Of a stretch of DNA of 64,000 nucleotides, positions 1 to 64,000 are shown piece after piece (positions within the stretch are counted from its first letter, which is position 1; each line of letters opens with the position of its first letter). A program made the translations under genes and the position numbers. The notes beneath the pieces are model-generated. The model made no database searches. It had not been told where the DNA came from and saw only the letters and a program-made list of their open reading frames with translations. The DNA comes from Sphingomonas sp. (GTDB lineage Bacteria > Pseudomonadota > Alphaproteobacteria > Sphingomonadales > Sphingomonadaceae): positions 1 to 64,000 of the forward strand of contig JANXUU010000111.1 in the NCBI GenBank assembly GCA_025356055.1, given 5' to 3'.

Positions 1-26
1 GGCTTTTTGCCTGTCTATTTAATTCC

Positions 27-67
27 GCACAAAGATTTTGTGCAAGATTTTGTGCAAGATTTTGTGC
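27..67. repeat. Three perfect 12-bp tandem repeats with a palindromic start
   Basis: The unit AAGATTTTGTGC occurs three times without a mismatch at 32-43, 44-55 and 56-67. The first copy forms an inverted repeat with the bases before it (GCACAAA, GAT, TTTGTGC at 27-43). The stretch is AT-rich compared with the rest of the window and lies about 150 bases from the 3' end of tRNA-Ala. It could be a protein-binding array or a remnant next to a tRNA; nothing in the window decides. Nothing else was recognised in 1-218. Confidence 0.8.
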
Positions 68-218
68 AAACTCTTACACGAATTAATCGTAGAATTCAGC
101 GGTTTTCGTAAATTTGTCTTGGCGATGCGTTGGACGCTACAGCGCGAGAAGCGAACGGCAGGGGCTTGCCACTTCGTCTAAGTCTTTGATTTTGCTGAGA
201 AATACTGACCGGGCGGGT

Positions 219-294
219 TGGTGGAGCTGAGCGGGATCGAACCGCTGACCTCTGCAGTGCGATTGCAGCGCTCTCCCATCTGAGCTACAGCCCC
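219..294 (-). tRNA. tRNA-Ala (anticodon CGC)
   Basis: The reverse strand folds into a complete cloverleaf: 7-bp acceptor stem (GGGGCTG with CAGCTCC, one G-T pair), D arm, anticodon stem CTGCA/TGCAG around loop ATCGCAC, a 5-base variable region, and T arm AGCGG-TTCGATC-CCGCT. The anticodon CGC reads the alanine codon GCG. The discriminator is A at 222 and the CCA end is encoded at 219-221. All stems pair, so it looks functional. It stands alone, reading away from the DUF2171 gene. Confidence 0.97.
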
Positions 295-433
295 GCGCCG
301 TCGGTGACGTGCCCATTAGCGGTGCTTGATCGTGCTTGCAACGCCTCCTTTCGCCTCGCTGATTGCGGTCCTTCGGCTCGCCGCTTCGCCCGGTTGGCTG
401 GCCTTGCCGAGATTAATTTGTCGACCGCGCGCC

Positions 434-459
434 GGAACGCACCGCGCATGCGCTTCGTT
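434..459 (+). promoter_or_regulatory. Candidate EcfG (general stress sigma factor) promoter
   Basis: GGAAC at 434-438 is followed after exactly 17 bases by CGTT at 456-459, which fits the alphaproteobacterial EcfG consensus GGAAC-N16/17-CGTT. A start of transcription is expected near 466, about 50 bases before the ATG of the DUF2171 gene. The match was read from the sequence; that EcfG uses it is inference from the consensus. Confidence 0.65.
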
Positions 460-514
460 GAAACAGCTCGGACCAGAAAGTGCGGCGGGGGCCGGTTCCT
501 GGGAGAGCAAGACC

Positions 515-1531
515 ATGACCAACGATCGCTACGATGACCCGCGCGACGACCGTCTGCGCGAGCAGGAGCGAAGTGAGCGCGAACGCATGCAGCGCAGACG
601 CCCCGCTAGCGAAGGCGGCAGCGAACGCGGCTTTTTCGAACGCGCCGGCGACGAGATTTCGAGCTGGTTCGGCGACGACGAGGCCGAGCGCCGCCGCGAG
701 GCCGACGAACGCACGGGTGGATCCGCCGGGCGCTATCAGCAGGGGCGCAACGAGCAGCCGCAGCAGCCCCGCCGCGACTATGGCGCATCCGGCCAGTCGC
801 GCCAGCCCGAGTGGGACCGCAACGAACGCAACCAGTATGACCGCTCGCAGGACCATCCGCGCGACGATTATCGGCCGTTCGCGGGTGACTATGGGCGCGG
901 CGGCAATCCCGCCGAGCGTTTTCGCGATGAGCGCGAACATGGCCGCGGCATCGGCGGAGCGATCGGCGCGGCGGCGGGCGCCATGGTCGGCGGCTCGTCG
1001 AGCCAGCAGCCGCAGCCGCAGCGCTCGGCCAATCACGATCCGCACTACAGCGAATGGCGCCAGCGCCAGATCGACGCGATCGACAATGACTATGACGAGT
1101 ATCGCCGCGAGCACCAGTCGAAATTCGACAATGATTTCTCGTCATGGCGCGGGCATCGCCAGACCAAGCGCCAGGTCCTGGCCGAGGTGCGCGAACATAT
1201 GGAGGTCGTCGGCTCGGACGAACAGAGCGTCGGCAAGGTCGACAAGGTGCAGGGCGACAAGATCATCCTGACGCGGGACAGCCAGGGCGGCGTGCACAAG
1301 TCGCTGGGTTGCACCGCGATCGACCGGATCGAGAATGACAGGCTGATCCTCGCCCAGCCCGCCGCCGAGGCCAAGCGCCAGCTGGTCGAGGAACGCGGCT
1401 TCGACGAGCGCAATTCGGGCGACCAGCGGTCGATGCAACCGCCGCTCGGCCAACGCTCGCAGCCGCGGCAGAGCGAGGGCCCGCACAACCTCGAGCGCAG
1501 CTTCTCGGGCACCTATCCGCGCGAGTCGTGA
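515..1531 (+). CDS. DUF2171 domain protein with long hydrophilic N-terminal region
   Basis: A 338-residue protein. Residues 1 to about 215 are very hydrophilic and rich in Arg, Asp, Glu and Gln, with low-complexity stretches, one short SWFGDDEAERRR-type segment and a small Gly/Ala-rich patch (IGGAIGAAAGAMVGG). The C-terminal third holds a PRC-barrel-like DUF2171 domain (EHMEVVGSDEQSVGKVDKVQ and following strands). The function is unknown; such proteins are common in sphingomonads and often stress-linked. The start at 515 is chosen because GGGAGAG lies 7 bases upstream and homology begins there; the frame is open further upstream to 326. An EcfG-type promoter lies 50 bases upstream and a strong terminator follows, so it is probably a single-gene stress unit. 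Confidence 0.88.
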   Translation: MTNDRYDDPRDDRLREQERSERERMQRRRPASEGGSERGFFERAGDEISSWFGDDEAERRREADERTGGSAGRYQQGRNEQPQQPRRDYGASGQSRQPEWDRNERNQYDRSQDHPRDDYRPFAGDYGRGGNPAERFRDEREHGRGIGGAIGAAAGAMVGGSSSQQPQPQRSANHDPHYSEWRQRQIDAIDNDYDEYRREHQSKFDNDFSSWRGHRQTKRQVLAEVREHMEVVGSDEQSVGKVDKVQGDKIILTRDSQGGVHKSLGCTAIDRIENDRLILAQPAAEAKRQLVEERGFDERNSGDQRSMQPPLGQRSQPRQSEGPHNLERSFSGTYPRES

Positions 1532-1581
1532 GCCCCCAAGTTTCCCGCCGCACCCTCCACAGGCGCGGCTGGGACAAAGGA

Positions 1582-1619
1582 GCGCCGGCGAGGTCCCCCT
1601 TCGCCGGCGCTTTCCTTTT
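1582..1619 (+). terminator. Rho-independent terminator after the DUF2171 gene
   Basis: A perfect 10-bp stem (1582-1591 with 1601-1610, GCGCCGGCGA/TCGCCGGCGC) with a 9-base loop, followed by TTTCCTTTT. It lies 50 bases after the stop codon at 1531 and before the reductase gene. Confidence 0.85.
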
Positions 1620-1672
1620 ATACTTGCGCGGGGCAAGGCGATGCAGCGAAAATCCTCAACATGGAGACTTAA

Positions 1673-2659
1673 ATGGCCCGCGCCTGGCACCTGATGAGCC
1701 GACCAAACGGCATGCCGACCATGAACAATTTTGCGTTGAAGGAGCTGGCTCAGCCGACCCTCGGCGAGGGCATGGTACGGGTAAAGAATAGTTTTCTTTC
1801 GGTCGACCCTTACATGCGCGGGCGGATGAACGACGTGAAATCCTATGTCCCGCCGTTCCAGATCGACGCTCCGATGGAGGGCGGCGCGGTCGGCGAAGTC
1901 GTCGAATCGCACGACCTTGGCTTCGCGATCGGCGACAAGGTCGTCCACATGCTCGGCTGGCGCGATGAGTCGGTCGTACCGGCAGCTGCGCTCAACAAGC
2001 TCCCCGAGCTTGGCGTTCCGCCGCAGGATTTCCTCGGCAACCTCGGGCTGACCGGCGGTACGGCCTATTTCGGGCTGTTCGACGCCGCTCAGGCGAAGGA
2101 AGGCGACACCCTGTTCGTATCGGCGGCCGCGGGCGCGGTCGGGTCGGCGGTGGTGCAGATCGCCAAGGCGCGCGGCATGACTGTGATCGGCTCGGCCGGC
2201 GGCGCGGAAAAGTGCGCATTCGTCAAGTCATTGGGTGCCGATGCGGTGATCGACTACAAGTCGGGCAATCTTGTCAAGCAACTCGGCGAAGCGGCGCCGA
2301 AAGGCATCGATGTCTATTTCGACAATGTCGGCGGCGAGCATCTCGACGCCGCCTTTGCCCACGCCCGCAAGGACGCGCGCTTCGCCATCTGCGGGATGAT
2401 CGACAGCTATAACGGGGGCGAGCCCGCGCAATTCCGCTTCATCATGCGCGTCATCGGAATGCGCATCCGCGTGCAGGGCTTTATCTTCACCGATTACCTG
2501 GCGCAGATGGCCGACTTCTACCGCGACATGGGCGGCTGGATCGCGAGCGGCCAGGTCAAGAGCCGCGACACGATCGTCGAGGGTCTCGAGAAGACGCCGG
2601 AAGCGTTCCTCGGCCTGTTCACCGGGGCTAACACAGGGAAGATGTTGGTCAGGCTGTAA
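1673..2659 (+). CDS. NADP-dependent oxidoreductase, medium-chain reductase family (CurA/YncB-like)
   Basis: A 328-residue soluble enzyme of the zinc-independent leukotriene B4 12-hydroxydehydrogenase/prostaglandin reductase branch, which reduces the C=C bond of enals and enones with NADPH. Typical features are the N-terminal VDPYMRGRM motif, the nucleotide-binding loop AAAGAVGSAVVQIAK near residue 150, and FDNVGG after it. The length matches the family. GGAGA sits 5 bases before the ATG. It is preceded by the terminator of the upstream gene and runs towards the broken metallopeptidase gene, so it is probably transcribed alone. The true substrate cannot be read from the sequence; detoxification of reactive aldehydes is the usual suggestion. 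Confidence 0.92.
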   Translation: MARAWHLMSRPNGMPTMNNFALKELAQPTLGEGMVRVKNSFLSVDPYMRGRMNDVKSYVPPFQIDAPMEGGAVGEVVESHDLGFAIGDKVVHMLGWRDESVVPAAALNKLPELGVPPQDFLGNLGLTGGTAYFGLFDAAQAKEGDTLFVSAAAGAVGSAVVQIAKARGMTVIGSAGGAEKCAFVKSLGADAVIDYKSGNLVKQLGEAAPKGIDVYFDNVGGEHLDAAFAHARKDARFAICGMIDSYNGGEPAQFRFIMRVIGMRIRVQGFIFTDYLAQMADFYRDMGGWIASGQVKSRDTIVEGLEKTPEAFLGLFTGANTGKMLVRL

Positions 2660-2660
2660 A

Positions 2661-3548
2661 TTAACCGACCGTCTGACACTGCGCAGGGTCGCCGGTGGTG
2701 AATCCCTTGCGTAGCGCCGCGACGCGCTGCGCCGAGCTGCCATGCGTGAACTTGTCGGGCATGACGCGCCCCTGCGCTGCGCGTTGGAGCGTGTCGTCGC
2801 CAATCGCGTCGGCCGCCTTGAGCCCTTCCTCGATGTCGCCCGCCTCCATGATCGACTGACCCTTCGCGTCGCGGGCGTCCTTGGCCCACACCCCGGCGTA
2901 ACAATCGGCCTGAAGTTCAATCCCCACCTGAACCGCATTGCCCGCCGTATCGCCCATCCCCGCCTGGGCGTTGTGCGCCTTGTCGAGGGTGCCCTAGAGG
3001 TCCTGGACATGGTGCCCGACCTCGTGCGCGATGACATAGGCCATGGCGAAGTCGCCGGGGGCCTGGAAACGCTGGGACAGTTCCTGGAAAAAGCTGCTGT
3101 CGAGGTAGATCTTCTTGTCGGTCGGGCAATAGAAGGGACCCATCGCCGATTGCGCCGCGCCGCAGCCCGACTGGGTACCGGCGCGATAGTAATGGAGGAC
3201 GGTCGGCTCGTACTGGCTACCCGACGCGGCGAACAGCTTGGTCCAGGTGTCCTCGGTGGAGCCCAGGACCTTGTTGGTGAAGCGCTCGGTCGTCGGGTCG
3301 ATGATGCCGCTCGCGCTCCCGCCGCCGGTCGATTGCGTCGCCGATTGGCCGCCGCCCAGGTCGCCCCCAAAGGACTGCAGCGCGCAGTAACCGAGCGCGA
3401 GGATAATCATCCCGACGATCCCGAAGCGACTGGCAACGAGCGAGAAGATCAGGCCGAGCCCGCCACCGCCGAAACCGCCCATTCCGCCACCTCCGCGACC
3501 CGAATCGATTTCGAAATTGCTGCTTTCGCGCTGGTCGTCGAGCCGTAT
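2661..3548 (-). pseudogene. Neutral zinc metallopeptidase (YpfJ family), disabled by a lost start codon and an amber stop
   Basis: The reading frame encodes a membrane-anchored zinc metallopeptidase: N-terminal RLDDQRES motif, Gly-rich stretch, one membrane segment (IVGMIILALGYCAL), catalytic HEVGHH, then a C-terminal half with ELQADCYAGVWA. Counted as one unit it is 296 codons, close to the roughly 290 of the E. coli relative. Two lesions are seen. The expected ATG is ATA (3546-3548), although a good AGGAGA site (3556-3561) stands 7 bases away. A TAG codon (2994-2996) interrupts the frame just after HHVQDL, where a single base change from CAG or TTG would explain it. Alternative starts further upstream lack a ribosome site. 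A sequencing error would have to occur twice. Confidence 0.8.
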
Positions 3549-3665
3549 GGGAGTGTCTCCTGTTGCCTCGCTCAATGCGCAAAAGCCGTGACGGTTGCAA
3601 AACATATGGTTGGCGGCGCGGGGCACGCCGTTATGAGACGCGCAAAGACCATCGGGAGAGAAAGC

Positions 3666-4451
3666 ATGTTCCTCAAAGGCAAGAGCGCCATCGTCACCGG
3701 ATCGACCTCGGGCATTGGCCTAGCGATTGCGCGCGCGCTGGCGGCCGAGGGGGCGAGCGTGACGATTAACGGCTTCGGCGAAGCTGCGGCGATCGAGGCG
3801 GTACGGGCAGAGCTTGAAACGCTGGCGGGGGCACCGGCGCGCTATGACGGCGCCAACCTGATGGACGTCGCCGCGATTGAGCGGATGGCGCGCGACTGTC
3901 ATGAAGCGACCGGGGGGCCCGACATCATCGTCAACAACGCCGGGATGCAGCATGTTTCGCCGATCGAGGAATTCCCGGTCGATCAATATGACAGGATCGT
4001 CGCGCTCAACATGAGTGCCGCCTTCCACCTGACGCGCATGGTCGTGCCGATGATGAAGGCGAGGAAGTGGGGCCGGATCCTGTCGACCGCCTCGGCCCAC
4101 AGCCTCGTCGCGAGCCCCAACAAGAGCGCTTACGTCATGACCAAACACGCAATTGCAGGCCTTACCAAGACGATAGCACTTGAGCTTGCGACGACGGGGA
4201 TCACGGTCAACTGCATTTCGCCCGGCTATGTCTGGACGACGCTGGTCGAGAACCAGATTCCCGACACGATGAAGGCTCGCGGGCTGACCCGCGACCAGGT
4301 CATCAACGATGTCCTGCTGGCCGCGCAGCCGACCAAGAAATTCGTTACACCTCAAGAGGTTGCGGCGATGGCGCTGTTCCTGTGCCGCGACGAGGCGGGG
4401 TCGATCACGGGCGCGAACATGAGCGTCGATGGCGGCTGGACTGCGCAGTGA
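3666..4451 (+). CDS. 3-hydroxybutyrate dehydrogenase-like short-chain dehydrogenase
   Basis: A 261-residue SDR that most resembles 3-hydroxybutyrate dehydrogenase, which interconverts (R)-3-hydroxybutyrate and acetoacetate with NAD. It shows the cofactor motif TGSTSGIG near the N-terminus, NNAG, the catalytic Ser in STASAHS, YVMTK (Tyr and Lys) and the C-terminal SITGANMSVDGGW. The Q-H-V pattern after NNAGM and the long loop before ISPGYVWT fit the family. The start at 3666 follows a GGGAGAGAAAGC stretch; the frame is open far upstream but that part is antisense to the metallopeptidase. No PHB depolymerase or synthase lies nearby. A different 3-oxoacyl reductase role cannot be excluded. Confidence 0.88.
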   Translation: MFLKGKSAIVTGSTSGIGLAIARALAAEGASVTINGFGEAAAIEAVRAELETLAGAPARYDGANLMDVAAIERMARDCHEATGGPDIIVNNAGMQHVSPIEEFPVDQYDRIVALNMSAAFHLTRMVVPMMKARKWGRILSTASAHSLVASPNKSAYVMTKHAIAGLTKTIALELATTGITVNCISPGYVWTTLVENQIPDTMKARGLTRDQVINDVLLAAQPTKKFVTPQEVAAMALFLCRDEAGSITGANMSVDGGWTAQ

Positions 4452-4485
4452 TGGCGGCTTGCCCGGGGGCGCGGCGGCTTCTAGC

Positions 4486-4523
4486 CTGCCATGATGCGAA
4501 CCAGACTGCCATGATCCGAACCA
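4486..4523 (+). repeat. 20-bp tandem duplication over a start codon, creating a mini-ORF
   Basis: CTGCCATGATGCGAACCA (4486-4503) is repeated at 4506-4523 with one mismatch, with GA between. The second copy contains the ATG of the DUF4893 gene at 4511. The first copy opens a 7-codon ORF (ATG at 4491, peptide MMRTRLP) whose TGA at 4512-4514 overlaps the real ATG. Confidence 0.8.
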
Positions 4524-5146
4524 TCCTTATCGGCGCCTTATTGACGCTTGGCGGCTGCACTATGGTCGGTAAGACTCTCGACCGCGAAGGCCGGATGATC
4601 GACAGCCAGGCGCGCGACTGGCGGCTGGTCGCGACTGTCAGCGACCGCGGGCGATTGCGCGATTGGCGATCGAGCTTCGTCGCGGCGCTGACGGCGGCAC
4701 GGCGGTCGGGGGCAGCGGCGAAGATCGATGACGAGGGCGCGCTGCTGCGACCCGATGCGGCGTTGCCGGGACCACGACTTCCCAACGGGACCTATCGCTG
4801 CCGGACGACCAAACTGGGTGGAAAGTCCACTGGCATGCTCGATTACGTTGCCTATCCGCCGTTCGTTTGCCGGGTGCGGCAGGAGCGCGGGCTGCAGGGG
4901 TTTGCCAAGCTGTCGGGGTCGCAGCGCCAGGTCGGGCTGATCTTTCCCGGCGATCCGCTGCGCGACGTGTTCCTGGGTACGGTGATGTTCGGAGACGAGA
5001 ATCGCGCGATGCAATATGGCGGCGATCCTGACCGCGACATCGGCGGCTACGTCGAGCGCATCGGTCCGGCGCGGTGGCGGCTGATCATGCCGCGCCCGAC
5101 TTTTGAGTCGCAGATGGACGTGATCGAGCTCGTGCCCGCGGGCTAG
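4511..5146 (+). CDS. DUF4893 lipoprotein
   Basis: A 211-residue predicted lipoprotein. A hydrophobic signal (IRTILIGALLTLGGC) ends in a lipobox with Cys17, so the mature protein should be anchored in the outer membrane or periplasm. The body matches DUF4893, a family of unknown function in sphingomonads and relatives, with conserved NGTYRCRTTKLG and two further cysteines in the YRCRTT and FVCRVR segments. The start at 4511 gives a clean signal peptide. It lies 60 bases after the SDR gene and may be co-transcribed. It converges on the aldo/keto reductase gene, sharing four bases at the CTAG where both stop codons sit. Confidence 0.82.
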   Translation: MIRTILIGALLTLGGCTMVGKTLDREGRMIDSQARDWRLVATVSDRGRLRDWRSSFVAALTAARRSGAAAKIDDEGALLRPDAALPGPRLPNGTYRCRTTKLGGKSTGMLDYVAYPPFVCRVRQERGLQGFAKLSGSQRQVGLIFPGDPLRDVFLGTVMFGDENRAMQYGGDPDRDIGGYVERIGPARWRLIMPRPTFESQMDVIELVPAG

Positions 5147-6075
5147 TCGCTCGCCTCGTCGAGCTGCTGGACCTGGCCAGGCGTCAATTCCAGCGTCATG
5201 CTGATCAGTTGCTCGTCGAGCTGGGCAAGGCTGGTCGCGCTGGCGATCGGGGCGGCGATCCCTGGCCGGTCGCGGGTCCAGGCGATGGTCACGGCGGCAA
5301 GTGGGGCACCACACTCGGCAGCGACAGCATCGAGCGCGGCGAGCACGCGCAGTCCCTTGCCCTCGAGATAGGCCCTGTTGCGACCGCCCCGAACCGATTT
5401 GCCAAGGTCGGCCGCACATCGATATTTACCGGCGAGGAAGCCGTTGGCCAGGCTGTAGAAGGGGAACATCGCGACGCCCTGGCCGGTGCAGACATCCTCG
5501 ATCGCGCCTTCATACTTGTCGCGCTCGAGCATGTTGTACCAGCCCTGGTAGGCGGTCGGGACGGTGAGGCCGTTATGATGCGCGGTGGCCAACGCTTCCT
5601 CGATCCGGGGGGGCTCGAAGTTGGAGAGGCCGACGGCGCGGATCTTGCCGGCCTTCACCAGCGCGTCGAACGCACCGAGGCTGTCGGCGAGCGGGACGGC
5701 AGGATCGTCCTTGTGCTGGTAGTAGAGGTCGATCGTGTCGATCCCGAGCCGTTTGAGCGAGCCTTCGCAAGCAGCGGCAACCGTGTCGGGGGAAAGACCG
5801 GCCGTCATTCCGACCTTGGTCGCGATGACGACCTTCGCGCGCTTGCCCGATTGCCTGAGCCACTTGCCGATGACAGTCTCGCTCTCGCCGCCCCTGTGGC
5901 CCGGGACCCACGCCGAATAGACATCCGCCGTATCGATCATCGAGCCCCCGGCATCGACGAAGCGGTCGAGAATAGCGAAGCTCGCCGCTTCGTCGGCGGT
6001 CCAGCCGAAGACGTTTCCGCCCAGCGCGAGCGGCGCAACCTCGATTCCGCTCGATCCGATCAACCGCTTGTGCAT
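5143..6075 (-). CDS. Aldo/keto reductase
   Basis: A 310-residue NADPH-dependent aldo/keto reductase with a TIM-barrel fold. The catalytic tetrad is visible: Asp and Tyr in DTADVYS, Lys in VVIATKVG and His in YYQHKDD. The motif KIRAVGLSNF and the C-terminal IAAPIASAT cofactor region are also present. AGGAGA lies 6 bases before the ATG at 6075, which decides the start; the frame stays open to 6183. It is read divergently from prsK across a 90-base gap that must hold both promoters. The substrate is unknown; the sequence resembles the general stress-protein type rather than the sugar reductases. Confidence 0.92.
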   Translation of the reverse strand: MHKRLIGSSGIEVAPLALGGNVFGWTADEAASFAILDRFVDAGGSMIDTADVYSAWVPGHRGGESETVIGKWLRQSGKRAKVVIATKVGMTAGLSPDTVAAACEGSLKRLGIDTIDLYYQHKDDPAVPLADSLGAFDALVKAGKIRAVGLSNFEPPRIEEALATAHHNGLTVPTAYQGWYNMLERDKYEGAIEDVCTGQGVAMFPFYSLANGFLAGKYRCAADLGKSVRGGRNRAYLEGKGLRVLAALDAVAAECGAPLAAVTIAWTRDRPGIAAPIASATSLAQLDEQLISMTLELTPGQVQQLDEASD

Positions 6076-6164
6076 GATGTTCTCCTTTGCGAACTCCCTG
6101 TGCGAAAAGTCTCGGCGCGCCAACCGTTCACCACTTCTTTGTAAATTATGCCGACAGTGACGGC

Positions 6165-8264
6165 ATGTCGGGTAATTTGACAACCGGGCCGGTTCTGGCC
6201 TTCTGGACCCACGCGATTGCGGCGGCTTGTTTCGCGTCGCTGCTGTTGTGGCGGGGTCGCGCGGGAGTCGCCGAGCGTGGCCGGGCGCTGCTGCTCGCCG
6301 CTTACGCCCTGACTGCGGCTTGGGCGTGGCTGGTGGCGATCGCAGGGCCGCTCGCGCCGCTTCCAGTGCTTGCCGAAACGGTGCGCAACCTCGTGTGGAT
6401 CGCGCTGCTCTATAATCTGTCGGGCGCGGAAGGAGAGCGCGCTGCCGCTGCGCGCGGCGTGCGATTGGTGCTCGGCGCGGTGGCGCTGGTCATCGGGCTG
6501 CAGTTGGTCCTCGACCTCTTCGCACTGTCGGGCGCCGTGACGAGCGATGTCACGGCGGCGTTCGAGCAGACTTCGCGGCTGTTGCGAGTGGTGATGGCGG
6601 CGGGCGCGCTGATCATCGTCCACAATATCTACGGCCAGGCCGCGCCGTCGAGCCGCGGTCCGATCCGGCTGACCATGTTCGCGCTGGCGGTGACCTGGGG
6701 CTATGACCTCAACCTCTACACGCTGGCCTATCTTGGGGCGCCGCTGGCCAACGCGCTGTTCGTGTGGCGCGGACTGATCGCAGCCGCGACGGTGCCGCTG
6801 TTTGCGATGAGCCGCGACCGCGATTCGGGATGGCGCATCCGCCTGTCGCATGCCGCGACTTTCCAGTCGCTCTCGCTGCTCGCCATCTGCGCCTATTTCG
6901 CGGTCATGGCGGTGCTGGCGACCGCACTTCGCGGCAGCGGGTGGGACTGGGCGCGCGCGTTAAGCATGATCGGCATCGCAGGCATGACGGTGGCGACCGT
7001 CGTGCTGCTGCCGTCGTCACGGGCGCGGGCGTGGGCCAAGGTCAAGCTGGCCAAGCACTTCTTCGAGCATCGCTATGATTATCGCGCCGAATGGCTGCGC
7101 TTCACCGGCACGATCGGGCGCAGCGGGGGCGAGGCGGCGCCGCTCGGCGAGCGGATGATCGAGGCGTTTGCCGACATTCTGGATGCGCCAGGCGGGATGC
7201 TGCTCGTTGCCGACGAAAGCGGCGCGGTCGATCCGGCGGCGGCGTGGAATTGGCCGGGGATGCGACTAGCGGCGGGTGAACCGCGCCCGGCGACCGAGTT
7301 CTGGCGGGCGGTCGAAGCCGAGGGACGGATCCTCGACCTCGACGCGGCGCGGCGCCAACGCGGGGCAGCCAAGGATCGTGCGCTACCGTTCCCGACATGG
7401 ATGCTCGGAGATCCGGCGGCGTGGGTCGGGGTGCCGCTCATTCACCATGAACGGCTGGTCGGGATCGTGCTTCTAGCGGCGCCAGATTATCGTCGCCTAC
7501 TCGACTGGGAGGATTTCGACTTGCTACGGACCGCCGGGCGGCAGGCGGCATCGAGCCTGGCCGAGGCGCACGGCCAGGAAGCGCTGCTCAACGCCCAGCG
7601 ATTCGAGGAATTCAACCGGCGGTTTGCGTTCATCCTTCACGACGTGAAGAACCTGGTCAGCCAATTGTCGCTGCTCAGCCGCAACGCCGAACGCCATGCC
7701 GACAACCCCGAGTTTCGCGCCGACATGGTGGCGACGCTGAAGAGTTCGGTCGGCAAGATGAACGACCTGTTGCTGCGTCTCTCGCCCCAGGCCGGGCAGC
7801 GAGCCGAGCGGGCCGAGCCGACCCCGCTGCGCGACCTGCTGTCGGCCGCGGTCGCCGCCAAGCGTCGCAATCACGACATCCGCCTGCTTGGGGATACGTC
7901 ACTGTGGGCGCTGGTCGATCCGCCCGGGCTCGAGCAGGCGGTCGGGCACTTGCTCCAGAACGCGATCGACGCCTCGCCTGACGGCGCGGCGGTGGTCGTG
8001 CGGGTTAGTGGTGACGGTGCCGAGGTCCAGATCGCAATCGTCGACAACGGCAGCGGGATGGGCGCCGACTTCGTCCGGACCCGCCTGTTCCAGCCGTTCG
8101 CCTCGACCAAGCAGGGCGGGTTCGGGGTCGGCGCGTTCGAGGCGCGAAGCCTGATCGCGGCGATGGGCGGGCGGCTCGGCGTCACATCGGCGCCGGGCAA
8201 GGGCAGCAGCTTCGTCATCCACCTCGTGGCCGCGGCCGCACCCCTTCAGCGGAAGATCGCATGA
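6165..8264 (+). CDS. prsK: PEP-CTERM/XrtA system histidine kinase PrsK
   Basis: A 699-residue membrane histidine kinase. The N-terminal half (about residues 1-280) has roughly eight hydrophobic segments. A GAF-like domain follows (about 310-460), then the kinase core with phospho-acceptor His492 in LHDVKNLVSQ, an N box (LLQNAIDAS) and G boxes (DNGSGMG, GGFGVGAFEA). This order is that of PrsK, which works with PrsR to control exopolysaccharide and exosortase-linked genes. The start at 6165 is the best in-frame ATG but its ribosome site is weak; a small inverted repeat (CCGACA/TGTCGG, 6151-6171) straddles it. The stop overlaps the prsR start by four bases. No exosortase gene or PEP-CTERM protein is in the window. 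Confidence 0.93.
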   Translation: MSGNLTTGPVLAFWTHAIAAACFASLLLWRGRAGVAERGRALLLAAYALTAAWAWLVAIAGPLAPLPVLAETVRNLVWIALLYNLSGAEGERAAAARGVRLVLGAVALVIGLQLVLDLFALSGAVTSDVTAAFEQTSRLLRVVMAAGALIIVHNIYGQAAPSSRGPIRLTMFALAVTWGYDLNLYTLAYLGAPLANALFVWRGLIAAATVPLFAMSRDRDSGWRIRLSHAATFQSLSLLAICAYFAVMAVLATALRGSGWDWARALSMIGIAGMTVATVVLLPSSRARAWAKVKLAKHFFEHRYDYRAEWLRFTGTIGRSGGEAAPLGERMIEAFADILDAPGGMLLVADESGAVDPAAAWNWPGMRLAAGEPRPATEFWRAVEAEGRILDLDAARRQRGAAKDRALPFPTWMLGDPAAWVGVPLIHHERLVGIVLLAAPDYRRLLDWEDFDLLRTAGRQAASSLAEAHGQEALLNAQRFEEFNRRFAFILHDVKNLVSQLSLLSRNAERHADNPEFRADMVATLKSSVGKMNDLLLRLSPQAGQRAERAEPTPLRDLLSAAVAAKRRNHDIRLLGDTSLWALVDPPGLEQAVGHLLQNAIDASPDGAAVVVRVSGDGAEVQIAIVDNGSGMGADFVRTRLFQPFASTKQGGFGVGAFEARSLIAAMGGRLGVTSAPGKGSSFVIHLVAAAAPLQRKIA

Positions 8265-9637
8265 CCGAACTTAACCTTCCTGTGCTGCTTGTCATCGAAG
8301 ATGACGAGGGGCTGCAGCGCCAGTTGAAATGGGCCTATGAAGGCTATCGCGTAGTCATCGCCGGCGACCGTGCCACGGCGATCGAGCAGGTCCGCGCGCA
8401 CGAGCCGGCAGTGGTCACGCTCGACCTTGGCCTGCCGCCCGATCCCGACGGGACGGCGGAGGGGTTCGCGACGCTGACCGAGATATTGGCGCTGAAGCCT
8501 GATACCAAGGTGATCGTTGCGTCGGGGCATGGCGCGCGGGAATCGGCGCTGCGGGCGATCGCGCTGGGGGCCTATGACTTCTATCGCAAGCCGGTCCATA
8601 TCGACGAGCTCGGTTTGATCGTGGCGCGGGCGTTCCACCTGCACGCGATCGAGCGCGAGAATCGATTGATGGAGGAGCAGGGCGGCGGCGGCACGATTCT
8701 CGGCTCGCTGCTCAGCGCGGCGCCCGAGATGACCAAGGTCGCGCGGACGATCGAGCGGGTGGCGGGGGCCGATGTGTCGGTGATGCTGCTCGGCGCGTCG
8801 GGGACGGGCAAGGAATTGTTGGCGCGGGCGGTGCATCAATTGAGTCCTCGAGGGCAGCGCGAGTTCGTCGCGATCAACTGTGCGGCGATCCCCGAGAATT
8901 TGCTCGAGGCCGAGCTGTTCGGCTATGAGCGAGGGGCGTTCACCGGGGCAGTCAAGACGACTCCGGGCAAGATCGAGCTGGCGCAGGGGGGAACGCTGTT
9001 CCTCGACGAGGTCGGCGACATTCCGCTGCCGCTGCAGGTCAAATTGCTGCGCTTTTTGCAGGAGCGGGTGATCGAGCGGATCGGCGGGCGAGCGACGATC
9101 GCGGTCGATACGCGGATCGTGTGCGCGACGCATCAGGACCTCGACGCGATGCAGGCGGCGGGGAGTTTCCGCGAGGATCTCTATTATCGTCTCGCCGAAA
9201 TCGTGGTGAAGATCCCGACGCTCGCCGAGCGGCCGGGGGATGCGGTGCTGCTGGCGCGGCATTTCGCCAAGAAATATGCGCGCGAGCTCAATCCGCAGGT
9301 GCAGGGGCTGGCACCCGATGCGCTGGCGGCAATCGATGCATATCCGTGGCCGGGCAATGTCCGCGAGCTGGAGAACAGGCTCAAGCGGGCGGTGATCATG
9401 GCCGACGGCAAGCTGGTCGGAGCAGGCGATCTCGACTTGCCGGGGAGGAAGGGGCCGAGCGAGCAGGAGGCCGATCTCGCGCTTAATCTGCGTGCCGCCC
9501 GCGAGGTGGCCGACCGGCGGGCGATCCGCTCGGCGTTGGCGCGGACCGAGCATAATATCTCGGGCGCGGCCAAGCTGCTTGGGATCAGCCGCCCGACATT
9601 GTACGATTTGCTCAAGCAATATCATCTGCAGACCTAG
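8261..9637 (+). CDS. prsR: Sigma-54-dependent response regulator PrsR
   Basis: A 458-residue response regulator with three domains: a receiver domain (about 1-125, phospho-acceptor Asp55 in VTLDLGLPP), a sigma-54 AAA+ activator domain (about 150-380) with Walker A GASGTGKE, the sigma-54 contact loop GAFTGA and the arginine-finger region DLYYRLAE, and a C-terminal Fis-type helix-turn-helix (NISGAAKLLGISRPTLYDLL). It is the partner of PrsK and activates RpoN-dependent promoters of the exopolysaccharide system. The ATG overlaps the prsK stop as ATGA, giving translational coupling. A palindromic repeat follows directly and may end the transcript. Confidence 0.94.
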   Translation: MTELNLPVLLVIEDDEGLQRQLKWAYEGYRVVIAGDRATAIEQVRAHEPAVVTLDLGLPPDPDGTAEGFATLTEILALKPDTKVIVASGHGARESALRAIALGAYDFYRKPVHIDELGLIVARAFHLHAIERENRLMEEQGGGGTILGSLLSAAPEMTKVARTIERVAGADVSVMLLGASGTGKELLARAVHQLSPRGQREFVAINCAAIPENLLEAELFGYERGAFTGAVKTTPGKIELAQGGTLFLDEVGDIPLPLQVKLLRFLQERVIERIGGRATIAVDTRIVCATHQDLDAMQAAGSFREDLYYRLAEIVVKIPTLAERPGDAVLLARHFAKKYARELNPQVQGLAPDALAAIDAYPWPGNVRELENRLKRAVIMADGKLVGAGDLDLPGRKGPSEQEADLALNLRAAREVADRRAIRSALARTEHNISGAAKLLGISRPTLYDLLKQYHLQT

Positions 9638-9675
9638 CGTTATCCCGGCGAAAGCCGGGACGACGCTTGCGGGGC
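9638..9675. repeat. REP-like palindromic element downstream of prsR
   Basis: TCCCGGC (9643-9649), loop GAAA, GCCGGGA (9654-9660), flanked by GCGTTA and CGACGCTTG, is the usual form of short palindromic repeats scattered between alphaproteobacterial genes. There is no T-run, so it is not a classical terminator, though the hairpin could still protect or end the prsR transcript. Confidence 0.7.
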
Positions 9676-9723
9676 GGTAATTTTCGCGGCTAGCATGAGT
9701 TCCTGATATCAAAGGGATTCGTC

Positions 9724-11487
9724 ATGGACCGTCGCCAATTTCTTGCCACCAGCGGTGCCGCTGCGCTTGCTGCAACGACCCCAGTCAACGCCGCGCCGAT
9801 GCGGCGGGGAGCTTCAGGCGATGCGCGGCTCAATCTGCTGTTCGACCGGATCTTCGCCGACCAGATCGCGCATTCGCCGACCTATGCGACCGACCTCGGG
9901 CTCGACAAGGGAGCCAATGCGCGGCTGAAGTCGATGCTCGACACGCGGCCGCGTCAGCTGGCGCGGGCGCAGGATGTCGCGCGGCGGAGCGGCTATCTGC
10001 GCCAGCTCAATGCGGTGCCGGCGGCGGGGCTGTCGACGATGGCGAGGCTCAATCGCGAAATCGTGCTGTATGACATTGCGACCGACAACGTCGCGCCGAC
10101 GCGTTTCGACCTCAGTAGCGCGATCAGTCCTTACATCTGGACCCAGCAGGACGGGGCCTATTTCTCGATCCCCGATTTCCTCGCCACAACGCACACCGTT
10201 GCGACCCGCGCCGATGCCGAAGCCTACCTCGCGCGGCTCGATCAATTCGCGACGGTGATGGACAATGAGAGCGCCGAGCAGCAGCGGCAGGCGGCACGCG
10301 GCTATGTCGCGCCGGCATGGTCGCTCGACCTGGTGCTCAAGCAGATGCATTCGCTGCGCGACGAGCCCGCTCCCACGAGTGGACTGGTGACCGCGCTGAC
10401 CTCGCGCGTGGCCAAGGCGGGGATTGCGGGCGACTGGCAGCGGCGAGCGGAAGCGATCGTGACGGGCCGGGTGTATCCCGCGCTCGACCGGCAGATGGCG
10501 CTGGTCCAGAATCTGCGGCGGACGACGCCGGACGGGGACGGCGCGTGGCGGATCCCGCATGGCGACGAGATTTACGCGGTCGCGCTGCAGCAGGTCGCGG
10601 AGATCAGCGGGCAGCTCGACGCCATCCTCAAGACCGCGGGCTACACGCGCGGTAGCGTCGGCGAGCGGCTGACCGCACTCAATGCCTCGGCGGCGCAGCA
10701 ATATCCCAACGATGACGCGGGGCGGGCGGCGCTGATTGCGAGCCTCAATGCCGGGGTTGCCGACATGATGACGCGGTTGCCTCGCGCCTTCGCAACGGTT
10801 CCCAATCGCAAGCTGGAAATCCGCCGCGTGCCGCCGAATATCCAGGAGGGCGCGGCCAACGGCTATTATAACTCGGCGTCGCTCGATGGATCGCGGTCGG
10901 CGATCTATTACATCAACCTGAAATCGACCTCGGACTGGCCCAAGTATCAGCTGCCCGCGCTGACCTATCATGAGGGCGTCCCGGGGCATCATCTGCAGGG
11001 CGGGATCGCGCAGACTTCGGGGGCGCTGCCGCTCATCCGCCGCAACAGCTTCTACTCGGGCTATGGCGAGGGCTGGGCGCTGTATGCCGAGCAGCTGGCC
11101 GACGAACTTGGCGCCTACAAGGGTATCGAACGGGCGGGGTATCTCCAGTCCTACCTGTTCCGCGCCGCGCGGCTGGTGGTCGACACCGGGCTGAATTCGC
11201 TGCGCTGGAGCCGCGAGAAGGCGGTCGATTATATGGTCGCGACGACCGGTTTCGCGCGGCCGCGGGTGCAGCGCGAGGTCGAGCGTTACTGCGCTTCGGT
11301 CGGCCAGGCGTGCAGCTACAAGATTGGGCATCTCGCCTGGACCCGCGCGCGCGCCGAGGCGCAGGCGACGCTGGGGGCGAAATTCGATCTCAAGCAGTTC
11401 CACGAAGTGCTGAAGGAGGGGGCAATGCCGCTGACCATCCTTCAGCGCCGGATCAGGGAGCGAACGCAGGCGCAGCTGCGCGGCTAG
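9724..11487 (+). CDS. DUF885 family protein, predicted exported metallopeptidase-like
   Basis: A 587-residue protein starting with MDRRQFLATSG and an Ala-rich hydrophobic stretch, which reads as a Tat signal with cleavage near residue 24. The body is DUF885, and the motif YHEGVPGHHLQ near residue 415 resembles a zinc-binding HExxH-type site. Family members are considered peptidase-like, but the natural substrate is unknown. The later segment GYGEGWALYAEQLADELG is also typical. AAAGGG lies 7 bases before the ATG. It follows the REP-like repeat after prsR and has its own upstream gap of about 85 bases, so it is probably a separate transcript; the small membrane protein gene follows 43 bases later. 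Confidence 0.9.
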   Translation: MDRRQFLATSGAAALAATTPVNAAPMRRGASGDARLNLLFDRIFADQIAHSPTYATDLGLDKGANARLKSMLDTRPRQLARAQDVARRSGYLRQLNAVPAAGLSTMARLNREIVLYDIATDNVAPTRFDLSSAISPYIWTQQDGAYFSIPDFLATTHTVATRADAEAYLARLDQFATVMDNESAEQQRQAARGYVAPAWSLDLVLKQMHSLRDEPAPTSGLVTALTSRVAKAGIAGDWQRRAEAIVTGRVYPALDRQMALVQNLRRTTPDGDGAWRIPHGDEIYAVALQQVAEISGQLDAILKTAGYTRGSVGERLTALNASAAQQYPNDDAGRAALIASLNAGVADMMTRLPRAFATVPNRKLEIRRVPPNIQEGAANGYYNSASLDGSRSAIYYINLKSTSDWPKYQLPALTYHEGVPGHHLQGGIAQTSGALPLIRRNSFYSGYGEGWALYAEQLADELGAYKGIERAGYLQSYLFRAARLVVDTGLNSLRWSREKAVDYMVATTGFARPRVQREVERYCASVGQACSYKIGHLAWTRARAEAQATLGAKFDLKQFHEVLKEGAMPLTILQRRIRERTQAQLRG

Positions 11488-11530
11488 CCCGATCCGTGCT
11501 ATCGTCCGCATTCGAACGAGGGGAATTGCC

Positions 11531-11719
11531 ATGAAGACGTTGCTGTTGATCGTCGGAGTGTTCGCGCTGCTGATGGGCATATTGTGGTTGGGGCAGGGCA
11601 CCGGGGTGGTTCACTGGCCGGCATCGAGCTTCATGCTCGACCAGCGGCCGTGGGCGACACGCGGGGCGATCCTGGCGGTGGTCGGCGTCGCGCTGATTAT
11701 CTTTGCGCGGCGGCGGTAG
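11531..11719 (+). CDS. Small two-helix membrane protein, function unknown
   Basis: A 62-residue protein made of two membrane segments (about residues 3-21 and 44-59) joined by a short loop with SSFMLDQRPWATRG, ending in ARRR. Similar small proteins are frequent in sphingomonads and have no assigned role. GAGGGG sits 7 bases upstream of the ATG. It follows the DUF885 gene closely and may be its operon partner. The Arg-rich end suggests that the C-terminus is cytoplasmic. Confidence 0.75.
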   Translation: MKTLLLIVGVFALLMGILWLGQGTGVVHWPASSFMLDQRPWATRGAILAVVGVALIIFARRR

Positions 11720-11781
11720 GGTCGGAAAGTCAGTCTAAAGTCAGCCCCTCGTCGTCTACCGGGGAGGTTGCCTGGCCCCGC

Positions 11782-11808
11782 GAATGTTCCCAATGTTCAC
11801 GGTGACGT
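11782..11808. promoter_or_regulatory. Intergenic motif shared with the lysis cassette region
   Basis: GAATGTTCC (11782) is followed 10 bases later by AATGTTCACGGTGACGT (11792-11808). The same 17 bases recur exactly at 25132-25148, again with a second GAATGTTCAC half-site upstream, but at a 20-base spacing. TCAC-G-GTGA in its centre is palindromic. The spacings correspond to one and two helical turns, which would suit a DNA-binding protein. The gap 11720-11977 holds no gene. Confidence 0.5.
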
Positions 11809-11891
11809 AGGTTAATCGCAGCCAATTTTCGGCGAGCCAGCAACAGCAATCACGAACGGCTCGCGATAGGTATCTGTCACACGATCAGGGT

Positions 11892-11904
11892 GCTGTAGGA
11901 CAGC
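11892..11904. promoter_or_regulatory. Short palindrome GCTGT-AGG-ACAGC
   Basis: A perfect 5-bp inverted repeat around AGG. It shares the core CTGT..TAGGACAG with the palindrome at 25776-25795 upstream of the GH108 gene. Here it lies beyond the 3' end of the thioesterase gene, with no start codon nearby to regulate. Confidence 0.35.
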
Positions 11905-11977
11905 AAAATCCGCAATGTCGGCTCGTTGTGGTCAGCGGCCAGCAAGGCGGCGGCCGTCAAGGCTATAATCGCCAGCC

Positions 11978-12418
11978 TCAGCAGTCAGCCCACTTGATTT
12001 TCGGCAGGATCATCAAGGTGGACGAGCCGTGCGCCACCAGCTGGTCATCCTCCCCGTAAAGCTTTGCCTCGGCGGTCGCGATCGTTTTCCCTTTCGAGAG
12101 GATGCGACCAACGGCACGAACTGTTCCGCTCTCCAGCGTAAGCGGTGCGGTGTAATTTACCTTGGTCTCGATGCTGGCATAACCGACGCCCGGCAGTAGG
12201 AGCGTGTGCAAGGCGCACCCCGCCGCGCTATCGAGCAAGGCCAGGGCGACCCCGCCGTGAACGGTCCCGAATGGATTAAGGTGGCGACGAGTGATCTTGC
12301 ATTGGAACTCAGCTTCGCCCTCGCTCACTGCGGTGAGCGCGAACCCCATCGTTTCCGCCATCGGCGGAGAGCGTAGTCTCTGTTCGACCAGCGCTTGCAT
12401 GAGTTCGAGCCCACTCAT
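11978..12418 (-). CDS. PaaI-family hot-dog thioesterase
   Basis: A 146-residue acyl-CoA thioesterase of the PaaI branch of the hot-dog fold. The signature HLNPFGTVHGGVALALLDSAAG contains the expected Asn/Gly-His-Gly-Gly residues and the catalytic acidic residue on the long helix. The following VGYASIETKVNYTAPL strand is typical. The ATG at 12418 is chosen; a TTG at 12454 would add 12 residues, and neither has a strong ribosome site. The gene stands alone between two gaps. The natural acyl-CoA substrate is not evident, since no aromatic degradation genes are near. Confidence 0.9.
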   Translation of the reverse strand: MSGLELMQALVEQRLRSPPMAETMGFALTAVSEGEAEFQCKITRRHLNPFGTVHGGVALALLDSAAGCALHTLLLPGVGYASIETKVNYTAPLTLESGTVRAVGRILSKGKTIATAEAKLYGEDDQLVAHGSSTLMILPKIKWADC

Positions 12419-12643
12419 TGCGCCTATGTCGGTTGATTGCACCGGATACTCCAAAATGTGGGCAGCTCACGGGTTCGTGACCAATTCGGAAACGCCATAA
12501 GGCGAGAGGTTTTAGGACTGGTGAAAATCCGGTCATTGATCAATCGATTCACGTTTTGCGCGTTTTCGAACGATCGCTTTCAAGCATTAGTCGGAATGTC
12601 CGGAACGGCCAATATATGGTCATAAGCGGACGCTTCGCAAAAC

Positions 12644-14497
<1,854 letters not shown>

Positions 14498-14677
14498 GGG
14501 CGCGGCGTCTAGAGCCTGATCGCTCGAGGGGGAAGCGCACCGCGCTCGCCCCGAAAGCGTGAATCAGGTTCTCGACCAAGACTCCTGTGGCTTTCGCGTC
14601 ACGCGCGTTTGCTAACCGCTTGCTGAACCCGCCATTCATAAGGCATTCAATGCGTTGCGGGTAAAACGGTATCCGAA

Positions 14678-14986
14678 ATGAGTATCCCCATGCGCCTGCA
14701 CCCGACGCTCCTCGCCGCCGCCCTTGGCGTCACCCTGATCGCTGCCCCGGCGCAGGCCGAGCGGCCGCGCGATCAGGACCGGGCATTTCGGGCTATTCAG
14801 GACGGGCGCGCCATCCCGTTGCCGAGCATCGAGCGCCGTGTCGTGCCGATGATGGGCGGAGCCGACTATCTCGGGCCTGAATTCCACGGCGAGACCTATC
14901 GGTTGAAGTTCGTGCGTGACGGCCGCGTGATCTGGGTCGATGTCGATGCCGCCACCGGCCGCGTGATCGGCGAGGCGGGTCGCTAG
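14678..14986 (+). CDS. Secreted PepSY-domain protein
   Basis: A 102-residue exported protein with a signal peptide ending near AAPAQA and a PepSY-like C-terminal half (YRLKFVRDGRVIWVDVDAATGRVIGEAGR). PepSY proteins are periplasmic, and small ones often act as inhibitors or sensors beside two-component systems. Two ATGs in frame, 14678 and 14690, are possible; the second gives a more compact signal peptide. It lies 118 bases upstream of a PhoP-like regulator and points the same way, so a link to that system is likely. A GGGAAGG/CCTTCCC hairpin (14998-15016) lies between them. Confidence 0.8.
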   Translation: MSIPMRLHPTLLAAALGVTLIAAPAQAERPRDQDRAFRAIQDGRAIPLPSIERRVVPMMGGADYLGPEFHGETYRLKFVRDGRVIWVDVDAATGRVIGEAGR

Positions 14987-15104
14987 TCCTTGCGGTCGGG
15001 AAGGCTTGACCTTCCCCTGTTGCCTCCCCAGCTTCGTTCCGGCCAAGCAACCGTTCAGCTTCGTGCGTGTTGGTGCGTCACAAGTTCAGGAACAGGATGA
15101 CCCT

Positions 15105-15770
15105 ATGCGCGTGCTGATCGTCGAGGACGAACCTAATCTGGGGCGCCAGCTCCGCTCCACGCTCGAAGGGGCGGGCTATGCCATCGATCTCGCGACCGAT
15201 GGCGAGGATGGCCATTATCTTGGGAGCACCGAGAATTACGACGCGGTGGTGCTCGATCTAGGGCTGCCCGAAGTCGACGGGCTGACGGTGCTCGACCGCT
15301 GGCGCAAAGAGGGCAAAAGGATGCCGGTGCTGGTGCTGACCGCGCGTGATTCATGGTCGGACAAGGTCGCCGGGCTCGATGCCGGGGCGGACGATTATCT
15401 GGCGAAACCGTTCCAGACCGAAGAGCTGATTGCCCGGCTGCGCGCGCTGATCCGCCGCGCATCTGGTAATGCCTCGAGCGAGCTGATTTCGGGCGACATC
15501 CGGCTCGACACGCGATCGGGCAAGGTCACCAAGGCGGGCGAGCCGGTCAAGATGACCGCGCAGGAGTATAAATTGCTCAGCTACCTCATGCACCACAAGG
15601 GCAAGGTGGTCAGCCGTACCGAGCTGATCGAGCATATTTATGACCAGGATTTCGATCGTGATTCCAACACCATCGAAGTGTTCGTGACTCGCATCCGCAA
15701 GAAGCTTGGTGCCGAGGTCATCACTACCATTCGCGGGCTCGGCTATAGTCTCGAGGACGTTCCGGCTTGA
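15105..15770 (+). CDS. OmpR/PhoP-family response regulator
   Basis: A 221-residue DNA-binding response regulator. The receiver domain (1-120) has the acidic pair in VEDEPN, phospho-acceptor Asp51, Thr in LTARD and Lys in AKPFQ. The C-terminal winged helix (about 125-220) shows VKMTAQEYKLLSYLM and VFVTRIRKKLG with the GYSLE end. The start at 15105 is chosen because MRVLIVEDE is the canonical N-terminus and AGGATG is close; the frame is open upstream to 15006. The stop overlaps the TTG start of the sensor kinase by four bases, so the two are translationally coupled. The stimulus is not known; PhoP-like is by similarity only. Confidence 0.94.
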   Translation: MRVLIVEDEPNLGRQLRSTLEGAGYAIDLATDGEDGHYLGSTENYDAVVLDLGLPEVDGLTVLDRWRKEGKRMPVLVLTARDSWSDKVAGLDAGADDYLAKPFQTEELIARLRALIRRASGNASSELISGDIRLDTRSGKVTKAGEPVKMTAQEYKLLSYLMHHKGKVVSRTELIEHIYDQDFDRDSNTIEVFVTRIRKKLGAEVITTIRGLGYSLEDVPA

Positions 15771-17149
15771 CCGGGGAGGCCGCCGAGCCACCGGCGGCAA
15801 ACGGGGGGAAATTGCCACGCGGCACCGGATCGCTGACCCGGCGGATGATCGGGGTCGCAGCGCTGTGGATCGGGTTGCTGTTGCTGATCGGCGGGTTCGC
15901 GCTCGATCGGGTGCTGTCGCGCTCGATCGTCGATAATTTCGATTCCCAGCTGACCTATGTGCTCAACGCGATGCTCGCGTCGTCGGAGATCGGTCCCGAC
16001 GGCGAGGTGCGGTTCAACCGCCCCCCTGCCGATCAGCGCTTCCTTGAACCCTATTCGGGGCTGTATTTCCAGGTCAGCGGCAAGGGGGTAGAGACGTTTC
16101 CGTCGCGCTCGCTGTGGGACCGGCGGCTACATGCGGCGCAGCACAACGACGTCAAGCTGCACGAATATGACAGCAAGGAATTCGCCGACGAGCCGCTGCG
16201 CATCGCCGAGCGCGACGTGCAGCTGCCCGGATCGACGGTGCGCTGGCGGTTCCAGGTCGCCCAGTCGCGCGACGGGATCGACGATCAGGTCAGCGCGCTT
16301 CGCCGGACCCTGCTGTGGAGCTTTGTCGCGCTCGGGGCGGGGCTGCTGGTGTCGGCGGCGCTGCAGGCGTTTTACGGATTGTGGCCGCTAAGACGAGTGC
16401 GGCGCGAGCTGTTCGCGGTGCGATCGGGGCGGCAGGAGCGGATCGGCGAGGATTTCCCGACCGAGATCCATCCGCTGGTGCATGAACTAAACCTGCTGCT
16501 GGCGCATAGCGAGGAGCAGGCCGAGGAAGCGCGGCGTCATGCCGGCAATCTGGCGCATGCGCTCAAGACCCCGCTGACGGTCGTGACCAACGCCGCGACG
16601 GCGCGCGCGCCCGACCTTGCCGATACGGTGGTGCGCGAGGCATCGGTGATGCGGCGGCAGGTCGATCATCACCTCGCCCGCGCCCGCGCCATCGGCCGGC
16701 GCGCCTCGGCCCAGGCGCGCGCGCGGGTGTGGGAAAGCGTCGAGGCGGTCGAGCGCGCGGTCAGCCGGCTTTATCCCGAAGTGACCGTCGACATTGCTGG
16801 GGATCGGACCGCGATGGTCAGGGTCGAGCGCCAGGACCTCGACGAAATGCTCGGCAATCTGGTTGAGAATGGCGCCAAATATGGCGGCGGGCGGGTATTC
16901 GTGACGGTCGAGAAACCAGTCGATGGCAAGGTCGCGATCCTGATCGAGGACGATGGCGCGGGGATCGCCGAGGCCGAGCGCGGCGCGCTGTTCGTCCGCG
17001 GCGCGCGACTCGATACCGACAAGCCGGGCACGGGGCTCGGCCTCGCGATCGTCCGCGATGTCGCCGAAATCTATGGCGGCGCGGTCACGCTGGAGGAGAG
17101 CGAGGACCTTGGCGGGCTGCTCGCGCGGCTGACGCTGCCCGTGGCCTGA
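15767..17149 (+). CDS. Sensor histidine kinase (PhoQ-like)
   Basis: A 460-residue sensor kinase with two membrane segments (about 27-48 and 183-205) enclosing a periplasmic domain of about 130 residues, a short HAMP-like linker, a dimerisation domain with phospho-acceptor His264 in NLAHALKTPL, and a catalytic domain with N box (LVENGAKYGG), DDGAGIAE and GTGLGLAIVRD. It starts with TTG at 15767 inside the last codon and stop of the regulator gene (TTGA overlap). The HALKTPL form of the H box is the PhoQ-like type. With the PepSY gene upstream it suggests an envelope-sensing unit. Confidence 0.92.
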   Translation: MTGEAAEPPAANGGKLPRGTGSLTRRMIGVAALWIGLLLLIGGFALDRVLSRSIVDNFDSQLTYVLNAMLASSEIGPDGEVRFNRPPADQRFLEPYSGLYFQVSGKGVETFPSRSLWDRRLHAAQHNDVKLHEYDSKEFADEPLRIAERDVQLPGSTVRWRFQVAQSRDGIDDQVSALRRTLLWSFVALGAGLLVSAALQAFYGLWPLRRVRRELFAVRSGRQERIGEDFPTEIHPLVHELNLLLAHSEEQAEEARRHAGNLAHALKTPLTVVTNAATARAPDLADTVVREASVMRRQVDHHLARARAIGRRASAQARARVWESVEAVERAVSRLYPEVTVDIAGDRTAMVRVERQDLDEMLGNLVENGAKYGGGRVFVTVEKPVDGKVAILIEDDGAGIAEAERGALFVRGARLDTDKPGTGLGLAIVRDVAEIYGGAVTLEESEDLGGLLARLTLPVA

Positions 17150-17155
17150 CCCCGG

Positions 17156-19141
17156 TCAGCTCGCGAGTTGGCCAACGAGCGCGACCAGCGCGTCATTGTC
17201 GAACGGCTTGGCGAGCACCGGCGTGCCCGGCGCGGCGGCAGCGATCGCGTCGCTGTCCGAATAGCCGCTGACGATGAGGAAACGGGCGTCCTCGCGAACG
17301 TCGCGAGCGCGGCGGATGAATTCGGCGCCGTCCATTGCGGGCATGGCGAAATCGACCAGCACGAGGTCGAAGCCGCGCTGGCCGAGCGCGGCTAGCGCGG
17401 TTGGACCGTCGCTGACCGCATCGACGACATGGCCCTGCTCCTCGAGCGGGCGGACGATTGCCGCGCGCACCGCCGGATCGTCGTCGATCACCAGCAAGTG
17501 CAGCGAGCGTACTTCCCCGGCCTGCTCCGCCCGCGCGATTTCCGTCCGCGCATCGGCCTCCTCGCAGCGCGGCAGGACGATCGTCAGGGTTGTCCCTGCC
17601 CCCGGCGCGGAGATTATTTCCAGCCGTCCGCCCGATTGTTCGGCCATTCCGAACGCCTGGGCAAGGCCGAGCCCGGTACCGCGGCCGACCGCCTTGGTCG
17701 TGAAGAAGGGCTCAACCGCGCGGGCGCGCGTGGCCTCGTCCATCCCTGTACCCAGGTCGATGGTCGCGATCGCGACCTCGCCAGTGGCAGGCTCGCCGGT
17801 TCCGGTTACGGTGACTGTGATGGTCGATCCCGATGGCGACGCGTCACGGGCATTGATCATGATGTTGAGCACGGCGAGCTCGAGCTGAGTGATGTCGCCT
17901 ATCGCGCACAGTGACGGGTCGTCGGCAATAATCTCAAGCCGGTGGCTGTCACCGATCGACTGGCGGAACAGATCGGCGATTTCGTGGAGCATGGTCGAAA
18001 TGCGGATCGGTTCGATCTTGAGCCGCTGGCGGCGCGAGAAGGCAAGCAACTGCGCGGTAAGCTTGCCCGCGCGCTGCGCCGAACCGAGCGCGCCGAGCAA
18101 GAGCCGCCGGCTGCCCGCATCGGTGGTCGGCTTCTTCGCGACAAAATCGAGCGCGCCGAGCACCGGGGTGAGCAGATTGTTGAAGTCGTGGGCGATACCC
18201 CCGGTCAGCTGGCCCAGTGCTTCGAGCTTCTGTGCCTGCTCGATCCGCTCGCCAAGCCGCTTGCGCTCGGCGACCTGGCGAAGCGCGAACCAGACCAATA
18301 TTCCGGCCAGGGCCAGCGACAGTAAGGCGGCGAGGCCGAGTGACCCGAGAAAGCGCCGCGCGGGTTCATCGATATGATAGGCCTTGAGCGAGACATGGCT
18401 CGACCAGCCGGTTTGAGGCGAGCGGCGGAAAGCGGTGAAGTTTTCCATCCCCTCGAGCGTGATGCCGCGATAAATCGCACTGACCGCGGGCGACTTGATC
18501 GCGGCGCGAACATAGGTTGAAGCGGGAGTCCCAAAGCGCTTGTCGCCGTCGAGCGAGCGAGCAATGAATCGTCCAGCGGGATCAACCACCGCGCTGAGCG
18601 CATAGTCGCCGTCATTTGGGGGCAGTGTCGCGGCGATCTCGCGATTGGCAACGAACAAGCGCAGAGTCGCGGGCTTTTCCGCCACGATTGCGGAGTGCGT
18701 GAAGACCAGGCACGGACAGCCGTCGCCACGGGCATAGCCGACGAGATCGGGCGTTGTTCCTCCGTTCTTGCGCGGCATAAGCAACAGCGTTCGCTCGCCC
18801 GCCCCGATATCGGATAGCGGCAATCCGGACCTTGCATCGACCAGCGAGACCGCGACCCATCCCGGATTGAATGCAATGAATTCGGCGGCGCGACTGCGGA
18901 ACGCGGCCATGTCACCGTTTTGAAGCGAGGTTGCCGTGGCCAGAGTCGCGAGACCGGCCAGGTGCCGTTCGATCATTCCGTCAATGCGATTTTGCACGGC
19001 CTCGCTCGTCGTGAACGCGCCGGCCTCGATCATGCGCCGCTCGTCGCGCGCCTTGAACCCGCCCTCGATGATCCAGAACATCATCAGCGGAACCAGCGCG
19101 GCGGCTGCAATCAGCCAGGGCAGTCGCCGCAGGTCACTCAT
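17156..19141 (-). CDS. Hybrid histidine kinase with periplasmic sensor and receiver domain
   Basis: A 661-residue hybrid kinase. Membrane segments at about 8-24 and 264-288 enclose a periplasmic sensor of some 240 residues that looks like a dCache-type ligand domain. The kinase core has His318 in GGIAHDFNNLLTP, MINARDAS as N box, and GRGTGLGLAQAFG. A receiver domain fills residues 547-661 with phospho-acceptor Asp597 in LVLVDFAMPAMDG. The ATG at 19141 has AAGAGGCG just upstream; a longer frame to 19423 lacks homology. No output regulator is adjacent, so it probably signals to a phosphotransfer protein elsewhere. It converges on the PhoQ-like gene with a 6-base gap. Confidence 0.92.
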   Translation of the reverse strand: MSDLRRLPWLIAAAALVPLMMFWIIEGGFKARDERRMIEAGAFTTSEAVQNRIDGMIERHLAGLATLATATSLQNGDMAAFRSRAAEFIAFNPGWVAVSLVDARSGLPLSDIGAGERTLLLMPRKNGGTTPDLVGYARGDGCPCLVFTHSAIVAEKPATLRLFVANREIAATLPPNDGDYALSAVVDPAGRFIARSLDGDKRFGTPASTYVRAAIKSPAVSAIYRGITLEGMENFTAFRRSPQTGWSSHVSLKAYHIDEPARRFLGSLGLAALLSLALAGILVWFALRQVAERKRLGERIEQAQKLEALGQLTGGIAHDFNNLLTPVLGALDFVAKKPTTDAGSRRLLLGALGSAQRAGKLTAQLLAFSRRQRLKIEPIRISTMLHEIADLFRQSIGDSHRLEIIADDPSLCAIGDITQLELAVLNIMINARDASPSGSTITVTVTGTGEPATGEVAIATIDLGTGMDEATRARAVEPFFTTKAVGRGTGLGLAQAFGMAEQSGGRLEIISAPGAGTTLTIVLPRCEEADARTEIARAEQAGEVRSLHLLVIDDDPAVRAAIVRPLEEQGHVVDAVSDGPTALAALGQRGFDLVLVDFAMPAMDGAEFIRRARDVREDARFLIVSGYSDSDAIAAAAPGTPVLAKPFDNDALVALVGQLAS

Positions 19142-19251
19142 CGCCTCTTCATTACGCCAACACTTGAGGCGAACAAGCCCAACCATCGGATGAGAACCCG
19201 ATTCACGTTTGCGGTAGGAGCGTTTAGCAGTGCCACCGACAACATCCGGCT

Positions 19252-19410
19252 CTAGCTGGGGCGCCCTGCCAATCCCGCCGCGGACCGCAGCGCATCGCTG
19301 CCCATCAGCGCGCTGTTCAGCATGACCTTGTCGATCTGGCGCAGCTCTTGCGGAAATCGTCGCGCGAGAGCCCGTCGAACATCGGGGCGCTCGAGCAATG
19401 CCCACGAGGG
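19252..19410 (-). pseudogene. Possible gene remnant, 52 codons
   Basis: An open frame without a convincing start runs from 19410 to a TAG at 19252-19254. Its protein (ending QIDKVMLNSALMGSDALRSA and AGLAGRPS) has a natural composition, unlike a random frame, and is closed upstream by an in-frame TAG at 19411. It may be the 3' end of a lost gene upstream of the hybrid kinase. The family was not recognised. The rest of 19411-19845 shows no gene I can support. Confidence 0.25.
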
Positions 19411-19845
19411 CTAAGTCACGCAATGAAAAAGTCCGGAGGATTCTGTTGCCCGGCTCCTCCGGAAGCCGCTGGAATCCCCTTCTGTTGCCCGGTGGGGTCC
19501 AACCGCGCTTTTGTCCATATAACCTCAGGCCGTTAGGCCGTCAGTTACGCGGCAATCGCGAGTGCTACGTTATCGTTGGCACTTGTGGTTATGAACGGTT
19601 TTACGGCGCATTCAGGCCGGTCGGCAATCAGGACTTTATTGCACTCGTCGATCCTATTTCGCCCCCATCAGCAACGGCGCCATCAAGACGAAACCGCCGC
19701 TGGTGGTGGAGGCGCCGGGGTACTGCCCCCCGGGTCCGAAATGCCTATTCCACCTAACACTCTACCGACATAGCCGGTCGCCCGGCACCGCCCAAATAGG
19801 CCTGCGGGGCGAAAACCGCAATGATTGACATATCGGACGCCAGCG

Positions 19846-19871
19846 GGAACTTTGCGCTTACAGCCGACGTT
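19846..19871 (+). promoter_or_regulatory. Candidate EcfG promoter upstream of a small lipoprotein
   Basis: GGAAC at 19846-19850 and CGTT at 19868-19871 are separated by 17 bases, the same arrangement as at 434-459. It lies about 60 bases before the ATG of the 93-residue lipoprotein. Confidence 0.65.
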
Positions 19872-19931
19872 GGGGCGGTCTGTGTTGCGACGGCGGCATT
19901 TGTTGGCGTGACCACAACAAGGGGATTGTTC

Positions 19932-20213
19932 ATGAAGAAGTTTTCGATCGTTGTGCTCGGCGTCGCGGCGCTCTCGATGGGTGCCTGCCAAAAGAGCGAA
20001 AACAAGATCGCAGCCGACAATGTCGAGGCCAATGTCGACAACATGGCCGATAATATGGGTGCGATGGCGGCCAACACCTCGAACGACGCGGCCTCCGATT
20101 CGCTCAAGAATCAGCAGGACGCGCTCAAGGACAAGGGTGACAAGCTTGCCGACAATGTTGCCGCCGGCAACACGTCGGAAGCACAGGCCAACAAGGCCGT
20201 CAACGCGATGTAA
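19932..20213 (+). CDS. Small lipoprotein, probably stress-induced
   Basis: A 93-residue predicted lipoprotein. The signal MKKFSIVVLGVAALSMGAC ends in a lipobox with Cys19. The mature part is polar, rich in Asn, Ala, Asp and Lys, and probably mostly helical (NVEANVDNMADNMGAM, LKNQQDALKDKGDKLADN), reminiscent of small entericidin- or Lpp-like stress proteins without clear homology. AAGGGG stands 7 bases before the ATG. An EcfG-type promoter upstream and a strong terminator downstream make it a single-gene unit, likely part of the general stress response. Function unknown. Confidence 0.82.
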   Translation: MKKFSIVVLGVAALSMGACQKSENKIAADNVEANVDNMADNMGAMAANTSNDAASDSLKNQQDALKDKGDKLADNVAAGNTSEAQANKAVNAM

Positions 20214-20250
20214 TTTCTTTGCGCGGCTTTCGGGCAGCGGGAAATCAAGG

Positions 20251-20283
20251 GGCCGGTACCGTTCGCGGTACCGGCCTTTTTTG
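20251..20283 (+). terminator. Rho-independent terminator
   Basis: A perfect 11-bp stem (GGCCGGTACCG at 20251-20261 with CGGTACCGGCC at 20266-20276) closed by a TTCG loop and followed by six T. It ends the lipoprotein transcript 38 bases after its stop codon. Confidence 0.93.
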
Positions 20284-20312
20284 TTGCGCCGTGATGACCT
20301 AGGCGAAGGATA

Positions 20313-21062
20313 ATGACCGACCAGCCCGCCATTCCCGCCGCAACCCTGATCCTCGCGCGCGACGTCGCCAACGGGCCGCCCGAACTGCTGATGGTCGAAC
20401 GCGCCGCGACGATGGCCTTCGCCGCCGGGGCGATGGTTTTTCCCGGCGGACGCATCGACCCCGAGGATCGTGAATTTGTCGAGACGATGGGCGTCGAGCA
20501 TGGCGCGGCGATCATCGCTGCCGTGCGCGAGACGCTTGAGGAAACCGCAGTGCCCGTTGCGCTCGATCCGCTTCCGAACCGAGTGCTGGCGCTCGAGCTT
20601 CAGCGTGCGCTGCTGGCCGGGACCAGCCTGGCGACGCTGCTAACTATTCATGGGTTAAGCTTTGACGCCAGTGCGCTGACCGCGTGGGCGCGGTGGCTGC
20701 CCAATTTCCACACGACGCGGCGGTTCGACACGATGTTCTTTCTCGCTGCCGCGCCGCCCGGCGAGTGGGTTCCCAATGTCGGTGAGGCCGAGAACCGCGT
20801 CGCCGAGTGGTTGAGTGCGGCGGATGCGCTGGCGCGTCATGGCGCGGGAAGCGCAAGCCTGATCTTCCCGACGCGAAAAAATCTGGAACGGTTGGCGAGG
20901 TATGACAGCGCCGCCGCGCTGCGTGATCATGCCCGCGCGCACCCGGTCGAAACGATCACGCCGTGGGTCGAAGATCGCGACGGGGAGCGCTGGCTCACCA
21001 TCCCGGGGCATCTCGGCTACCCGGTGACCCAGGAAAAGCTAAATGGGATGTGGCGTGGGTGA
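20313..21062 (+). CDS. NUDIX hydrolase (NUDT19-like)
   Basis: A 249-residue NUDIX protein. The NUDIX box is split by an insertion after its glycine part: FPGGRIDPEDRE is followed by AAIIAAVRETLEETAV, which supplies the metal-binding REx2EE residues. This extended form and the length are typical of NUDT19/NUDT7-type enzymes that hydrolyse CoA or related diphosphates; the precise substrate is not readable. GAAGGA lies 3-4 bases before the ATG. It follows the lipoprotein terminator, so it must have its own promoter within about 30 bases or depend on read-through. It converges on the SWIB gene, with a shared terminator between them. Confidence 0.88.
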   Translation: MTDQPAIPAATLILARDVANGPPELLMVERAATMAFAAGAMVFPGGRIDPEDREFVETMGVEHGAAIIAAVRETLEETAVPVALDPLPNRVLALELQRALLAGTSLATLLTIHGLSFDASALTAWARWLPNFHTTRRFDTMFFLAAAPPGEWVPNVGEAENRVAEWLSAADALARHGAGSASLIFPTRKNLERLARYDSAAALRDHARAHPVETITPWVEDRDGERWLTIPGHLGYPVTQEKLNGMWRG

Positions 21063-21075
21063 GTCGCCGCCGCAA

Positions 21076-21110
21076 TGAAAAAGGGCCCGCGGTTCCCCGC
21101 GAGCCCTTCT
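21076..21110. terminator. Bidirectional terminator between NUDIX and SWIB genes
   Basis: Twelve-base arms (21081-21092 and 21097-21108; AAGGGCCCGCGG and CCGCGAGCCCTT) pair with one G-T mismatch around TTCC. Read on the minus strand the stem is followed by TTTTTC, so it best serves the SWIB gene; on the plus strand it is followed by CTTGT. Confidence 0.85.
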
Positions 21111-21129
21111 TGTCCCTAAGGGGCAGCAC

Positions 21130-21411
21130 CTATGACTTGAGGTGCGCCGACAAATGCTTGTTCATTTCGAACATCGTGCAGCTGTCCTTGCCGAACACCT
21201 TCTTGAGCTTGTCGTCGGCCAGAATCTCGCGCTTGTTGGCGGGATTCTGCAGGTTATGCTGGCGAATGTGGGCCCATACCTTCGACACGACTTCGCTGCG
21301 CGGCAGCGGATCCGCACCGACTACGGCGGCGAGTTCGGGTGATGGTGTTACCGGGCGAGCAAGTCCGCCCCCAGCCTTGCGCGGTGTCCCGGTGGTCGTT
21401 GCTTTTGCCAT
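21130..21411 (-). CDS. SWIB/MDM2 domain protein
   Basis: A 93-residue protein consisting of a short basic, low-complexity N-terminus (KATTTGTPRKAGGG) and one SWIB/MDM2 domain (LPRSEVVSKVWAHIRQHNLQ through MFEMNKHLSAHLKS). SWIB domains are known from eukaryotic chromatin remodelling complexes and from chlamydiae; free-standing small SWIB proteins also occur in alphaproteobacteria, where the role is unsettled but a nucleoid or DNA-topology link is suspected. A perfect AGGAGG lies 7 bases before the ATG at 21411, which decides the start and suggests strong translation. The terminator downstream indicates a single-gene unit. Confidence 0.9.
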   Translation of the reverse strand: MAKATTTGTPRKAGGGLARPVTPSPELAAVVGADPLPRSEVVSKVWAHIRQHNLQNPANKREILADDKLKKVFGKDSCTMFEMNKHLSAHLKS

Positions 21412-21491
21412 TCGGCCCTCCTGTTGATTGCGGAGGCGAGATAGAGCGCAATCGTGGCCCCCTTGCAAGGGCGTAGCGCGAAGGATGTTGA

Positions 21492-22304
21492 TTAACTTGC
21501 GGCAAGCGGAAATGGGACGACCCGATTTGAGGCATCGTGACCGATGTCCGCGGGGCCGGCGAAGTCGATCCCTGAGCGCTGGCACCAGTCGCGGACGATG
21601 GCTTGCGCGTCGCCCTTCCACGCCGGTTCATTGGCGGGGACATCGCTGACCCGGCCGAGGCGAAGGCGGCGGATCCGTCGGACGTTGGCGCTCGACACAA
21701 GGTGGAACATCGTCCGGTCGATGCGGTAGAGATGCTCGGCGACGTCCTCGATGAGCAGCTCGATACCGGCGAAGTGGGGTTCGAGCGGGGTCCCGAGCAG
21801 GTTCGACAAGACGGTCAGGTTGAACGCCATCGCTGCGCCGCAGAGCCCGGACTCGAGCGCCGAAGTGTCGCGGTGGATCAGCCAGTCGAGCGCGCGGCCG
21901 ATCGCCGCCTCGCCCCCGGCGCGATTGATGTCCTGGACCATCGGCCCGTGCGCGACCGCGAGACCCGCCTTGTGGAAACCGGCGAGCAGGAAGCCCGCGT
22001 CGCTGTAGCCCATGTAGGTTTTCGCGTGCGCCGTCTCGGGAAGATCCTTAAGCGCCGCTTCGGCGATGCGGTTTGAGCCATAGCCGCCGCGCCCGAACCA
22101 CACCGCGTCGATCGCCGGATCGGCCATCACCGACCGTAGCGCCGAGAGGCGCGCGCGGTCGTCGCCAGCGAAATGACCGCTGCGCAGGAAGCATTGCGGA
22201 TGGACGACGAGCTCGGCGTCGCCACGCGCTTCGACAATCGCGTGGACGCGCTCGGCGGCGGCTTCGCTCAACGCGCAACTCGGTGCGACGACCGCAATTC
22301 GCAT
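21492..22304 (-). CDS. LD-carboxypeptidase (peptidase family S66)
   Basis: A 270-residue S66 family peptidase that removes the terminal D-Ala from murein tetrapeptides. Family marks are GRGGYGSNR near residue 70, the nucleophile Ser in MGYSDAGFL, GLCGAAMAFNLTVLSNLLGTP, the Glu in the GIELLIEDV stretch and the catalytic His in IGHDASNRVVPF. No signal peptide is present, so it acts in the cytoplasm on recycled peptides. It is divergent from a Mur ligase gene, with 46 bases between the start codons. This pairing points to murein tripeptide recycling. ATG at 22304 gives the canonical N-terminus MRIAVVAPS. Confidence 0.92.
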   Translation of the reverse strand: MRIAVVAPSCALSEAAAERVHAIVEARGDAELVVHPQCFLRSGHFAGDDRARLSALRSVMADPAIDAVWFGRGGYGSNRIAEAALKDLPETAHAKTYMGYSDAGFLLAGFHKAGLAVAHGPMVQDINRAGGEAAIGRALDWLIHRDTSALESGLCGAAMAFNLTVLSNLLGTPLEPHFAGIELLIEDVAEHLYRIDRTMFHLVSSANVRRIRRLRLGRVSDVPANEPAWKGDAQAIVRDWCQRSGIDFAGPADIGHDASNRVVPFPLAAS

Positions 22305-22350
22305 TTGCCCTCCCTATGCAACCGCTCGCCACCACAATAGGGCGGCGGCG

Positions 22351-23739
22351 ATGACGAACCAATATCATTTCTGCGGGATCGGCGGGAGCGGCATGCTTCC
22401 CCTCGCCGCGATCGTTCGCGCGAGCGGGGCGCGGGTGTCGGGATCGGACCGCGCACTCGATGCCGGGCGGCTGGGGGCCAAGTTCGACTATCTGAAGTCG
22501 CTCGGCGTCGGCCTGTTCGCGCAGGACGGGTCGGGACTGAGCGAGGGGGCCACCCTGGTCACTTCGGCGGCGGTCGAGGACAGCATCCCCGATGTCGTGC
22601 GGGCGAAGGCGATGGGGCTTGCGCACGTCACCCGACCGGAGCTTCTCGCCCAGCTGATGAACGCTGCCACAAAGTCGATCGCGGTCGGGGGGACGTCGGG
22701 CAAGTCGACGGTGACCGGGATGATCGGCTGGATCTTGTCCGCCCGCCATCGCCAGCCAACGGTGATGAACGGCGCTGTCATGAAGAATTTCGTCTCGCCG
22801 CAAGCGCCGTTCGCCAGCGCGCTGGTCGGCGATCCCGAGCTGTTCGTGGGCGAGGTCGACGAAAGCGATGGCTCGATCGCGCTATATCGGCCGACGGTCG
22901 CGGTGCTGACTAATGTCAGCCTCGACCATCATTCGATGGAGGCGCTGCGCAGCCTGTTCGGGGACTTCCTCACGGTGGCCAAGCGCGCGGTGATAAACCT
23001 CGACGATCCCGAAGCGCGGATGCTGGCCGATGAAGTCCCGGCGGATCAGCTGCTCGGCTATGGTTTCGACAGCCCGGGAGCGGCGTTCGTGGGGCGCAAT
23101 CTCGAGCTGCTGCCTGACGGAGTGGCGTTCAGCGTCGATCATGGCGGGGAGCATCACCAGGTGCGGCTCGCCGTGCCGGGGCGTCATAATGCCTCGAACG
23201 CGCTCGCGGCGCTCGCCGCCGTGGTCGCGCTGGGTGTCCCGCTCGGCGAGGCGGTCGCGGCGATCGCCCGGTTCGCCGGGCTGCGGCGGCGGCTGGAGAC
23301 GGTCGGAACCGCCGGTGGGGTGACGGTGATCGACGACTTCGCGCACAACCCCGACAAGATCGCGGCGAGCCTGGCGACGCTGACCGCGCAGCCGGGGCGG
23401 CTGCTGGTGATGTTTCAACCGCACGGCTTCGGCCCGCTGGCGAAGATGGGCGAAGAGCTGGCGCAGACCTTTGCGAACGGACTGCGCGAGGCGGACGAGC
23501 TGTTCCTGCCCGATCCGGTTTATCAGGGCGGGACGGTCGATCGCTCGCGCGGGTCCGACTGGCTGGCCGAGGCGGTGCGCGCGGCGGGGAGCAGGGCAAG
23601 GCACGTGCCCGAGCGGGCCGCGATCGGCGAGGCGTTGCTGGCAACGGCGCTGCCCGGCGACCGCATCGTCATCATGGGCGCGCGCGACGATACGCTAAGC
23701 GAGTTCGCCGCCGAGCTGGTGGCCCGGTTAGCGCCCTAG
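22351..23739 (+). CDS. Mur ligase family protein (MurC/Mpl-like)
   Basis: A 462-residue Mur ligase with the three usual domains. The N-terminal Rossmann part begins YHFCGIGGSGM, as in MurC and Mpl. The ATP loop is GGTSGKST (113-120), where MurC and Mpl normally have GTHGKTT. EVDESDGS, NVSLDHH and GRHNASNALAA follow, and VIDDFAHNPDKI marks the C-terminal domain. Beside an LD-carboxypeptidase gene, a murein-recycling role as in Mpl (linking tripeptide to UDP-MurNAc) is more likely than the essential MurC step, but this is inference. The end overlaps the convergent esterase gene by 12 bases. Confidence 0.85.
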   Translation: MTNQYHFCGIGGSGMLPLAAIVRASGARVSGSDRALDAGRLGAKFDYLKSLGVGLFAQDGSGLSEGATLVTSAAVEDSIPDVVRAKAMGLAHVTRPELLAQLMNAATKSIAVGGTSGKSTVTGMIGWILSARHRQPTVMNGAVMKNFVSPQAPFASALVGDPELFVGEVDESDGSIALYRPTVAVLTNVSLDHHSMEALRSLFGDFLTVAKRAVINLDDPEARMLADEVPADQLLGYGFDSPGAAFVGRNLELLPDGVAFSVDHGGEHHQVRLAVPGRHNASNALAALAAVVALGVPLGEAVAAIARFAGLRRRLETVGTAGGVTVIDDFAHNPDKIAASLATLTAQPGRLLVMFQPHGFGPLAKMGEELAQTFANGLREADELFLPDPVYQGGTVDRSRGSDWLAEAVRAAGSRARHVPERAAIGEALLATALPGDRIVIMGARDDTLSEFAAELVARLAP

Positions 23740-24591
23740 CACGCGGTGGAGGAAGGCGGCGCTGTCGGCCAGCGCTGGCGTGGTCCCGCGGAACGGGCGC
23801 GAGAGCGATTTCGCGAGGTCGACATGGCTCTTGCCGGGATAGATTTTAAGCTCGACCGGGACGCCATTGGCGCGCAGCTTTGCCGCGAGCGCCTCGCTGT
23901 TGCGCGGCTTGACGATGTCGTCGGCGCTCCCGGTCGCGAGCAGCATCGGCGGCGCGGCGCGGGTGACGAAATTGATCGGCTGGGTCTCCGCCGGGCGCGG
24001 CCAGTTGCTGAGCGCATCGCGCCCGCGCACCTCGGTAAAGGGGTAGAAGTCGTAGGGTCCGGACAAGAGCGCGGCCGCCTTGATCGTGCCGGCCGGAACC
24101 CCGGCATCGCGCAGGAAATGGGGGTCGAGGGCCAGCATGGCGGCGTTGTAGGAGCCCGCCGAATGACCGGCGAGCGCGATCCGGTCGGGATCGCCGCCGA
24201 AGCGGGCGATATTGTCGCGGGTCCATTTTACTGCCAGCGCGCCATCGTCGACAAAGGCGGGAAATCGCACCGTCGGCACCAGGCGATAGTCGGGCACGAC
24301 GGTGACGAACCCCTGGCCCGCATAGCCCGACCCGGCAAAGCTGTAGCCGCCGCGCGACCCGGCCACCCAGCCGCCGCCGTAGAGAAAGATGACAACGGGC
24401 AGCTTGTGGTCGGTGGCGCGCGGCGCCCACACGTCAAGCTTGAGCCCGCGGTCGGGAGCGAAGGTTACGCCCTCCGCCACCCGATGCGCACCATTGTCGC
24501 CAGGCACGAAACGGTTGATTCCGCTGAGTAGGTCGGGCGGGGAGCAGGAAGCAAGGAGGAGCAACGCGGCGACGAATGCGGGTTTTTTCAT
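23728..24591 (-). CDS. Alpha/beta hydrolase, BD-FAE-like esterase lipoprotein
   Basis: A 287-residue secreted alpha/beta hydrolase. A signal sequence ends in LLLASC, a lipobox with Cys16, so the enzyme should be lipid-anchored. The oxyanion motif YGGGW, nucleophile elbow GHSAG, acid residue after LATGSADDIV and His in GKSHVDLA give a full catalytic triad. The general arrangement matches the BD-FAE family of carboxylesterases; some relatives are called kynurenine formamidase-like. The ATG at 24591 follows CAGGGATG. Its 3' end overlaps that of the Mur ligase gene. Confidence 0.87.
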   Translation of the reverse strand: MKKPAFVAALLLLASCSPPDLLSGINRFVPGDNGAHRVAEGVTFAPDRGLKLDVWAPRATDHKLPVVIFLYGGGWVAGSRGGYSFAGSGYAGQGFVTVVPDYRLVPTVRFPAFVDDGALAVKWTRDNIARFGGDPDRIALAGHSAGSYNAAMLALDPHFLRDAGVPAGTIKAAALLSGPYDFYPFTEVRGRDALSNWPRPAETQPINFVTRAAPPMLLATGSADDIVKPRNSEALAAKLRANGVPVELKIYPGKSHVDLAKSLSRPFRGTTPALADSAAFLHRVLGR

Positions 24592-24674
24592 CCCTGCATA
24601 ACGTCGGCGCGCCGATTACGGACGCAATGCGAAGTTGAGCGACGTTTTCATCATGCTCAGCATGACCGGGCGCG

Positions 24675-25088
24675 TCATTTATCGACGCCCTTGATTTTCC
24701 CCCAGGTGCGGGCGGCGGTGTAGCCGAGGTAGCCGGTGCCGAAGAGGGTGTAGAGCTCGTCGGGGATGCCGTGGAGGTAGGCGGTCATGCCGGTCGAGAT
24801 GGCCAGTGCCATGTGCGGCTGGACCGCGGAGATGAGGCCCATCGGGATTGACCACAGGATCAGCCCGTACATGATGTAGAGGAACGATGGACGCGCGCGG
24901 CTGGTCCACGGGTCGGGGGACTGCGCCTCGGCGACGATTGCCTGCATCTGCGTCGTCAAGCTGGCCATTTCCTGATCGCCCTGGAGCTTGAGCAGTTGCA
25001 GCTTGGCCTCGTCGCGCAGGCGCGGGTCGGGGATGATGCGGTCGAGCAGCTGCGAAAGCGGTCCGCTGATGCTGTCGAGCAAGGCCAT
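24675..25088 (-). CDS. Holin of the GTA 3-TM type
   Basis: A 137-residue membrane protein. The N-terminal third (residues 1-60) is an amphipathic helical region; after the conserved SRARPSFLYIMYG come membrane segments of about 66-86, 90-105 and 112-130. This is the pattern of the three-segment holin family found in gene transfer agents and prophages. Holins form membrane pores that let a muramidase reach the murein. AGGAGA lies 6 bases before the ATG. The muramidase gene lies directly upstream on the same strand, forming a two-gene lysis cassette. No other phage or GTA structural genes are in the window. Confidence 0.85.
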   Translation of the reverse strand: MALLDSISGPLSQLLDRIIPDPRLRDEAKLQLLKLQGDQEMASLTTQMQAIVAEAQSPDPWTSRARPSFLYIMYGLILWSIPMGLISAVQPHMALAISTGMTAYLHGIPDELYTLFGTGYLGYTAARTWGKIKGVDK

Positions 25089-25110
25089 GATCTGTCTCCT
25101 GAAAAAGGTC

Positions 25111-25148
25111 GAATGTTCACAAAATTTGACGAATGTTCACGGTGACGT
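25111..25148. promoter_or_regulatory. Direct repeats GAATGTTCAC and shared 17-bp motif before the holin gene
   Basis: GAATGTTCAC occurs at 25111-25120 and 25131-25140, exactly 20 bases apart, and the second copy continues into GGTGACGT. The 17 bases 25132-25148 are identical to 11792-11808. The block sits between the muramidase stop and the holin start. A protein-binding site is plausible; a repeated element of another kind is possible. Confidence 0.5.
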
Positions 25149-25164
25149 CGGCGTATTGCGCGGG

Positions 25165-25737
25165 TCAGGGCGAGCCGATGCGGTTCGCGAGCCAGCCGTA
25201 AAGAAACACCTCATTGGCCGGGCGGCGTTCGGCGAGGCGGAGGTAGCGTTCGCCTCGAAGCGCTTCGAGCGCACGCAGCAGGACGGTCTCGCCCGGGGCT
25301 CCGCGCAGCGCGAGGAAGGCGTCGAGCGCGGCGAGCGTGCGCGGCCCCGCGCGGCCGTCGGGGGTGAGGTCGGGATAGTCGCGACCGTTGCGGTTGAGCG
25401 CGGTCAAGCTGCGCTGGAGGAAGGTCGTGGCGGCCGCCGGGCCCATGTTGGCGCCGGTGTCGAACAGCTCGGCGGCGATGCGGGGGGCGCGCTCGGCAAT
25501 CGCGTCATAGCCGGGACGCAGCCAGTAGAGGCGACGGTAGATGGCAGCGGCCTCGTCGCGCGGCAGGTCGACCATCGGCCCGGCGTAACCATGAGCGCGC
25601 GCGACCGCCTCGGTGATGCCGAAGCAGGTCGCGCCGCCACGGTCGGCGGGGTTGGCGACATAGCCGCCCTCGCGGTCGATCAGGGCGTCGATCAGCTCAT
25701 CGACGGTGGCGGCGGGCATGGACCCAGTTCCTTGCAT
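25165..25737 (-). CDS. Glycoside hydrolase family 108 muramidase (ZliS-like)
   Basis: A 190-residue murein hydrolase. The catalytic Glu is in DREGGYVANPADRGGATCFGIT near residue 20, the signature of GH108, followed by a C-terminal peptidoglycan-binding-3-type region (GRAGPRTLAALDAFL). No signal peptide is present, in line with holin-dependent release. GAGGAA lies 7 bases before the ATG at 25737; an inner ATG at 25719 is also possible. With the holin gene it forms a lysis cassette. A 20-bp palindrome at 25776-25795 lies in its promoter region and may bind a repressor. Confidence 0.9.
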   Translation of the reverse strand: MQGTGSMPAATVDELIDALIDREGGYVANPADRGGATCFGITEAVARAHGYAGPMVDLPRDEAAAIYRRLYWLRPGYDAIAERAPRIAAELFDTGANMGPAAATTFLQRSLTALNRNGRDYPDLTPDGRAGPRTLAALDAFLALRGAPGETVLLRALEALRGERYLRLAERRPANEVFLYGWLANRIGSP

Positions 25738-25775
25738 GATCGGTTCCTCGTTTGGTGATCTTACGAACCACATAG

Positions 25776-25795
25776 ACACTGTTGTAGGACAGTGT
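25776..25795. promoter_or_regulatory. Perfect palindrome upstream of the muramidase gene, operator candidate
   Basis: Arms ACACTGT (25776-25782) and ACAGTGT (25789-25795) enclose TGTAGG. The site is 39 bases upstream of the muramidase ATG, where a repressor could block transcription. A weaker relative lies at 11892-11904. Palindromes of this length are typical for phage-type repressors, but no repressor gene is in the window. Confidence 0.5.
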
Positions 25796-25849
25796 TTTCT
25801 TGTGTCCCCGTATGATTGCGGTGGCGGCGGGGACAAACTACGTTGCGCA

Positions 25850-26242
25850 ATGACGATCCTCCGCCACTGTTCGACCCTCGCCGCAATGCTGCTCGCGACT
25901 GCGCTGACCGCTTTCGCCGCTCCGGCCTATGCCGCCGAGCGCCGCCGAGCGAAGGATGATCGCGACGGTCCACGTCGAGCAATGGCGGACGCTGGCGATG
26001 CTCGAGAAATGGGTGATCCAGAACAGCGGGTCGTCGGCGAGCGGTCGGAATCCTGGTTCGTGCAGGACTGGAGCCTCTGGGATTTGCGGTGCGCTTCATT
26101 CCGCTGCGCGAGACGGGACGCGCGGGACACCGCGTCGCGCATGATGTCGGCCAAGGGACAAGGTGCGGTTAAGCGCCTGCTGTTCATCGGCCATCTCGAC
26201 ACGGTGTTCGAGCTTGATTCACCAAGCGGCCAGCGCCTTTAA
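25850..26242 (+). pseudogene. M20-family metallopeptidase, frameshifted and 3'-truncated
   Basis: The first frame gives a signal peptide (ATG at 25850; MLLATALTAFAAPAYAAERR). From about 25945 homology moves to another frame (MIATVHVEQWRTLAMLEKWV), then to a third (LEPLGFAVRFIPLRETGRAGH in the stretch around 26070-26130), and finally returns with KRLLFIGHLDTVFELDSP, the zinc-ligand region of M20 peptidases (carboxypeptidase G2-like). The sequence stops matching near 26225, so about two thirds of the gene is missing. An intact-looking frame of 130 codons exists but is a patchwork and not a functional peptidase. Confidence 0.75.
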
Positions 26243-26305
26243 TGTCGCCCCTTTTTACCGAGGCGCACTTTCGATGTCGCGGCTCTTTAACGAGGTGCGC
26301 GGTAA
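26242..26305 (+). repeat. Imperfect 32-bp tandem duplication
   Basis: Two adjacent 32-base units (26242-26273, 26274-26305) both begin ATGTCGC and share about two thirds of their bases, including CTTT and CGAGG. They lie between the M20 remnant and the autotransporter gene, which has its ribosome site at about 26419. Meaning unclear. Confidence 0.35.
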
Positions 26306-26432
26306 ATAAGGCATCCGTAACGTCAACTGATGAAACTTTCTGACTGTTGCGCCCGCGCCACTTCCCAGCGTGGCGCAGTGGCGCAATGGTCGCTCCAGAC
26401 AGGCCGATACGGCCGAAGGGGAGGATGTTTTC

Positions 26433-28253
26433 ATGACTGTTCGTCGATTTGCAGCGGCATCGCTGCTGGCCGCCACCGCGCTCGGGCTCGCCGTCCCCGC
26501 CGAGGCGCAGCGCGTCACGCGGATCGTTGCGTTCGGCGACAGCTATGCCGACACCGGCAACTTCTTCCGGCTGATCGGCGGCAATCCCTACGCGCAGGTT
26601 TATCCGACCGGGCGTTTTTCGGGAGGGACCAATTATATCGACTCCCTGAGCCAGCTTTTGAACGTGCCGGTGGACAATTTCGCAATCGGTGGCGCGCTGA
26701 CCAGCAACGTCAATACCAACGGACCGCCACTGGGATTCCAGACCGAATATCTCAGCTTTCTTGCCGGCGGTGGCCCGGCCGCTTTCCCGCGTGTCAGCGG
26801 ACGGTTCGCCCCGACCGACCTCCTGGCGGTGTCGATCGGCGGCAATGATGCCCGCTTCTATCAGCAGAACGGGGGAACGCTGGCCGGTGCGCCAGCGACG
26901 GCGACGGCTGCGGCGGGCTTTGCCAAGACCGGTCTCGATGCGCTGGTTGCCGCCGGCGCGCGCAATATCAGCTTCCTGTCCGGCAATACTGCCATCCTTC
27001 CCGAAGTCGCGGGCAACCCCTCCGCCCAGGCGATCCGGAACAGCTACTCGACCACGTTCAACAGCGCGATCCAGCCAGCGCTGGCGGGCTATGCGGCCAA
27101 CGGGGCGATCGTCAATTATCTCGACCTCGCCTCGGTCGGGCAGCGGATCATTGCCAGTCCGACCGCCTTTGGCCTGACGAGCGCAGGGGTCTGCCCGATA
27201 AGCTGCGTCAGCACCCCGTCGCAGCAGAGCCAGTATCTGTTCTACGTCGATGGGCTGCACCTGACCTCGGCCGGGTTCGCGATCGTTGCGAAATATGTCG
27301 CGGTGCAGATGGAAGCGCCGTTGGTGCTTCAGGCGACCAGCGATCTCGCGCTCGACACGGCGCGCCAGTTCGGGCGCACGCTGACGACCCGGCTCGACGC
27401 CGGCAGCCCGCGCGACGGCGAGCTGCTGTCGGGCGTGCGATTGTTCGCGGTCGGCGATAGCGTCACGCGCAAGGTCAAGGCCAGCATGACCAACGAGCAG
27501 TTCAAGTCGACCAGCGTCGGCGGGACGGTCGGGATCGAGGCGGGCTTCTCGGGCGGCACCGCGGGGATCGCGGCGAACTACTCCAGGCCGCGCGTGCGGT
27601 TCGGCAATGATGCCGCGCGGACAAGTTCGCGCAGCATGCAGGTCGGCGCGTTCGCCGGCTTCGGGCTCGCTGGCGGATTTGCGCAGGGCTATCTCGGCTA
27701 TGGCCATGACAAGCATCGCATCACCCGCACCGGGGTGATCGACGACATGACCGCGCGGCCGTCGGGCAATCACTATCTGGCGGGCGCCAAGGCGGGGTAC
27801 CTGATGCCGATGGGTGGCCTGCGGATCGGGCCGGTGGTCGCGCTCGACTACGCCAAAGCCAAGGTCAGCGGCTACACCGAGGCGGGCGATGCGGCGCTGA
27901 CGCTCAACGTGCGCGAGCAGCGCTTCTCGTCATTGCGCGGCGATGCCGGGCTCGAGGTGCGCGGCGATTTCGGCGACAATGGTGCCAAGTTCCGGCCGTT
28001 CGCGTCGCTGGTCGCCGAGAAGGACTTCAAGGGCGACGGGCGCACCGCTTATTATGCGCTGACCGCCGCGCCGACGATCGTCAACCACTTCGCGTTCGAG
28101 AAGTCGAGCAAGCATCCGTATGCGCGGGCGTCGGCGGGGTTGAGCGCCTCGATCGTCAAGGCAGTGTCGATCGATGCCGGCGTGTCGGGCACGTTCGGCA
28201 AGCGCCAGGGCAACGAGACCTCGGCGCAGGTCGGGTTCAACTTCGGGTTCTGA
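26433..28253 (+). CDS. GDSL esterase/lipase with autotransporter beta-barrel
   Basis: A 606-residue outer-membrane esterase. A signal peptide ends near PAEAQ (residue 26). The passenger is a GDSL hydrolase: block I AFGDSYADTGN with Ser37, SIGGND, and DGLHLTSAG with the Asp and His of the catalytic centre. From about residue 340 an autotransporter barrel follows, closing with QVGFNFGF, a typical C-terminal Phe signal for barrel insertion. This is the EstA/EstP architecture; the passenger normally stays attached and faces outward. GGGGAGG lies 8 bases before the ATG at 26433. A hairpin terminator follows, so it is probably transcribed alone. Confidence 0.93.
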   Translation: MTVRRFAAASLLAATALGLAVPAEAQRVTRIVAFGDSYADTGNFFRLIGGNPYAQVYPTGRFSGGTNYIDSLSQLLNVPVDNFAIGGALTSNVNTNGPPLGFQTEYLSFLAGGGPAAFPRVSGRFAPTDLLAVSIGGNDARFYQQNGGTLAGAPATATAAAGFAKTGLDALVAAGARNISFLSGNTAILPEVAGNPSAQAIRNSYSTTFNSAIQPALAGYAANGAIVNYLDLASVGQRIIASPTAFGLTSAGVCPISCVSTPSQQSQYLFYVDGLHLTSAGFAIVAKYVAVQMEAPLVLQATSDLALDTARQFGRTLTTRLDAGSPRDGELLSGVRLFAVGDSVTRKVKASMTNEQFKSTSVGGTVGIEAGFSGGTAGIAANYSRPRVRFGNDAARTSSRSMQVGAFAGFGLAGGFAQGYLGYGHDKHRITRTGVIDDMTARPSGNHYLAGAKAGYLMPMGGLRIGPVVALDYAKAKVSGYTEAGDAALTLNVREQRFSSLRGDAGLEVRGDFGDNGAKFRPFASLVAEKDFKGDGRTAYYALTAAPTIVNHFAFEKSSKHPYARASAGLSASIVKAVSIDAGVSGTFGKRQGNETSAQVGFNFGF

Positions 28254-28277
28254 TACAAACGGGTTCGTCACGGATGG

Positions 28278-28310
28278 GGGCGGTCCTGCAAAGGGCCGCC
28301 CTTATCATTT
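28278..28310 (+). terminator. Probable terminator after the autotransporter gene
   Basis: GGGCGGTCC (28278-28286) pairs with GGGCCGCCC (28293-28301) with one G-T pair around TGCAAA, followed by TTATCATTT. The T-run is weak. It also lies just beyond the stop codon of the convergent lipoprotein gene. Confidence 0.6.
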
Positions 28311-28883
28311 GGGGCAAAGGGCGAAGGCGCGCAGCGGGAGAGGCGAAGGGGCGGCGACGAGCTTGGTCGTCCCCGACAGTGCGATCTCGACCGCGTCTGG
28401 CCCGGTGAACACCCTGGCCACGGCTTGAGTCGTGTCCGATGGCACCTGGGTGGCGAGCCAGCTGCTCGAGAGCGTGGCGGTGTTGCCGATCGCGATCGCG
28501 GGGACCGATGCGACGCGACCATTGCCGGTGAAGCTCATCGTGCCCTTGCCGCCGGCCGGGGCGGCATCGATGCGATGAAACAACAGCTTGCCGCCCTTGC
28601 AGGCGATTTCGAACGCGGGCGCCTCGGGCCCCGCGCCATATTCGGCGGCTCCTTCTTCCGCGTCCCAGCGCCACGCCATGCCGTCGGTCGGCAGCGGCAT
28701 CGACGCCCTCGCGACGGCTTCGGCGGCGGCAAAACCGGTCGGCGCGGCACGCCCCGCAGCGGGAGCATCGCCGACCGCATTGGCGGGCAGCGCGACGGCG
28801 GTATTGGTGACGGGCGAGGACCGGTCGCAGGCGCCGAGCGACGCGGCCAACGCAAGTCCTGACAGGAGCGAAACGATTCTCAT
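28305..28883 (-). CDS. Hypothetical lipoprotein
   Basis: A 192-residue predicted lipoprotein with signal MRIVSLLSGLALAASLGAC and lipobox Cys19. The region after it is Ala/Pro-rich and probably flexible to about residue 65; the C-terminal 120 residues alternate strands and look like a compact beta domain with two cysteines (EIACKGGK and FALCPK near the end). No family was recognised with confidence; similar proteins occur in sphingomonads without function. It lies 56 bases downstream of uvrB on the same strand and could be in its transcript. Confidence 0.75.
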   Translation of the reverse strand: MRIVSLLSGLALAASLGACDRSSPVTNTAVALPANAVGDAPAAGRAAPTGFAAAEAVARASMPLPTDGMAWRWDAEEGAAEYGAGPEAPAFEIACKGGKLLFHRIDAAPAGGKGTMSFTGNGRVASVPAIAIGNTATLSSSWLATQVPSDTTQAVARVFTGPDAVEIALSGTTKLVAAPSPLPLRAFALCPK

Positions 28884-28939
28884 ACGGGCGCAACGCGCGC
28901 AAGTGCGGGGAGTTGCGTCGGCCAGGAACTGGACGTGCG

Positions 28940-31135
28940 CTACTTTTTGCCGCCCCAGCGCGTCTTCGACTGTTTGCCGTAGCGGGTCTTGCGCGTGCCG
29001 GGTTTGCCTTCGTTGGAATTGCCGGCCGGGCGCGGCGCGGTGCGTTGTTGCTGGGGGATGCCGAGGTCGTCTTCCTCCAATCGGCGGATTTCGTCGCGCA
29101 GCCGCCCGGCTTCCTCGAATTCAAGGTCGGCGGCGGCCTTGCGCATGCGGCTTTCGAGGTCGGCGATATAGGCCTTCAAATTGTGGCCGACGAGGTGCGG
29201 GCGGTCGTCGTCGCCGGTCTCGACCAGCACGCCGTCGCGCAAGCTGACGTCGCTCATGATGTCGTTGATCTGGCTCTTGATCGAGGCGGGCGTGATGTTG
29301 TTGGCGAGGTTGAAGGCGACCTGCCGTTCGCGGCGGCGGTCGGTCTCGTTGATCGCGCGCTCCATGCTGCCGGTGATGCGGTCGGCATAGAGGATGACGC
29401 GCCCGTCGATGTTGCGCGCGGCGCGGCCGATGGTCTGGATGAGCGAGGTTTCGGAGCGCAGGAACCCCTCCTTGTCGGCGTCGAGGATCGCGACGAGGCC
29501 GCACTCGGGGATGTCGAGCCCTTCGCGCAGCAGGTTGATCCCGACGAGCACATCATAGACGCCGAGCCTGAGGTCGCGGATCAGCTCGATGCGCTCCAGT
29601 GTCTCGACGTCGCTGTGCATGTAACGGACTCGAAGTCCGGCCTCGTGGAGATATTCGGTCAAATCCTCGGCCATGCGCTTGGTCAGCGTGGTGACGAGCG
29701 TGCGATAGCCGGCCTTGGCGACCTTTTTCGCTTCGTTGACGAGGTCGTCGACCTGGTCCTCCACCGGCTTGATCTCGACCGGCGGGTCGATCAGCCCGGT
29801 CGGGCGAATGACCTGTTCGGAGAAGACGCCGCCGGTCGCCTCCATCTCCCACGGGCCGGGGGTGGCGGAAACGAACGTCGTCTGCGGCCGCATCGCGTCC
29901 CATTCGTTGAAGCGCAGCGGGCGGTTGTCGATGCAGCTGGGCAGGCGGAACCCATATTCGGCGAGCGTGATCTTCCGCCGGTGATCGCCCTTGGCCATTG
30001 CGCCGATCTGGGGAACGGTCTGGTGGCTCTCGTCGACGAACAGCAGGGCGTTGTCGGGGAGATATTCGAACAAAGTCGGCGGCGGCTCACCCGGCAGGCG
30101 GCCGGTGAGGAAGCGCGAGTAATTCTCGATTCCCGCGCAGGAGCCGGTCGCGGCGATCATCTCGAGGTCGAAATTGGTCCGCTGCTCGATCCGCTGATGC
30201 TCGATCAGCTTGCCCTCGGCCTCAAGCTCCTTGAGCCGCTCGGCAAGTTCGTGGCGGATCGCCTCGGTAGCCTGCTTGAGCGTCGGCCCCGGGGTGACAT
30301 AGTGCGAGTTGGCGTAAACCTTGACGCTGTCGAGGCTGGCGACCTTCTTGCCGGTCAGCGGGTCGAACTCGACGATCTCCTCGATCTCGTCGCCGAAGAA
30401 GGAAATCCGCCACGCGCTGTCCTCATAATGCGACGGGAAAATCTCGAGATTGTCGCCTTTCACGCGGAAATTGCCGCGCGTGAACGACTGGTCGTTGCGC
30501 TTGTACTGAAGCGCGACGAGCTTGCGGATGATTTCGCGCTGGTCGGCGTGGGCGCCCTTCTTCATCGAGAAGATCATCGCCGAATAGGTTTCGACCGAGC
30601 CGATGCCGTAGAGGCACGAGACCGAGGCGACGATGATCACGTCGTCGCGTTCGAGCAGAGAGCGGGTGGCCGAATGGCGCATCCGGTCGATCGCCTCGTT
30701 CACCGAGCTTTCCTTCTCGATGTAGGTGTCCGAGCGCGGGACGTAGGCCTCCGGCTGGTAATAATCGTAGTAGCTGACGAAGAATTCGACCGCGTTGTCG
30801 GGGAAATAGCTTTTGAACTCGCCGTAGAGTTGCGCGGCGAGGATCTTGTTGGGCGCCAGGATCAGCGCCGGGCGCTGCAGCGCCTCGATAACCTTGGCCA
30901 TGGTGAAGGTCTTGCCCGACCCGGTGACGCCGAGCAGCACCTGGTCTTTCTCGCCCTGCGCGGCAGCCTCGACCAGCTCCTTGATCGCGGTCGGCTGATC
31001 GCCCGCGGGGGAGTACTCGGACTTGAGCACGAACGCCCGCCCGCCCTCGGCCTTGTCGGGCCGCGCGGGGCGGTGCGGGACGAAGGTGTCGCCAACGTCG
31101 TGCTCGTCGAGCGAAGTGCGGATCTGGATGGCCAT
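28940..31135 (-). CDS. uvrB: Excinuclease ABC subunit B
   Basis: A 731-residue UvrB, the damage-verifying helicase of nucleotide excision repair that takes DNA from UvrA and recruits UvrC. Walker [13 protein letters not shown] is near residue 50, the beta-hairpin motif [12 protein letters not shown] follows, then DESH, the helicase motifs ([22 protein letters not shown]) and a C-terminal UVR motif ([17 protein letters not shown]). The lysine-rich tail ([16 protein letters not shown]) is an alphaproteobacterial feature. The start at 31135 (MAIQIRT) is by similarity; an upstream TTG at 31171 has no better ribosome site. No SOS box of the GTTC-N7-GTTC type was found upstream. Confidence 0.97.
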
Positions 31136-31387
31136 ATGGGGCGATATGGGGGCGATGGCGGCGCGGGACAATTGGGGCGGAATGACCGCGAAGAGTGGTC
31201 AGCCCCCCGCCGGCGTTTGACCATCGCGTTGCGGTAAGCAAATCTTTGGACGACGAGCAAGCCTGAATGCTTCGCGCCATGACGGTTGGCAAGCAAGCCG
31301 TTCAGCTACGGCTAACCTGCGACGAGCAATTAATTGAATGGTACTAACAGAAATCAAACAAGGTTTCTTGTCGGGCGGGGGGAAAAC

Positions 31388-31795
31388 ATGAATTCGAAAT
31401 TTGTCGTAGGTTTTGGTGCGGCGCTTGCGCTTTTGATTCCCAGCGCTGCGGATGCAGCGGGGAAACAAAAGACCAAGAGCAATAACTCAAACGAGCGTTG
31501 CGAGCAGTCCTGCCCAACTGCGCCCGGAGTAGCGGCGACGGCTCCCTCCGCTGCGTGCGATGCAGGACATCGAACCTACACGGGCGGTCGCTGCCTCCCG
31601 GACGAAACCGTCGTCCCTCAGGTATCGCCCGCATCGTCGCCAAAGGCGACGTCCGTTATCGGCATGGACTGCAAGCCGAGCCCCCAGGCGAAAGGCACCC
31701 CGATCGGTGGCATCAACGTCAAGGGCGGTAGTTGCACCGAGACCGCTTTGCCTACCGCCCCGAGCAAGGGCATCAAAGAAAAGGGCATCAGGTAA
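31388..31795 (+). CDS. Small secreted six-cysteine protein, unknown
   Basis: A 135-residue exported protein with a signal peptide ending near SAADA (residue 23). The mature part is rich in Pro, Ser, Thr, Lys and Gly and has six cysteines (NERCEQSC, SAACDAG, GRCLPDE, GMDCKPS, GGSCTET), which could form three disulphides in the periplasm or outside. GGGGGGAAAA stands right before the ATG at 31388. No family was recognised. It is read divergently from uvrB and the gap of 250 bases between them is AT-richer than average. Confidence 0.65.
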   Translation: MNSKFVVGFGAALALLIPSAADAAGKQKTKSNNSNERCEQSCPTAPGVAATAPSAACDAGHRTYTGGRCLPDETVVPQVSPASSPKATSVIGMDCKPSPQAKGTPIGGINVKGGSCTETALPTAPSKGIKEKGIR

Positions 31796-31956
31796 GCGGC
31801 GCGGCGGGTCGCCATGGTGACCCGCCGGACGAGGAAGCCCGAGGCGCAATGCCGCTCTCCCCGATTGCCAAACCCCACTTTGCGCATATGGTGCGCGGCA
31901 TCGTGAGCGCGCGAACGCATCGTCGAAACAGGCGACGTTCGCTTGCGTGGGAATTG

Positions 31957-32127
31957 TCATTTTTTGGCATCGGTCGAACGCACGCGTGTAAGACTTTCGA
32001 TCGTGGGTCCGATCGGGCCTTCTTCGGGAGTGCTCTTGAACTTATATGCGAATGGATCAGCTTTGGCGGAGTGACCTTGCGCCAACAGCAGCAGGCCACC
32101 CGTGGCTAATGCCAATGCCTTGCTCAT
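31957..32127 (-). CDS. Small secreted protein of 56 residues
   Basis: A 57-codon frame on the minus strand begins MSKALALATGGLLLLAQ, a good signal peptide with cleavage after HSAKA, and leaves a mature peptide of about 33 residues (DPFAYKFKSTPEEGPIGPTI and following, ending DAKK). Composition and signal support a real gene, although the ribosome site is weak (GTGATCG). It lies about 205 bases beyond the cytochrome oxidase genes on the same strand and after their hairpin. No homologue was recognised. The remainder of 31796-31956 and 32128-32282 shows no gene. Confidence 0.55.
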   Translation of the reverse strand: MSKALALATGGLLLLAQGHSAKADPFAYKFKSTPEEGPIGPTIESLTRVRSTDAKK

Positions 32128-32282
32128 TAACGATCACGAGCAACCTTTGGCGCGCACTCGCAACGTCTGCGTTTGGTCGAAACCAGACATTCGCGCGACG
32201 CTCCCACAGGGACAAGCCCCGTGACGTCGATCCTATCTGCTAAAGCTGCAGGTCAGCCGGCTTTCGGCGTTTCAACGAACAC

Positions 32283-32310
32283 GGGCGGCCTTGCCTTCGC
32301 AAGACCGCCC
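32283..32310. terminator. Hairpin at the end of the cytochrome oxidase genes
   Basis: A 12-bp stem (GGGCGGCCTTGC with GCAAGACCGCCC, one G-T pair) and a CTTC loop lie 22 bases beyond the ctaD stop. On the plus strand it is followed by TTGTTTG, on the minus strand by no T-run, so it may act in either direction or only as a stabilising hairpin. Confidence 0.55.
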
Positions 32311-32331
32311 TTGTTTGTGTGCGCCTCAAGC

Positions 32332-34035
32332 CTAGTCGATCTTCGGCAGGGTCTCGAACTGGTGGTACGGCGGGGGGCTGGGGAGGGTCCACTCGAGAGT
32401 AGTGGCGCCTTCGCCCCAGGGGTTGTCGGGGGCTTTCTTGCCCGCCGCCAATGACCAGAACAGGTTGACGAAGAATACCGCCATACCCGCGACCGTGACC
32501 ATGTAGCCGTAGGTCGATACGACGTTCCACTTCTCGAACGCCGGCGTGTAGTCGGGGATGCGCCGCGGCATGCCGTCGAGGCCGAGGAAATGCTGCGGGA
32601 AGAAGATGATGTTCACGCCGATGAACATCAGGAAGAAGTGCAGCTTGCCGAGCGGCTCGTTGAGCATTTTGCCGCTCATCTTGGGGAACCAGTAATAAAA
32701 GCCGCAGAACAGAGTGAACACCGCGCCGAGGCTGAGCACATAGTGGAAGTGCGCGACGACGTAATAGGTATCCTGCATGTAGGTGTCGACGCCGCCGTTT
32801 GCCAGCACGACCCCGGTGACCCCGCCAACGGTGAACAGGAAGATGAAGCCGATCGCAAACAGCATCGGCGTCTCGAAACTGATCGAGCCGCCCCACATCG
32901 TCGCGATCCAGCTGAAGATCTTCACGCCGGTCGGCACCGCGATGATCATCGTCGCGGCGGTGAAGTACATCTTGGTGTTCACGTCCAGCCCGGTGGTGAA
33001 CATGTGGTGCGCCCAAACGACGAACCCGACGACTCCAATCGCGACCATGGCGTAGGCCATGCCGAGATAGCCGAACACTGGCTTGCGGCTGAAGGTGGCG
33101 ATCACCTGGCTCACCATGCCGAAGCCCGGTAGAATCATGATGTAGACTTCGGGGTGGCCGAAGAACCAGAACAGATGTTCGAACAGGATCGGGTTACCAC
33201 CCGCGCTGGCGTCGAAGAAGGCGGTGCCGAAGTTGCGGTCGGTTAGCAGCATGGTAATCGCGCCCGCGAGTACCGGCAGCGCAAGCAGCAGGAGGAAGGC
33301 GGTTACCAGGATCGACCATACGAACAGCGGCATTTTGTGCAGGGTCATCCCCGGAGCGCGCATGTTGAAGATGGTAGTGATGAAGTTGATCGCGCCGAGG
33401 ATCGAGCTAGCGCCCGCGAGGTGGAGCGCGAAGATCGCCATGTCGACCGACGGCCCGACCGAGCCCGAGGTGCTCAGCGGGGCATAGATCGTCCAGCCGG
33501 TGCCCGCGCCGAGGCCCGTTCCGCCCGAGACGAAGCTCGATCCCAGCAGCAGGATGAACGCCGGGACGAGCAGCCAGAACGAGATGTTGTTCATCCGCGG
33601 AAAGGCCATGTCCGGCGCACCGATCATCAGCGGCACGAACCAGTTGCCGAATCCGCCGATCATTGCCGGCATGACCATGAAGAACACCATGATCAGGCCG
33701 TGGGCGGTGATCAGCACGTTCCAGTGATGGAGCGCCTCGTCGAAGTTGGTTGTGCCCGAACCGAGCGGCCATGCCTGGTTGAGGATTTGAATGCCGGGAT
33801 GCATTAGTTCCGCGCGCATGATGCCCGAGATCGCACCGCCGATGACCCCCGCGGTGATCGCGAAGATCAGGTAAAGTGTGCCGATGTCCTTGTGATTGGT
33901 CGACATGAACCAGCGCGCAAAGAAGGCCGGCTTGTGGTCGGCGTCATGATCCGCGTCGTGCGCGTTATGGTCGTGCGCCGTCAGCGCGCTTCCGTTAAGC
34001 GTGGGGTCGTCGACGGTCGGGGCGGTGGTGCTCAT
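32332..34035 (-). CDS. ctaD: Cytochrome c oxidase subunit I (aa3 type)
   Basis: A 567-residue subunit with twelve membrane segments carrying heme a and the heme a3-CuB centre. Clear marks are [11 protein letters not shown] at the start of helix [21 protein letters not shown] (D channel), [18 protein letters not shown] with the crosslinked His-Tyr, [10 protein letters not shown], and TGVKIFSW in the K-channel region, all of the A1 type. The N-terminus has a His/Asp-rich extension ([14 protein letters not shown]). It lies 14 bases behind subunit II in one operon. The genes usually following it in alphaproteobacteria (heme O synthase ctaB, ctaG, subunit III) are not here. Confidence 0.97.
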
Positions 34036-34049
34036 GGCTCTCGATACGC

Positions 34050-35120
34050 CTAATGATTATTGCTGGTCGTGCCCTGGCTGGGCGCGGTGGTGGGCTTGGC
34101 CGTCTGGACGGGAGCGGTCGGCGCGGCCGAAGCGATCTGCGGGGCAGCGGCAGGCGGGGTGCCGCCGGGCGACAGCGGCGACACTGCGGTCGCGTCTGGA
34201 CCGGTCGCCGGCTTGCTTGCGCTCGGCATCGTGCCGCCCTTGGATGCGATCCACTTCGCATAGTCAACGTCGCTGACGACCTCGACTGCGATCGGCATAT
34301 AGCCGTGGCGCGCGCCGCACAACTCGCTGCACTGGCCAAAATAGACGCCGGGGCGATCGACCTTGACCCAAGTTTCGTTGAGCCTGCCCGGAACCGCGTC
34401 CATTTTGGTCCAGAAGGCCGGCACGGCGAAACTGTGGATGACGTCGGCGCCGGTGACGATGAACTTCACCACACGATGGACCGGGATGACAATCCGTTCG
34501 TCGACGGCGAGCATCGGCGGGCCATCGGCGTCGGTGCGGAAGCGCTCGCCGGGCTTCACGTCCTTAGCTTCCTTGAGCATGTTCGAAGTGATCTCGAACC
34601 CGCCATTATCGGGATAGCTGTAGGTCCAGTACCACTGGTTGCCGACGACCTTGATCGTTACGTCGGCCTTGGGCGGCGAATATTGGTGACGCAGCAAGCG
34701 GATCGAGGGGATCGCAATCGCGACCAGGATCAGCACCGGAATCAGCGTCCAGGCCACCTCGAGGAACGTGTTGTGCGAGTTGCGCGACGGGGTCGGGTTG
34801 GCCCCGCGACGGAACTTGACGATCGCGTAGACGAGCAGGAACAACACGAAGATGCTGATCCCGAAGCACAACGGAAGCAGCCAGTGATTGTGGAAGTTGG
34901 CGGCCTCGTTGCCGATCGGGGTAACCTGGTCCTGAAGGCCGATGCGGCCGTCGGGTTGACCGATGCCCGGCGTAGGAATGACCTCCGCCGGGGCAGCCGG
35001 TTTCGCAGCCGCCGCTGTCGGCGTCGCAACGGCAGTCGTCGTCGTCGCGACGGGCAATTGGGCAGCAGCCGGGCTCATGGCGGCGGCGGCCAGCGCGATC
35101 GCGATCCCCAAAATCTTCAT
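34050..35120 (-). CDS. ctaC: Cytochrome c oxidase subunit II
   Basis: A 356-residue subunit that accepts electrons from cytochrome c at the CuA centre. A signal peptide ([16 protein letters not shown]) is followed by two membrane segments (about 80-105 and 125-148) and the cupredoxin domain with the CuA ligands in [15 protein letters not shown]. Acidic residues for cytochrome c docking and the WYWTY aromatic patch are present. The C-terminus has about 60 extra residues rich in Ala, Pro and Thr, probably a flexible periplasmic tail. It is the first gene of a two-gene operon with ctaD; the promoter should lie in 35121-35300, shared with divergent pyrE. Confidence 0.96.
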
Positions 35121-35304
35121 CGTTACTCCGGCGTGGCAAACCCGCAGGTCGCGCGGGCGGTCAAATGATCAACAACTTTACATGCGGCGCCTTAGACGCC
35201 CTGAAGCACATGTTCCAGCCACTTTTTCGCTGATCCGCGGCGACCGGTTGTCGCCAAACAAACGTCGCTCTATGGCGCCGCTACGGAAGGTGAGCGGAAC
35301 GACG

Positions 35305-35886
35305 ATGCGCGAAGACGAAGTGCTGGCCGAGTTTCACGCCGCCGAAGCGTTGATCGACGGCCATTTCATCCTGTCGTCGGGTCTTCATAGCCCGCGTTAT
35401 CTGCAGTGCGCGCGAGTCCTGATGAACGGTGCGCGGGCAGAACGGCTGGCGCGAGCACTTGCCGCCAGGCTGTTGCCGGAAATTCGCGAGAGCATTGACG
35501 CGGTCGTTTCTCCCGCGATGGGCGGCGTGATCATCGGCCACGAGATGGGACGCGCGCTCGGCGTGTCGGCGATGTTCGTCGAGCGACCCGGGGGCGTGTT
35601 CCATTTCCGCCGGGGCTTCTTGCTAACGGCCGGCGCGCGCGTTTTGATGGTCGAGGATGTCGTCACGACAGGCCTGTCGTCGCGCGAAGCGATCAAGGCA
35701 ATCGAGGAGGCCGGCGGGTCAGTGATCGGGGCGGCCAGCCTCGTCGACCGCTCGGGCGGCACGGTCGACCTCGGCGTGCCCTACACCGCACTCATCCGAC
35801 TCGACGTGCCGACCTATGCCGCCGACGATCTTCCGCCCGAACTCGCCGCGACCCCCGGGGTCAAGCCCGGCAGCCGCGCCTCGTGA
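35305..35886 (+). CDS. pyrE: Orotate phosphoribosyltransferase
   Basis: A 193-residue enzyme that joins orotate to PRPP in pyrimidine synthesis. The PRPP-binding signature is [14 protein letters not shown], and the N-terminal [16 protein letters not shown] is typical of the alphaproteobacterial form. The ATG at 35305 gives the usual N-terminus; the frame is open further upstream where it is antisense to ctaC. It opens the pyrE-pdxJ-acpS-lepB operon: the pdxJ start GTG overlaps its TGA by four bases. Confidence 0.96.
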
Positions 35887-36611
35887 CCGGCCGCCTGCGC
35901 CTGGGGGTCAACATCGACCATGTCGCGACCATCAGAAATGCGCGCGGGGGCGAGCATCCCGATCCGCTGCGCGCGGCGCAAGCGGCCGAGCGTGCCGGGG
36001 CCGATGGCATCACCGCGCATCTTCGCGAGGACCGTCGCCACATTACGGATGCCGACATCGACCGGTTGATGCGCGGCATTGCGCTGCCGCTCAACCTTGA
36101 GATGGCGGCGACCGACGAGATGCTGGCAATTGCGCTCGCCCACCGCCCGCACGCAGCGTGCATCGTCCCTGAAAAGCGCGAGGAACGGACGACAGAGGGC
36201 GGGCTCGACGCCGCCGGCCAGTTCGCCGCACTCGTCCCGATCGTCGATCAACTCGGCGCCGCCGGGATCCGCGTCAGCCTGTTCATCGAACCCACCGAGC
36301 TTCAGGTCGATGCCGCATTGCGCCTCGGCGTGCCGGTGATCGAGTTCCATACCGGGCGCTTTGCCCTTGTCGGGGGAGAGGATCGGGTGGTGGAGCTGAG
36401 ACGGATCGCCGACGCCGCCGCGCTCGCCGCGAAGAACGGGATCGAAGCTCATGCGGGACACGGGCTGACGTTCGACAATGTCGTCCCCGTTGCCGCGATC
36501 CCGCAGATTGCCGAGCTTAATATCGGCCATTTCCTGATCGGCGAGGCGATCTTCACCGGGCTCGAAGCGAGCGTCGCGCGGATGCGGAGCCTGATGGACA
36601 GCGCACGTTGA
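35883..36611 (+). CDS. pdxJ: Pyridoxine 5'-phosphate synthase
   Basis: A 242-residue TIM-barrel enzyme that condenses 1-deoxy-xylulose 5-phosphate with 3-amino-2-oxopropyl phosphate in vitamin B6 synthesis. [17 protein letters not shown] at the N-terminus, [12 protein letters not shown], the catalytic Glu in [14 protein letters not shown] and AGHGLTF are the conserved stations. It starts with GTG at 35883 inside the pyrE stop (GTGA) and its own stop is overlapped by the acpS TTG start. This tight packing means coupled translation. Confidence 0.97.
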
Positions 36612-37018
36612 TCGTGGGCATCGGCTCGGACCTGTGCAACATCGAGCGGATCCAGGGGTCGCTTGATCGGTTCGGGACACGCTTCCTCGACCGGGTCTTC
36701 ACCGAAACCGAACGCGCCAAGGCTGAGCGGCGGCCCTTCACTCGCGCCGGCACATTGGCGAAGCGCTTCGCCGCCAAGGAGGCTTTTTCCAAGGCGGTCG
36801 GCACCGGCTTCAAGCGCGGGGTGTTCATGAAGGACATCGGCGTGGTCAATGCGCCATCGGGCGCGCCGACGCTGGCGCTGACCGGCGGCGCGGCTGCCCG
36901 GCTTGACGCGCTCGCCCCGCCGGGCCACGCCATCGAGGTTCATTTGACGATGACCGATGATCATCCCTGGGCGCAGGCATTCGTCATCTTATATGCCCGA
37001 AAACTGGAGTCAGAATGA
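36608..37018 (+). CDS. acpS: Holo-[acyl-carrier-protein] synthase
   Basis: A 136-residue phosphopantetheinyl transferase that activates acyl carrier protein by transfer from Co[12 protein letters not shown] with the metal-binding Asp, and [15 protein letters not shown] with the Glu and Lys, are the family signature. The start is TTG at 36608 in a TTGA overlap with the pdxJ stop; no ATG lies close enough to give the conserved N-terminus. The weak start may limit expression. The stop is overlapped by the lepB ATG. Confidence 0.96.
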
Positions 37019-37899
37019 GCGACAGCGTCGACAGCCCGGTCGAAGTCAGCGAGCCGGTTCCGCCCGACGCCGCTCCCGTCAAGCGCGAGGAAAATGCGCT
37101 GTGGCGTGAGATCAAGGGGCTTGCCTGGGTACTGCTTGCGGTGCTTGCCTTCCACAGCTTCGTCGCCAAGCCGTTCTACATCCCGTCAGAATCGATGATG
37201 CCGGTGCTCCTCAAGGGCGACCGGCTGGTGGTCAGCAAATATCCTTATGGCTGGTCGTGGGTGTCGGCCAGCTTCCATGTTTTACCGCATTGGAGCGGGC
37301 GACTGTTCGGCCATATGCCCAAGCGCGGCGACGTCGTCATCGTGACCCCGCCAGGGCAGAGCGACGACTATATCAAGCGCGTCATCGGACTTCCCGGCGA
37401 CACCATCGAAGTGCGCGGCGGGCGGCTGATCCTCAACAATGTGCCCGTCAAGGCCGAAGTTCGCCCCCCGGCGATGATTGCGGTCGACCCCAATGCGCCG
37501 TGCGCGATCGACCAATTCCGGGGCGATTTGGTCGAGGTCAGTGACGGCCGCCAGTTCTGCCGCCTGCCAATCGTGCGCGAGACGCTGCCTAATGGCCCGA
37601 CTTACGACACGGTCGAATTGGGGCGTAGTCCGGGTGATGATTATGGTCCGGTCAGCGTGCCGGCCGACCATGTCTTCCTGATGGGTGACAATCGTGATCG
37701 CAGCGCCGACAGCCGCTTTGCGCTCGGCCCCCCCGACAATGGTCTGGGCGGACCGGTGCCGTGGGAGAATTTGGGCGGCCGCGCAGAGTTTCTGACCTTT
37801 TCGCTCGATGGCGCGGCGGCGTGGCTGAACCCAATCAGCTGGATCCGCTCGTTGCGCCCCGACCGCGCCGGGCACAGCCTACGCGGGACCAAGGGCTAA
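37015..37899 (+). CDS. lepB: Signal peptidase I
   Basis: A 294-residue membrane serine protease that cuts signal peptides from exported proteins. One membrane anchor (about 33-50) is followed by the catalytic Ser60 in [11 protein letters not shown], then [10 protein letters not shown] and [13 protein letters not shown] with the general-base Lys, and [12 protein letters not shown] Pro/Asp/Glu-rich cytoplasmic start precedes the anchor. It is the last clear member of the pyrE operon (ATGA overlap with acpS). In many relatives rnc and era follow; here a permease gene follows instead. Confidence 0.96.
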
Positions 37900-37902
37900 A
37901 AA

Positions 37903-39000
37903 TTGTCGGGCGAGCCGACCGCCCCTCTGATCCCTGAACCGCATGTCGAGCGGCCAGGACCCGTCGAGTTCCGCGATCCGATCATCCGCACCGAACTCAA
38001 GCGCGCCGCGGTGTGGGTCACGGTCGTGTTGCTTGCAGTCGGAATCGTCACATTGGCCCAGCCGCTGATGCTGATCGTTGGCGGGTTGGTGTTTTCTGTC
38101 ATCCTCGACGGAGAGACTCGGCTGCTTGGGCGCGTGATTCCGGTCCGGCGCGGCGTGCGTTTGCTGATCGTGATCCTCGCCAGCCTGTCGTTCTTCATTT
38201 GGGTGGGGTGGTACGCCGGGACGACGCTCGCGGCGCAGGCGGAGGCGTTGCGACATGTCGTGACCGTGCAGATCGACCGCTTGCTTGCGTGGGCGGTCGG
38301 GGTCGGACTGATGCCGAAGGGCGCTTCGCTGAACCTGCCTGCCGAACTATCGGGATCGATCGGACGGCTAACGAGCGCGGTCCGTGATTCGGTCGGGGTA
38401 GTGACGAGCGGGATATTGATCCTCGTCCTCGGCGGGTTTATTGCTGGGGAGCCGCATCTTTATGACCGCGGTGTCGCGTGGATGCTCCCCATGCGCCACC
38501 GCGAGCGATTTTATGCGATCACCGCTCGCATCGGCGTTACGCTTCGCCGGCTGCTCGCCGGGCGGTTCATCGGCATGGCATTCGAAGGGGTGCTGACGTT
38601 TATTTTGCTGCGGCTGGGCGGGGTGCCGATGGCGGCGCTGCTCGGCCTTATCACCGGCCTGTTTGCCTTTGTCCCCAATGTCGGGGCGATCATCTCGGGC
38701 CTTTTGATGATCGCGGTCGGATTCAGCGCTGGGTCGCATGCCGGGCTATGGGCGGTATTCGTCTATTTTTTCGTCCACAACTTCGAAGGCTATGTCGTCG
38801 TGCCCTATGTTGCACGCCGCACGGTTGACCTTCCGCCGGCACTGGTCCTCGCGGCGCAATTGATCATGGGCGCGTTATTCGGGATTTTGGGATTGCTGTT
38901 TGCCGACCCGGTACTGGCGGCACTCAAGGTTACCCTTCAAGAATTGAGCCGGGCGCACGCCAGCGAGCCAATGACCGCGCACGAAGAACCGATCGATTAG
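37903..39000 (+). CDS. AI-2E family transporter (PerM-like)
   Basis: A 365-residue membrane protein with about seven or eight segments in the AI-2E/PerM arrangement: three near the N-terminus, a soluble stretch at about 105-150, and a C-terminal cluster including GLFAFVPNVGAIISGLLM and PYVARRTVDLPPALVL, the conserved part of the family. Members export small molecules or act as cation antiporters; which applies is not readable. The start is TTG at 37903 only 3 bases after the lepB stop, with AAGGG upstream, so it is in the same operon. It overlaps the convergent FKBP gene by four bases. Confidence 0.87.
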   Translation: MSGEPTAPLIPEPHVERPGPVEFRDPIIRTELKRAAVWVTVVLLAVGIVTLAQPLMLIVGGLVFSVILDGETRLLGRVIPVRRGVRLLIVILASLSFFIWVGWYAGTTLAAQAEALRHVVTVQIDRLLAWAVGVGLMPKGASLNLPAELSGSIGRLTSAVRDSVGVVTSGILILVLGGFIAGEPHLYDRGVAWMLPMRHRERFYAITARIGVTLRRLLAGRFIGMAFEGVLTFILLRLGGVPMAALLGLITGLFAFVPNVGAIISGLLMIAVGFSAGSHAGLWAVFVYFFVHNFEGYVVVPYVARRTVDLPPALVLAAQLIMGALFGILGLLFADPVLAALKVTLQELSRAHASEPMTAHEEPID

Positions 39001-39530
39001 CGCGGCTGTGGGACGTCCTGCTGCATCTGTTGCTGATGCTGCTGCGCCGCGGCCATTAGAGCGGCATTGGGGACCAACTCGACGATCTCGACGTCGAAAT
39101 CGAGATCTGCGTTGGGCGGGATCGGCGCCCCGCGCGGCGGGGTCGCGCCATAGGCCATCGAGGAAGGGATATGGATTCGGTACTTGCCGCCCTTCTGCAT
39201 CGCGGTCAGCGCGCGGCTGAAGCCGGGGATGACCTGTGCGGGAAGCATGGGGACAGGCTCGCGGCCAACGTTCGAATCGAACACGGTACCGTCGGCAAGC
39301 CGGCCTTCGTAATTAACCATCACGCCATCGTTGAGCGTGACGTTGGGGCCGCGGCCGGGTTTGACCGTGCGGACGATCAGGCCGGCGCCGATGTCATGGC
39401 CGCGCATCCGTCCCGCGCCCGCCCAAGCGAGCAGGACCCCGGCGGCGACGAGCAGCGCAATGCCTAGCCACAGCTTGGCCAAGCTGCCGCGCTTGAGCGG
39501 CTGAATCGGGACTGCGGTGACTGTCGACAT
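38997..39530 (-). CDS. Membrane-anchored FKBP-type peptidyl-prolyl isomerase
   Basis: A 177-residue protein with an N-terminal cytoplasmic stub, one membrane segment (about 21-41) and a periplasmic FKBP domain (about 55-155). GVMVNYEGRLADGTVFDSN, VIPGFSRALTAMQKGGKYRIHIPSSMAYG and DLDFDVEIVEL are the FKBP strands and active-site residues. The C-terminal tail is Gln-rich (QQHQQQMQQ). It helps proline-limited folding of exported proteins. It lies 25 bases downstream of rpsU's stop on the same strand, so both may share a transcript in the order rpsU, FKBP. Confidence 0.92.
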   Translation of the reverse strand: MSTVTAVPIQPLKRGSLAKLWLGIALLVAAGVLLAWAGAGRMRGHDIGAGLIVRTVKPGRGPNVTLNDGVMVNYEGRLADGTVFDSNVGREPVPMLPAQVIPGFSRALTAMQKGGKYRIHIPSSMAYGATPPRGAPIPPNADLDFDVEIVELVPNAALMAAAQQHQQQMQQDVPQPR

Positions 39531-39554
39531 CGACGTGCCTCTAGGTCGAAAGGC

Positions 39555-39761
39555 TTACTTGACGCCTTCGCGCTCGGCGCGCTTGCGCTCGAGCTTGCGA
39601 GCACGGCGGATCGCAGCGGCGCGTTCGCGAGCGCGGCGCTCGGACGGCTTTTCGTAATGCCGGCGAAGCTTCATCTCGCGATAGACGCCCTCGCGCTGCA
39701 GCTTCTTCTTAAGCGCGCGCAGCGCCTGGTCGACGTTATTGTCGCGAACGATGATCTGCAT
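39555..39761 (-). CDS. rpsU: 30S ribosomal protein S21
   Basis: A 68-residue, very basic ribosomal protein. [21 protein letters not shown] and the Arg/Lys-rich tail ([20 protein letters not shown]) are diagnostic. S21 contacts the anti-Shine-Dalgarno end of 16S rRNA during initiation. The ATG at 39761 has AAGGAGTG upstream at a rather long spacing of about 12 bases. It precedes the FKBP gene on the same strand. Confidence 0.97.
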
Positions 39762-40108
39762 AAAAGCCGCTTCACTCCTTGAACCCACTCTCCCCTTTTG
39801 GAAGAATTGGGCAGCACCGCCACCTCGTCCCGCGCCGTGCGGAACGCAAATGGCAACGCCAATGAACATTGGTCGCCGGAAGCAAAGCTCCACGACGGTC
39901 GCGGGCCATTAGCAGCCCGCGGGGCGACATTCAAGACTGCACCTGCCTCGATCAAGGCGCGGACGGATCGAGTCGGTAACCATTCCGATTCGATTTCAAG
40001 CTTACGATGAAATGAGCCGATCAAGCGACGAAGGCATCGAATCGATCGGCGAGCTTATCTGCGATTAAGCATTTCCATGCTATATGGCTTGCTTCCCGGA
40101 GGGCTAAT
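39762..40108. other. Gap between rpsU and the L,D-transpeptidase-like gene
   Basis: These 347 bases separate two divergent genes and should hold both promoters. A hairpin GCGGGC-N8-GCCCGC lies at about 39900-39920. A 70-codon frame (39798-40010) has no natural composition, no ribosome site and was not accepted as a gene. GGAGGG at about 40097 belongs to the downstream gene. Confidence 0.5.
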
Positions 40109-40786
40109 ATGTCATTGAATCGGCGCGAAATGTTGAGGTTGAGTGCGGTTGGAGCGGGCGGCTTGATGCTTTCCTCCACGGCAAGCAGCGTTGGCTTGCC
40201 GTCACTGGTTTTCGGCACTCCGCCACCCACCGCCGACCCCCTTTCCCCGTTTGCCCCCAAGCCGACCGCGCCTGCCGGGATCGATCCCGGTCTGTTCGCC
40301 AAGGCCAGAACCGCGCTCGATTCGCGTCCCTGGATCGCGCATCGCGATGTAATCGGCATCGTCGATTTCTCCTCGCCGTCGGCCGAGCCGCGCTTCCATC
40401 TCGTCGATCTGCTCAGCGGATCGGTTGAAAGCCACCGCGTGGCGCATGGCCGCGGGTCCGATCCCGACCACTCGGGTTACGTGGAGCGGTTCTCGAACGA
40501 TTTCGGCTCGTTTGCGAGTTCGAACGGCGCCTACGTTACCGGCGACACCTACGACGGCAAGTACGGCAACTCGATGAAGGTGCGCGGACTCGACTGGACA
40601 AACAGCAACGCTGAGAGCCGCGCGATCGTAATTCACAACGCCTGGTACGCCGAGGACGAGGTCGCGCGGGACTTCGGCAAGCTCGGCCGCTCGGAAGGCT
40701 GTTTCGCCTTCAGCCGGGTGAACCAATGGAATGTCATGAGCCGGCTCGCCAACGGCCGCATGATTTACGCCGACAAGCTGGCCTAA
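40109..40786 (+). CDS. Murein L,D-transpeptidase catalytic domain family protein (YkuD_2 type)
   Basis: A 225-residue exported protein. MSLNRREMLRLSAVGAGGLMLS reads as a Tat-like signal. The catalytic domain ends in IVIHNAWYAE (catalytic His region) and GRSEGCFAFS with the active-site Cys near residue 198, matching the YkuD_2-type L,D-transpeptidase-like family. Such proteins may crosslink or edit murein; many are uncharacterised. GGAGGG lies 6 bases before the ATG. A Pro/Ala-rich linker (about 37-60) follows the signal. The MOSC gene starts 28 bases later on the same strand. Confidence 0.88.
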   Translation: MSLNRREMLRLSAVGAGGLMLSSTASSVGLPSLVFGTPPPTADPLSPFAPKPTAPAGIDPGLFAKARTALDSRPWIAHRDVIGIVDFSSPSAEPRFHLVDLLSGSVESHRVAHGRGSDPDHSGYVERFSNDFGSFASSNGAYVTGDTYDGKYGNSMKVRGLDWTNSNAESRAIVIHNAWYAEDEVARDFGKLGRSEGCFAFSRVNQWNVMSRLANGRMIYADKLA

Positions 40787-40814
40787 CGCTTCGGTCTTTT
40801 GGTAGGGAGCGGGT

Positions 40815-41465
40815 GTGCAGACCCGCATCAATACGCTCCTGATCGGCAAGGTCGACCCCGATTTCTCTCCTGGCCGCAGTAGCAGCGCCATCGCCAAGCG
40901 ACCGGTCAGTGCCAGCACCGCGGTAACGCGATCGGGCATTGCAAAGGACGAACAAGCCGATCTCGACGTTCACGGCGGGGTCGACAAGGCCATCCACCAT
41001 TATTCTTTTGATCACTACGCCGATTGGCAGCAAGAAGTTGGTGACTTGCCGCCCCTCGCCGGGGCGGGGGCGTTCGGAGAGAATATTTCAACCAGCGGTT
41101 GGACCGAGGCCGACGTCTGCCTCGGCTACTGCTTTCGAATGGGCACTGCGCTGGTCGAGATCGCGCAGGGGCGGCAGCCGTGCTGGAAGCAGGCGCATTT
41201 CCTCCGTGTGCCCGATCTGGTGGCTCGAATGGTGAAGACGGGGCGAACCGGCTGGTACTATCGGGTGATCGAAGACGGCTCGGTCGCGGCTGGGGACCAA
41301 CTCATGCTGATTGATCGCGCGCTCCCCAAGTGGCCGATTGCGCGGCTGTTCAAGCTCTTGATCGGCGGCGGTCATCGCGGCGAGGGGACGGCGTTGCGCG
41401 AGCTTGCGTCGCAACCGGTGCTGGCCGAAGAGTGGCGCAGGCGTGCCGCCCACCTCCACCCCTAG
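40815..41465 (+). CDS. MOSC domain protein (YiiM-like)
   Basis: A 216-residue MOSC protein. VHGGVDKAIHHYSFDHYADW, GAFGENISTSG and the conserved Cys in QGRQPCWKQ are the marks of the YiiM group. MOSC domains bind a sulphur or molybdenum cofactor-like group through this Cys; YiiM-type enzymes reduce N-hydroxylated compounds with a molybdenum cofactor. The start is GTG at 40815 with AGGGAG upstream; no ATG fits the conserved N-terminus. It follows the L,D-transpeptidase-like gene by 28 bases and may be co-transcribed, though a functional link is not obvious. Confidence 0.9.
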   Translation: MQTRINTLLIGKVDPDFSPGRSSSAIAKRPVSASTAVTRSGIAKDEQADLDVHGGVDKAIHHYSFDHYADWQQEVGDLPPLAGAGAFGENISTSGWTEADVCLGYCFRMGTALVEIAQGRQPCWKQAHFLRVPDLVARMVKTGRTGWYYRVIEDGSVAAGDQLMLIDRALPKWPIARLFKLLIGGGHRGEGTALRELASQPVLAEEWRRRAAHLHP

Positions 41466-41482
41466 CGGCGCTCGCGGGTAGT

Positions 41483-41857
41483 TTAGCGAGGGCATGGATA
41501 GTGGCGCTCGAATACCGCCTGCATCGCCGCCTTGATGTCCATGTGCGCCAGCTCGGCGCGGGGGATTTCGTGCATGCCGACGATCAATTCGCGCGCACCG
41601 AGGTATTTGATGACTGGCGCGCACCACGGCGTCGGCTGGTGCGCCGCCATCAACTTGGCATGTTCATCGTGAAGCTCGTCGCCCGCCGCCTCTGCCTCAA
41701 ACTGCAACTTCTTGAGTTCGGACGAAAAGAGCGCGAAGGGACCTCGGGCGCGCAGGCTGTCGGCTTTCTGGAGAAACAGTGTCGCGGGCATTCGTGCTGC
41801 AGCAGAAACTGTCGTCAGCATGAACGCGCCAGCAAAGGCTAGATGATAATAACGCAA
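41483..41857 (-). CDS. Small secreted protein, tandem family copy A
   Basis: A 124-residue exported protein. A TTG at 41857 with GGGAGAG 5 bases upstream gives a clean signal peptide (RYYHLAFAGAFMLTTVSAAA). The mature protein shares with copy B the block RGPFALFSSELKKLQ, a mid Cys (PWCAP) and the ending AMQAVFERHYPCPR. Two conserved Cys, an alpha-helical look and the position of the last Cys at the very end recall Rap1a/Tai-type immunity proteins, but this is a pattern comparison only. It lies 31 bases downstream of copy B on the same strand, so the two form an operon. Confidence 0.72.
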   Translation of the reverse strand: MRYYHLAFAGAFMLTTVSAAARMPATLFLQKADSLRARGPFALFSSELKKLQFEAEAAGDELHDEHAKLMAAHQPTPWCAPVIKYLGARELIVGMHEIPRAELAHMDIKAAMQAVFERHYPCPR

Positions 41858-41888
41858 GTCCGCTCTCCCGCCCCAGGATGCTTGTTCG

Positions 41889-42284
41889 TCAGGCGGCGGC
41901 TTTTTGCAACGGGGAGCGGCAGGGATATTTTCGTTCAAGCACGGATCGCAGTACGTCTTTCGTGTCGGTCGTCGCGCGGCGGCTCGGGGGGACGGCGCGG
42001 AGCGCGGCGAGATATTCGTTCTTGTTGACGCGCGTCTTGTCGGCGACAGGGGGACAGAAGGCGGTATGTTCGTGACGTGCCTTAGCCGTGGCAAATTCCA
42101 GCTTCAGCTCGTCGCCGTTCGATTCGACGAGGCGTTTGAGCCGGTAGAAATCGGGCGAGAGCAGCGCGAACGGGCCGCGACGGAGCAAAGTGTCGACGCG
42201 AACAAGGAAGTGGGCGACGTCTTGTGCGCTGGCGGCAGTCACTGGTGCAGCAATGAGAAAACACGCCAGCAGGTATTTTCGCAC
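41889..42284 (-). CDS. Small secreted protein, tandem family copy B
   Basis: A 131-residue exported protein. The GTG start at 42284 with GGAGTG upstream gives signal MRKYLLACFLIAAPVTAASA. Shared with copy A are LRRGPFALLSPDFYRLK, NGDELKLE, AFCPPV with the first conserved Cys and DVLRSVLERKYPC with the second. A short Lys/Ala tail follows the last Cys. The family is not one I can name with certainty; a Rap1a/Tai-like fold is a suggestion. It is directly followed by copy A and preceded by a decayed third copy. Confidence 0.75.
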   Translation of the reverse strand: MRKYLLACFLIAAPVTAASAQDVAHFLVRVDTLLRRGPFALLSPDFYRLKRLVESNGDELKLEFATAKARHEHTAFCPPVADKTRVNKNEYLAALRAVPPSRRATTDTKDVLRSVLERKYPCRSPLQKAAA

Positions 42285-42313
42285 CAGGCCACTCCGATCG
42301 AACTCACCGACGG

Positions 42314-42480
42314 TCAGGCCGGACAGGGGTATTTTCGTGTCAACAAGACGCGCATGAATTCGTTTAGTTCAGATTCGCGCGGACTGCCAAAGGCATCGCT
42401 CGGACCGTGCCAACCAATTCATCGGCGCCGATCGGCCCCTTGCCTGCGGGGGACAATAAGCGGGCACCCTATGCGCCGCA
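42314..42480 (-). pseudogene. Decayed third copy of the tandem secreted family
   Basis: Only the 3' part is left, between copy B and ftsH. One frame reads GPIGADELVGTVRAMPLAVR, matching the GARELIVGMHEIPRAEL part of copy A, and then hits TAA. After a shift the next frame reads ELNEFMRVLLTRKYPCPA and stops with TGA at 42314-42316, matching the ending VLERKYPC of copy B and HYPCPR of copy A. The 5' half and signal peptide are missing, since the ftsH 3' end follows at 42503. Confidence 0.65.
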
Positions 42481-42502
42481 ATTGCGGTCAGGCGTTAATC
42501 AA

Positions 42503-44446
<1,944 letters not shown>

Positions 44447-44634
44447 TCGGATCGTCCTTGGTGGGCCGGCGTGGTCACTTCGCTAAGATAGGCGCATCGA
44501 CCTTAATGACAATGATACGGACCGCTCAAGCCGACGCGATGATGCATTTGGCAGCCGATTGAGGTTGCTTGCCACAGGCGTGCTGCCTTCGCCTCCGCAT
44601 TGACGTTGTTCGCGGTGCGGGCAATCGCACGAAG

Positions 44635-45021
44635 TTAGCGAACGGTGCTTCCGTCCCGCTCCAGCGCGCCCCAGCCGAGCATCAGCCACCCTGCGATCAG
44701 CAGGAGGCCGCCGACCGGGGTGATCGCGCCGAGCCAGCGGGGTAGGCCCAGAGCCATCAGATAGAGGGTGCCCGAGAAGACGATCGTGCCGAGCGCCATG
44801 CACCAAGCGGCGAGCGGAGCTCGACGATAGGGGAGAATTGCGATGACCAGTAGCGCGATCGCGTGAGCGAGCTGATATTGGGTCGCGGTCTGCCACCAGC
44901 CGAGTTGCTGCGCTCCCAGGCTCGAGCGCAGGGCGTGCGCGCCGAACGCGCCCAACATTACCGCCGAGGCGCCGAGGAGCGCGGCGGCCGCGAGGGTCGG
45001 GCGGTTGGGGGCGGGCATCAT
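44635..45021 (-). CDS. DUF423 membrane protein
   Basis: A 128-residue protein with four membrane segments and the family motifs GAFGAHALR and YQLAHAIALL. DUF423 proteins (YgdD-like) have no established role. Two consecutive ATG codons (45016-45021) offer starts; the first overlaps the TGA that ends the GNAT pseudogene as TGATG, showing that the two genes were once coupled. It now depends on the transcript of a broken gene or on its own promoter. Confidence 0.88.
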   Translation of the reverse strand: MMPAPNRPTLAAAALLGASAVMLGAFGAHALRSSLGAQQLGWWQTATQYQLAHAIALLVIAILPYRRAPLAAWCMALGTIVFSGTLYLMALGLPRWLGAITPVGGLLLIAGWLMLGWGALERDGSTVR

Positions 45022-45550
45022 CAGGCGACCGGCTGTACCATGCGAATCAACGGGACGGAAACAACATCCGCGTCGGCTCAGGTGCGCTCTGCCTCGACAT
45101 AGGCGCAGGTGCGGTAGAGCGCGCCACTGGCCCAGGTAGCTATCAGTTCGGCGGCGGTGGAGCCGTCGGCCCGGGCGATTTATCTGCATGGGTGAGGATC
45201 GAGCGACCAATTCCCCGGCGTACGTAAGTCGGGTCGGTGTACATGCGCGGATCCGCGCGGGTTCGGTGCGCGGGTGGAGCAAGCGGAGTTCACGCAGCGC
45301 GTGGCTGTGCTTGCTGCCATAGAGGGTCGCGCAGCGACTCCATCTCCCGCAACCGGCCAAGCCACCGGTTGCGGTGACGACGAAATTGGTACGGTTGGCG
45401 ACGAGTTTGGTGTCGAGCCCCATTACGGCGGCGCGGGCGGGGAACTCGGCGGGAAGCAATTACGGCAACTGGAGCTGGTCGATGGCGCGCCGCGTGACCT
45501 CGCGCATGGGCGGAAGGTCGGCTTCGGTCGCGACGCGAACGGCGAAGCTG
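45021..45550 (-). pseudogene. GNAT family N-acetyltransferase with multiple frameshifts
   Basis: Pieces of one GNAT protein are found in order but in different frames: RVATEADLPPMREVTRRAID (stopped by TAA), MGLDTKLVANRTNFVVTATG, EPARIRA, MYTDPTYVRRGIGRSILTHA (the acetyl-CoA loop RRGIGR), LYRTCAYVEAERT (followed by a TGA) and SVPLIRMVQPVA at the end. At least three shifts plus an in-frame stop are needed to join them. The last stop overlaps the DUF423 start. The gene is dead; its family role (acetylation of an unknown amine) is lost. Confidence 0.82.
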
Positions 45551-45559
45551 ACGCGCCCC

Positions 45560-46402
45560 TTATTGCGCCGGAACGAGGGTGGTGAAAGCGGTGCGGACGC
45601 CTGCCGAAAAGCGGTCGTAGATGGCGCGCGCGGCCTCGGCGATGCCCGGCTGGCGATCGCGTCCGCCGAGCGCGAAGACAACCAAGGCGACGCGGTGGCC
45701 GTCAGGCATCGTAATGAAGCCGATGTCATTGGTGACACCATCGAGCGTGCCCGTCTTGTCTTCGACCCGGGTGCCTACGGGGAGCAGGGCGCGGATACGG
45801 CGGGTACCGGTCTTGCAGCGACTCATCAACTCGAACAGGACGGAGCGGCTGTCGGCCTTGAGGACGTTGCCGCTGTCGAGTTTGTGCAACAGCGTGACCA
45901 TCGCGGTTGGCGTGGCGACGTCCTTGCGGTCGGCAAGGTGGCCGCGATCGCGCAATAGCTGGGCGATGGTCCGGTCCATGCGGATTCCGGTTAGCTCATT
46001 GAAGTTCAGCCATTGCTGGATCGTCGAGGGACCGCCGAGGTTGGCGAGCAATTGGTCGGTAGCGATGTTGTCGCTGCGGGTTATCATCAGCTCCATCAGC
46101 TTGGCGGCCGAGCGGCCACCGATCAGGTCGTCGAGGCGCCGGCGGCCATGATCGACCTGCGCAAGATAGGCAGCGGCAATGGCGACCTTGACCGTGCTGG
46201 CCATCGGAAAGGGGGTGTCGCCGTTGACCGTGACGGTCGAACCGTCGCGCAGATCAAGCGCGGCGATGCCATATTGGCCGGGGCGCGCGGCGATCAGGTT
46301 GGTTAGCTGGCGCTCGAGGCCGACGAGCTCGGGCGAACTTGCCGCCAACGCCGGCTGCGCGAGGGAAGTGAGGAGCAGGCCGGCAATCAGGGTCAGGCGC
46401 AT
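45560..46402 (-). CDS. Class A beta-lactamase-like serine hydrolase
   Basis: A 280-residue exported protein with a signal peptide ending in QPALA (residue 20). Three penicillin-binding motifs are in place: Ser69-T-V-Lys72, Ser110-Asp-Asn, and Lys216-Thr-Gly. The omega-loop region reads GIRMDRTIAQLLRD and does not show the ExxLN motif that carries the deacylating Glu of true class A enzymes. It belongs to the beta-lactamase2 group that includes related serine hydrolases, so real beta-lactamase activity is uncertain. It lies between tilS and a dead GNAT gene. Confidence 0.85.
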   Translation of the reverse strand: MRLTLIAGLLLTSLAQPALAASSPELVGLERQLTNLIAARPGQYGIAALDLRDGSTVTVNGDTPFPMASTVKVAIAAAYLAQVDHGRRRLDDLIGGRSAAKLMELMITRSDNIATDQLLANLGGPSTIQQWLNFNELTGIRMDRTIAQLLRDRGHLADRKDVATPTAMVTLLHKLDSGNVLKADSRSVLFELMSRCKTGTRRIRALLPVGTRVEDKTGTLDGVTNDIGFITMPDGHRVALVVFALGGRDRQPGIAEAARAIYDRFSAGVRTAFTTLVPAQ

Positions 46403-46523
46403 TTAGAGTCCTCGAGGGGCGTCGCCGCGGCGCAGATTTTATCGTTCCGCAACTTGCTCGGTCCTGAACACGAGATGGTCAACAAATAGTTTCACTGACT
46501 GGTCGATTGCGTTGAGTGACAGG

Positions 46524-47456
46524 TCATGAGCGGCGAGCGCGGGGAGGGGCGGGGGAAAGACACCAACGCGAGCCGCCGGAGAGCTTCATTCCGGCGAGAG
46601 TGGCAGTGCCGCCTCTGGTCAAAGCGTTGAGAGCGCGGGCTAGGTCGGGGCCTCGCGGTGCGGGGGCGTCGAGGGCACTGAAGGCGGCGAGGAGCAGGCG
46701 GCGCTGTAGCTCTCGTGGAAGGTTTTCGGGGTCGAGCGTGACAATATTGCCGCAGTGAGTGAGGCGGTCGGCCTGCGCCAGAGACCAATCGAGCGCGTCG
46801 TCGGCTTCGCGCAGCCACGCCGCGCTGGCGGCGAGCCGTTCGGCGTCGAGCGGGGCTTCGGTGAGCCACGAGCGCACGCGGGCGCGGTCATGGCGGGGGT
46901 CGCGGTTGGACGGGTCGTCGGTGGGGGCGAGGCCGGCGGCGGCGGCGATCGCTTCAAGCTCGAGCTTGCGCCAGCCAAGGAGCGGGCGAATCAGGGCGAC
47001 GCCCGGCGAAAGTGTGCGCGACGGGCGGACACCGGCGAGACCCGAGACGCCCGAGCCGCGCGCGAGACGCATCAGCAGGGTTTCGGCCTGATCGTCGGCG
47101 TGGTGCGCGGTGGCGACGGCGGACAGTCTGCGGTCGGTGGCCCACCGGGCGAGCAGGGCGTAGCGTTCGTCGCGGGCGCGGGCCTGGACGTTGGCCGTTG
47201 GGGGGTCGGTCCAGCGTGCGGAGAGGATGATGTGCGGGACCGCGATTGCGGCGCAGATTGCCGCGACGCCTTCAGCTTCGTTGCGGGAGGCGGGGCGGAG
47301 GCGGTGGTCGACGGTGACGGCTTCGACCTCGCCGGGGCGCGCGGCAGCAGCGAGGACTAGCAGGGCGAGGCTGTCGGGACCGCCCGACACGGCAATGCCG
47401 ATGCGGCCAGCGGGCGCGAGCGGCCCGAGGTCGGCGGCGAAGCGGGTTTGGTTCAT
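46524..47456 (-). CDS. tilS: tRNA(Ile)-lysidine synthetase
   Basis: A 310-residue enzyme that converts C34 of the CAU-anticodon tRNA-Ile to lysidine, needed to read AUA. The ATP loop IAVSGGPDS near residue 25, VDHRLR, ATAHHADDQAETLLMRLARGSG and the RPLLGWRKLEL segment are all typical. It lacks the long C-terminal domains of the E. coli enzyme, as usual in alphaproteobacteria. It follows cpoB by 59 bases across a small hairpin. The expected partner ftsH is displaced by about 2 kb. Confidence 0.95.
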   Translation of the reverse strand: MNQTRFAADLGPLAPAGRIGIAVSGGPDSLALLVLAAAARPGEVEAVTVDHRLRPASRNEAEGVAAICAAIAVPHIILSARWTDPPTANVQARARDERYALLARWATDRRLSAVATAHHADDQAETLLMRLARGSGVSGLAGVRPSRTLSPGVALIRPLLGWRKLELEAIAAAAGLAPTDDPSNRDPRHDRARVRSWLTEAPLDAERLAASAAWLREADDALDWSLAQADRLTHCGNIVTLDPENLPRELQRRLLLAAFSALDAPAPRGPDLARALNALTRGGTATLAGMKLSGGSRWCLSPAPPRARRS

Positions 47457-47490
47457 GCCGAAGACCCTCTCCTACAGTCGCGCTGGTTCC

Positions 47491-47508
47491 CTCCCCGGTT
47501 TCGGGGAG
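47491..47508. other. Hairpin between cpoB and tilS
   Basis: CTCCCCG and CGGGGAG form a 7-bp stem around GTTT. There is no T-run in the direction of transcription, so it may only modulate read-through from cpoB into tilS. Confidence 0.4.
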
Positions 47509-47515
47509 ATTTAAG

Positions 47516-48382
47516 TTACTTGCATCCTGCTTGCGCACGGGCGGCGGGGACCATCGCGGCGAGCGCGGGGCGGAGGGAGGCGCCGTAGACGTCGGTAAGC
47601 TCGGCATAGGCTTTGCAAGCCTGGCTCGCCTGGTTGAGCTTCACCAGCGACTGGCCGAGGTAGAACAGGCTGTCGGGCGCGCGTTCTCCCTTGGGGTTGC
47701 TGCGGTAGTTGGCGAGGAGGGCTTCGGCGGCGGCGCGTGGCTGGCCCTTGTCGAGCAGTGCGCGGCCAGCCAGGTTATTGGCCCAGCTGACGCGGCGGTG
47801 GCCAGGGAAACTCGACGCCATTGCGCGCAACTGGGCGATCGACTGGTCATAATGCTTGGCGGCCCACAGGTCGAAGCCGGAGACATAGGCGGCCTCCCCG
47901 GCGCTCTCGAAACCGGAGGCGGCGGGGGGCGTGACGGCGGCGACGCGTGGAGGAATGGGTTGGGGAGCGACGACAGGCAGCGGTCCGGCCTCGCTGGCGG
48001 CGGCGGGGAGCGTTGCTGCGCCGGCACCGACTTCGATCGCCTTGAAGCGGGAGTCATTGTCGGCACGAAGGCGAGCGAGGTCGGCTTCCATGACGCCAAG
48101 GCGATGGGTGTTTTCCTCAGAGGTGCGGACTAGTTCGGTCACCTGCCGCTCGATCACGTCGAGGCGGCCCGTCATCGACGTGACGGCTTCTTGCGTCGCT
48201 GCGGGGGCGTCGGTGAACCCTGCGGTATCGGCCGGCTGACCCTTGGGAAAGACCGTTTTCTGGACCTGGCGAACCTGGCGCTCGAGCCGCTCGATGCGTT
48301 GTTCTGGCGTGACTGGTTCGCGCGCGGCAGCGGCGAGCGGCGTAAGGGAGAGGGTGAGAAGCAAAAGAGTGCGCAGGAGCAT
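47516..48382 (-). CDS. cpoB: Tol-Pal system protein CpoB (YbgF)
   Basis: A 288-residue periplasmic protein that links the Tol-Pal machine to murein synthesis at division. A signal peptide ends near LAAAA (residue 18). A coiled-coil segment (about 23-100, EQRIERLERQVRQVQ) drives trimerisation; a Pro/Ala linker follows; the C-terminal TPR domain (about 170-288) has SWANNLAGRALLDKGQPRAA and DSLFYLGQSLVKLNQ. The ATG at 48382 is preferred since it starts right before the signal; an upstream ATG at 48409 is possible. tolQRAB and pal are not in the window. Confidence 0.9.
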   Translation of the reverse strand: MLLRTLLLLTLSLTPLAAAAREPVTPEQRIERLERQVRQVQKTVFPKGQPADTAGFTDAPAATQEAVTSMTGRLDVIERQVTELVRTSEENTHRLGVMEADLARLRADNDSRFKAIEVGAGAATLPAAASEAGPLPVVAPQPIPPRVAAVTPPAASGFESAGEAAYVSGFDLWAAKHYDQSIAQLRAMASSFPGHRRVSWANNLAGRALLDKGQPRAAAEALLANYRSNPKGERAPDSLFYLGQSLVKLNQASQACKAYAELTDVYGASLRPALAAMVPAARAQAGCK

Positions 48383-48443
48383 GGTGTCGGTCCGGATTTG
48401 TGAAATCATGGTTGTTCAACCGGCTGGCTGTCGCGGCGATGAA

Positions 48444-49253
48444 CTATTGAATGTTGCCGGGAAGCCTGGGCGGGTCTGAAGCGACGGTCACCGTCGTGCC
48501 CCCCTTGGCAAGGTTGGCGGGAAGCAGGCTGACCTTGGACACGGGGTGGCCGGACTTGCCGATCGCGGGGACGTCGCGACCGGCGACGGTGATCTTGAGT
48601 CCCTCGGGCCGTCCAGCGTCGAGCTGCGGGGCCGTGGCGGTGGCGGGGAGATCGAAGCGCTCGCCCGGCGCCAGGTTACCGATCTTGAGCGTCTTGTCGC
48701 CGTCGCGGACGTGAATCCACACCGGAGCGTTGATCGCGGCAATCGACACCGGGCCACTGGTCGGTGGTGCCTGAATCGGCGAAGCAGCAGCGGGTGCGGC
48801 AACCGGTGTGGGTGCGACCACGCCCTGCGGCGTGGCAGTCGCGGCCGGCTCCAGGTCGCGATTGCGCAGCCAGCTGAAAATTCCGAGGAGCAGGAGCGCG
48901 CCGATGACCGCGGCGACGATCAGCCACTTGGGCATCGAGCGCTTGGGATCGGCCGGCTGGAATACTTCGGGCTGGATCGAGACGGGGCGGGTGCCGCCCA
49001 TTTCGAAGCGTAGCTGATCGGCGATCTCGGCGCGATCAAGGCCGACGACGGTCGCGTAATTCTTGGCGAAACCGATTGAGTAAGTCGGGGCGGGCAGGGT
49101 CGCCCATTCGCTCGCCTCGAGCGCGGCAAGGTGGCGGGTTGGGATTCGGGTCTGCGCAGCGATGGCATCGAGGGTCAGACCCTGCGCCTCGCGCGCGGAA
49201 CGCAGCCGCTCGCCGACCGTTGCGATTGCCATCCCGTCCTCGACCTCGTCCAT
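48444..49253 (-). CDS. RodZ-like helix-turn-helix membrane protein
   Basis: A 269-residue protein with RodZ layout: a cytoplasmic Cro/CI-type helix-turn-helix (about 10-75, GERLRSAREAQGLTLDAIAA), one membrane segment (about 111-130), a Pro/Ala-rich linker and a C-terminal beta domain of the DUF4115 kind (about 165-260). RodZ connects MreB to the rod-shape machinery. GAGGGG lies before the ATG at 49253, which decides the start. It is placed between ptsP and cpoB on the same strand, a common order in this group. Confidence 0.85.
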   Translation of the reverse strand: MDEVEDGMAIATVGERLRSAREAQGLTLDAIAAQTRIPTRHLAALEASEWATLPAPTYSIGFAKNYATVVGLDRAEIADQLRFEMGGTRPVSIQPEVFQPADPKRSMPKWLIVAAVIGALLLLGIFSWLRNRDLEPAATATPQGVVAPTPVAAPAAASPIQAPPTSGPVSIAAINAPVWIHVRDGDKTLKIGNLAPGERFDLPATATAPQLDAGRPEGLKITVAGRDVPAIGKSGHPVSKVSLLPANLAKGGTTVTVASDPPRLPGNIQ

Positions 49254-49315
49254 TGCAGTCCCCTCAAGCCCGCTTGTCTTAGGGCGGGGGGGCAGTGTCA
49301 ACATGGGTTGGTCTG

Positions 49316-51583
49316 TCAATCGACCGCCGCGCCGTGCTTTTTTGCCCAGTCGGTGAGGGTCTTGCGCATGTTTTTCGGCGGTTTGGCGAGAAGCTCGGTC
49401 ATTTTGGCGCGGATGGCGGGGGCGTCGATCGATCGGACCATGGCCTTGACCGGTCCGATCGCCGCCGGGGTGATCGAGAAATGCTCGATGCCGATGCCGA
49501 TCAGCGCCATGGCTTCAAGCGGACGTCCGCCCATCTCGCCGCAGATGCGGACGGTGACTCCGGCCGCTTTTGCCTGGTTGGTGACGCGGCGAATGAAGCG
49601 CAGGATCGCAGGGCTGAGCCAGTCGTAGCGCGCGGCGAGGCGCGGGTCGGCGCGGTCGGCGGCGAACAGGAATTGGGTGAGATCGTTGGTTCCGATCGAC
49701 AGGAAATCGATGCGGGGGAGGAGGATATCGAGCATTTCGGCGAGGCTCGGCACTTCGAGCATTGCACCATATTCGATCCGGGTGGGGAGCAACCGCTTGG
49801 CGTTCTTCGCCCATTCAAGCTGAACCTCGAACAGCGCGCGCGCCTCTTCATATTCCCACGGCTCGGAGACCATCGGGAACATGACGCGCAGCACTCGGCC
49901 GCCCGCCGCCTCGATCAGCGCGCGCGCCTGCGCCTTCATCAGCGTCGAGCGTTCGAGGCTGAGGCGGAGCGCGCGCCAGCCCATAGCCGGGTTCTCGCTC
50001 TGGTCGCGGTGATCCTGGAGATAGGGCAGCGCCTTGTCGCCGCCGATGTCGAGCGTGCGGAACACGACCGGGCGGTCCCCGGCGCTGTCGAGCACGCTCT
50101 TGTAGAGGCGCTGCTGGCTTTCGCGGCCGGGAAGGGTGGCGGCGATGAGGAACTGGAATTCAGTGCGGAACAGGCCGATTCCGTCGGCGCCGGTGATGTC
50201 GAGTTGGGCGGCGTCATCGGCAAGGCCCGCGTTGACCATCAGCGTGACCCGCGTGCCGTCCTTCGTCGTCGGGGGCAGGTTGCGGATCGCGGCGAACTCG
50301 GCGCGGCGACGCTGGCTCAAGGTCATGCGCGTGTCGAACTGGTTGGACAGCGGTCGCGTCGGGCGGACGACGACGGTGCCAAGATCGCCGTCGACGAGCA
50401 CGGTGTCGCCTTCGCTCGCGACATGGCGGATATCGGCGACGCGGCCGACCACGGGGACGCCCATTGCTCGTGCGACGATGGTGACGTGGGCGGTCAGCGA
50501 GCCTTCCTCGAGGACAACGGCTTTCAAGCGGCGGCGGTCATATTCGAGCAATTCGGCGGGGCCGAGATTGCGCGCGATCAGCACGGTATCCTTGGCAAGC
50601 CCGGTCTGCGCGGCGGTGCCCATCCGCCCCGAGACGATCCGCAGAAGGCGGTTGGCGAGGTCGTCGAGGTCGTGCATCCGCTCCTTGAGGAGGGGGTCGT
50701 CGATATCGCGCATCCGGGCGCGCGTGCGTTGCTGGACCCGCTCGATCGCCGCCTCGGCGGTGAGGCCTGAGTCGATGGCCTCGTTGATGCGCCGGCTCCA
50801 GCCTTCGTCATAAGCGAACATCTTGTAGGCCTTGAGAATCTCCTGATGCTCGCCGATCGTGCCGAATTCGGCCTCGCGGGTCATGTTCTCGATCTGCTCG
50901 CGCATGCGGCGGAAGGCGGCGTAGACGCGGGTACGCTCGGCCTCGGTATCGTCGGCGACGGTCTGATGGACCAGGACCCGCGGCTGGTGGAAGACGGCGA
51001 CTCCGCGCGCCATGCCGCTGACCAGCTTGAGGCCCGCGACGCGGACCGCGCCAGTCTCGCTGTGGCCGCTGCGGCGGGTAAGGTCGACGAGACGGGCACT
51101 GGCGATGAGTTCGGACAGGACCATCGCGACGGTCTGCAGCGCCTCGATCTCGACATCCTCATAGCCGCGCGGTTCGGCGTGCTGGACCGAGAGTACGCCG
51201 ATGACATTTTCGCGGTGGATGATGGGGACGCCGGCAAAGCTGTGAAAGCGTTCCTCGCCGGTTTCGGGGCGATAGACGAACTCGGGGTGGTCGGCGGCTT
51301 CGGCGAGGTTGAGGATGCGGGCCTCACGCGCGATCGTGCCGACCAGGCCCTCGCCGAGCGCGAGGCGGGTAACGTGGACAGCTTCCTTGCGCAGGCCGTA
51401 AGTGGCGAACAACTCAAGCATATTTTCGCGCATCAGGTAGATCGAACAGACTTCGCTTTTCAGAGCAGTGGCGATGAGATCGACGACATGATCGAGCTTG
51501 GCCTGCGGCGAGCCACGGCGGGCCATCAACGCGTGGAGCCCGGTAAGGATTTCGCGTGCGGCGGCGACGGCAGGGGTGGGCAT
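49316..51583 (-). CDS. ptsP: PEP-protein phosphotransferase PtsP (GAF-type enzyme I)
   Basis: A 755-residue enzyme I of the nitrogen phosphotransferase system. An N-terminal GAF domain (about 15-160) senses a small ligand, such as glutamine in relatives; the phosphohistidine domain carries its His in SLTAHVTIVARAMGVP; the C-terminal PEP-binding barrel has GIGLFRTEFQFL, RTLDIGGDKALPY and NDLTQFLFAADR. It passes phosphate from PEP to NPr and EIIA-Ntr, affecting carbon, nitrogen and polymer metabolism. ATG at 51583 is chosen; a TTG three bases upstream is equivalent. NPr and EIIA genes are not in the window. Confidence 0.95.
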   Translation of the reverse strand: MPTPAVAAAREILTGLHALMARRGSPQAKLDHVVDLIATALKSEVCSIYLMRENMLELFATYGLRKEAVHVTRLALGEGLVGTIAREARILNLAEAADHPEFVYRPETGEERFHSFAGVPIIHRENVIGVLSVQHAEPRGYEDVEIEALQTVAMVLSELIASARLVDLTRRSGHSETGAVRVAGLKLVSGMARGVAVFHQPRVLVHQTVADDTEAERTRVYAAFRRMREQIENMTREAEFGTIGEHQEILKAYKMFAYDEGWSRRINEAIDSGLTAEAAIERVQQRTRARMRDIDDPLLKERMHDLDDLANRLLRIVSGRMGTAAQTGLAKDTVLIARNLGPAELLEYDRRRLKAVVLEEGSLTAHVTIVARAMGVPVVGRVADIRHVASEGDTVLVDGDLGTVVVRPTRPLSNQFDTRMTLSQRRRAEFAAIRNLPPTTKDGTRVTLMVNAGLADDAAQLDITGADGIGLFRTEFQFLIAATLPGRESQQRLYKSVLDSAGDRPVVFRTLDIGGDKALPYLQDHRDQSENPAMGWRALRLSLERSTLMKAQARALIEAAGGRVLRVMFPMVSEPWEYEEARALFEVQLEWAKNAKRLLPTRIEYGAMLEVPSLAEMLDILLPRIDFLSIGTNDLTQFLFAADRADPRLAARYDWLSPAILRFIRRVTNQAKAAGVTVRICGEMGGRPLEAMALIGIGIEHFSITPAAIGPVKAMVRSIDAPAIRAKMTELLAKPPKNMRKTLTDWAKKHGAAVD

Positions 51584-51917
51584 CAAACGGCGCTAGCAGG
51601 CGACGGGCCGGGGGCCAAGCGCGTGGCGACGATCCGCAAAGCGCCAAGCGCGCGAAAAGCTCACGCCATTTCGGACGCGGTAGCGCGCGCGCAAATCAAC
51701 CCGAGCGGGCATATACAGGCGGGTGCCGGAACATAGCCGCAATGGGCAGCCGTGACGCGATCCATACCCGCCCCGCCCGACTGTGCCACGAAGGCGGGGA
51801 CGGCGCCGGGCGTCATGGCTGCCCGTCAGAGCGTGCATGTGGTCAGCAGCACGCGAGCGCAGCGGAGAATAGACGGGTGTTTGCCGATTGGGCGGCTGGC
51901 CTTCGCTGACCTGATGG
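51584..51917. other. Gap without a recognised gene
   Basis: These 334 bases between ptsP and the nitronate monooxygenase gene contain open frames only as by-products of high GC. No ribosome site with a natural protein, no tRNA and no strong hairpin was seen. It should contain the ptsP promoter. Confidence 0.5.
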
Positions 51918-52991
51918 CTAGCCACGGCTCTCCAACGCTGCGACGGCTTCCTCGACCAGCTCGGCGATGATCGCGGCGACGGGTTCTTCGCGTTTCACCA
52001 TCCCGACCGATTGGCCGGCCATCACCGAGCCGGACTCGATGTCGCCGTCGATCACCGCGCGGCGCAGGGCGCCGGCCCAATAATGTTCGATCTGAAGCTG
52101 GGCCTCAGCCATTTCGAGGGTGCCATCGTCGAGCAGATTGGCGATCTCGCGCTGTTTGGCAGCGAAATTCTCGGTCTCGCGGTTTTTCAGCGCGCGAACG
52201 GGGATGACGGGGAGGCGGGCATCGAGCTGGACCGACGGAACGGCGTCGCGGGCCGAGGCGCGCAGGAACGCCTTCTTGAAGTTGGGGTGGGCAATGCTTT
52301 CGGTGGCGCAGACGAAGCGGGTGCCGAGCTGGACCCCGACCGCGCCCATTTCGAGATAGGCGGCGATCGCCTCGCCGCGCCCGATCCCGCCGGCCACGAA
52401 CACCGGGATTTCGGCGGCGACTTCGGGCAGGATCTCCTGGGCGAGGACCGAGGTGGAGACGGGGCCGATGTGACCGCCCGCTTCCATCCCCTCGATGACG
52501 AGGGCATCCGCTCCGGAGCGGCGCAGTTTCTTGGCGAGGGACAGGGCGGGGGCGAAGGCAATGAGTTTTGCGCCCGAGGTTTTGATCTGGTCGATCGCAC
52601 CGCCCGGGGGGAGGCCACCGGCAAGGACGACGTGGGTCACGTGATGCTTGGCGCAGACGTCGATCAACTCGCTCAGCATGGGATGCATGGTGATCAGATT
52701 GACGCCGAACGGCTTGATCGTCAGCGCCTTGGTGGCGGTGATTTCGCGGTCGAGCAGGTCGGGGGTCATCGCTCCGCAGGCGATCACGCCGAAGCCGCCG
52801 GCGTTGCTGATCGCCGAGACGAGGTGGCGCTCGGACACCCAGCTCATCGCGCCGCACATGATGGCGACTTCGCAGCCGAGGAAGTCGGTGCCGCGGTGCA
52901 TCAGCTCGGCGAGGCGGGCGCGTCCCAGCTCCTCGCCGATCCCCGACCCATGCATTGCGCGCGGTTCGACGATCATTCCCTCACCGCTCAT
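51918..52991 (-). CDS. Nitronate monooxygenase family protein
   Basis: A 357-residue FMN-dependent TIM-barrel protein of the nitronate monooxygenase (2-nitropropane dioxygenase)/FabK family. IMCGAMSWVSERHLVSAISNAGG, EGMEAGGHIG (FMN phosphate loop) and VFVAGGIGRGEAIAAYLEMGAVGVQLGTRF are the family stations. It oxidises alkyl nitronates in some members; an enoyl-ACP reductase role is possible in others. Its ATG overlaps the lysC stop as ATGA, so it is translated together with aspartate kinase, although no metabolic link is evident. Confidence 0.92.
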   Translation of the reverse strand: MSGEGMIVEPRAMHGSGIGEELGRARLAELMHRGTDFLGCEVAIMCGAMSWVSERHLVSAISNAGGFGVIACGAMTPDLLDREITATKALTIKPFGVNLITMHPMLSELIDVCAKHHVTHVVLAGGLPPGGAIDQIKTSGAKLIAFAPALSLAKKLRRSGADALVIEGMEAGGHIGPVSTSVLAQEILPEVAAEIPVFVAGGIGRGEAIAAYLEMGAVGVQLGTRFVCATESIAHPNFKKAFLRASARDAVPSVQLDARLPVIPVRALKNRETENFAAKQREIANLLDDGTLEMAEAQLQIEHYWAGALRRAVIDGDIESGSVMAGQSVGMVKREEPVAAIIAELVEEAVAALESRG

Positions 52992-54247
52992 GCTGCCGCT
53001 CCCGCGTCGAGCGCGGCGGCCGGTGCATCGAGCCCGAAGGCGGTGTGGAGGACGCGGACGGCGAGCTCGGTGTAATCCTCGCTGATCAGGACTGAGACCT
53101 TGATCTCGCTGGTCGAGATGGCGACGATGTTGATCTGGCGCTCGGCGAGCGTGTCGAACATCTGCGCGGCGATGCCGGCATTGGACCGCATTCCGACCCC
53201 GACGACGCTGACTTTCACGATGTCGGTGTTGGTGACGATCTCCTCAAACCCGCCCGCTTCCTTGACCTTGGCGAGGGCGTCGACGCTGTGGGCGAGGCTG
53301 GCCTTGGGGACGGTGAAGGTGAGGTCGCTTTTGAGGCCGGCTCGCGCGGACTGGACGATCATGTCGACGTTGATCCCGGCGTCGGCAAGCGGACGGAAGA
53401 TGGCGGCGACGGTCCCGGGGCGGTCGGGCAGGCCGGTCAGCGTGATGAACGCCTCGTTGCGGTCATGGGCGATGCCGGTGATGATGTTGCGTTCCATCGT
53501 GGTTCCTTCGTCGGCAACAATCATTGTGCCGGGCAAATCTTCGAATGAGGAAAGGACCTGAAGCGGCATGCCATAGCGCATGGCGAGGCCGACGGATCGC
53601 GTTTGCAGGACCTTGGCGCCGACCGAGGCCAGCTCGAGCATTTCCTCATAGGTAACGACGTCGAGCTTGCGCGCGCGAGGGACGATGCGGGGGTCGGTCG
53701 TATAAACACCGTCGACGTCGGTGTAGATGTCGCAGCGGTCGGCCTTCGCAGCGACGGCCAACGCGACGGCGGAGGTATCTGATCCACCGCGGCCGAGCGT
53801 GGCGAGCGCGCCTTCGCTGGTGACGCCCTGAAAGCCGGGAATGACCGCGATCCCGCGATCGTCGAACACGCGTTCTAGCACCGCGACGTCGATCCCTTCG
53901 ATAAGGGCGGAGGCGTGGCCCGAGGCGCGGATAGGCAATTGCCAGCCCATGTAGCTGCGCGCGTTGAGGCCCATGCCTTGCAGGGTCATGGCGAGCAGTC
54001 CGGCGGTGACCTGCTCTCCGCTCGCGACAACCACGTCATATTCGCGCGGGTCGTAGAGCGGGGCGGCGTCTTTGCACAATTGAACAAGGCGGTCGGTTTC
54101 GCCGGCCATTGCCGAGACGACCACCGCGACCTGGTTACCGTCGGCAACTTCGCGCTTCACGCGGTCGGCGACGTGACGGATGCGCTCGATCCCGGCCATC
54201 GAAGTGCCACCGAATTTCATGACGATGCGCTGTCCGATATTGGGCAT
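52988..54247 (-). CDS. lysC: Aspartate kinase
   Basis: A 419-residue enzyme that starts lysine, threonine and methionine synthesis by phosphorylating aspartate. The kinase domain begins with VMKFGGTSMAG and contains GFQGVTSEGALATLGRGGSD; two ACT domains (about 265-405) give feedback control, with ISTSEIKVSVLISEDYTELAVRVLHTAF at the end. The length suits a monofunctional, two-ACT enzyme in which a smaller regulatory subunit can arise from an internal start. It is divergent from ubiG across 52 bases. Confidence 0.96.
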   Translation of the reverse strand: MPNIGQRIVMKFGGTSMAGIERIRHVADRVKREVADGNQVAVVVSAMAGETDRLVQLCKDAAPLYDPREYDVVVASGEQVTAGLLAMTLQGMGLNARSYMGWQLPIRASGHASALIEGIDVAVLERVFDDRGIAVIPGFQGVTSEGALATLGRGGSDTSAVALAVAAKADRCDIYTDVDGVYTTDPRIVPRARKLDVVTYEEMLELASVGAKVLQTRSVGLAMRYGMPLQVLSSFEDLPGTMIVADEGTTMERNIITGIAHDRNEAFITLTGLPDRPGTVAAIFRPLADAGINVDMIVQSARAGLKSDLTFTVPKASLAHSVDALAKVKEAGGFEEIVTNTDIVKVSVVGVGMRSNAGIAAQMFDTLAERQINIVAISTSEIKVSVLISEDYTELAVRVLHTAFGLDAPAAALDAGAAA

Positions 54248-54299
54248 GGGGCGGTCGGAGTTCCTTGGGTAAGTCGCGGCGTCCTGTTAGGAACCGCTC

Positions 54300-55070
54300 A
54301 TGACGAACACAAGTATCGTGCATCCGTTGCGCTCACCGACGTCGAGCGTCGTCGATTCGGAAGCAGCGCACTTCGGGGCGATGGCGGACGATTGGTGGGA
54401 TCCGGCGGGCCAATCGGCGATGCTTCACCGGCTTAACCCGGTGCGATTGGCCTATATCCGCGACCGGGTCGACCAGCACTGGGCGATGGACGAGTGCACC
54501 TTACGGCCGCTGGCGGGCAAGCGCGCGCTCGATGTCGGATGCGGGGCGGGGTTGCTGTGCGAGCCGCTGGCGCGAATGGGGGCGGCTGTCACGGGGGTCG
54601 ATGCGGCGCCCGAGCTGGTTGCGGTAGCCGCGGCGCATGCCGATGCGCGCGGGCTCGCGATCGATTATCGCCCGGTTGGGGTCGAGGCGGTCGAGGGGCT
54701 GTTCGACCTGGTTATGGCGATGGAAGTGGTCGAGCATGTCGCCGATCCGGGGGCGTTCGTCGCGGCGCTTGCAGCGCGGGTTGCGCCGGGGGGGATGCTG
54801 ATTCTGTCGACGCCTAATCGGACCGCGCTGTCGAAGCTGCTGACGATCACGCTGGCGGAAGGATTCGGGCGGATCCCGCGCGGCACGCATGATTATGACA
54901 AGTTTCTGGGGCCCGAGGCGTTGGGGGATATCGTGCGAGCGGCGGGGATGCGCGTGGCCGATGTCGAAGGGATTGCCTTCTCGCCGACGAGGGGGCTCCA
55001 CCGGAGCGAGGATTTGCGGCTGAACTACCTGATGACGGCGGTGCGGACAGTGTCACCAGCGTCATCCTGA
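54300..55070 (+). CDS. ubiG: Ubiquinone biosynthesis O-methyltransferase UbiG
   Basis: A 256-residue SAM-dependent methyltransferase that makes both O-methylations in ubiquinone synthesis. HFGAMADDWWDPAGQSAMLHRLNPVRL at the N-terminus, LDVGCGAGLLCEPLARMGA as SAM motif and GTHDYDKFLGPEAL are specific. AGGAA lies 6 bases before the ATG. The final residues TVSPASS and the stop codon lie inside a REP-like palindrome (55060-55108), so the element has probably changed the C-terminus. Confidence 0.95.
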   Translation: MTNTSIVHPLRSPTSSVVDSEAAHFGAMADDWWDPAGQSAMLHRLNPVRLAYIRDRVDQHWAMDECTLRPLAGKRALDVGCGAGLLCEPLARMGAAVTGVDAAPELVAVAAAHADARGLAIDYRPVGVEAVEGLFDLVMAMEVVEHVADPGAFVAALAARVAPGGMLILSTPNRTALSKLLTITLAEGFGRIPRGTHDYDKFLGPEALGDIVRAAGMRVADVEGIAFSPTRGLHRSEDLRLNYLMTAVRTVSPASS

Positions 55071-55108
55071 ACTTGTGTCAGAATCCTGAAACGTGTTCCG
55101 GATGACGG
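55060..55108. repeat. REP-like palindrome overlapping the ubiG stop
   Basis: GTCATCC (55061-55067) and GGATGAC (55100-55106) flank TGAACTTGTGTCAGAATCCTGA-type sequence that is widespread in alphaproteobacterial intergenic repeats. The TGA at 55068-55070 within it ends ubiG. Confidence 0.65.
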
Positions 55109-55122
55109 CTCGGGCGCTCCTG

Positions 55123-55794
55123 CTAAAAATCGACTTTGTCGTAGTGCGCGGGGGGGACGATCACTTCCATGCGCTCGCCCAGCAGGGGCCTGAACGCAGG
55201 GCGGGATTTCATGACCGAGTACCAGTCCTTGGTCTGCTTGTGGCCGCGCCAATCGAGCGCACCGAGATAGTCGATCACCGATAATTGCGCCGCTGCCGAG
55301 AAGTCGGCGAGGCTGAGGCCGGCGCCGGCGACCCAGCGGCGGTGGTCGAGGAGATAATCGAGATAATCGAGGTGCCCATTGGCTACCTTCATCGCCTGGC
55401 GGAGCACGCCGGTGTCGGGGGATTCACGGCTGACAAGGCGTTTTCGCATCCGCTCGTTCATTAGCGGCTCGACCACTTCGCGGAACAATTTCTCGTCGAA
55501 CCAGGCGGTCAGCCGACGAATTTCGGCGCGGGCGGCGGCGTTGCCGTGGAGCATCGGCGACTTGTCGATTGTCTCGTCGAAATATTCGACGATCGGCTGG
55601 CTGCCGATGAGGGTGAGGCCAAGCTCGGTCTCGACCAGTACCGGGGTTTCGCCCGCCGGGTTCAAGTCCATGAACTCGTCGCGGCGATCCCATGGATTTT
55701 CGCGCACCAGTTCGTGCGCAATGCCTTTCTCGCCGAGCACCAGGCGGACCTTGCGCGAGAAGGGGCACAGCGGGAATTGAAAAAGTTGCCACAT
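55123..55794 (-). CDS. Glutathione S-transferase family protein
   Basis: A 223-residue GST. The thioredoxin-like N-terminal domain (about 1-80) starts WQLFQFPLCPFSRKVRLVL with Cys or Ser as the likely active residue and has NPAGETPVLV and the SQPIVEYF glutathione-binding part. The all-helical C-terminal domain contains GAGLSLADFSAAAQLSVIDYL. Class and substrate are not clear. ATG at 55794 gives the canonical start. It converges on ubiG across the REP-like element. Confidence 0.9.
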   Translation of the reverse strand: MWQLFQFPLCPFSRKVRLVLGEKGIAHELVRENPWDRRDEFMDLNPAGETPVLVETELGLTLIGSQPIVEYFDETIDKSPMLHGNAAARAEIRRLTAWFDEKLFREVVEPLMNERMRKRLVSRESPDTGVLRQAMKVANGHLDYLDYLLDHRRWVAGAGLSLADFSAAAQLSVIDYLGALDWRGHKQTKDWYSVMKSRPAFRPLLGERMEVIVPPAHYDKVDF

Positions 55795-55851
55795 GGGGGC
55801 GAGCTTTAGCGTGCGCGGCGGGCGCGTCCACCGGGTATCGGCCACCTGGCG

Positions 55852-56031
55852 TTATACGGGCGTTGGCTCGATCCGATCGATCATCCGGTTATGTAGCCAT
55901 AGCTCGCACGCCACCGGCTTCGCAAGCGCGCGCGAAGCGGAGAGCGCCGCAGCATCGTCGTCGGCTTCGATCCATTCGGCGGCAGTGATTTTCCCCCGCC
56001 GGTCAAGGCAGTATAAACGGTAACTAGCCAT
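55852..56031 (-). CDS. Small conserved protein of 59 residues
   Basis: A 60-codon gene beginning MASYRLYCLDRRGKITAAEW and continuing IEADDDAAALSASRALAKPV, ending in LWLHNRMIDRIEPTPV. GGGGAGG lies 5 bases before the ATG, a strong ribosome site. The pattern (YxLYxLDxxGKI, WIEAD, ACELW) recurs in small sphingomonad proteins without assigned function. It lies 57 bases upstream of the GST gene on the same strand and may share its transcript. Confidence 0.75.
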   Translation of the reverse strand: MASYRLYCLDRRGKITAAEWIEADDDAAALSASRALAKPVACELWLHNRMIDRIEPTPV

Positions 56032-56140
56032 GGGCGCCTCCCCACGGTCAAGATCTCATAAATGGCGGATTTATGCGAGTCCGCCAGCCGACACACGATC
56101 AAACATATTTCGGCTGCGAAACGGCTTGCGCAGACCCCTA

Positions 56141-56578
56141 TCAGCGGCGCGGGTAGTTAGGGCTGGGCAGGTTGGCGGTTTCGCGTTCGATCGCTGCAGC
56201 GGCCTGGCCCAGGGCCTGCTGGATTGCGGGCAGGGTGCGCTGCATCGCCCGGGCCGAGGATTGCATCGCTCCGGCGCTCGAGGCGACATCGCGCTGAATC
56301 TCCTGCTCAGCGTAGGGGTTCTCGCGGCGGGTTTCGCTGCCGACGGTCTTGCGACGATCGGCGGGGGTGGCGGGGCGACCATCGATCGCGGCTTCGAGTT
56401 CGCCGACGGGAAGGTTCATGAAGGCGTGGGTCAGCGCACCGGCCATGCGGCCAAGCTGGGCCGGGAGCGCGGGGTCCATGATCTGCGGCGGGATTGGGAC
56501 AGGGGCCGGCGCCGGGTAAGCCTGGGCGAGCGCCGGGGTGGCGAGGGACAGCAGCGGGAAGATCAGGAGGGGACGCAT
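56141..56578 (-). CDS. Small exported protein, unknown
   Basis: A 145-residue protein with a signal peptide (LLIFPLLSLATPALA) and a Pro-rich start of the mature chain (PAPAPVPIPPQIMDPALP). The rest is helical, with many Ala and Gln (SSAGAMQSSARAMQRTLPAIQQ). No family recognised. The ATG at 56578 was chosen because the signal peptide begins there; the same frame stays open upstream through uppP but only as an out-of-frame shadow of that gene. It follows uppP by 65 bases on the same strand. Confidence 0.72.
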   Translation of the reverse strand: MRPLLIFPLLSLATPALAQAYPAPAPVPIPPQIMDPALPAQLGRMAGALTHAFMNLPVGELEAAIDGRPATPADRRKTVGSETRRENPYAEQEIQRDVASSAGAMQSSARAMQRTLPAIQQALGQAAAAIERETANLPSPNYPRR

Positions 56579-56643
56579 TGGGTTACTCCGTGAATCGACG
56601 ATCCGCTTGCCATAGCATGATTCGATTGGTTTTTCCTGAACGC

Positions 56644-57444
56644 CTAGCCGAGCGTCAGCCACGCGAGCGCGGCGCCGCCGACGAGGATGCGGTACCAAGC
56701 GAACGGGCCGAAGCCGCGCTTGGTGATGATCGCAAGGAAGGCCTTGATCACGACTAGGGCGACGAGGAACGAGACCAGCGCGCCAAGCCCGATCATCGGC
56801 AGGCCGATGGGGCCAAGCTCGTGGCGGTTTTTGAACAACTCGAGCGCGGTGGCTCCCGCCATCGTCGGGAGCGCGAGAAAGAAGCTGAATTCGGCAGCGG
56901 TGCGGCGCTCGACCCCGAGGGTGAGCGCGCCGAGGATGGTCGCGCCGGATCGGCTGACCCCGGGGATCATCGCGAGACACTGGAAGACGCCGATCAAAAG
57001 CGCCTTGTGCCACGGGATGGCCGAGACCGAGGCAATGTCGCCGCGCCTGGCGGTCTTCTCGATAATGAGGATGGCGATGCCGCCGACGATCAGCGCGACC
57101 GACACGATCCGAGCCGAGCCGAGCATCGCTTCGATCTGCTTGTGTATCGCAAGGCCGAGGACCGCGGCGGGAAGGAATGCAATCAGCACGTTGCGGACGA
57201 AGGCGAAGGCCCCGGGCTCGCGCTTCACCAGCCCCATGATCACCGCGACGAAGGTCCGCCAGTAGAGCACGACGACGGCCATCATCGCACCCAGCTGGAT
57301 GACGACGTTGAACACTTTCCATGTCTCGGGATCGTAGCCGAGCAGGGCGTTGGCGAGGATCAGATGGCCGGTCGAGGAGACGGGCAGGAATTCGGTGATC
57401 CCCTCGACGATGCCGAGCAGGATGACGACGAGAATGATCGGCAC
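56644..57444 (-). CDS. uppP: Undecaprenyl-diphosphatase UppP (BacA)
   Basis: A 266-residue membrane enzyme that recycles undecaprenyl diphosphate to the monophosphate carrier used for murein and polysaccharides. The two inverted-repeat signatures EGITEFLPVSSTGHL near the N-terminus and PGVSRSGATI in the middle hold the catalytic Glu, Ser and Arg. About eight membrane segments are visible. AAGGAAC stands upstream of the ATG. Overexpression of this family gives bacitracin resistance. It follows the NDUFA9-like gene by 33 bases. Confidence 0.96.
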   Translation of the reverse strand: MPIILVVILLGIVEGITEFLPVSSTGHLILANALLGYDPETWKVFNVVIQLGAMMAVVVLYWRTFVAVIMGLVKREPGAFAFVRNVLIAFLPAAVLGLAIHKQIEAMLGSARIVSVALIVGGIAILIIEKTARRGDIASVSAIPWHKALLIGVFQCLAMIPGVSRSGATILGALTLGVERRTAAEFSFFLALPTMAGATALELFKNRHELGPIGLPMIGLGALVSFLVALVVIKAFLAIITKRGFGPFAWYRILVGGAALAWLTLG

Positions 57445-57477
57445 GGGCGTTCCTTAAAGCGAAGCGGGGGGGAGGCC

Positions 57478-58464
57478 TTATAGCGAAGTGGGGGTTTCGT
57501 CGCTGCGCGGAGCAAAGCGGCCACCCTTGTGGAAGCGGTCGAGCCAGGCGGGGGCGACGGCGGCGAGTGGAGTCGGGGTGATTCCGAACGCCTCGAGGCC
57601 GGGGGCACCGGGGGCGGCAACATTGTCGGTCTGGAGCATCGCCCACTGATCGCGAGTCAGCGGCGCACCGGGCAGGAAGCCCAATTTAGCGATCAGTTCG
57701 GCGATGAAATTGGGAACGGGGGCAATCGCGGGAGACTGGCCGGCGAGCGCGGCAATGCGCTCGTTGAGGGTGCGCATCGACATTACCTCGGGGCCGCCGA
57801 TTTCGTAAGTCTTCCCAGCGTAGGAAATGGGATCGAGCGCGGCGGCGGCGATCGCCCGGGCAAGGTCGGCAACATAGACCGGCTGGAACCTGGTACCGCC
57901 GGCGATGACGGGCAGCAAGGGGAGCCGCGCCATCTGCGCGAAGCGGTTGGTAAGCTGGTCCTCGCGGCCGAAGACGAGGCTCGGGCGGATAATGGTGGCG
58001 GTCGGGAAGGCAGCGCGTACGGCGGCCTCGCCATCGGCCTTGGAGCGGCCATAGGCGGAGACGGAGGCGGCGTCGGCACCGATCGCACTGACCTGAACGA
58101 AGGCGGATGCGCCGGCGATCGCAGCGGCCTCGGCGGCATTGCGGGCGCCCTCGACATGGACCGCGTCGAACTTGCCCTTGAGGATCCCGACGAGGTTAAT
58201 GACGGCGGTGGCCCCCTCGCAGGCGCGATCGAGGCTGGCGCGGTTGGTCAGGCTGGTCGCGACGAAGCCCAGTTGGCCGACCGCTGCGAGCGGCTGGAGG
58301 AAATAGGCGGCGCGGACGTCGCGTTGGGCCACCCGCAGGCGGACCCCGGCGCGAAGCAGCACCTCGCACACATAGCGGCCGATGAATCCGCCGCCGCCGA
58401 TGACGGTGACGAGCTTCAGCGAAGCATCAGGGGCCTGCGAAGCGCCGGGCGGGGAGGGGTTCAT
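57478..58464 (-). CDS. Complex I NDUFA9-subunit-like NAD(P)-binding protein
   Basis: A 328-residue atypical short-chain dehydrogenase. The Rossmann loop VIGGGGFIGRYV lies near residue 25; INLVGIL, YGRSKADGEAA and RPSLVFGREDQLTNRFAQMARLP are the marks of the NDUFA9-like family, which in mitochondria stabilises complex I and in alphaproteobacteria is a likely accessory protein with bound NADPH. ATG at 58464 is preferred; a GTG at 58485 would add seven residues. It is divergent from tRNA-Leu. Confidence 0.9.
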   Translation of the reverse strand: MNPSPPGASQAPDASLKLVTVIGGGGFIGRYVCEVLLRAGVRLRVAQRDVRAAYFLQPLAAVGQLGFVATSLTNRASLDRACEGATAVINLVGILKGKFDAVHVEGARNAAEAAAIAGASAFVQVSAIGADAASVSAYGRSKADGEAAVRAAFPTATIIRPSLVFGREDQLTNRFAQMARLPLLPVIAGGTRFQPVYVADLARAIAAAALDPISYAGKTYEIGGPEVMSMRTLNERIAALAGQSPAIAPVPNFIAELIAKLGFLPGAPLTRDQWAMLQTDNVAAPGAPGLEAFGITPTPLAAVAPAWLDRFHKGGRFAPRSDETPTSL

Positions 58465-58561
58465 GGCCTCGCGCTCTACCCGCACCCCAAGCCGGTTGAC
58501 AAGCCGCCGCGCCCCCCGCTAACCGCCGCGGCTCTACCGCGCAGACGATGACAAGCACCGT

Positions 58562-58647
58562 GCCCAGGTGGCGGAATGGTAGACGCACCAGCTTCAGGTG
58601 CTGGCGATCGCAAGGTCGTGGAGGTTCGAGTCCTCTCCTGGGCACCA
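58562..58647 (+). tRNA. tRNA-Leu (anticodon CAG)
   Basis: A class II tRNA: acceptor stem GCCCAGG/CCTGGGC, anticodon stem CCAGC/GCTGG around TTCAGGT (anticodon CAG, codon CUG), a long variable arm as in leucine tRNAs, T arm with GGTTCGAGTCC, discriminator A at 58644 and encoded CCA at 58645-58647. Its 3' end is the attachment site of the integrase element that follows. Confidence 0.97.
58629..58647 (+). repeat. attL-like core in the tRNA-Leu 3' end
   Basis: AGTCCTCTCCTGGGCACCA, including the encoded CCA. It matches 61264-61282 at 18 of 19 bases. Confidence 0.65.
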
Positions 58648-58757
58648 GCGCTCCGCCAGGCGCTTGCAATCGCTGAAAAATGGCAGAATATGGACCACTC
58701 TTACAGCTCCGACGCTACAAAGAGGCGCTACAAAAGCGCCAAGCTGGAGCCTTGGTT

Positions 58758-60455
58758 ATGGGTGTCGCTGTGGAATACGTTCGCCGCTTGAAGTCTGGCC
58801 GTCTTGAATATCGCAGGGCCTTCCCCGCGCCACTCCGTCCCTTCGTGGGCTCCCGTGAGTGGGTACGGTCCCTCGGCGCAAGGAGCGTGACGGAGCCGGG
58901 CGCGTTGGTTCGCTACGAAGCCGCCAATGCCGAATACGAGCGCACCGCGACGTTGGCGCGGAAGTCCCTGGCCGGGGCCTACGATGATCTTGACGCCCCT
59001 CGGATTGCCTGGCTCGCTCAAGAGTTCGAAACGGACTTCCTAGCTCAGGACGAGGCACGGCGCGTCATGGGGACCGCGGACCCTGAGATGCATGAAGCCG
59101 CCGACGATGGCCTGCGTGACACCCTCGCGGAGCGCAGCCCTGCCTTCATACGCGGTATGTTCCATCTGGACGCTGAAAGCCTTGCGGCCAAACACGGCTT
59201 GCGGCTGGACAAAGAGAGTGTGTCCTTCCTCGCCCTTTGCCGGGAACTTCTCAAGGCCATGATACGAGGAAACGAAATCCGTATGGCACGGGACAAGGGG
59301 GCGCTGGTGCCTACCCCCTCATCCCAAGAGGCCCCTCAGGCACTCGCAGCCGCGGCCAGCCGGAAAGCGCAAGCTCAACCGAGATTTGTCGTCTTGGCTC
59401 TCACGGAATTAGAGCGCCCAACCGGCGTAGGGGCCTCTACGAAGCAAGCCAGCCAAACGGCCCTAAGTCTCTTTAGGAGCGCCATGGGAGACCTCGCCCC
59501 TCAAGCAATCTCCCGCGCCACAGTCACGGAGTTTGCGGACCTTCTAGCTCGCCTCCCCGCAAACCGATCCGTCCGCGAAAAGCGCCTTCAGGTGCGAGAG
59601 GTCATTAAGTCCTCTGAGGGGCGCGACGTTCCGCGGCTAAGTTGGAAAACCCGTTCGACTCACCTTGGGTCCCTATCGGCCCTCTGGAACAAATTGGTTT
59701 CCTCGGGTGGGATCGATCCGGGACGCCTCAACCCCTTTGCTCGTCACAATATCGGCAAAGCGCCACCCCCGACCGTGAGCGCCGGATTCAACGCCGCGGA
59801 GCTTCACAAGATATTCTCTCTGCCAGTATTCACGGCTGGCGCCCGTCCAAGCGCTTGTCGCGGGGAGGCGGCTTATTGGGTCCCATTGCTCCTCCTGACA
59901 ACGGGAGCCCGCCCTGAGGAAATCGCTCAGCTAATGGTCGCGGACGTTCAAAATGATGGGGAGGGTTGGGGCTGGACACTCACCATAACGGACACCGGGA
60001 CCCATCCTCGCAAAGGCAAGCAACGTCTCAAAACGCCGGGCGCGGGTCGCACCTTTCCCGTACCCCCGTCGCTCATTGACCTTGGGTTCCTCAGGTACGT
60101 CGCCTGGCTCAAGGCCAGCAAGGAAACGGCTCTATTCCCGACACTGCGCACTAAGGGCGCCCGTAACCTCTTGTTCCCCAGTTTCGGCGAATGGTGGGGG
60201 AAGTACCTTCGCGCCAATGACGCTTGGCGGAAAGGGTGCAGAGGGGCGCGGGACTTTCGCCACACATGGCCCACCGCTGCCCGTGAGTGCGGGGTGTCGC
60301 GCGAAGCCCAAGAGTACATAATGGGTCATTATATGGGCGGAGGGACTAGCAACGCGACCTATGGGGACCGGCGCTCGCTAGGTCGCGAACTGCGCAAGGT
60401 GAGCTTCAAAGGTTTTGAAACCGCTAGGATCGCTCCTTGGCGGCCCCTCGATTAA
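58758..60455 (+). CDS. Tyrosine-type site-specific integrase
   Basis: A 565-residue recombinase. The N-terminal part (about 1-200) is a DUF6538-like DNA-binding region (YVRRLKSGRLEYRRAFP); the middle is a core-binding SAM-like domain (about 230-340); the catalytic domain has the first Arg in TTGARPEEIAQL, a Lys in RLKTPGAGRTFPVP, DFRHTW with the second Arg, GHYMGG with His, and the nucleophile Tyr in SNATYGD. The usual His of the HxxR motif is replaced by Arg (ARDFR). The ATG at 58758 is preferred; an upstream ATG at 58680 would start almost inside the tRNA. It belongs to the element in tRNA-Leu. Confidence 0.9.
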   Translation: MGVAVEYVRRLKSGRLEYRRAFPAPLRPFVGSREWVRSLGARSVTEPGALVRYEAANAEYERTATLARKSLAGAYDDLDAPRIAWLAQEFETDFLAQDEARRVMGTADPEMHEAADDGLRDTLAERSPAFIRGMFHLDAESLAAKHGLRLDKESVSFLALCRELLKAMIRGNEIRMARDKGALVPTPSSQEAPQALAAAASRKAQAQPRFVVLALTELERPTGVGASTKQASQTALSLFRSAMGDLAPQAISRATVTEFADLLARLPANRSVREKRLQVREVIKSSEGRDVPRLSWKTRSTHLGSLSALWNKLVSSGGIDPGRLNPFARHNIGKAPPPTVSAGFNAAELHKIFSLPVFTAGARPSACRGEAAYWVPLLLLTTGARPEEIAQLMVADVQNDGEGWGWTLTITDTGTHPRKGKQRLKTPGAGRTFPVPPSLIDLGFLRYVAWLKASKETALFPTLRTKGARNLLFPSFGEWWGKYLRANDAWRKGCRGARDFRHTWPTAARECGVSREAQEYIMGHYMGGGTSNATYGDRRSLGRELRKVSFKGFETARIAPWRPLD

Positions 60456-60576
60456 AGAGACTAGATCACTGACCGGGCACACACCGCGCGAGATTTGATC
60501 AGTAAAAGGATGATTTTACAGTGGCTCAAGGGTAAAATGACTAACGAGTAAAGCCACATTTTATCGCATACCCCGC

Positions 60577-60885
60577 ATGTACAAATTGCACAGAGACGTA
60601 GAGGAGGAAGTTATACTCGAGGACCCGATCAGCGCCCTTACGTGGCGTACTCGCCAGATGAATCCTGCTATTATCACCCGTGAGCCTTACCGAGACTGCA
60701 CCGGCCTCGTGATCCACCTGAACCCACCAATGTTCAGCTTCCAACCTGCGTTCCGCACGGCACACATGAGGGAAGCAACTGAACCGGCTGCGACGGCCTT
60801 CAGAGAAGTCTGGCTCGTGCGAGACCAAGGCGTGCTCCTTTGGAAGGACGGTTCCTTCATCGACCAGATACACGACGACTTCTGA
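60577..60885 (+). CDS. Unknown small protein of the integrative element
   Basis: A 102-residue protein beginning MYKLHRDVEEEVILEDP, with a natural composition and no membrane segment or signal. The middle holds ITREPYRDCTGLVIHLNPP and the end EVWLVRDQGVLLWKDGSFID, suggesting strands of a compact domain. No family recognised. The ribosome site is poor. A frame of 135 codons on the opposite strand (60541-60948) is an alternative but has a less natural composition. Confidence 0.5.
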   Translation: MYKLHRDVEEEVILEDPISALTWRTRQMNPAIITREPYRDCTGLVIHLNPPMFSFQPAFRTAHMREATEPAATAFREVWLVRDQGVLLWKDGSFIDQIHDDF

Positions 60886-60966
60886 TACGGCGCGCGTCCA
60901 TGAAGACTCTTCCCAGACCGCCTGAGAGCCTCCAGAATCGTCGTCCACGCATCATCGGAGGAATGA

Positions 60967-61296
60967 ATGGTCGAGCGTCCCGACGATCCCCACGAGGCTC
61001 CTGACGGCCTTGACGACGATCATCCCGAAGACCTTCCACCACGAGCCTTCAACGAGGCTCTGCACTACGGTCTAGCCGACGATGATCGGCTCGTCAGTGA
61101 CATCTCACATCGATATCCCGAGCCGTCACCGGACGATGTTCCGGACGATAAGCCGCATCGTCGGGATGGTGTGAGTCCTCTCCTGACACTCGAACCGACG
61201 ACCATTGAAAACACCGGACAAAACTTCGCACCCGACGAGGACTCGAACCAGCCAACCCCTCGCAGTCCTCTTCTGGGCACCATTTGGCGAAGATGA
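60967..61296 (+). CDS. Acidic, proline-rich protein at the end of the element
   Basis: A 109-residue, strongly acidic protein of low complexity (PDDPHEAPDGLDDDHPEDLP, EPSPDDVPDDKPH) without signal or membrane segment. GGAGGA lies 5 bases before the ATG, a strong ribosome site. The reading frame continues through the attR-like sequence (61264-61282, encoding SPLLGT) and stops 14 bases beyond it, so the last residues are host-encoded. Acidic small proteins on mobile elements can be DNA mimics, but nothing here proves it. Confidence 0.5.
   Translation: MVERPDDPHEAPDGLDDDHPEDLPPRAFNEALHYGLADDDRLVSDISHRYPEPSPDDVPDDKPHRRDGVSPLLTLEPTTIENTGQNFAPDEDSNQPTPRSPLLGTIWRR
61173..61185 (+). repeat. Partial tRNA-Leu end inside the element
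   Basis: GAGTCCTCTCCTG is identical to 58628-58640 of the tRNA. It lies 90 bases before the attR-like copy. Confidence 0.5.
61264..61282 (+). repeat. attR-like core
   Basis: AGTCCTCTTCTGGGCACCA matches the tRNA-Leu 3' end at 18 of 19 bases and marks the right border of the element. Confidence 0.6.
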
Positions 61297-61376
61297 GGCG
61301 AAAGGCCGTGCCCCCAATGTCACTCACGGGTTCAGAAATTCGCGCACTTCGGCTTGGCACCAGCTGGTTCGCCTGA

Positions 61377-61769
61377 TCAGGCGAGGAGCCGCCACAGCAG
61401 CGCGACGATCCCGGCAAAGCTCACCGTGAACACCAGCGTTCGGACGACGGGCACGCCTGCGGCATAGAGCGGGAGGTAGAGCGCGCGGGCTCCGAGCCAC
61501 AGCATCGCCGCTAGCGCCGTCAGATTATTATTGAGGTGCGCGACCTCGATGGCGAGGATGGCGGCGATCACGACCGGGAAGGTCTCGAAGAAATTAGCTT
61601 GCGCGCGTTCGAGCCGGCCGACGAGCGGACTTGGCGGGGGCATTTGCTCATCGCGCGCGCTCACGTTCCACTTGGTGCCGTATTGGCGCGTACGCACCTG
61701 CGCCGCAGCGAAGATGTGGACGAGGGCAAGGACGCAGCCCCAGGCGAGAATTTTCAATTCGATGCTCAT
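61377..61769 (-). CDS. MAPEG family membrane protein
   Basis: A 130-residue protein with four membrane segments. The loop after the first helix (RTRQYGTKWNVSARDEQMP) and RLERAQANFFETFPVVIAAILA are the MAPEG signature, shared with microsomal glutathione transferases. Bacterial members are poorly known; glutathione conjugation of lipophilic compounds is the usual proposal. AAGGGG lies upstream of the ATG at 61769. It is the first host gene to the right of the integrative element. Confidence 0.9.
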   Translation of the reverse strand: MSIELKILAWGCVLALVHIFAAAQVRTRQYGTKWNVSARDEQMPPPSPLVGRLERAQANFFETFPVVIAAILAIEVAHLNNNLTALAAMLWLGARALYLPLYAAGVPVVRTLVFTVSFAGIVALLWRLLA

Positions 61770-61863
61770 GTGCTTGTCCCCTTTGCGCAAGCGATGGGCG
61801 ACGAGTGGCCGCCTGTCAAAGCGCGCGCTGGATCAGACGCGCGAGCGGGGCTAGGCTTGGGCC

Positions 61864-62394
61864 ATGCCGTTGTACGAAATCGATGGGATGGCGCCGCTGG
61901 TGGGCGAAGGGGCGTGGGTCGCACCGTCAGCTGACCTGATCGGAGACGTGCAGCTGGGTCGCGGCGCCAGCGTGTGGTTCGGCGCAGTCATCCGTGCCGA
62001 CAACACGCCGATCGTGATCGGCGACGAGAGCAATGTGCAGGACGGCGCGATCGGGCACAGCGACCCCGGCGCGCCGTTGACGATCGGGGGCCGCGTTACC
62101 GTCGGGCATCAGGCGATCCTTCATGGCTGCACGATTGGCGACGGGGCGCTGATCGGGATGGGCGCGCGGGTGCTCAACCGGGCGGTGATCGGGGCCGGGT
62201 GCCTGGTCGGGGCGGGAGCGCTGGTGACCGAGGGCAAGATGTTTGCGCCTGGAATGCTGATCGTCGGGTCGCCGGCGCGAGCGGTGCGGGCGCTGAGCGA
62301 GGAGGAACGCCACGCGCTGCTGGCGTCGGCGGCGCACTATGCCCAGAAGGCGGCGCGCTATGCCGCGGGATTACGGTATATTCGTAACACTTGA
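61864..62394 (+). CDS. Gamma-carbonic anhydrase family protein
   Basis: A 176-residue left-handed beta-helix protein with hexapeptide repeats ([18 protein letters not shown] through [19 protein letters not shown]). His residues in AIGHSDPG and VGHQAILHG form the metal site. Members hydrate carbon dioxide or act as acyltransferase-like or scaffold proteins (YrdA, PaaY type); activity varies. The ATG at 61864 gives the standard N-terminus. Ends 30 bases before the pirin start on the same strand. Confidence 0.92.
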
Positions 62395-62424
62395 GTGCTC
62401 GCGCAAAGTGCCCATCTTGGTGGC

Positions 62425-63117
62425 ATGATCGAAATCCGCCCCTTCGCTTCGCTCGGCCACGCCGACCACGGTTGGCTCGACGCCCGCCACCATTTCTCGT
62501 TCGCAAGCTATCATGATCCCGCCAGGATGCAGTGGGGCGCGATTCGCGTGTGGAACGACGATCGCATCGCGGCCAAGTCGGGCTTCCCGCCGCATCCGCA
62601 CCGCGACATGGAGATTGTCACCTATGTTCGGACCGGCGCGATCACGCACCAGGATTCAATGGGCAACAAGGGTCGCACCGGGGCTGGCGACGTGCAGGTG
62701 ATGAGCGCGGGGAGCGGGGTCACGCACTCCGAATATAATCTGGAGGATGAGGAAACGACGCTGTTCCAGATCTGGATCGAGACCGATCTTCGCGGAGTCG
62801 CGCCCGGCTGGGGGGCGATGCCTTTCCCCAAAGAGGCGCGCGAAGGGTCGTTTCAAGTGCTGGCGAGCGGCTCGGCGGACGATCGTGCGCTGACGATCAA
62901 CGCCGACGCGAAAGTGCTCGGCGCAACGCTGTCGGCCGGCAAATCGCTGGTTTATGCGGCCGACCCGACGCGGCATCTGTACCTTGTCGCTTCGGGGCGA
63001 TTGCGGATCAACGGGGTCGCAGCCGGACCGCGCGACGGAGTGGCGATCCACGGAGAGGAGCGGGTCGAGATCGTCGCCGACGAGCAGGCCGAATTGGTGC
63101 TGGTCGACGCTCGCTAG
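62425..63117 (+). CDS. Pirin family protein
   Basis: A 230-residue bicupin. PHPHRDMEIVTYVRTGAITHQDSMGN supplies the His ligands of the metal, and GSGVTHSEYN follows, as in pirins and YhhW/YhaK-type quercetinases. The C-terminal cupin half is weaker. In bacteria the role ranges from quercetin oxidation to redox sensing. ATG at 62425 is chosen over a GTG at 62395 that directly follows the carbonic anhydrase stop. Probably co-transcribed with that gene. Confidence 0.92.
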   Translation: MIEIRPFASLGHADHGWLDARHHFSFASYHDPARMQWGAIRVWNDDRIAAKSGFPPHPHRDMEIVTYVRTGAITHQDSMGNKGRTGAGDVQVMSAGSGVTHSEYNLEDEETTLFQIWIETDLRGVAPGWGAMPFPKEAREGSFQVLASGSADDRALTINADAKVLGATLSAGKSLVYAADPTRHLYLVASGRLRINGVAAGPRDGVAIHGEERVEIVADEQAELVLVDAR

Positions 63118-63215
63118 CGCATCCTGCCCTTGAAGCGCCGCGCGTATGGCGGCATGAGGCGCGCCGGGGTGAGAGGCTCGCGGCTGGCTCGCCCGCCGCG
63201 CAATAAGGCAGGTGA

Positions 63216-64000
63216 ATGAAAAGTTTCGCGCGCGGGTCGGGCAATTTGCGCCGCGCATTAATCGCCGGACTGGCTGTCTTTGCGATGGCGCTGATGCCGA
63301 TGGCGGCGCTCGGCCAGGTCGCGCCCGCGACCAACAATAGCGCCGACGCGATCGGTCCGGAGCAGTTGCGCAATTTCTCGCTTGGCGTGAAGCCGGCAGT
63401 ACAAGCGCCCGCGCAGGACGTGCCGCCAGACCTGATCACGCCGCGAAAAGTGCCGGGCCGGCCGGTGCGTAGCGAACCGAGGGTTACTCGCGAGCCGGTG
63501 CCAGCGCCTTCCGGAACGCTGTCCCGAATCGTGCCGCCGCCGACGATCTCGACCGCGCCGATTGCTACCCCTGTCGTGCAGGCGCCGATCGCATCCACTG
63601 CGCCGACGCGGGCTAATACGCCCGCTGCAAGCGAAGTGACCGTTGCGTTGCCACCCGCCAATCCTCTGTCATCGCAGCCAACACCCGCCAATGAAGCCGA
63701 TATTCCGCGTATCTCGAGCCAGCCGATGGGCGCCGGCGCGCCGCTCCAGCAGTCCGGCAATGAAGACGGTGATTCGACGCTGGCGTGGATCATCGTCCTG
63801 CTACTCGCCGGCGGCGCGGCGGTCGCCTTCCTGTTCCGGTCGCGCTGGCGAGAAGAGCCGGCGCTCGCGGCGGGGCCGATCAGCCTGCCTCGCGAGATGG
63901 AGCCTCGCAGCTTCCCGCCCGTGCCGCCGCCGCCGCCCATCCCCGAGCTTGCGCCGCAGTCCGCGCCCCTGGTCCGCGCGCCGGTCATTGGCGGAATTAC
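63216..64000 (+). CDS. Proline-rich membrane-anchored protein, 3' end outside the window
   Basis: The frame is open from ATG 63216 to the window end (261 codons seen). A signal peptide (LIAGLAVFAMALMPMAALG) is followed by about 160 residues rich in Pro, Ala, Thr and Ser, one membrane segment (WIIVLLLAGGAAVAFLF, about residues 192-208) and a further Pro-rich stretch (FPPVPPPPPIPELAP). AGGCAGG lies 4-5 bases before the ATG. It looks like an exported protein anchored once in the membrane with a cytoplasmic C-terminal part that is not seen. No family recognised from this part. Confidence 0.75.
   Translation, partial: MKSFARGSGNLRRALIAGLAVFAMALMPMAALGQVAPATNNSADAIGPEQLRNFSLGVKPAVQAPAQDVPPDLITPRKVPGRPVRSEPRVTREPVPAPSGTLSRIVPPPTISTAPIATPVVQAPIASTAPTRANTPAASEVTVALPPANPLSSQPTPANEADIPRISSQPMGAGAPLQQSGNEDGDSTLAWIIVLLLAGGAAVAFLFRSRWREEPALAAGPISLPREMEPRSFPPVPPPPPIPELAPQSAPLVRAPVIGGI

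What the first reader, a model, noticed from the sequence alone, without database searches (positions are those of the whole stretch)
58629..61282. Minimal 2.6-kb integrative element in tRNA-Leu(CAG) with nested attachment-site copies
A 19-bp repeat of the tRNA end (18/19) bounds an integrase and only two small unknown genes. Inside the right end lie a second exact 13-bp copy of the tRNA end (61173) and a 13-bp inverted copy of the T arm (61237). This suggests a stripped-down element or layered integrations. The cargo proteins have no recognised family and are candidates for new small effectors.
Basis: partly seen in the sequence, partly recalled or inferred. Interest (0 to 1): 0.6.

Follow-up and report, generated by a model that had tools for sequence, protein, structure and literature searches.

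The report
Hybrid remnant of two integrated elements
What looked like a tiny mobile element beside a transfer-RNA gene is most likely the left end of one mobile element fused to the right end of another, and following it up led to a little-known class of elements whose integrase gene sits between two identical, oppositely oriented attachment sites.

Summary
The repeats are real. The 2.6-kb stretch is probably not a minimal element but a hybrid remnant. Left half: an intact tyrosine integrase with paired GCTACAAA arm sites (type A). Four relatives' A elements (6.7-9.2 kb) carry such motifs near both ends; the window's right end has none. Right half: the only relative found for the 102-aa ORF is the last 67 residues of a 264-aa gene beside the att site of a different (type B) element. 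The nested copies at 61173 and 61237 belong to a conserved DNA module, with exactly 90 bp between two core copies in nine modules from eight genomes. It sits in the internal att site of all five tRNA-Leu B elements seen, but also alone, or behind a third element type.

B elements are the larger finding: the integrase lies between 137-190-bp inverted repeats, 98-100% identical, each starting at an att core, at several tRNAs (13 of 18 places; the other five are cut off or fragments). In six of nine genomes a second inverted pair flanks the cargo. The inferred circle has two inverted attP sites, like the yeast 2-micron plasmid. Literature listings showed no precedent. Amplification or switching is conjecture.

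The parts
58562..58647 (+). tRNA-Leu(CAG), the integration target
   Evidence: ARAGORN
58629..58647 (+). attL core (tRNA 3' end, AGTCCTCTCCTGGGCACCA)
   Evidence: right-hand copies in A elements of four relatives
58712..58734 (+). type-A left arm sites, ACGCTACAAA and GCGCTACAAA
   Evidence: the same pair at the left end of four relatives, and one or two exact motifs near the right end of their elements
58680..60455 (+). tyrosine integrase A (591 aa from the ORF start; likely start 58758)
   Evidence: phrog_1 integrase E 8.5e-20; DUF6538 below cut-off; relatives at 43-76% in five of 60 other genus genomes; dN/dS about 0.17 against G045
60456..60681 (.). probable fusion zone between the A remnant and the B remnant
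   Evidence: inference: homology to the G105 gene begins at about 60682; 60456-60681 matched no fetched locus other than the window's own at E 1e-3
60577..60885 (+). 102-aa ORF; residues 36-102 match the C-terminus of a 264-aa gene beside the att site of a B element in G105
60967..61296 (+). 109-aa ORF; its first 65 residues matched nothing fetched, its tail is the att module
61173..61196 (+). module block 1: second copy of the core with an inverted T-arm half, GAGTCCTCTCCTGacACTCGAACC
61237..61249 (-). module block 2: inverted T-arm copy GAGGACTCGAACC
61264..61282 (+). right core (AGTCCTCTTCTGGGCACCA), end of the module

Best explanation
The stretch is a hybrid remnant at an integration hotspot. 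An A-type element (integrase A, GCTACAAA arm sites) and a B-type element had both inserted at this tRNA-Leu end; a deletion removed the A element's cargo and right end together with the B element's left part, leaving the A integrase joined to the B element's terminal DNA: the last 67 codons of a cargo gene, then the 90-bp nested-site module with the right core. The nested copies are a recombination-site module: block 1 is a second, more symmetric core 90 bp inside the terminal core, and in other genomes element junctions are found at either copy. Whether the module here came as part of the B end (as in G457) or was already at the tRNA as a solo module (as in G459 and, by its arm sites, G288) is open. 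Shown: the two ends' different affinities, the missing A right arm, the partial gene homology, the module's conservation, junctions at both core copies. Inferred: the order of insertions, the deletion, and that the remnant can no longer excise normally.
For: A elements with identified right cores (G045 6.7 kb, G038 9.2, G023 6.7, G055 6.8) carry GCTACAA motifs near both ends, the window only at the left. ORF 60577-60885: one relative in 397 family genomes besides itself, inside a B element about 200 bp from its internal att core and pointing at it; the window ORF likewise points at its core. Module: nine Leu-type copies in eight genomes with exactly 90 bp between core copies (eight, G443); it lies in the internal att site of all five Leu-type B elements seen (G006, G149, G079, G457, G458). 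Junctions at block 1: attR of G006, G355, G079; a solo 102-bp module fused to a tRNA-Leu end in G459. Layering at this site elsewhere: by eye, another integrase start follows the right core in G288, and the A element of G046 lies behind an integrase-like fragment with no tRNA on its contig.
Against: No genome was found with intact A and B elements in tandem here. The B assignment of the right half rests mainly on one partial homologue in one genome (G105, a tRNA-Gly element). The module is not exclusive to B elements: in G288 it lies behind the right arm sites of a third integrase type (GTACACA pairs, the only four copies in 20 kb), and it stands alone in G459; two B elements (G358, G105) lack it. 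The window's ORF upstream of the module does not match the small gene found there in G149, G079 and G074. The integrase shows purifying selection, though that measure may mostly reflect time before the fusion. The fusion point is known only to about 225 bp. The window's own genome holds no other module and no close B integrase. The 13-bp copies alone are only moderately improbable (2 and 5 of 2000 shuffles).
Confidence: 0.72

Rival explanations
1. A functional minimal element: integrase A now uses this right end and moves the 2.6-kb unit.
For: Intact integrase under purifying selection; cores 18/19 identical.
Against: No A arm motif on the right; the 102-aa ORF looks like a gene fragment; no other genome with this integrase and this right end: close integrase relatives in 5 of 60 other genus genomes have other right ends or none in view, and the module ORF occurs only in the window and G006 among 71 genus genomes.
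Confidence: 0.12
2. An A element lost its right end by deletion next to a solo module already at the tRNA, without any B element; the 102-aa ORF came from elsewhere.
For: A solo module exists at the tRNA in G459, and in G288 the module lies behind the right arms of a third element type. The window's block 1 (GACACTC) is one change from the G459/G288 form (GGCACTC) and two from the B form (GGGACTC) (read by eye).
Against: The window also carries a gene end whose only found relative lies next to a B att site in the same orientation.
Confidence: 0.13
3. The nested copies are chance similarities in a coding gene.
For: The reading frame stays open across the module in five of five aligned sequences; in G149 and G079 a conserved small ORF (44% identity, E 4.5e-12) runs into it.
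Against: In G288 and G443 the open frame is only 48 and 41 codons stop to stop, third codon positions are about as invariant (16 of 37) as first ones (17 of 37), and spacing is exactly 90 bp.
Confidence: 0.01

Closest known systems
tRNA-targeting tyrosine-integrase genomic islands / integrative elements (recalled)
   Same: Integrase next to the tRNA, tRNA 3' end duplicated at the far end, hotspot with variable cargo.
   Different: The window copy has mismatched ends and a gene fragment; B elements carry a second, inverted, complete att site inside.
Yeast 2-micron plasmid (Flp/FRT), recalled from general knowledge
   Same: Inferred B circle: two unique regions separated by inverted repeats, each holding a site for the recombinase encoded in one unique region.
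   Different: B elements sit integrated at tRNAs; autonomous replication, inversion and amplification are untested.
Tandem or accreted islands sharing one tRNA (recalled)
   Same: Layered att copies at one tRNA explain the hybrid.
   Different: Here two layers appear fused by deletion, and the block 1 to core spacing is a conserved feature, not random accretion.

Membership tests
Type-A tRNA-Leu integrative element (defined here) | Integrase A adjacent to the tRNA end | tested here: met
Type-A tRNA-Leu integrative element (defined here) | GCTACAA-type arm motifs near both ends | tested here: not met
   left only
Type-B (inverted-att) element (defined here) | Module plus core at an att site | tested here: met
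   not decisive: some B elements lack the module (G358, G105) and it occurs outside B elements (G288, G459)
Type-B (inverted-att) element (defined here) | B integrase (DUF6538) between inverted att repeats | tested here: not met
   no B integrase in the window's genome at E 1e-60; only one module in it
Functional integrative element | Two compatible att sites with arm sites and an intact integrase | tested here: inconclusive
   integrase intact, right arm sites missing; excision not testable here
ICE/IME | Conjugation or mobilisation genes | tested here: not met
   the three main ORFs between the cores match no such family in Pfam, PHROGs or NCBIfam
2-micron-like amplifying circle (for B elements) | Inverted repeats with recombination sites splitting the circle in two | tested here: inconclusive
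   integrated forms of six genomes imply it; the circle itself was not seen
2-micron-like amplifying circle (for B elements) | Recombinase-driven inversion and copy-number amplification | not testable with these tools
   indirect sign against free inversion: in 12 of 12 places with a tRNA next to the integrase start, the integrase reads away from it

The most novel reading that the evidence does not exclude
The window's right end is a fossil of an unrecognised class of integrative elements whose circular form carries two identical, inverted attP sites that split it into an integrase half and a cargo half; the repeats are kept identical within each genome, and recombination between the inverted sites serves the element, for example as a 2-micron-like amplification device or a switch of integrase orientation. 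The 90-bp module with two core copies would be a removable part of that site.
Probability: 0.25. Interest if true: 0.85.

Novelty: new variant of a known kind. Interest (0 to 1): 0.6.

Why it matters
It corrects a 'minimal element' reading that would mislead effector searches, shows how composite remnants can form at a tRNA hotspot, and explains nested tRNA-end copies as a conserved module whose two cores both appear as junctions. It also points to a recurring architecture (integrase between near-perfect inverted att repeats, at Leu, Phe, Lys, Arg and Gly tRNAs in one bacterial family) that simple attL/attR finders would probably mis-delimit, and whose purpose can be tested directly.

Tried and rejected
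Protein-family searches of both small ORFs (Pfam, PHROGs, NCBIfam) gave nothing; tblastn of the 102-aa ORF against plasmids and phages gave nothing. The exact pattern scan found nothing; the relaxed scan gave 17 stretches, of which 7 have an exact core 90 or 102 bp downstream and 10 do not (taken as chance); the viral scan gave 2, neither with a core. B integrase against plasmids: 4 distant records (34% or less), none covering 80% of it; against phages: none, so no extrachromosomal circle was seen. I first called a conserved A-element gene 'ParB-like' by eye; Pfam gives no match for the G045 copy, so I drop that name. A free integrase switch was considered: the fixed orientation in 12 of 12 places speaks against frequent inversion in the chromosome. 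Protein-coding conservation as the whole cause of the module was rejected, although a conserved small ORF does run into it in G149 and G079. A possible third core near 61345-61364 is within chance (14/20 matches occur 5 times forward and 4 reverse in the window). Papers: searches; only listings and abstract openings were seen, no paper was opened; two of these searches returned nothing; in the listings I saw none that describes this layout. The library lacks most subscription journals. The 2-micron comparison is recalled.

Full report
Check of the observation. ARAGORN places tRNA-Leu(CAG) at 58562-58647. Its last 19 bases recur at 61264-61282 with one mismatch, a 13-bp exact copy lies at 61173-61185 and a 13-bp exact inverted T-arm copy at 61237-61249. 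In 2000 dinucleotide shuffles of 60456-61300 an 18/19 core arose in 0, a direct match of 13 or more in 2, an inverted one in 5. The integrase ORF 58680-60455 is open, matches PHROG 1 integrase and weakly DUF6538.

The integrase and its family (A). In a sample of 60 other genomes of the genus, close relatives of the integrase occur in five (G045 76%, G038, G023, G046, G055 at 43-46%). Four sit directly behind the same tRNA; in G046 no tRNA is found on the 9-kb contig. Of 40 fetched loci 38 carry the tRNA (37 relatives plus the window's own); scanning these for a tRNA-end copy with at most 4 of 20 mismatches found direct copies in G038, G023, G055 and the window, and two inverted ones in G006; G045 has a copy one base short, found by looking. 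These A elements are 6.7-9.2 kb and carry GCTACAA motifs near both ends: two exact hits at each end in G045 and G038, two left and one right in G023 and G055. G046 has no exact hit. The window has the pair on the left only; no other match to GCGCTACAAA with at most one mismatch lies between the cores. The window integrase looks maintained: dN 0.17, dS 1.02 against G045 over 590 codons.

The right-end module. The ORF tail at 61173-61282 first matched a reverse-oriented stretch in G006. A pattern search with at most 2 mismatches found it in 4 of 397 family genomes, the window's included (G006 was not in that sample). A relaxed scan of the public genome collection found 17 stretches, 7 with an exact core 90 or 102 bp downstream: Parerythrobacter lacustris (G458), Alteripontixanthobacter muriae (= G149), Croceicoccus bisphenolivorans (G460 = G443), Croceicoccus ponticola (= G288), Sphingomonas phyllosphaerae (two copies, G457) and Sphingomonas sp. 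R-74633 (G459) (the equations marked = rest on matching contig lengths). Spacing is exactly 90 bp in the window, G006, G149, G079, G457 (twice), G458, G288 and G443; 102 in G459; 89 in G355, which uses a different target end. In five aligned modules 16, 17 and 21 of 37 codon positions 3, 1 and 2 are invariant, and in G288 and G443 the frame is open for only 48 and 41 codons, so DNA is conserved, not just protein. In G149, G079 and G074 a small ORF before the att core is related between genomes (44-55% identity, E about 1e-11), and in G149 and G079 it runs into the module; the window's ORF does not match it.

Use of both core copies. In G006, G355 and G079 the far junction lies at block 1, whereas in G457 and the window it lies at the terminal core. 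In G459 a tRNA-Leu end runs straight into block 1, followed after 102 bp by a tRNA-end copy, with no A or B integrase match in the 8 kb seen; a second tRNA-Leu(CAG) exists in that genome. In G288 a third integrase type (26-28% to A and B) has GTACACA pairs 12-13 bp apart behind its left core and 71-84 bp before block 1, the only four copies in 20 kb; so its right end is probably block 1, and module and terminal core lie behind it. The simplest reading is that either core copy can recombine with the tRNA end and that the module can stand alone; this is inferred from junctions, not shown by experiment.

The small ORFs. The 102-aa ORF has one relative among 397 family genomes besides itself: the last 67 residues (69% identity) of a 264-aa gene in G105, about 200 bp from the internal att core of a B element and pointing at it. 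Residues 1-35 and DNA 60456-60681 matched nothing among fetched loci apart from the window's own, nor did the first 65 residues of the 109-aa ORF. The simplest reading is that the window keeps only the terminal 0.6 kb of a B element, fused within 60456-60681 to an A remnant. This rests on one partial homologue; the module alone would not prove it, because of G288 and G459.

The B class. G006 and G149 showed the B integrase between perfect inverted repeats (168 and 165 bp) that begin at the core. I then searched 397 family genomes with the G149 integrase: 17 genomes, 18 places at E 1e-60 or better. Inverted repeats around the integrase were found in 12 of 18 with 1.5-kb flanks (one of them a 39-nt piece at a contig end) and in a 13th (G173) with a longer stretch. 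The other five are integrase fragments or stop at a contig end. The targets include Leu(CAG), Phe, Lys, Arg and Gly tRNAs. In 13 aligned arm pairs (12 genomes, since G173 and G458 appear to be one) the two arms are 97.6-100% identical, while arms of different Leu-type genomes, that pair excluded, are 45-70% identical. A second inverted pair around the cargo (207-2,420 bp, 93-100%) is present in six of nine genomes with a long downstream stretch: G457, G006, G079, G358, G355, G105; not seen in G149, G381 and G458, the last on a stretch of about 11 kb. The internal att site holds the module in G006, G149, G079, G457, G458 and a counterpart in G355; in G358 and G105 it is a plain core. The integrated form therefore reads tRNA-core-arm-integrase-arm'-core'-cargo'...cargo-core-host, and the circle would carry two inverted attP sites.

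Mechanism. Shown: sequence architecture, near-identity within pairs, junction variety. Inferred: homogenisation by recombination between copies, and the circle. Conjecture: inversion-driven amplification or switching. Against free inversion, the integrase reads away from the tRNA in all 12 places where a tRNA lies next to its start. No extrachromosomal copy was found among plasmids or phages.

Novelty. Tyrosine-integrase islands in tRNAs are well known (recalled). Searches of an open-access library gave, in the listings I saw, no description of integrases between inverted att repeats; I read listings and abstract openings only, so this is weak evidence of absence. I file the window as a remnant and the B architecture as a new variant of a known kind.

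Noticed in passing
L130 (G288), right core at 16951; L077 1785-1898: Behind the right core lies the start of another integrase-like ORF (MPLTDKGIKALSPRAKPYKR..., read by eye): a further layer at the same tRNA.
   Followed up: partly
L127 (G459:C3:438001-446000), tRNA at 3186-3273 of the reverse strand: A solo 102-bp module between a tRNA-Leu end and a tRNA-end copy: a probable excision scar that alters the tRNA's 3' end; a second tRNA-Leu(CAG) is present in that genome.
   Followed up: partly
L130 (G288) 2544-2562 and 16778-16797: A third element type at the same tRNA-Leu, with GTACACA arm pairs at both ends and its right end apparently at block 1 of the module.
   Followed up: partly
window 61377-61790: A MAPEG-family gene sits right of the element; the nearest relative (80% identical, G045) lies on another contig without the carbonic-anhydrase-like neighbour within 1.5 kb, and it was not found in the 37 relative tRNA loci.
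   Followed up: partly
L055 (G000 contig C130, about 32689-33561): A second, distant (28%) integrase in the window's genome, near a tRNA-Ala in its locus L002.
   Followed up: no
L155 (G105) 2406-3446: An alcohol-dehydrogenase-like ORF (by eye) lies inside the integrase half of a B element, between the integrase and the inverted repeat.
   Followed up: no
L155 (G105) 15639-17126 minus, L110 6468-7946, L096 3560-5071: A conserved gene of about 495 aa (Walker-A-like start, by eye; the L110 copy has no Pfam match) recurs in B elements.
   Followed up: partly
B elements G149, G079, G074, just before the att core: A small acidic ORF related between the three genomes (44-55%) ends at or runs into the att core; a candidate for a directionality factor or other att-linked protein, function unknown.
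   Followed up: partly
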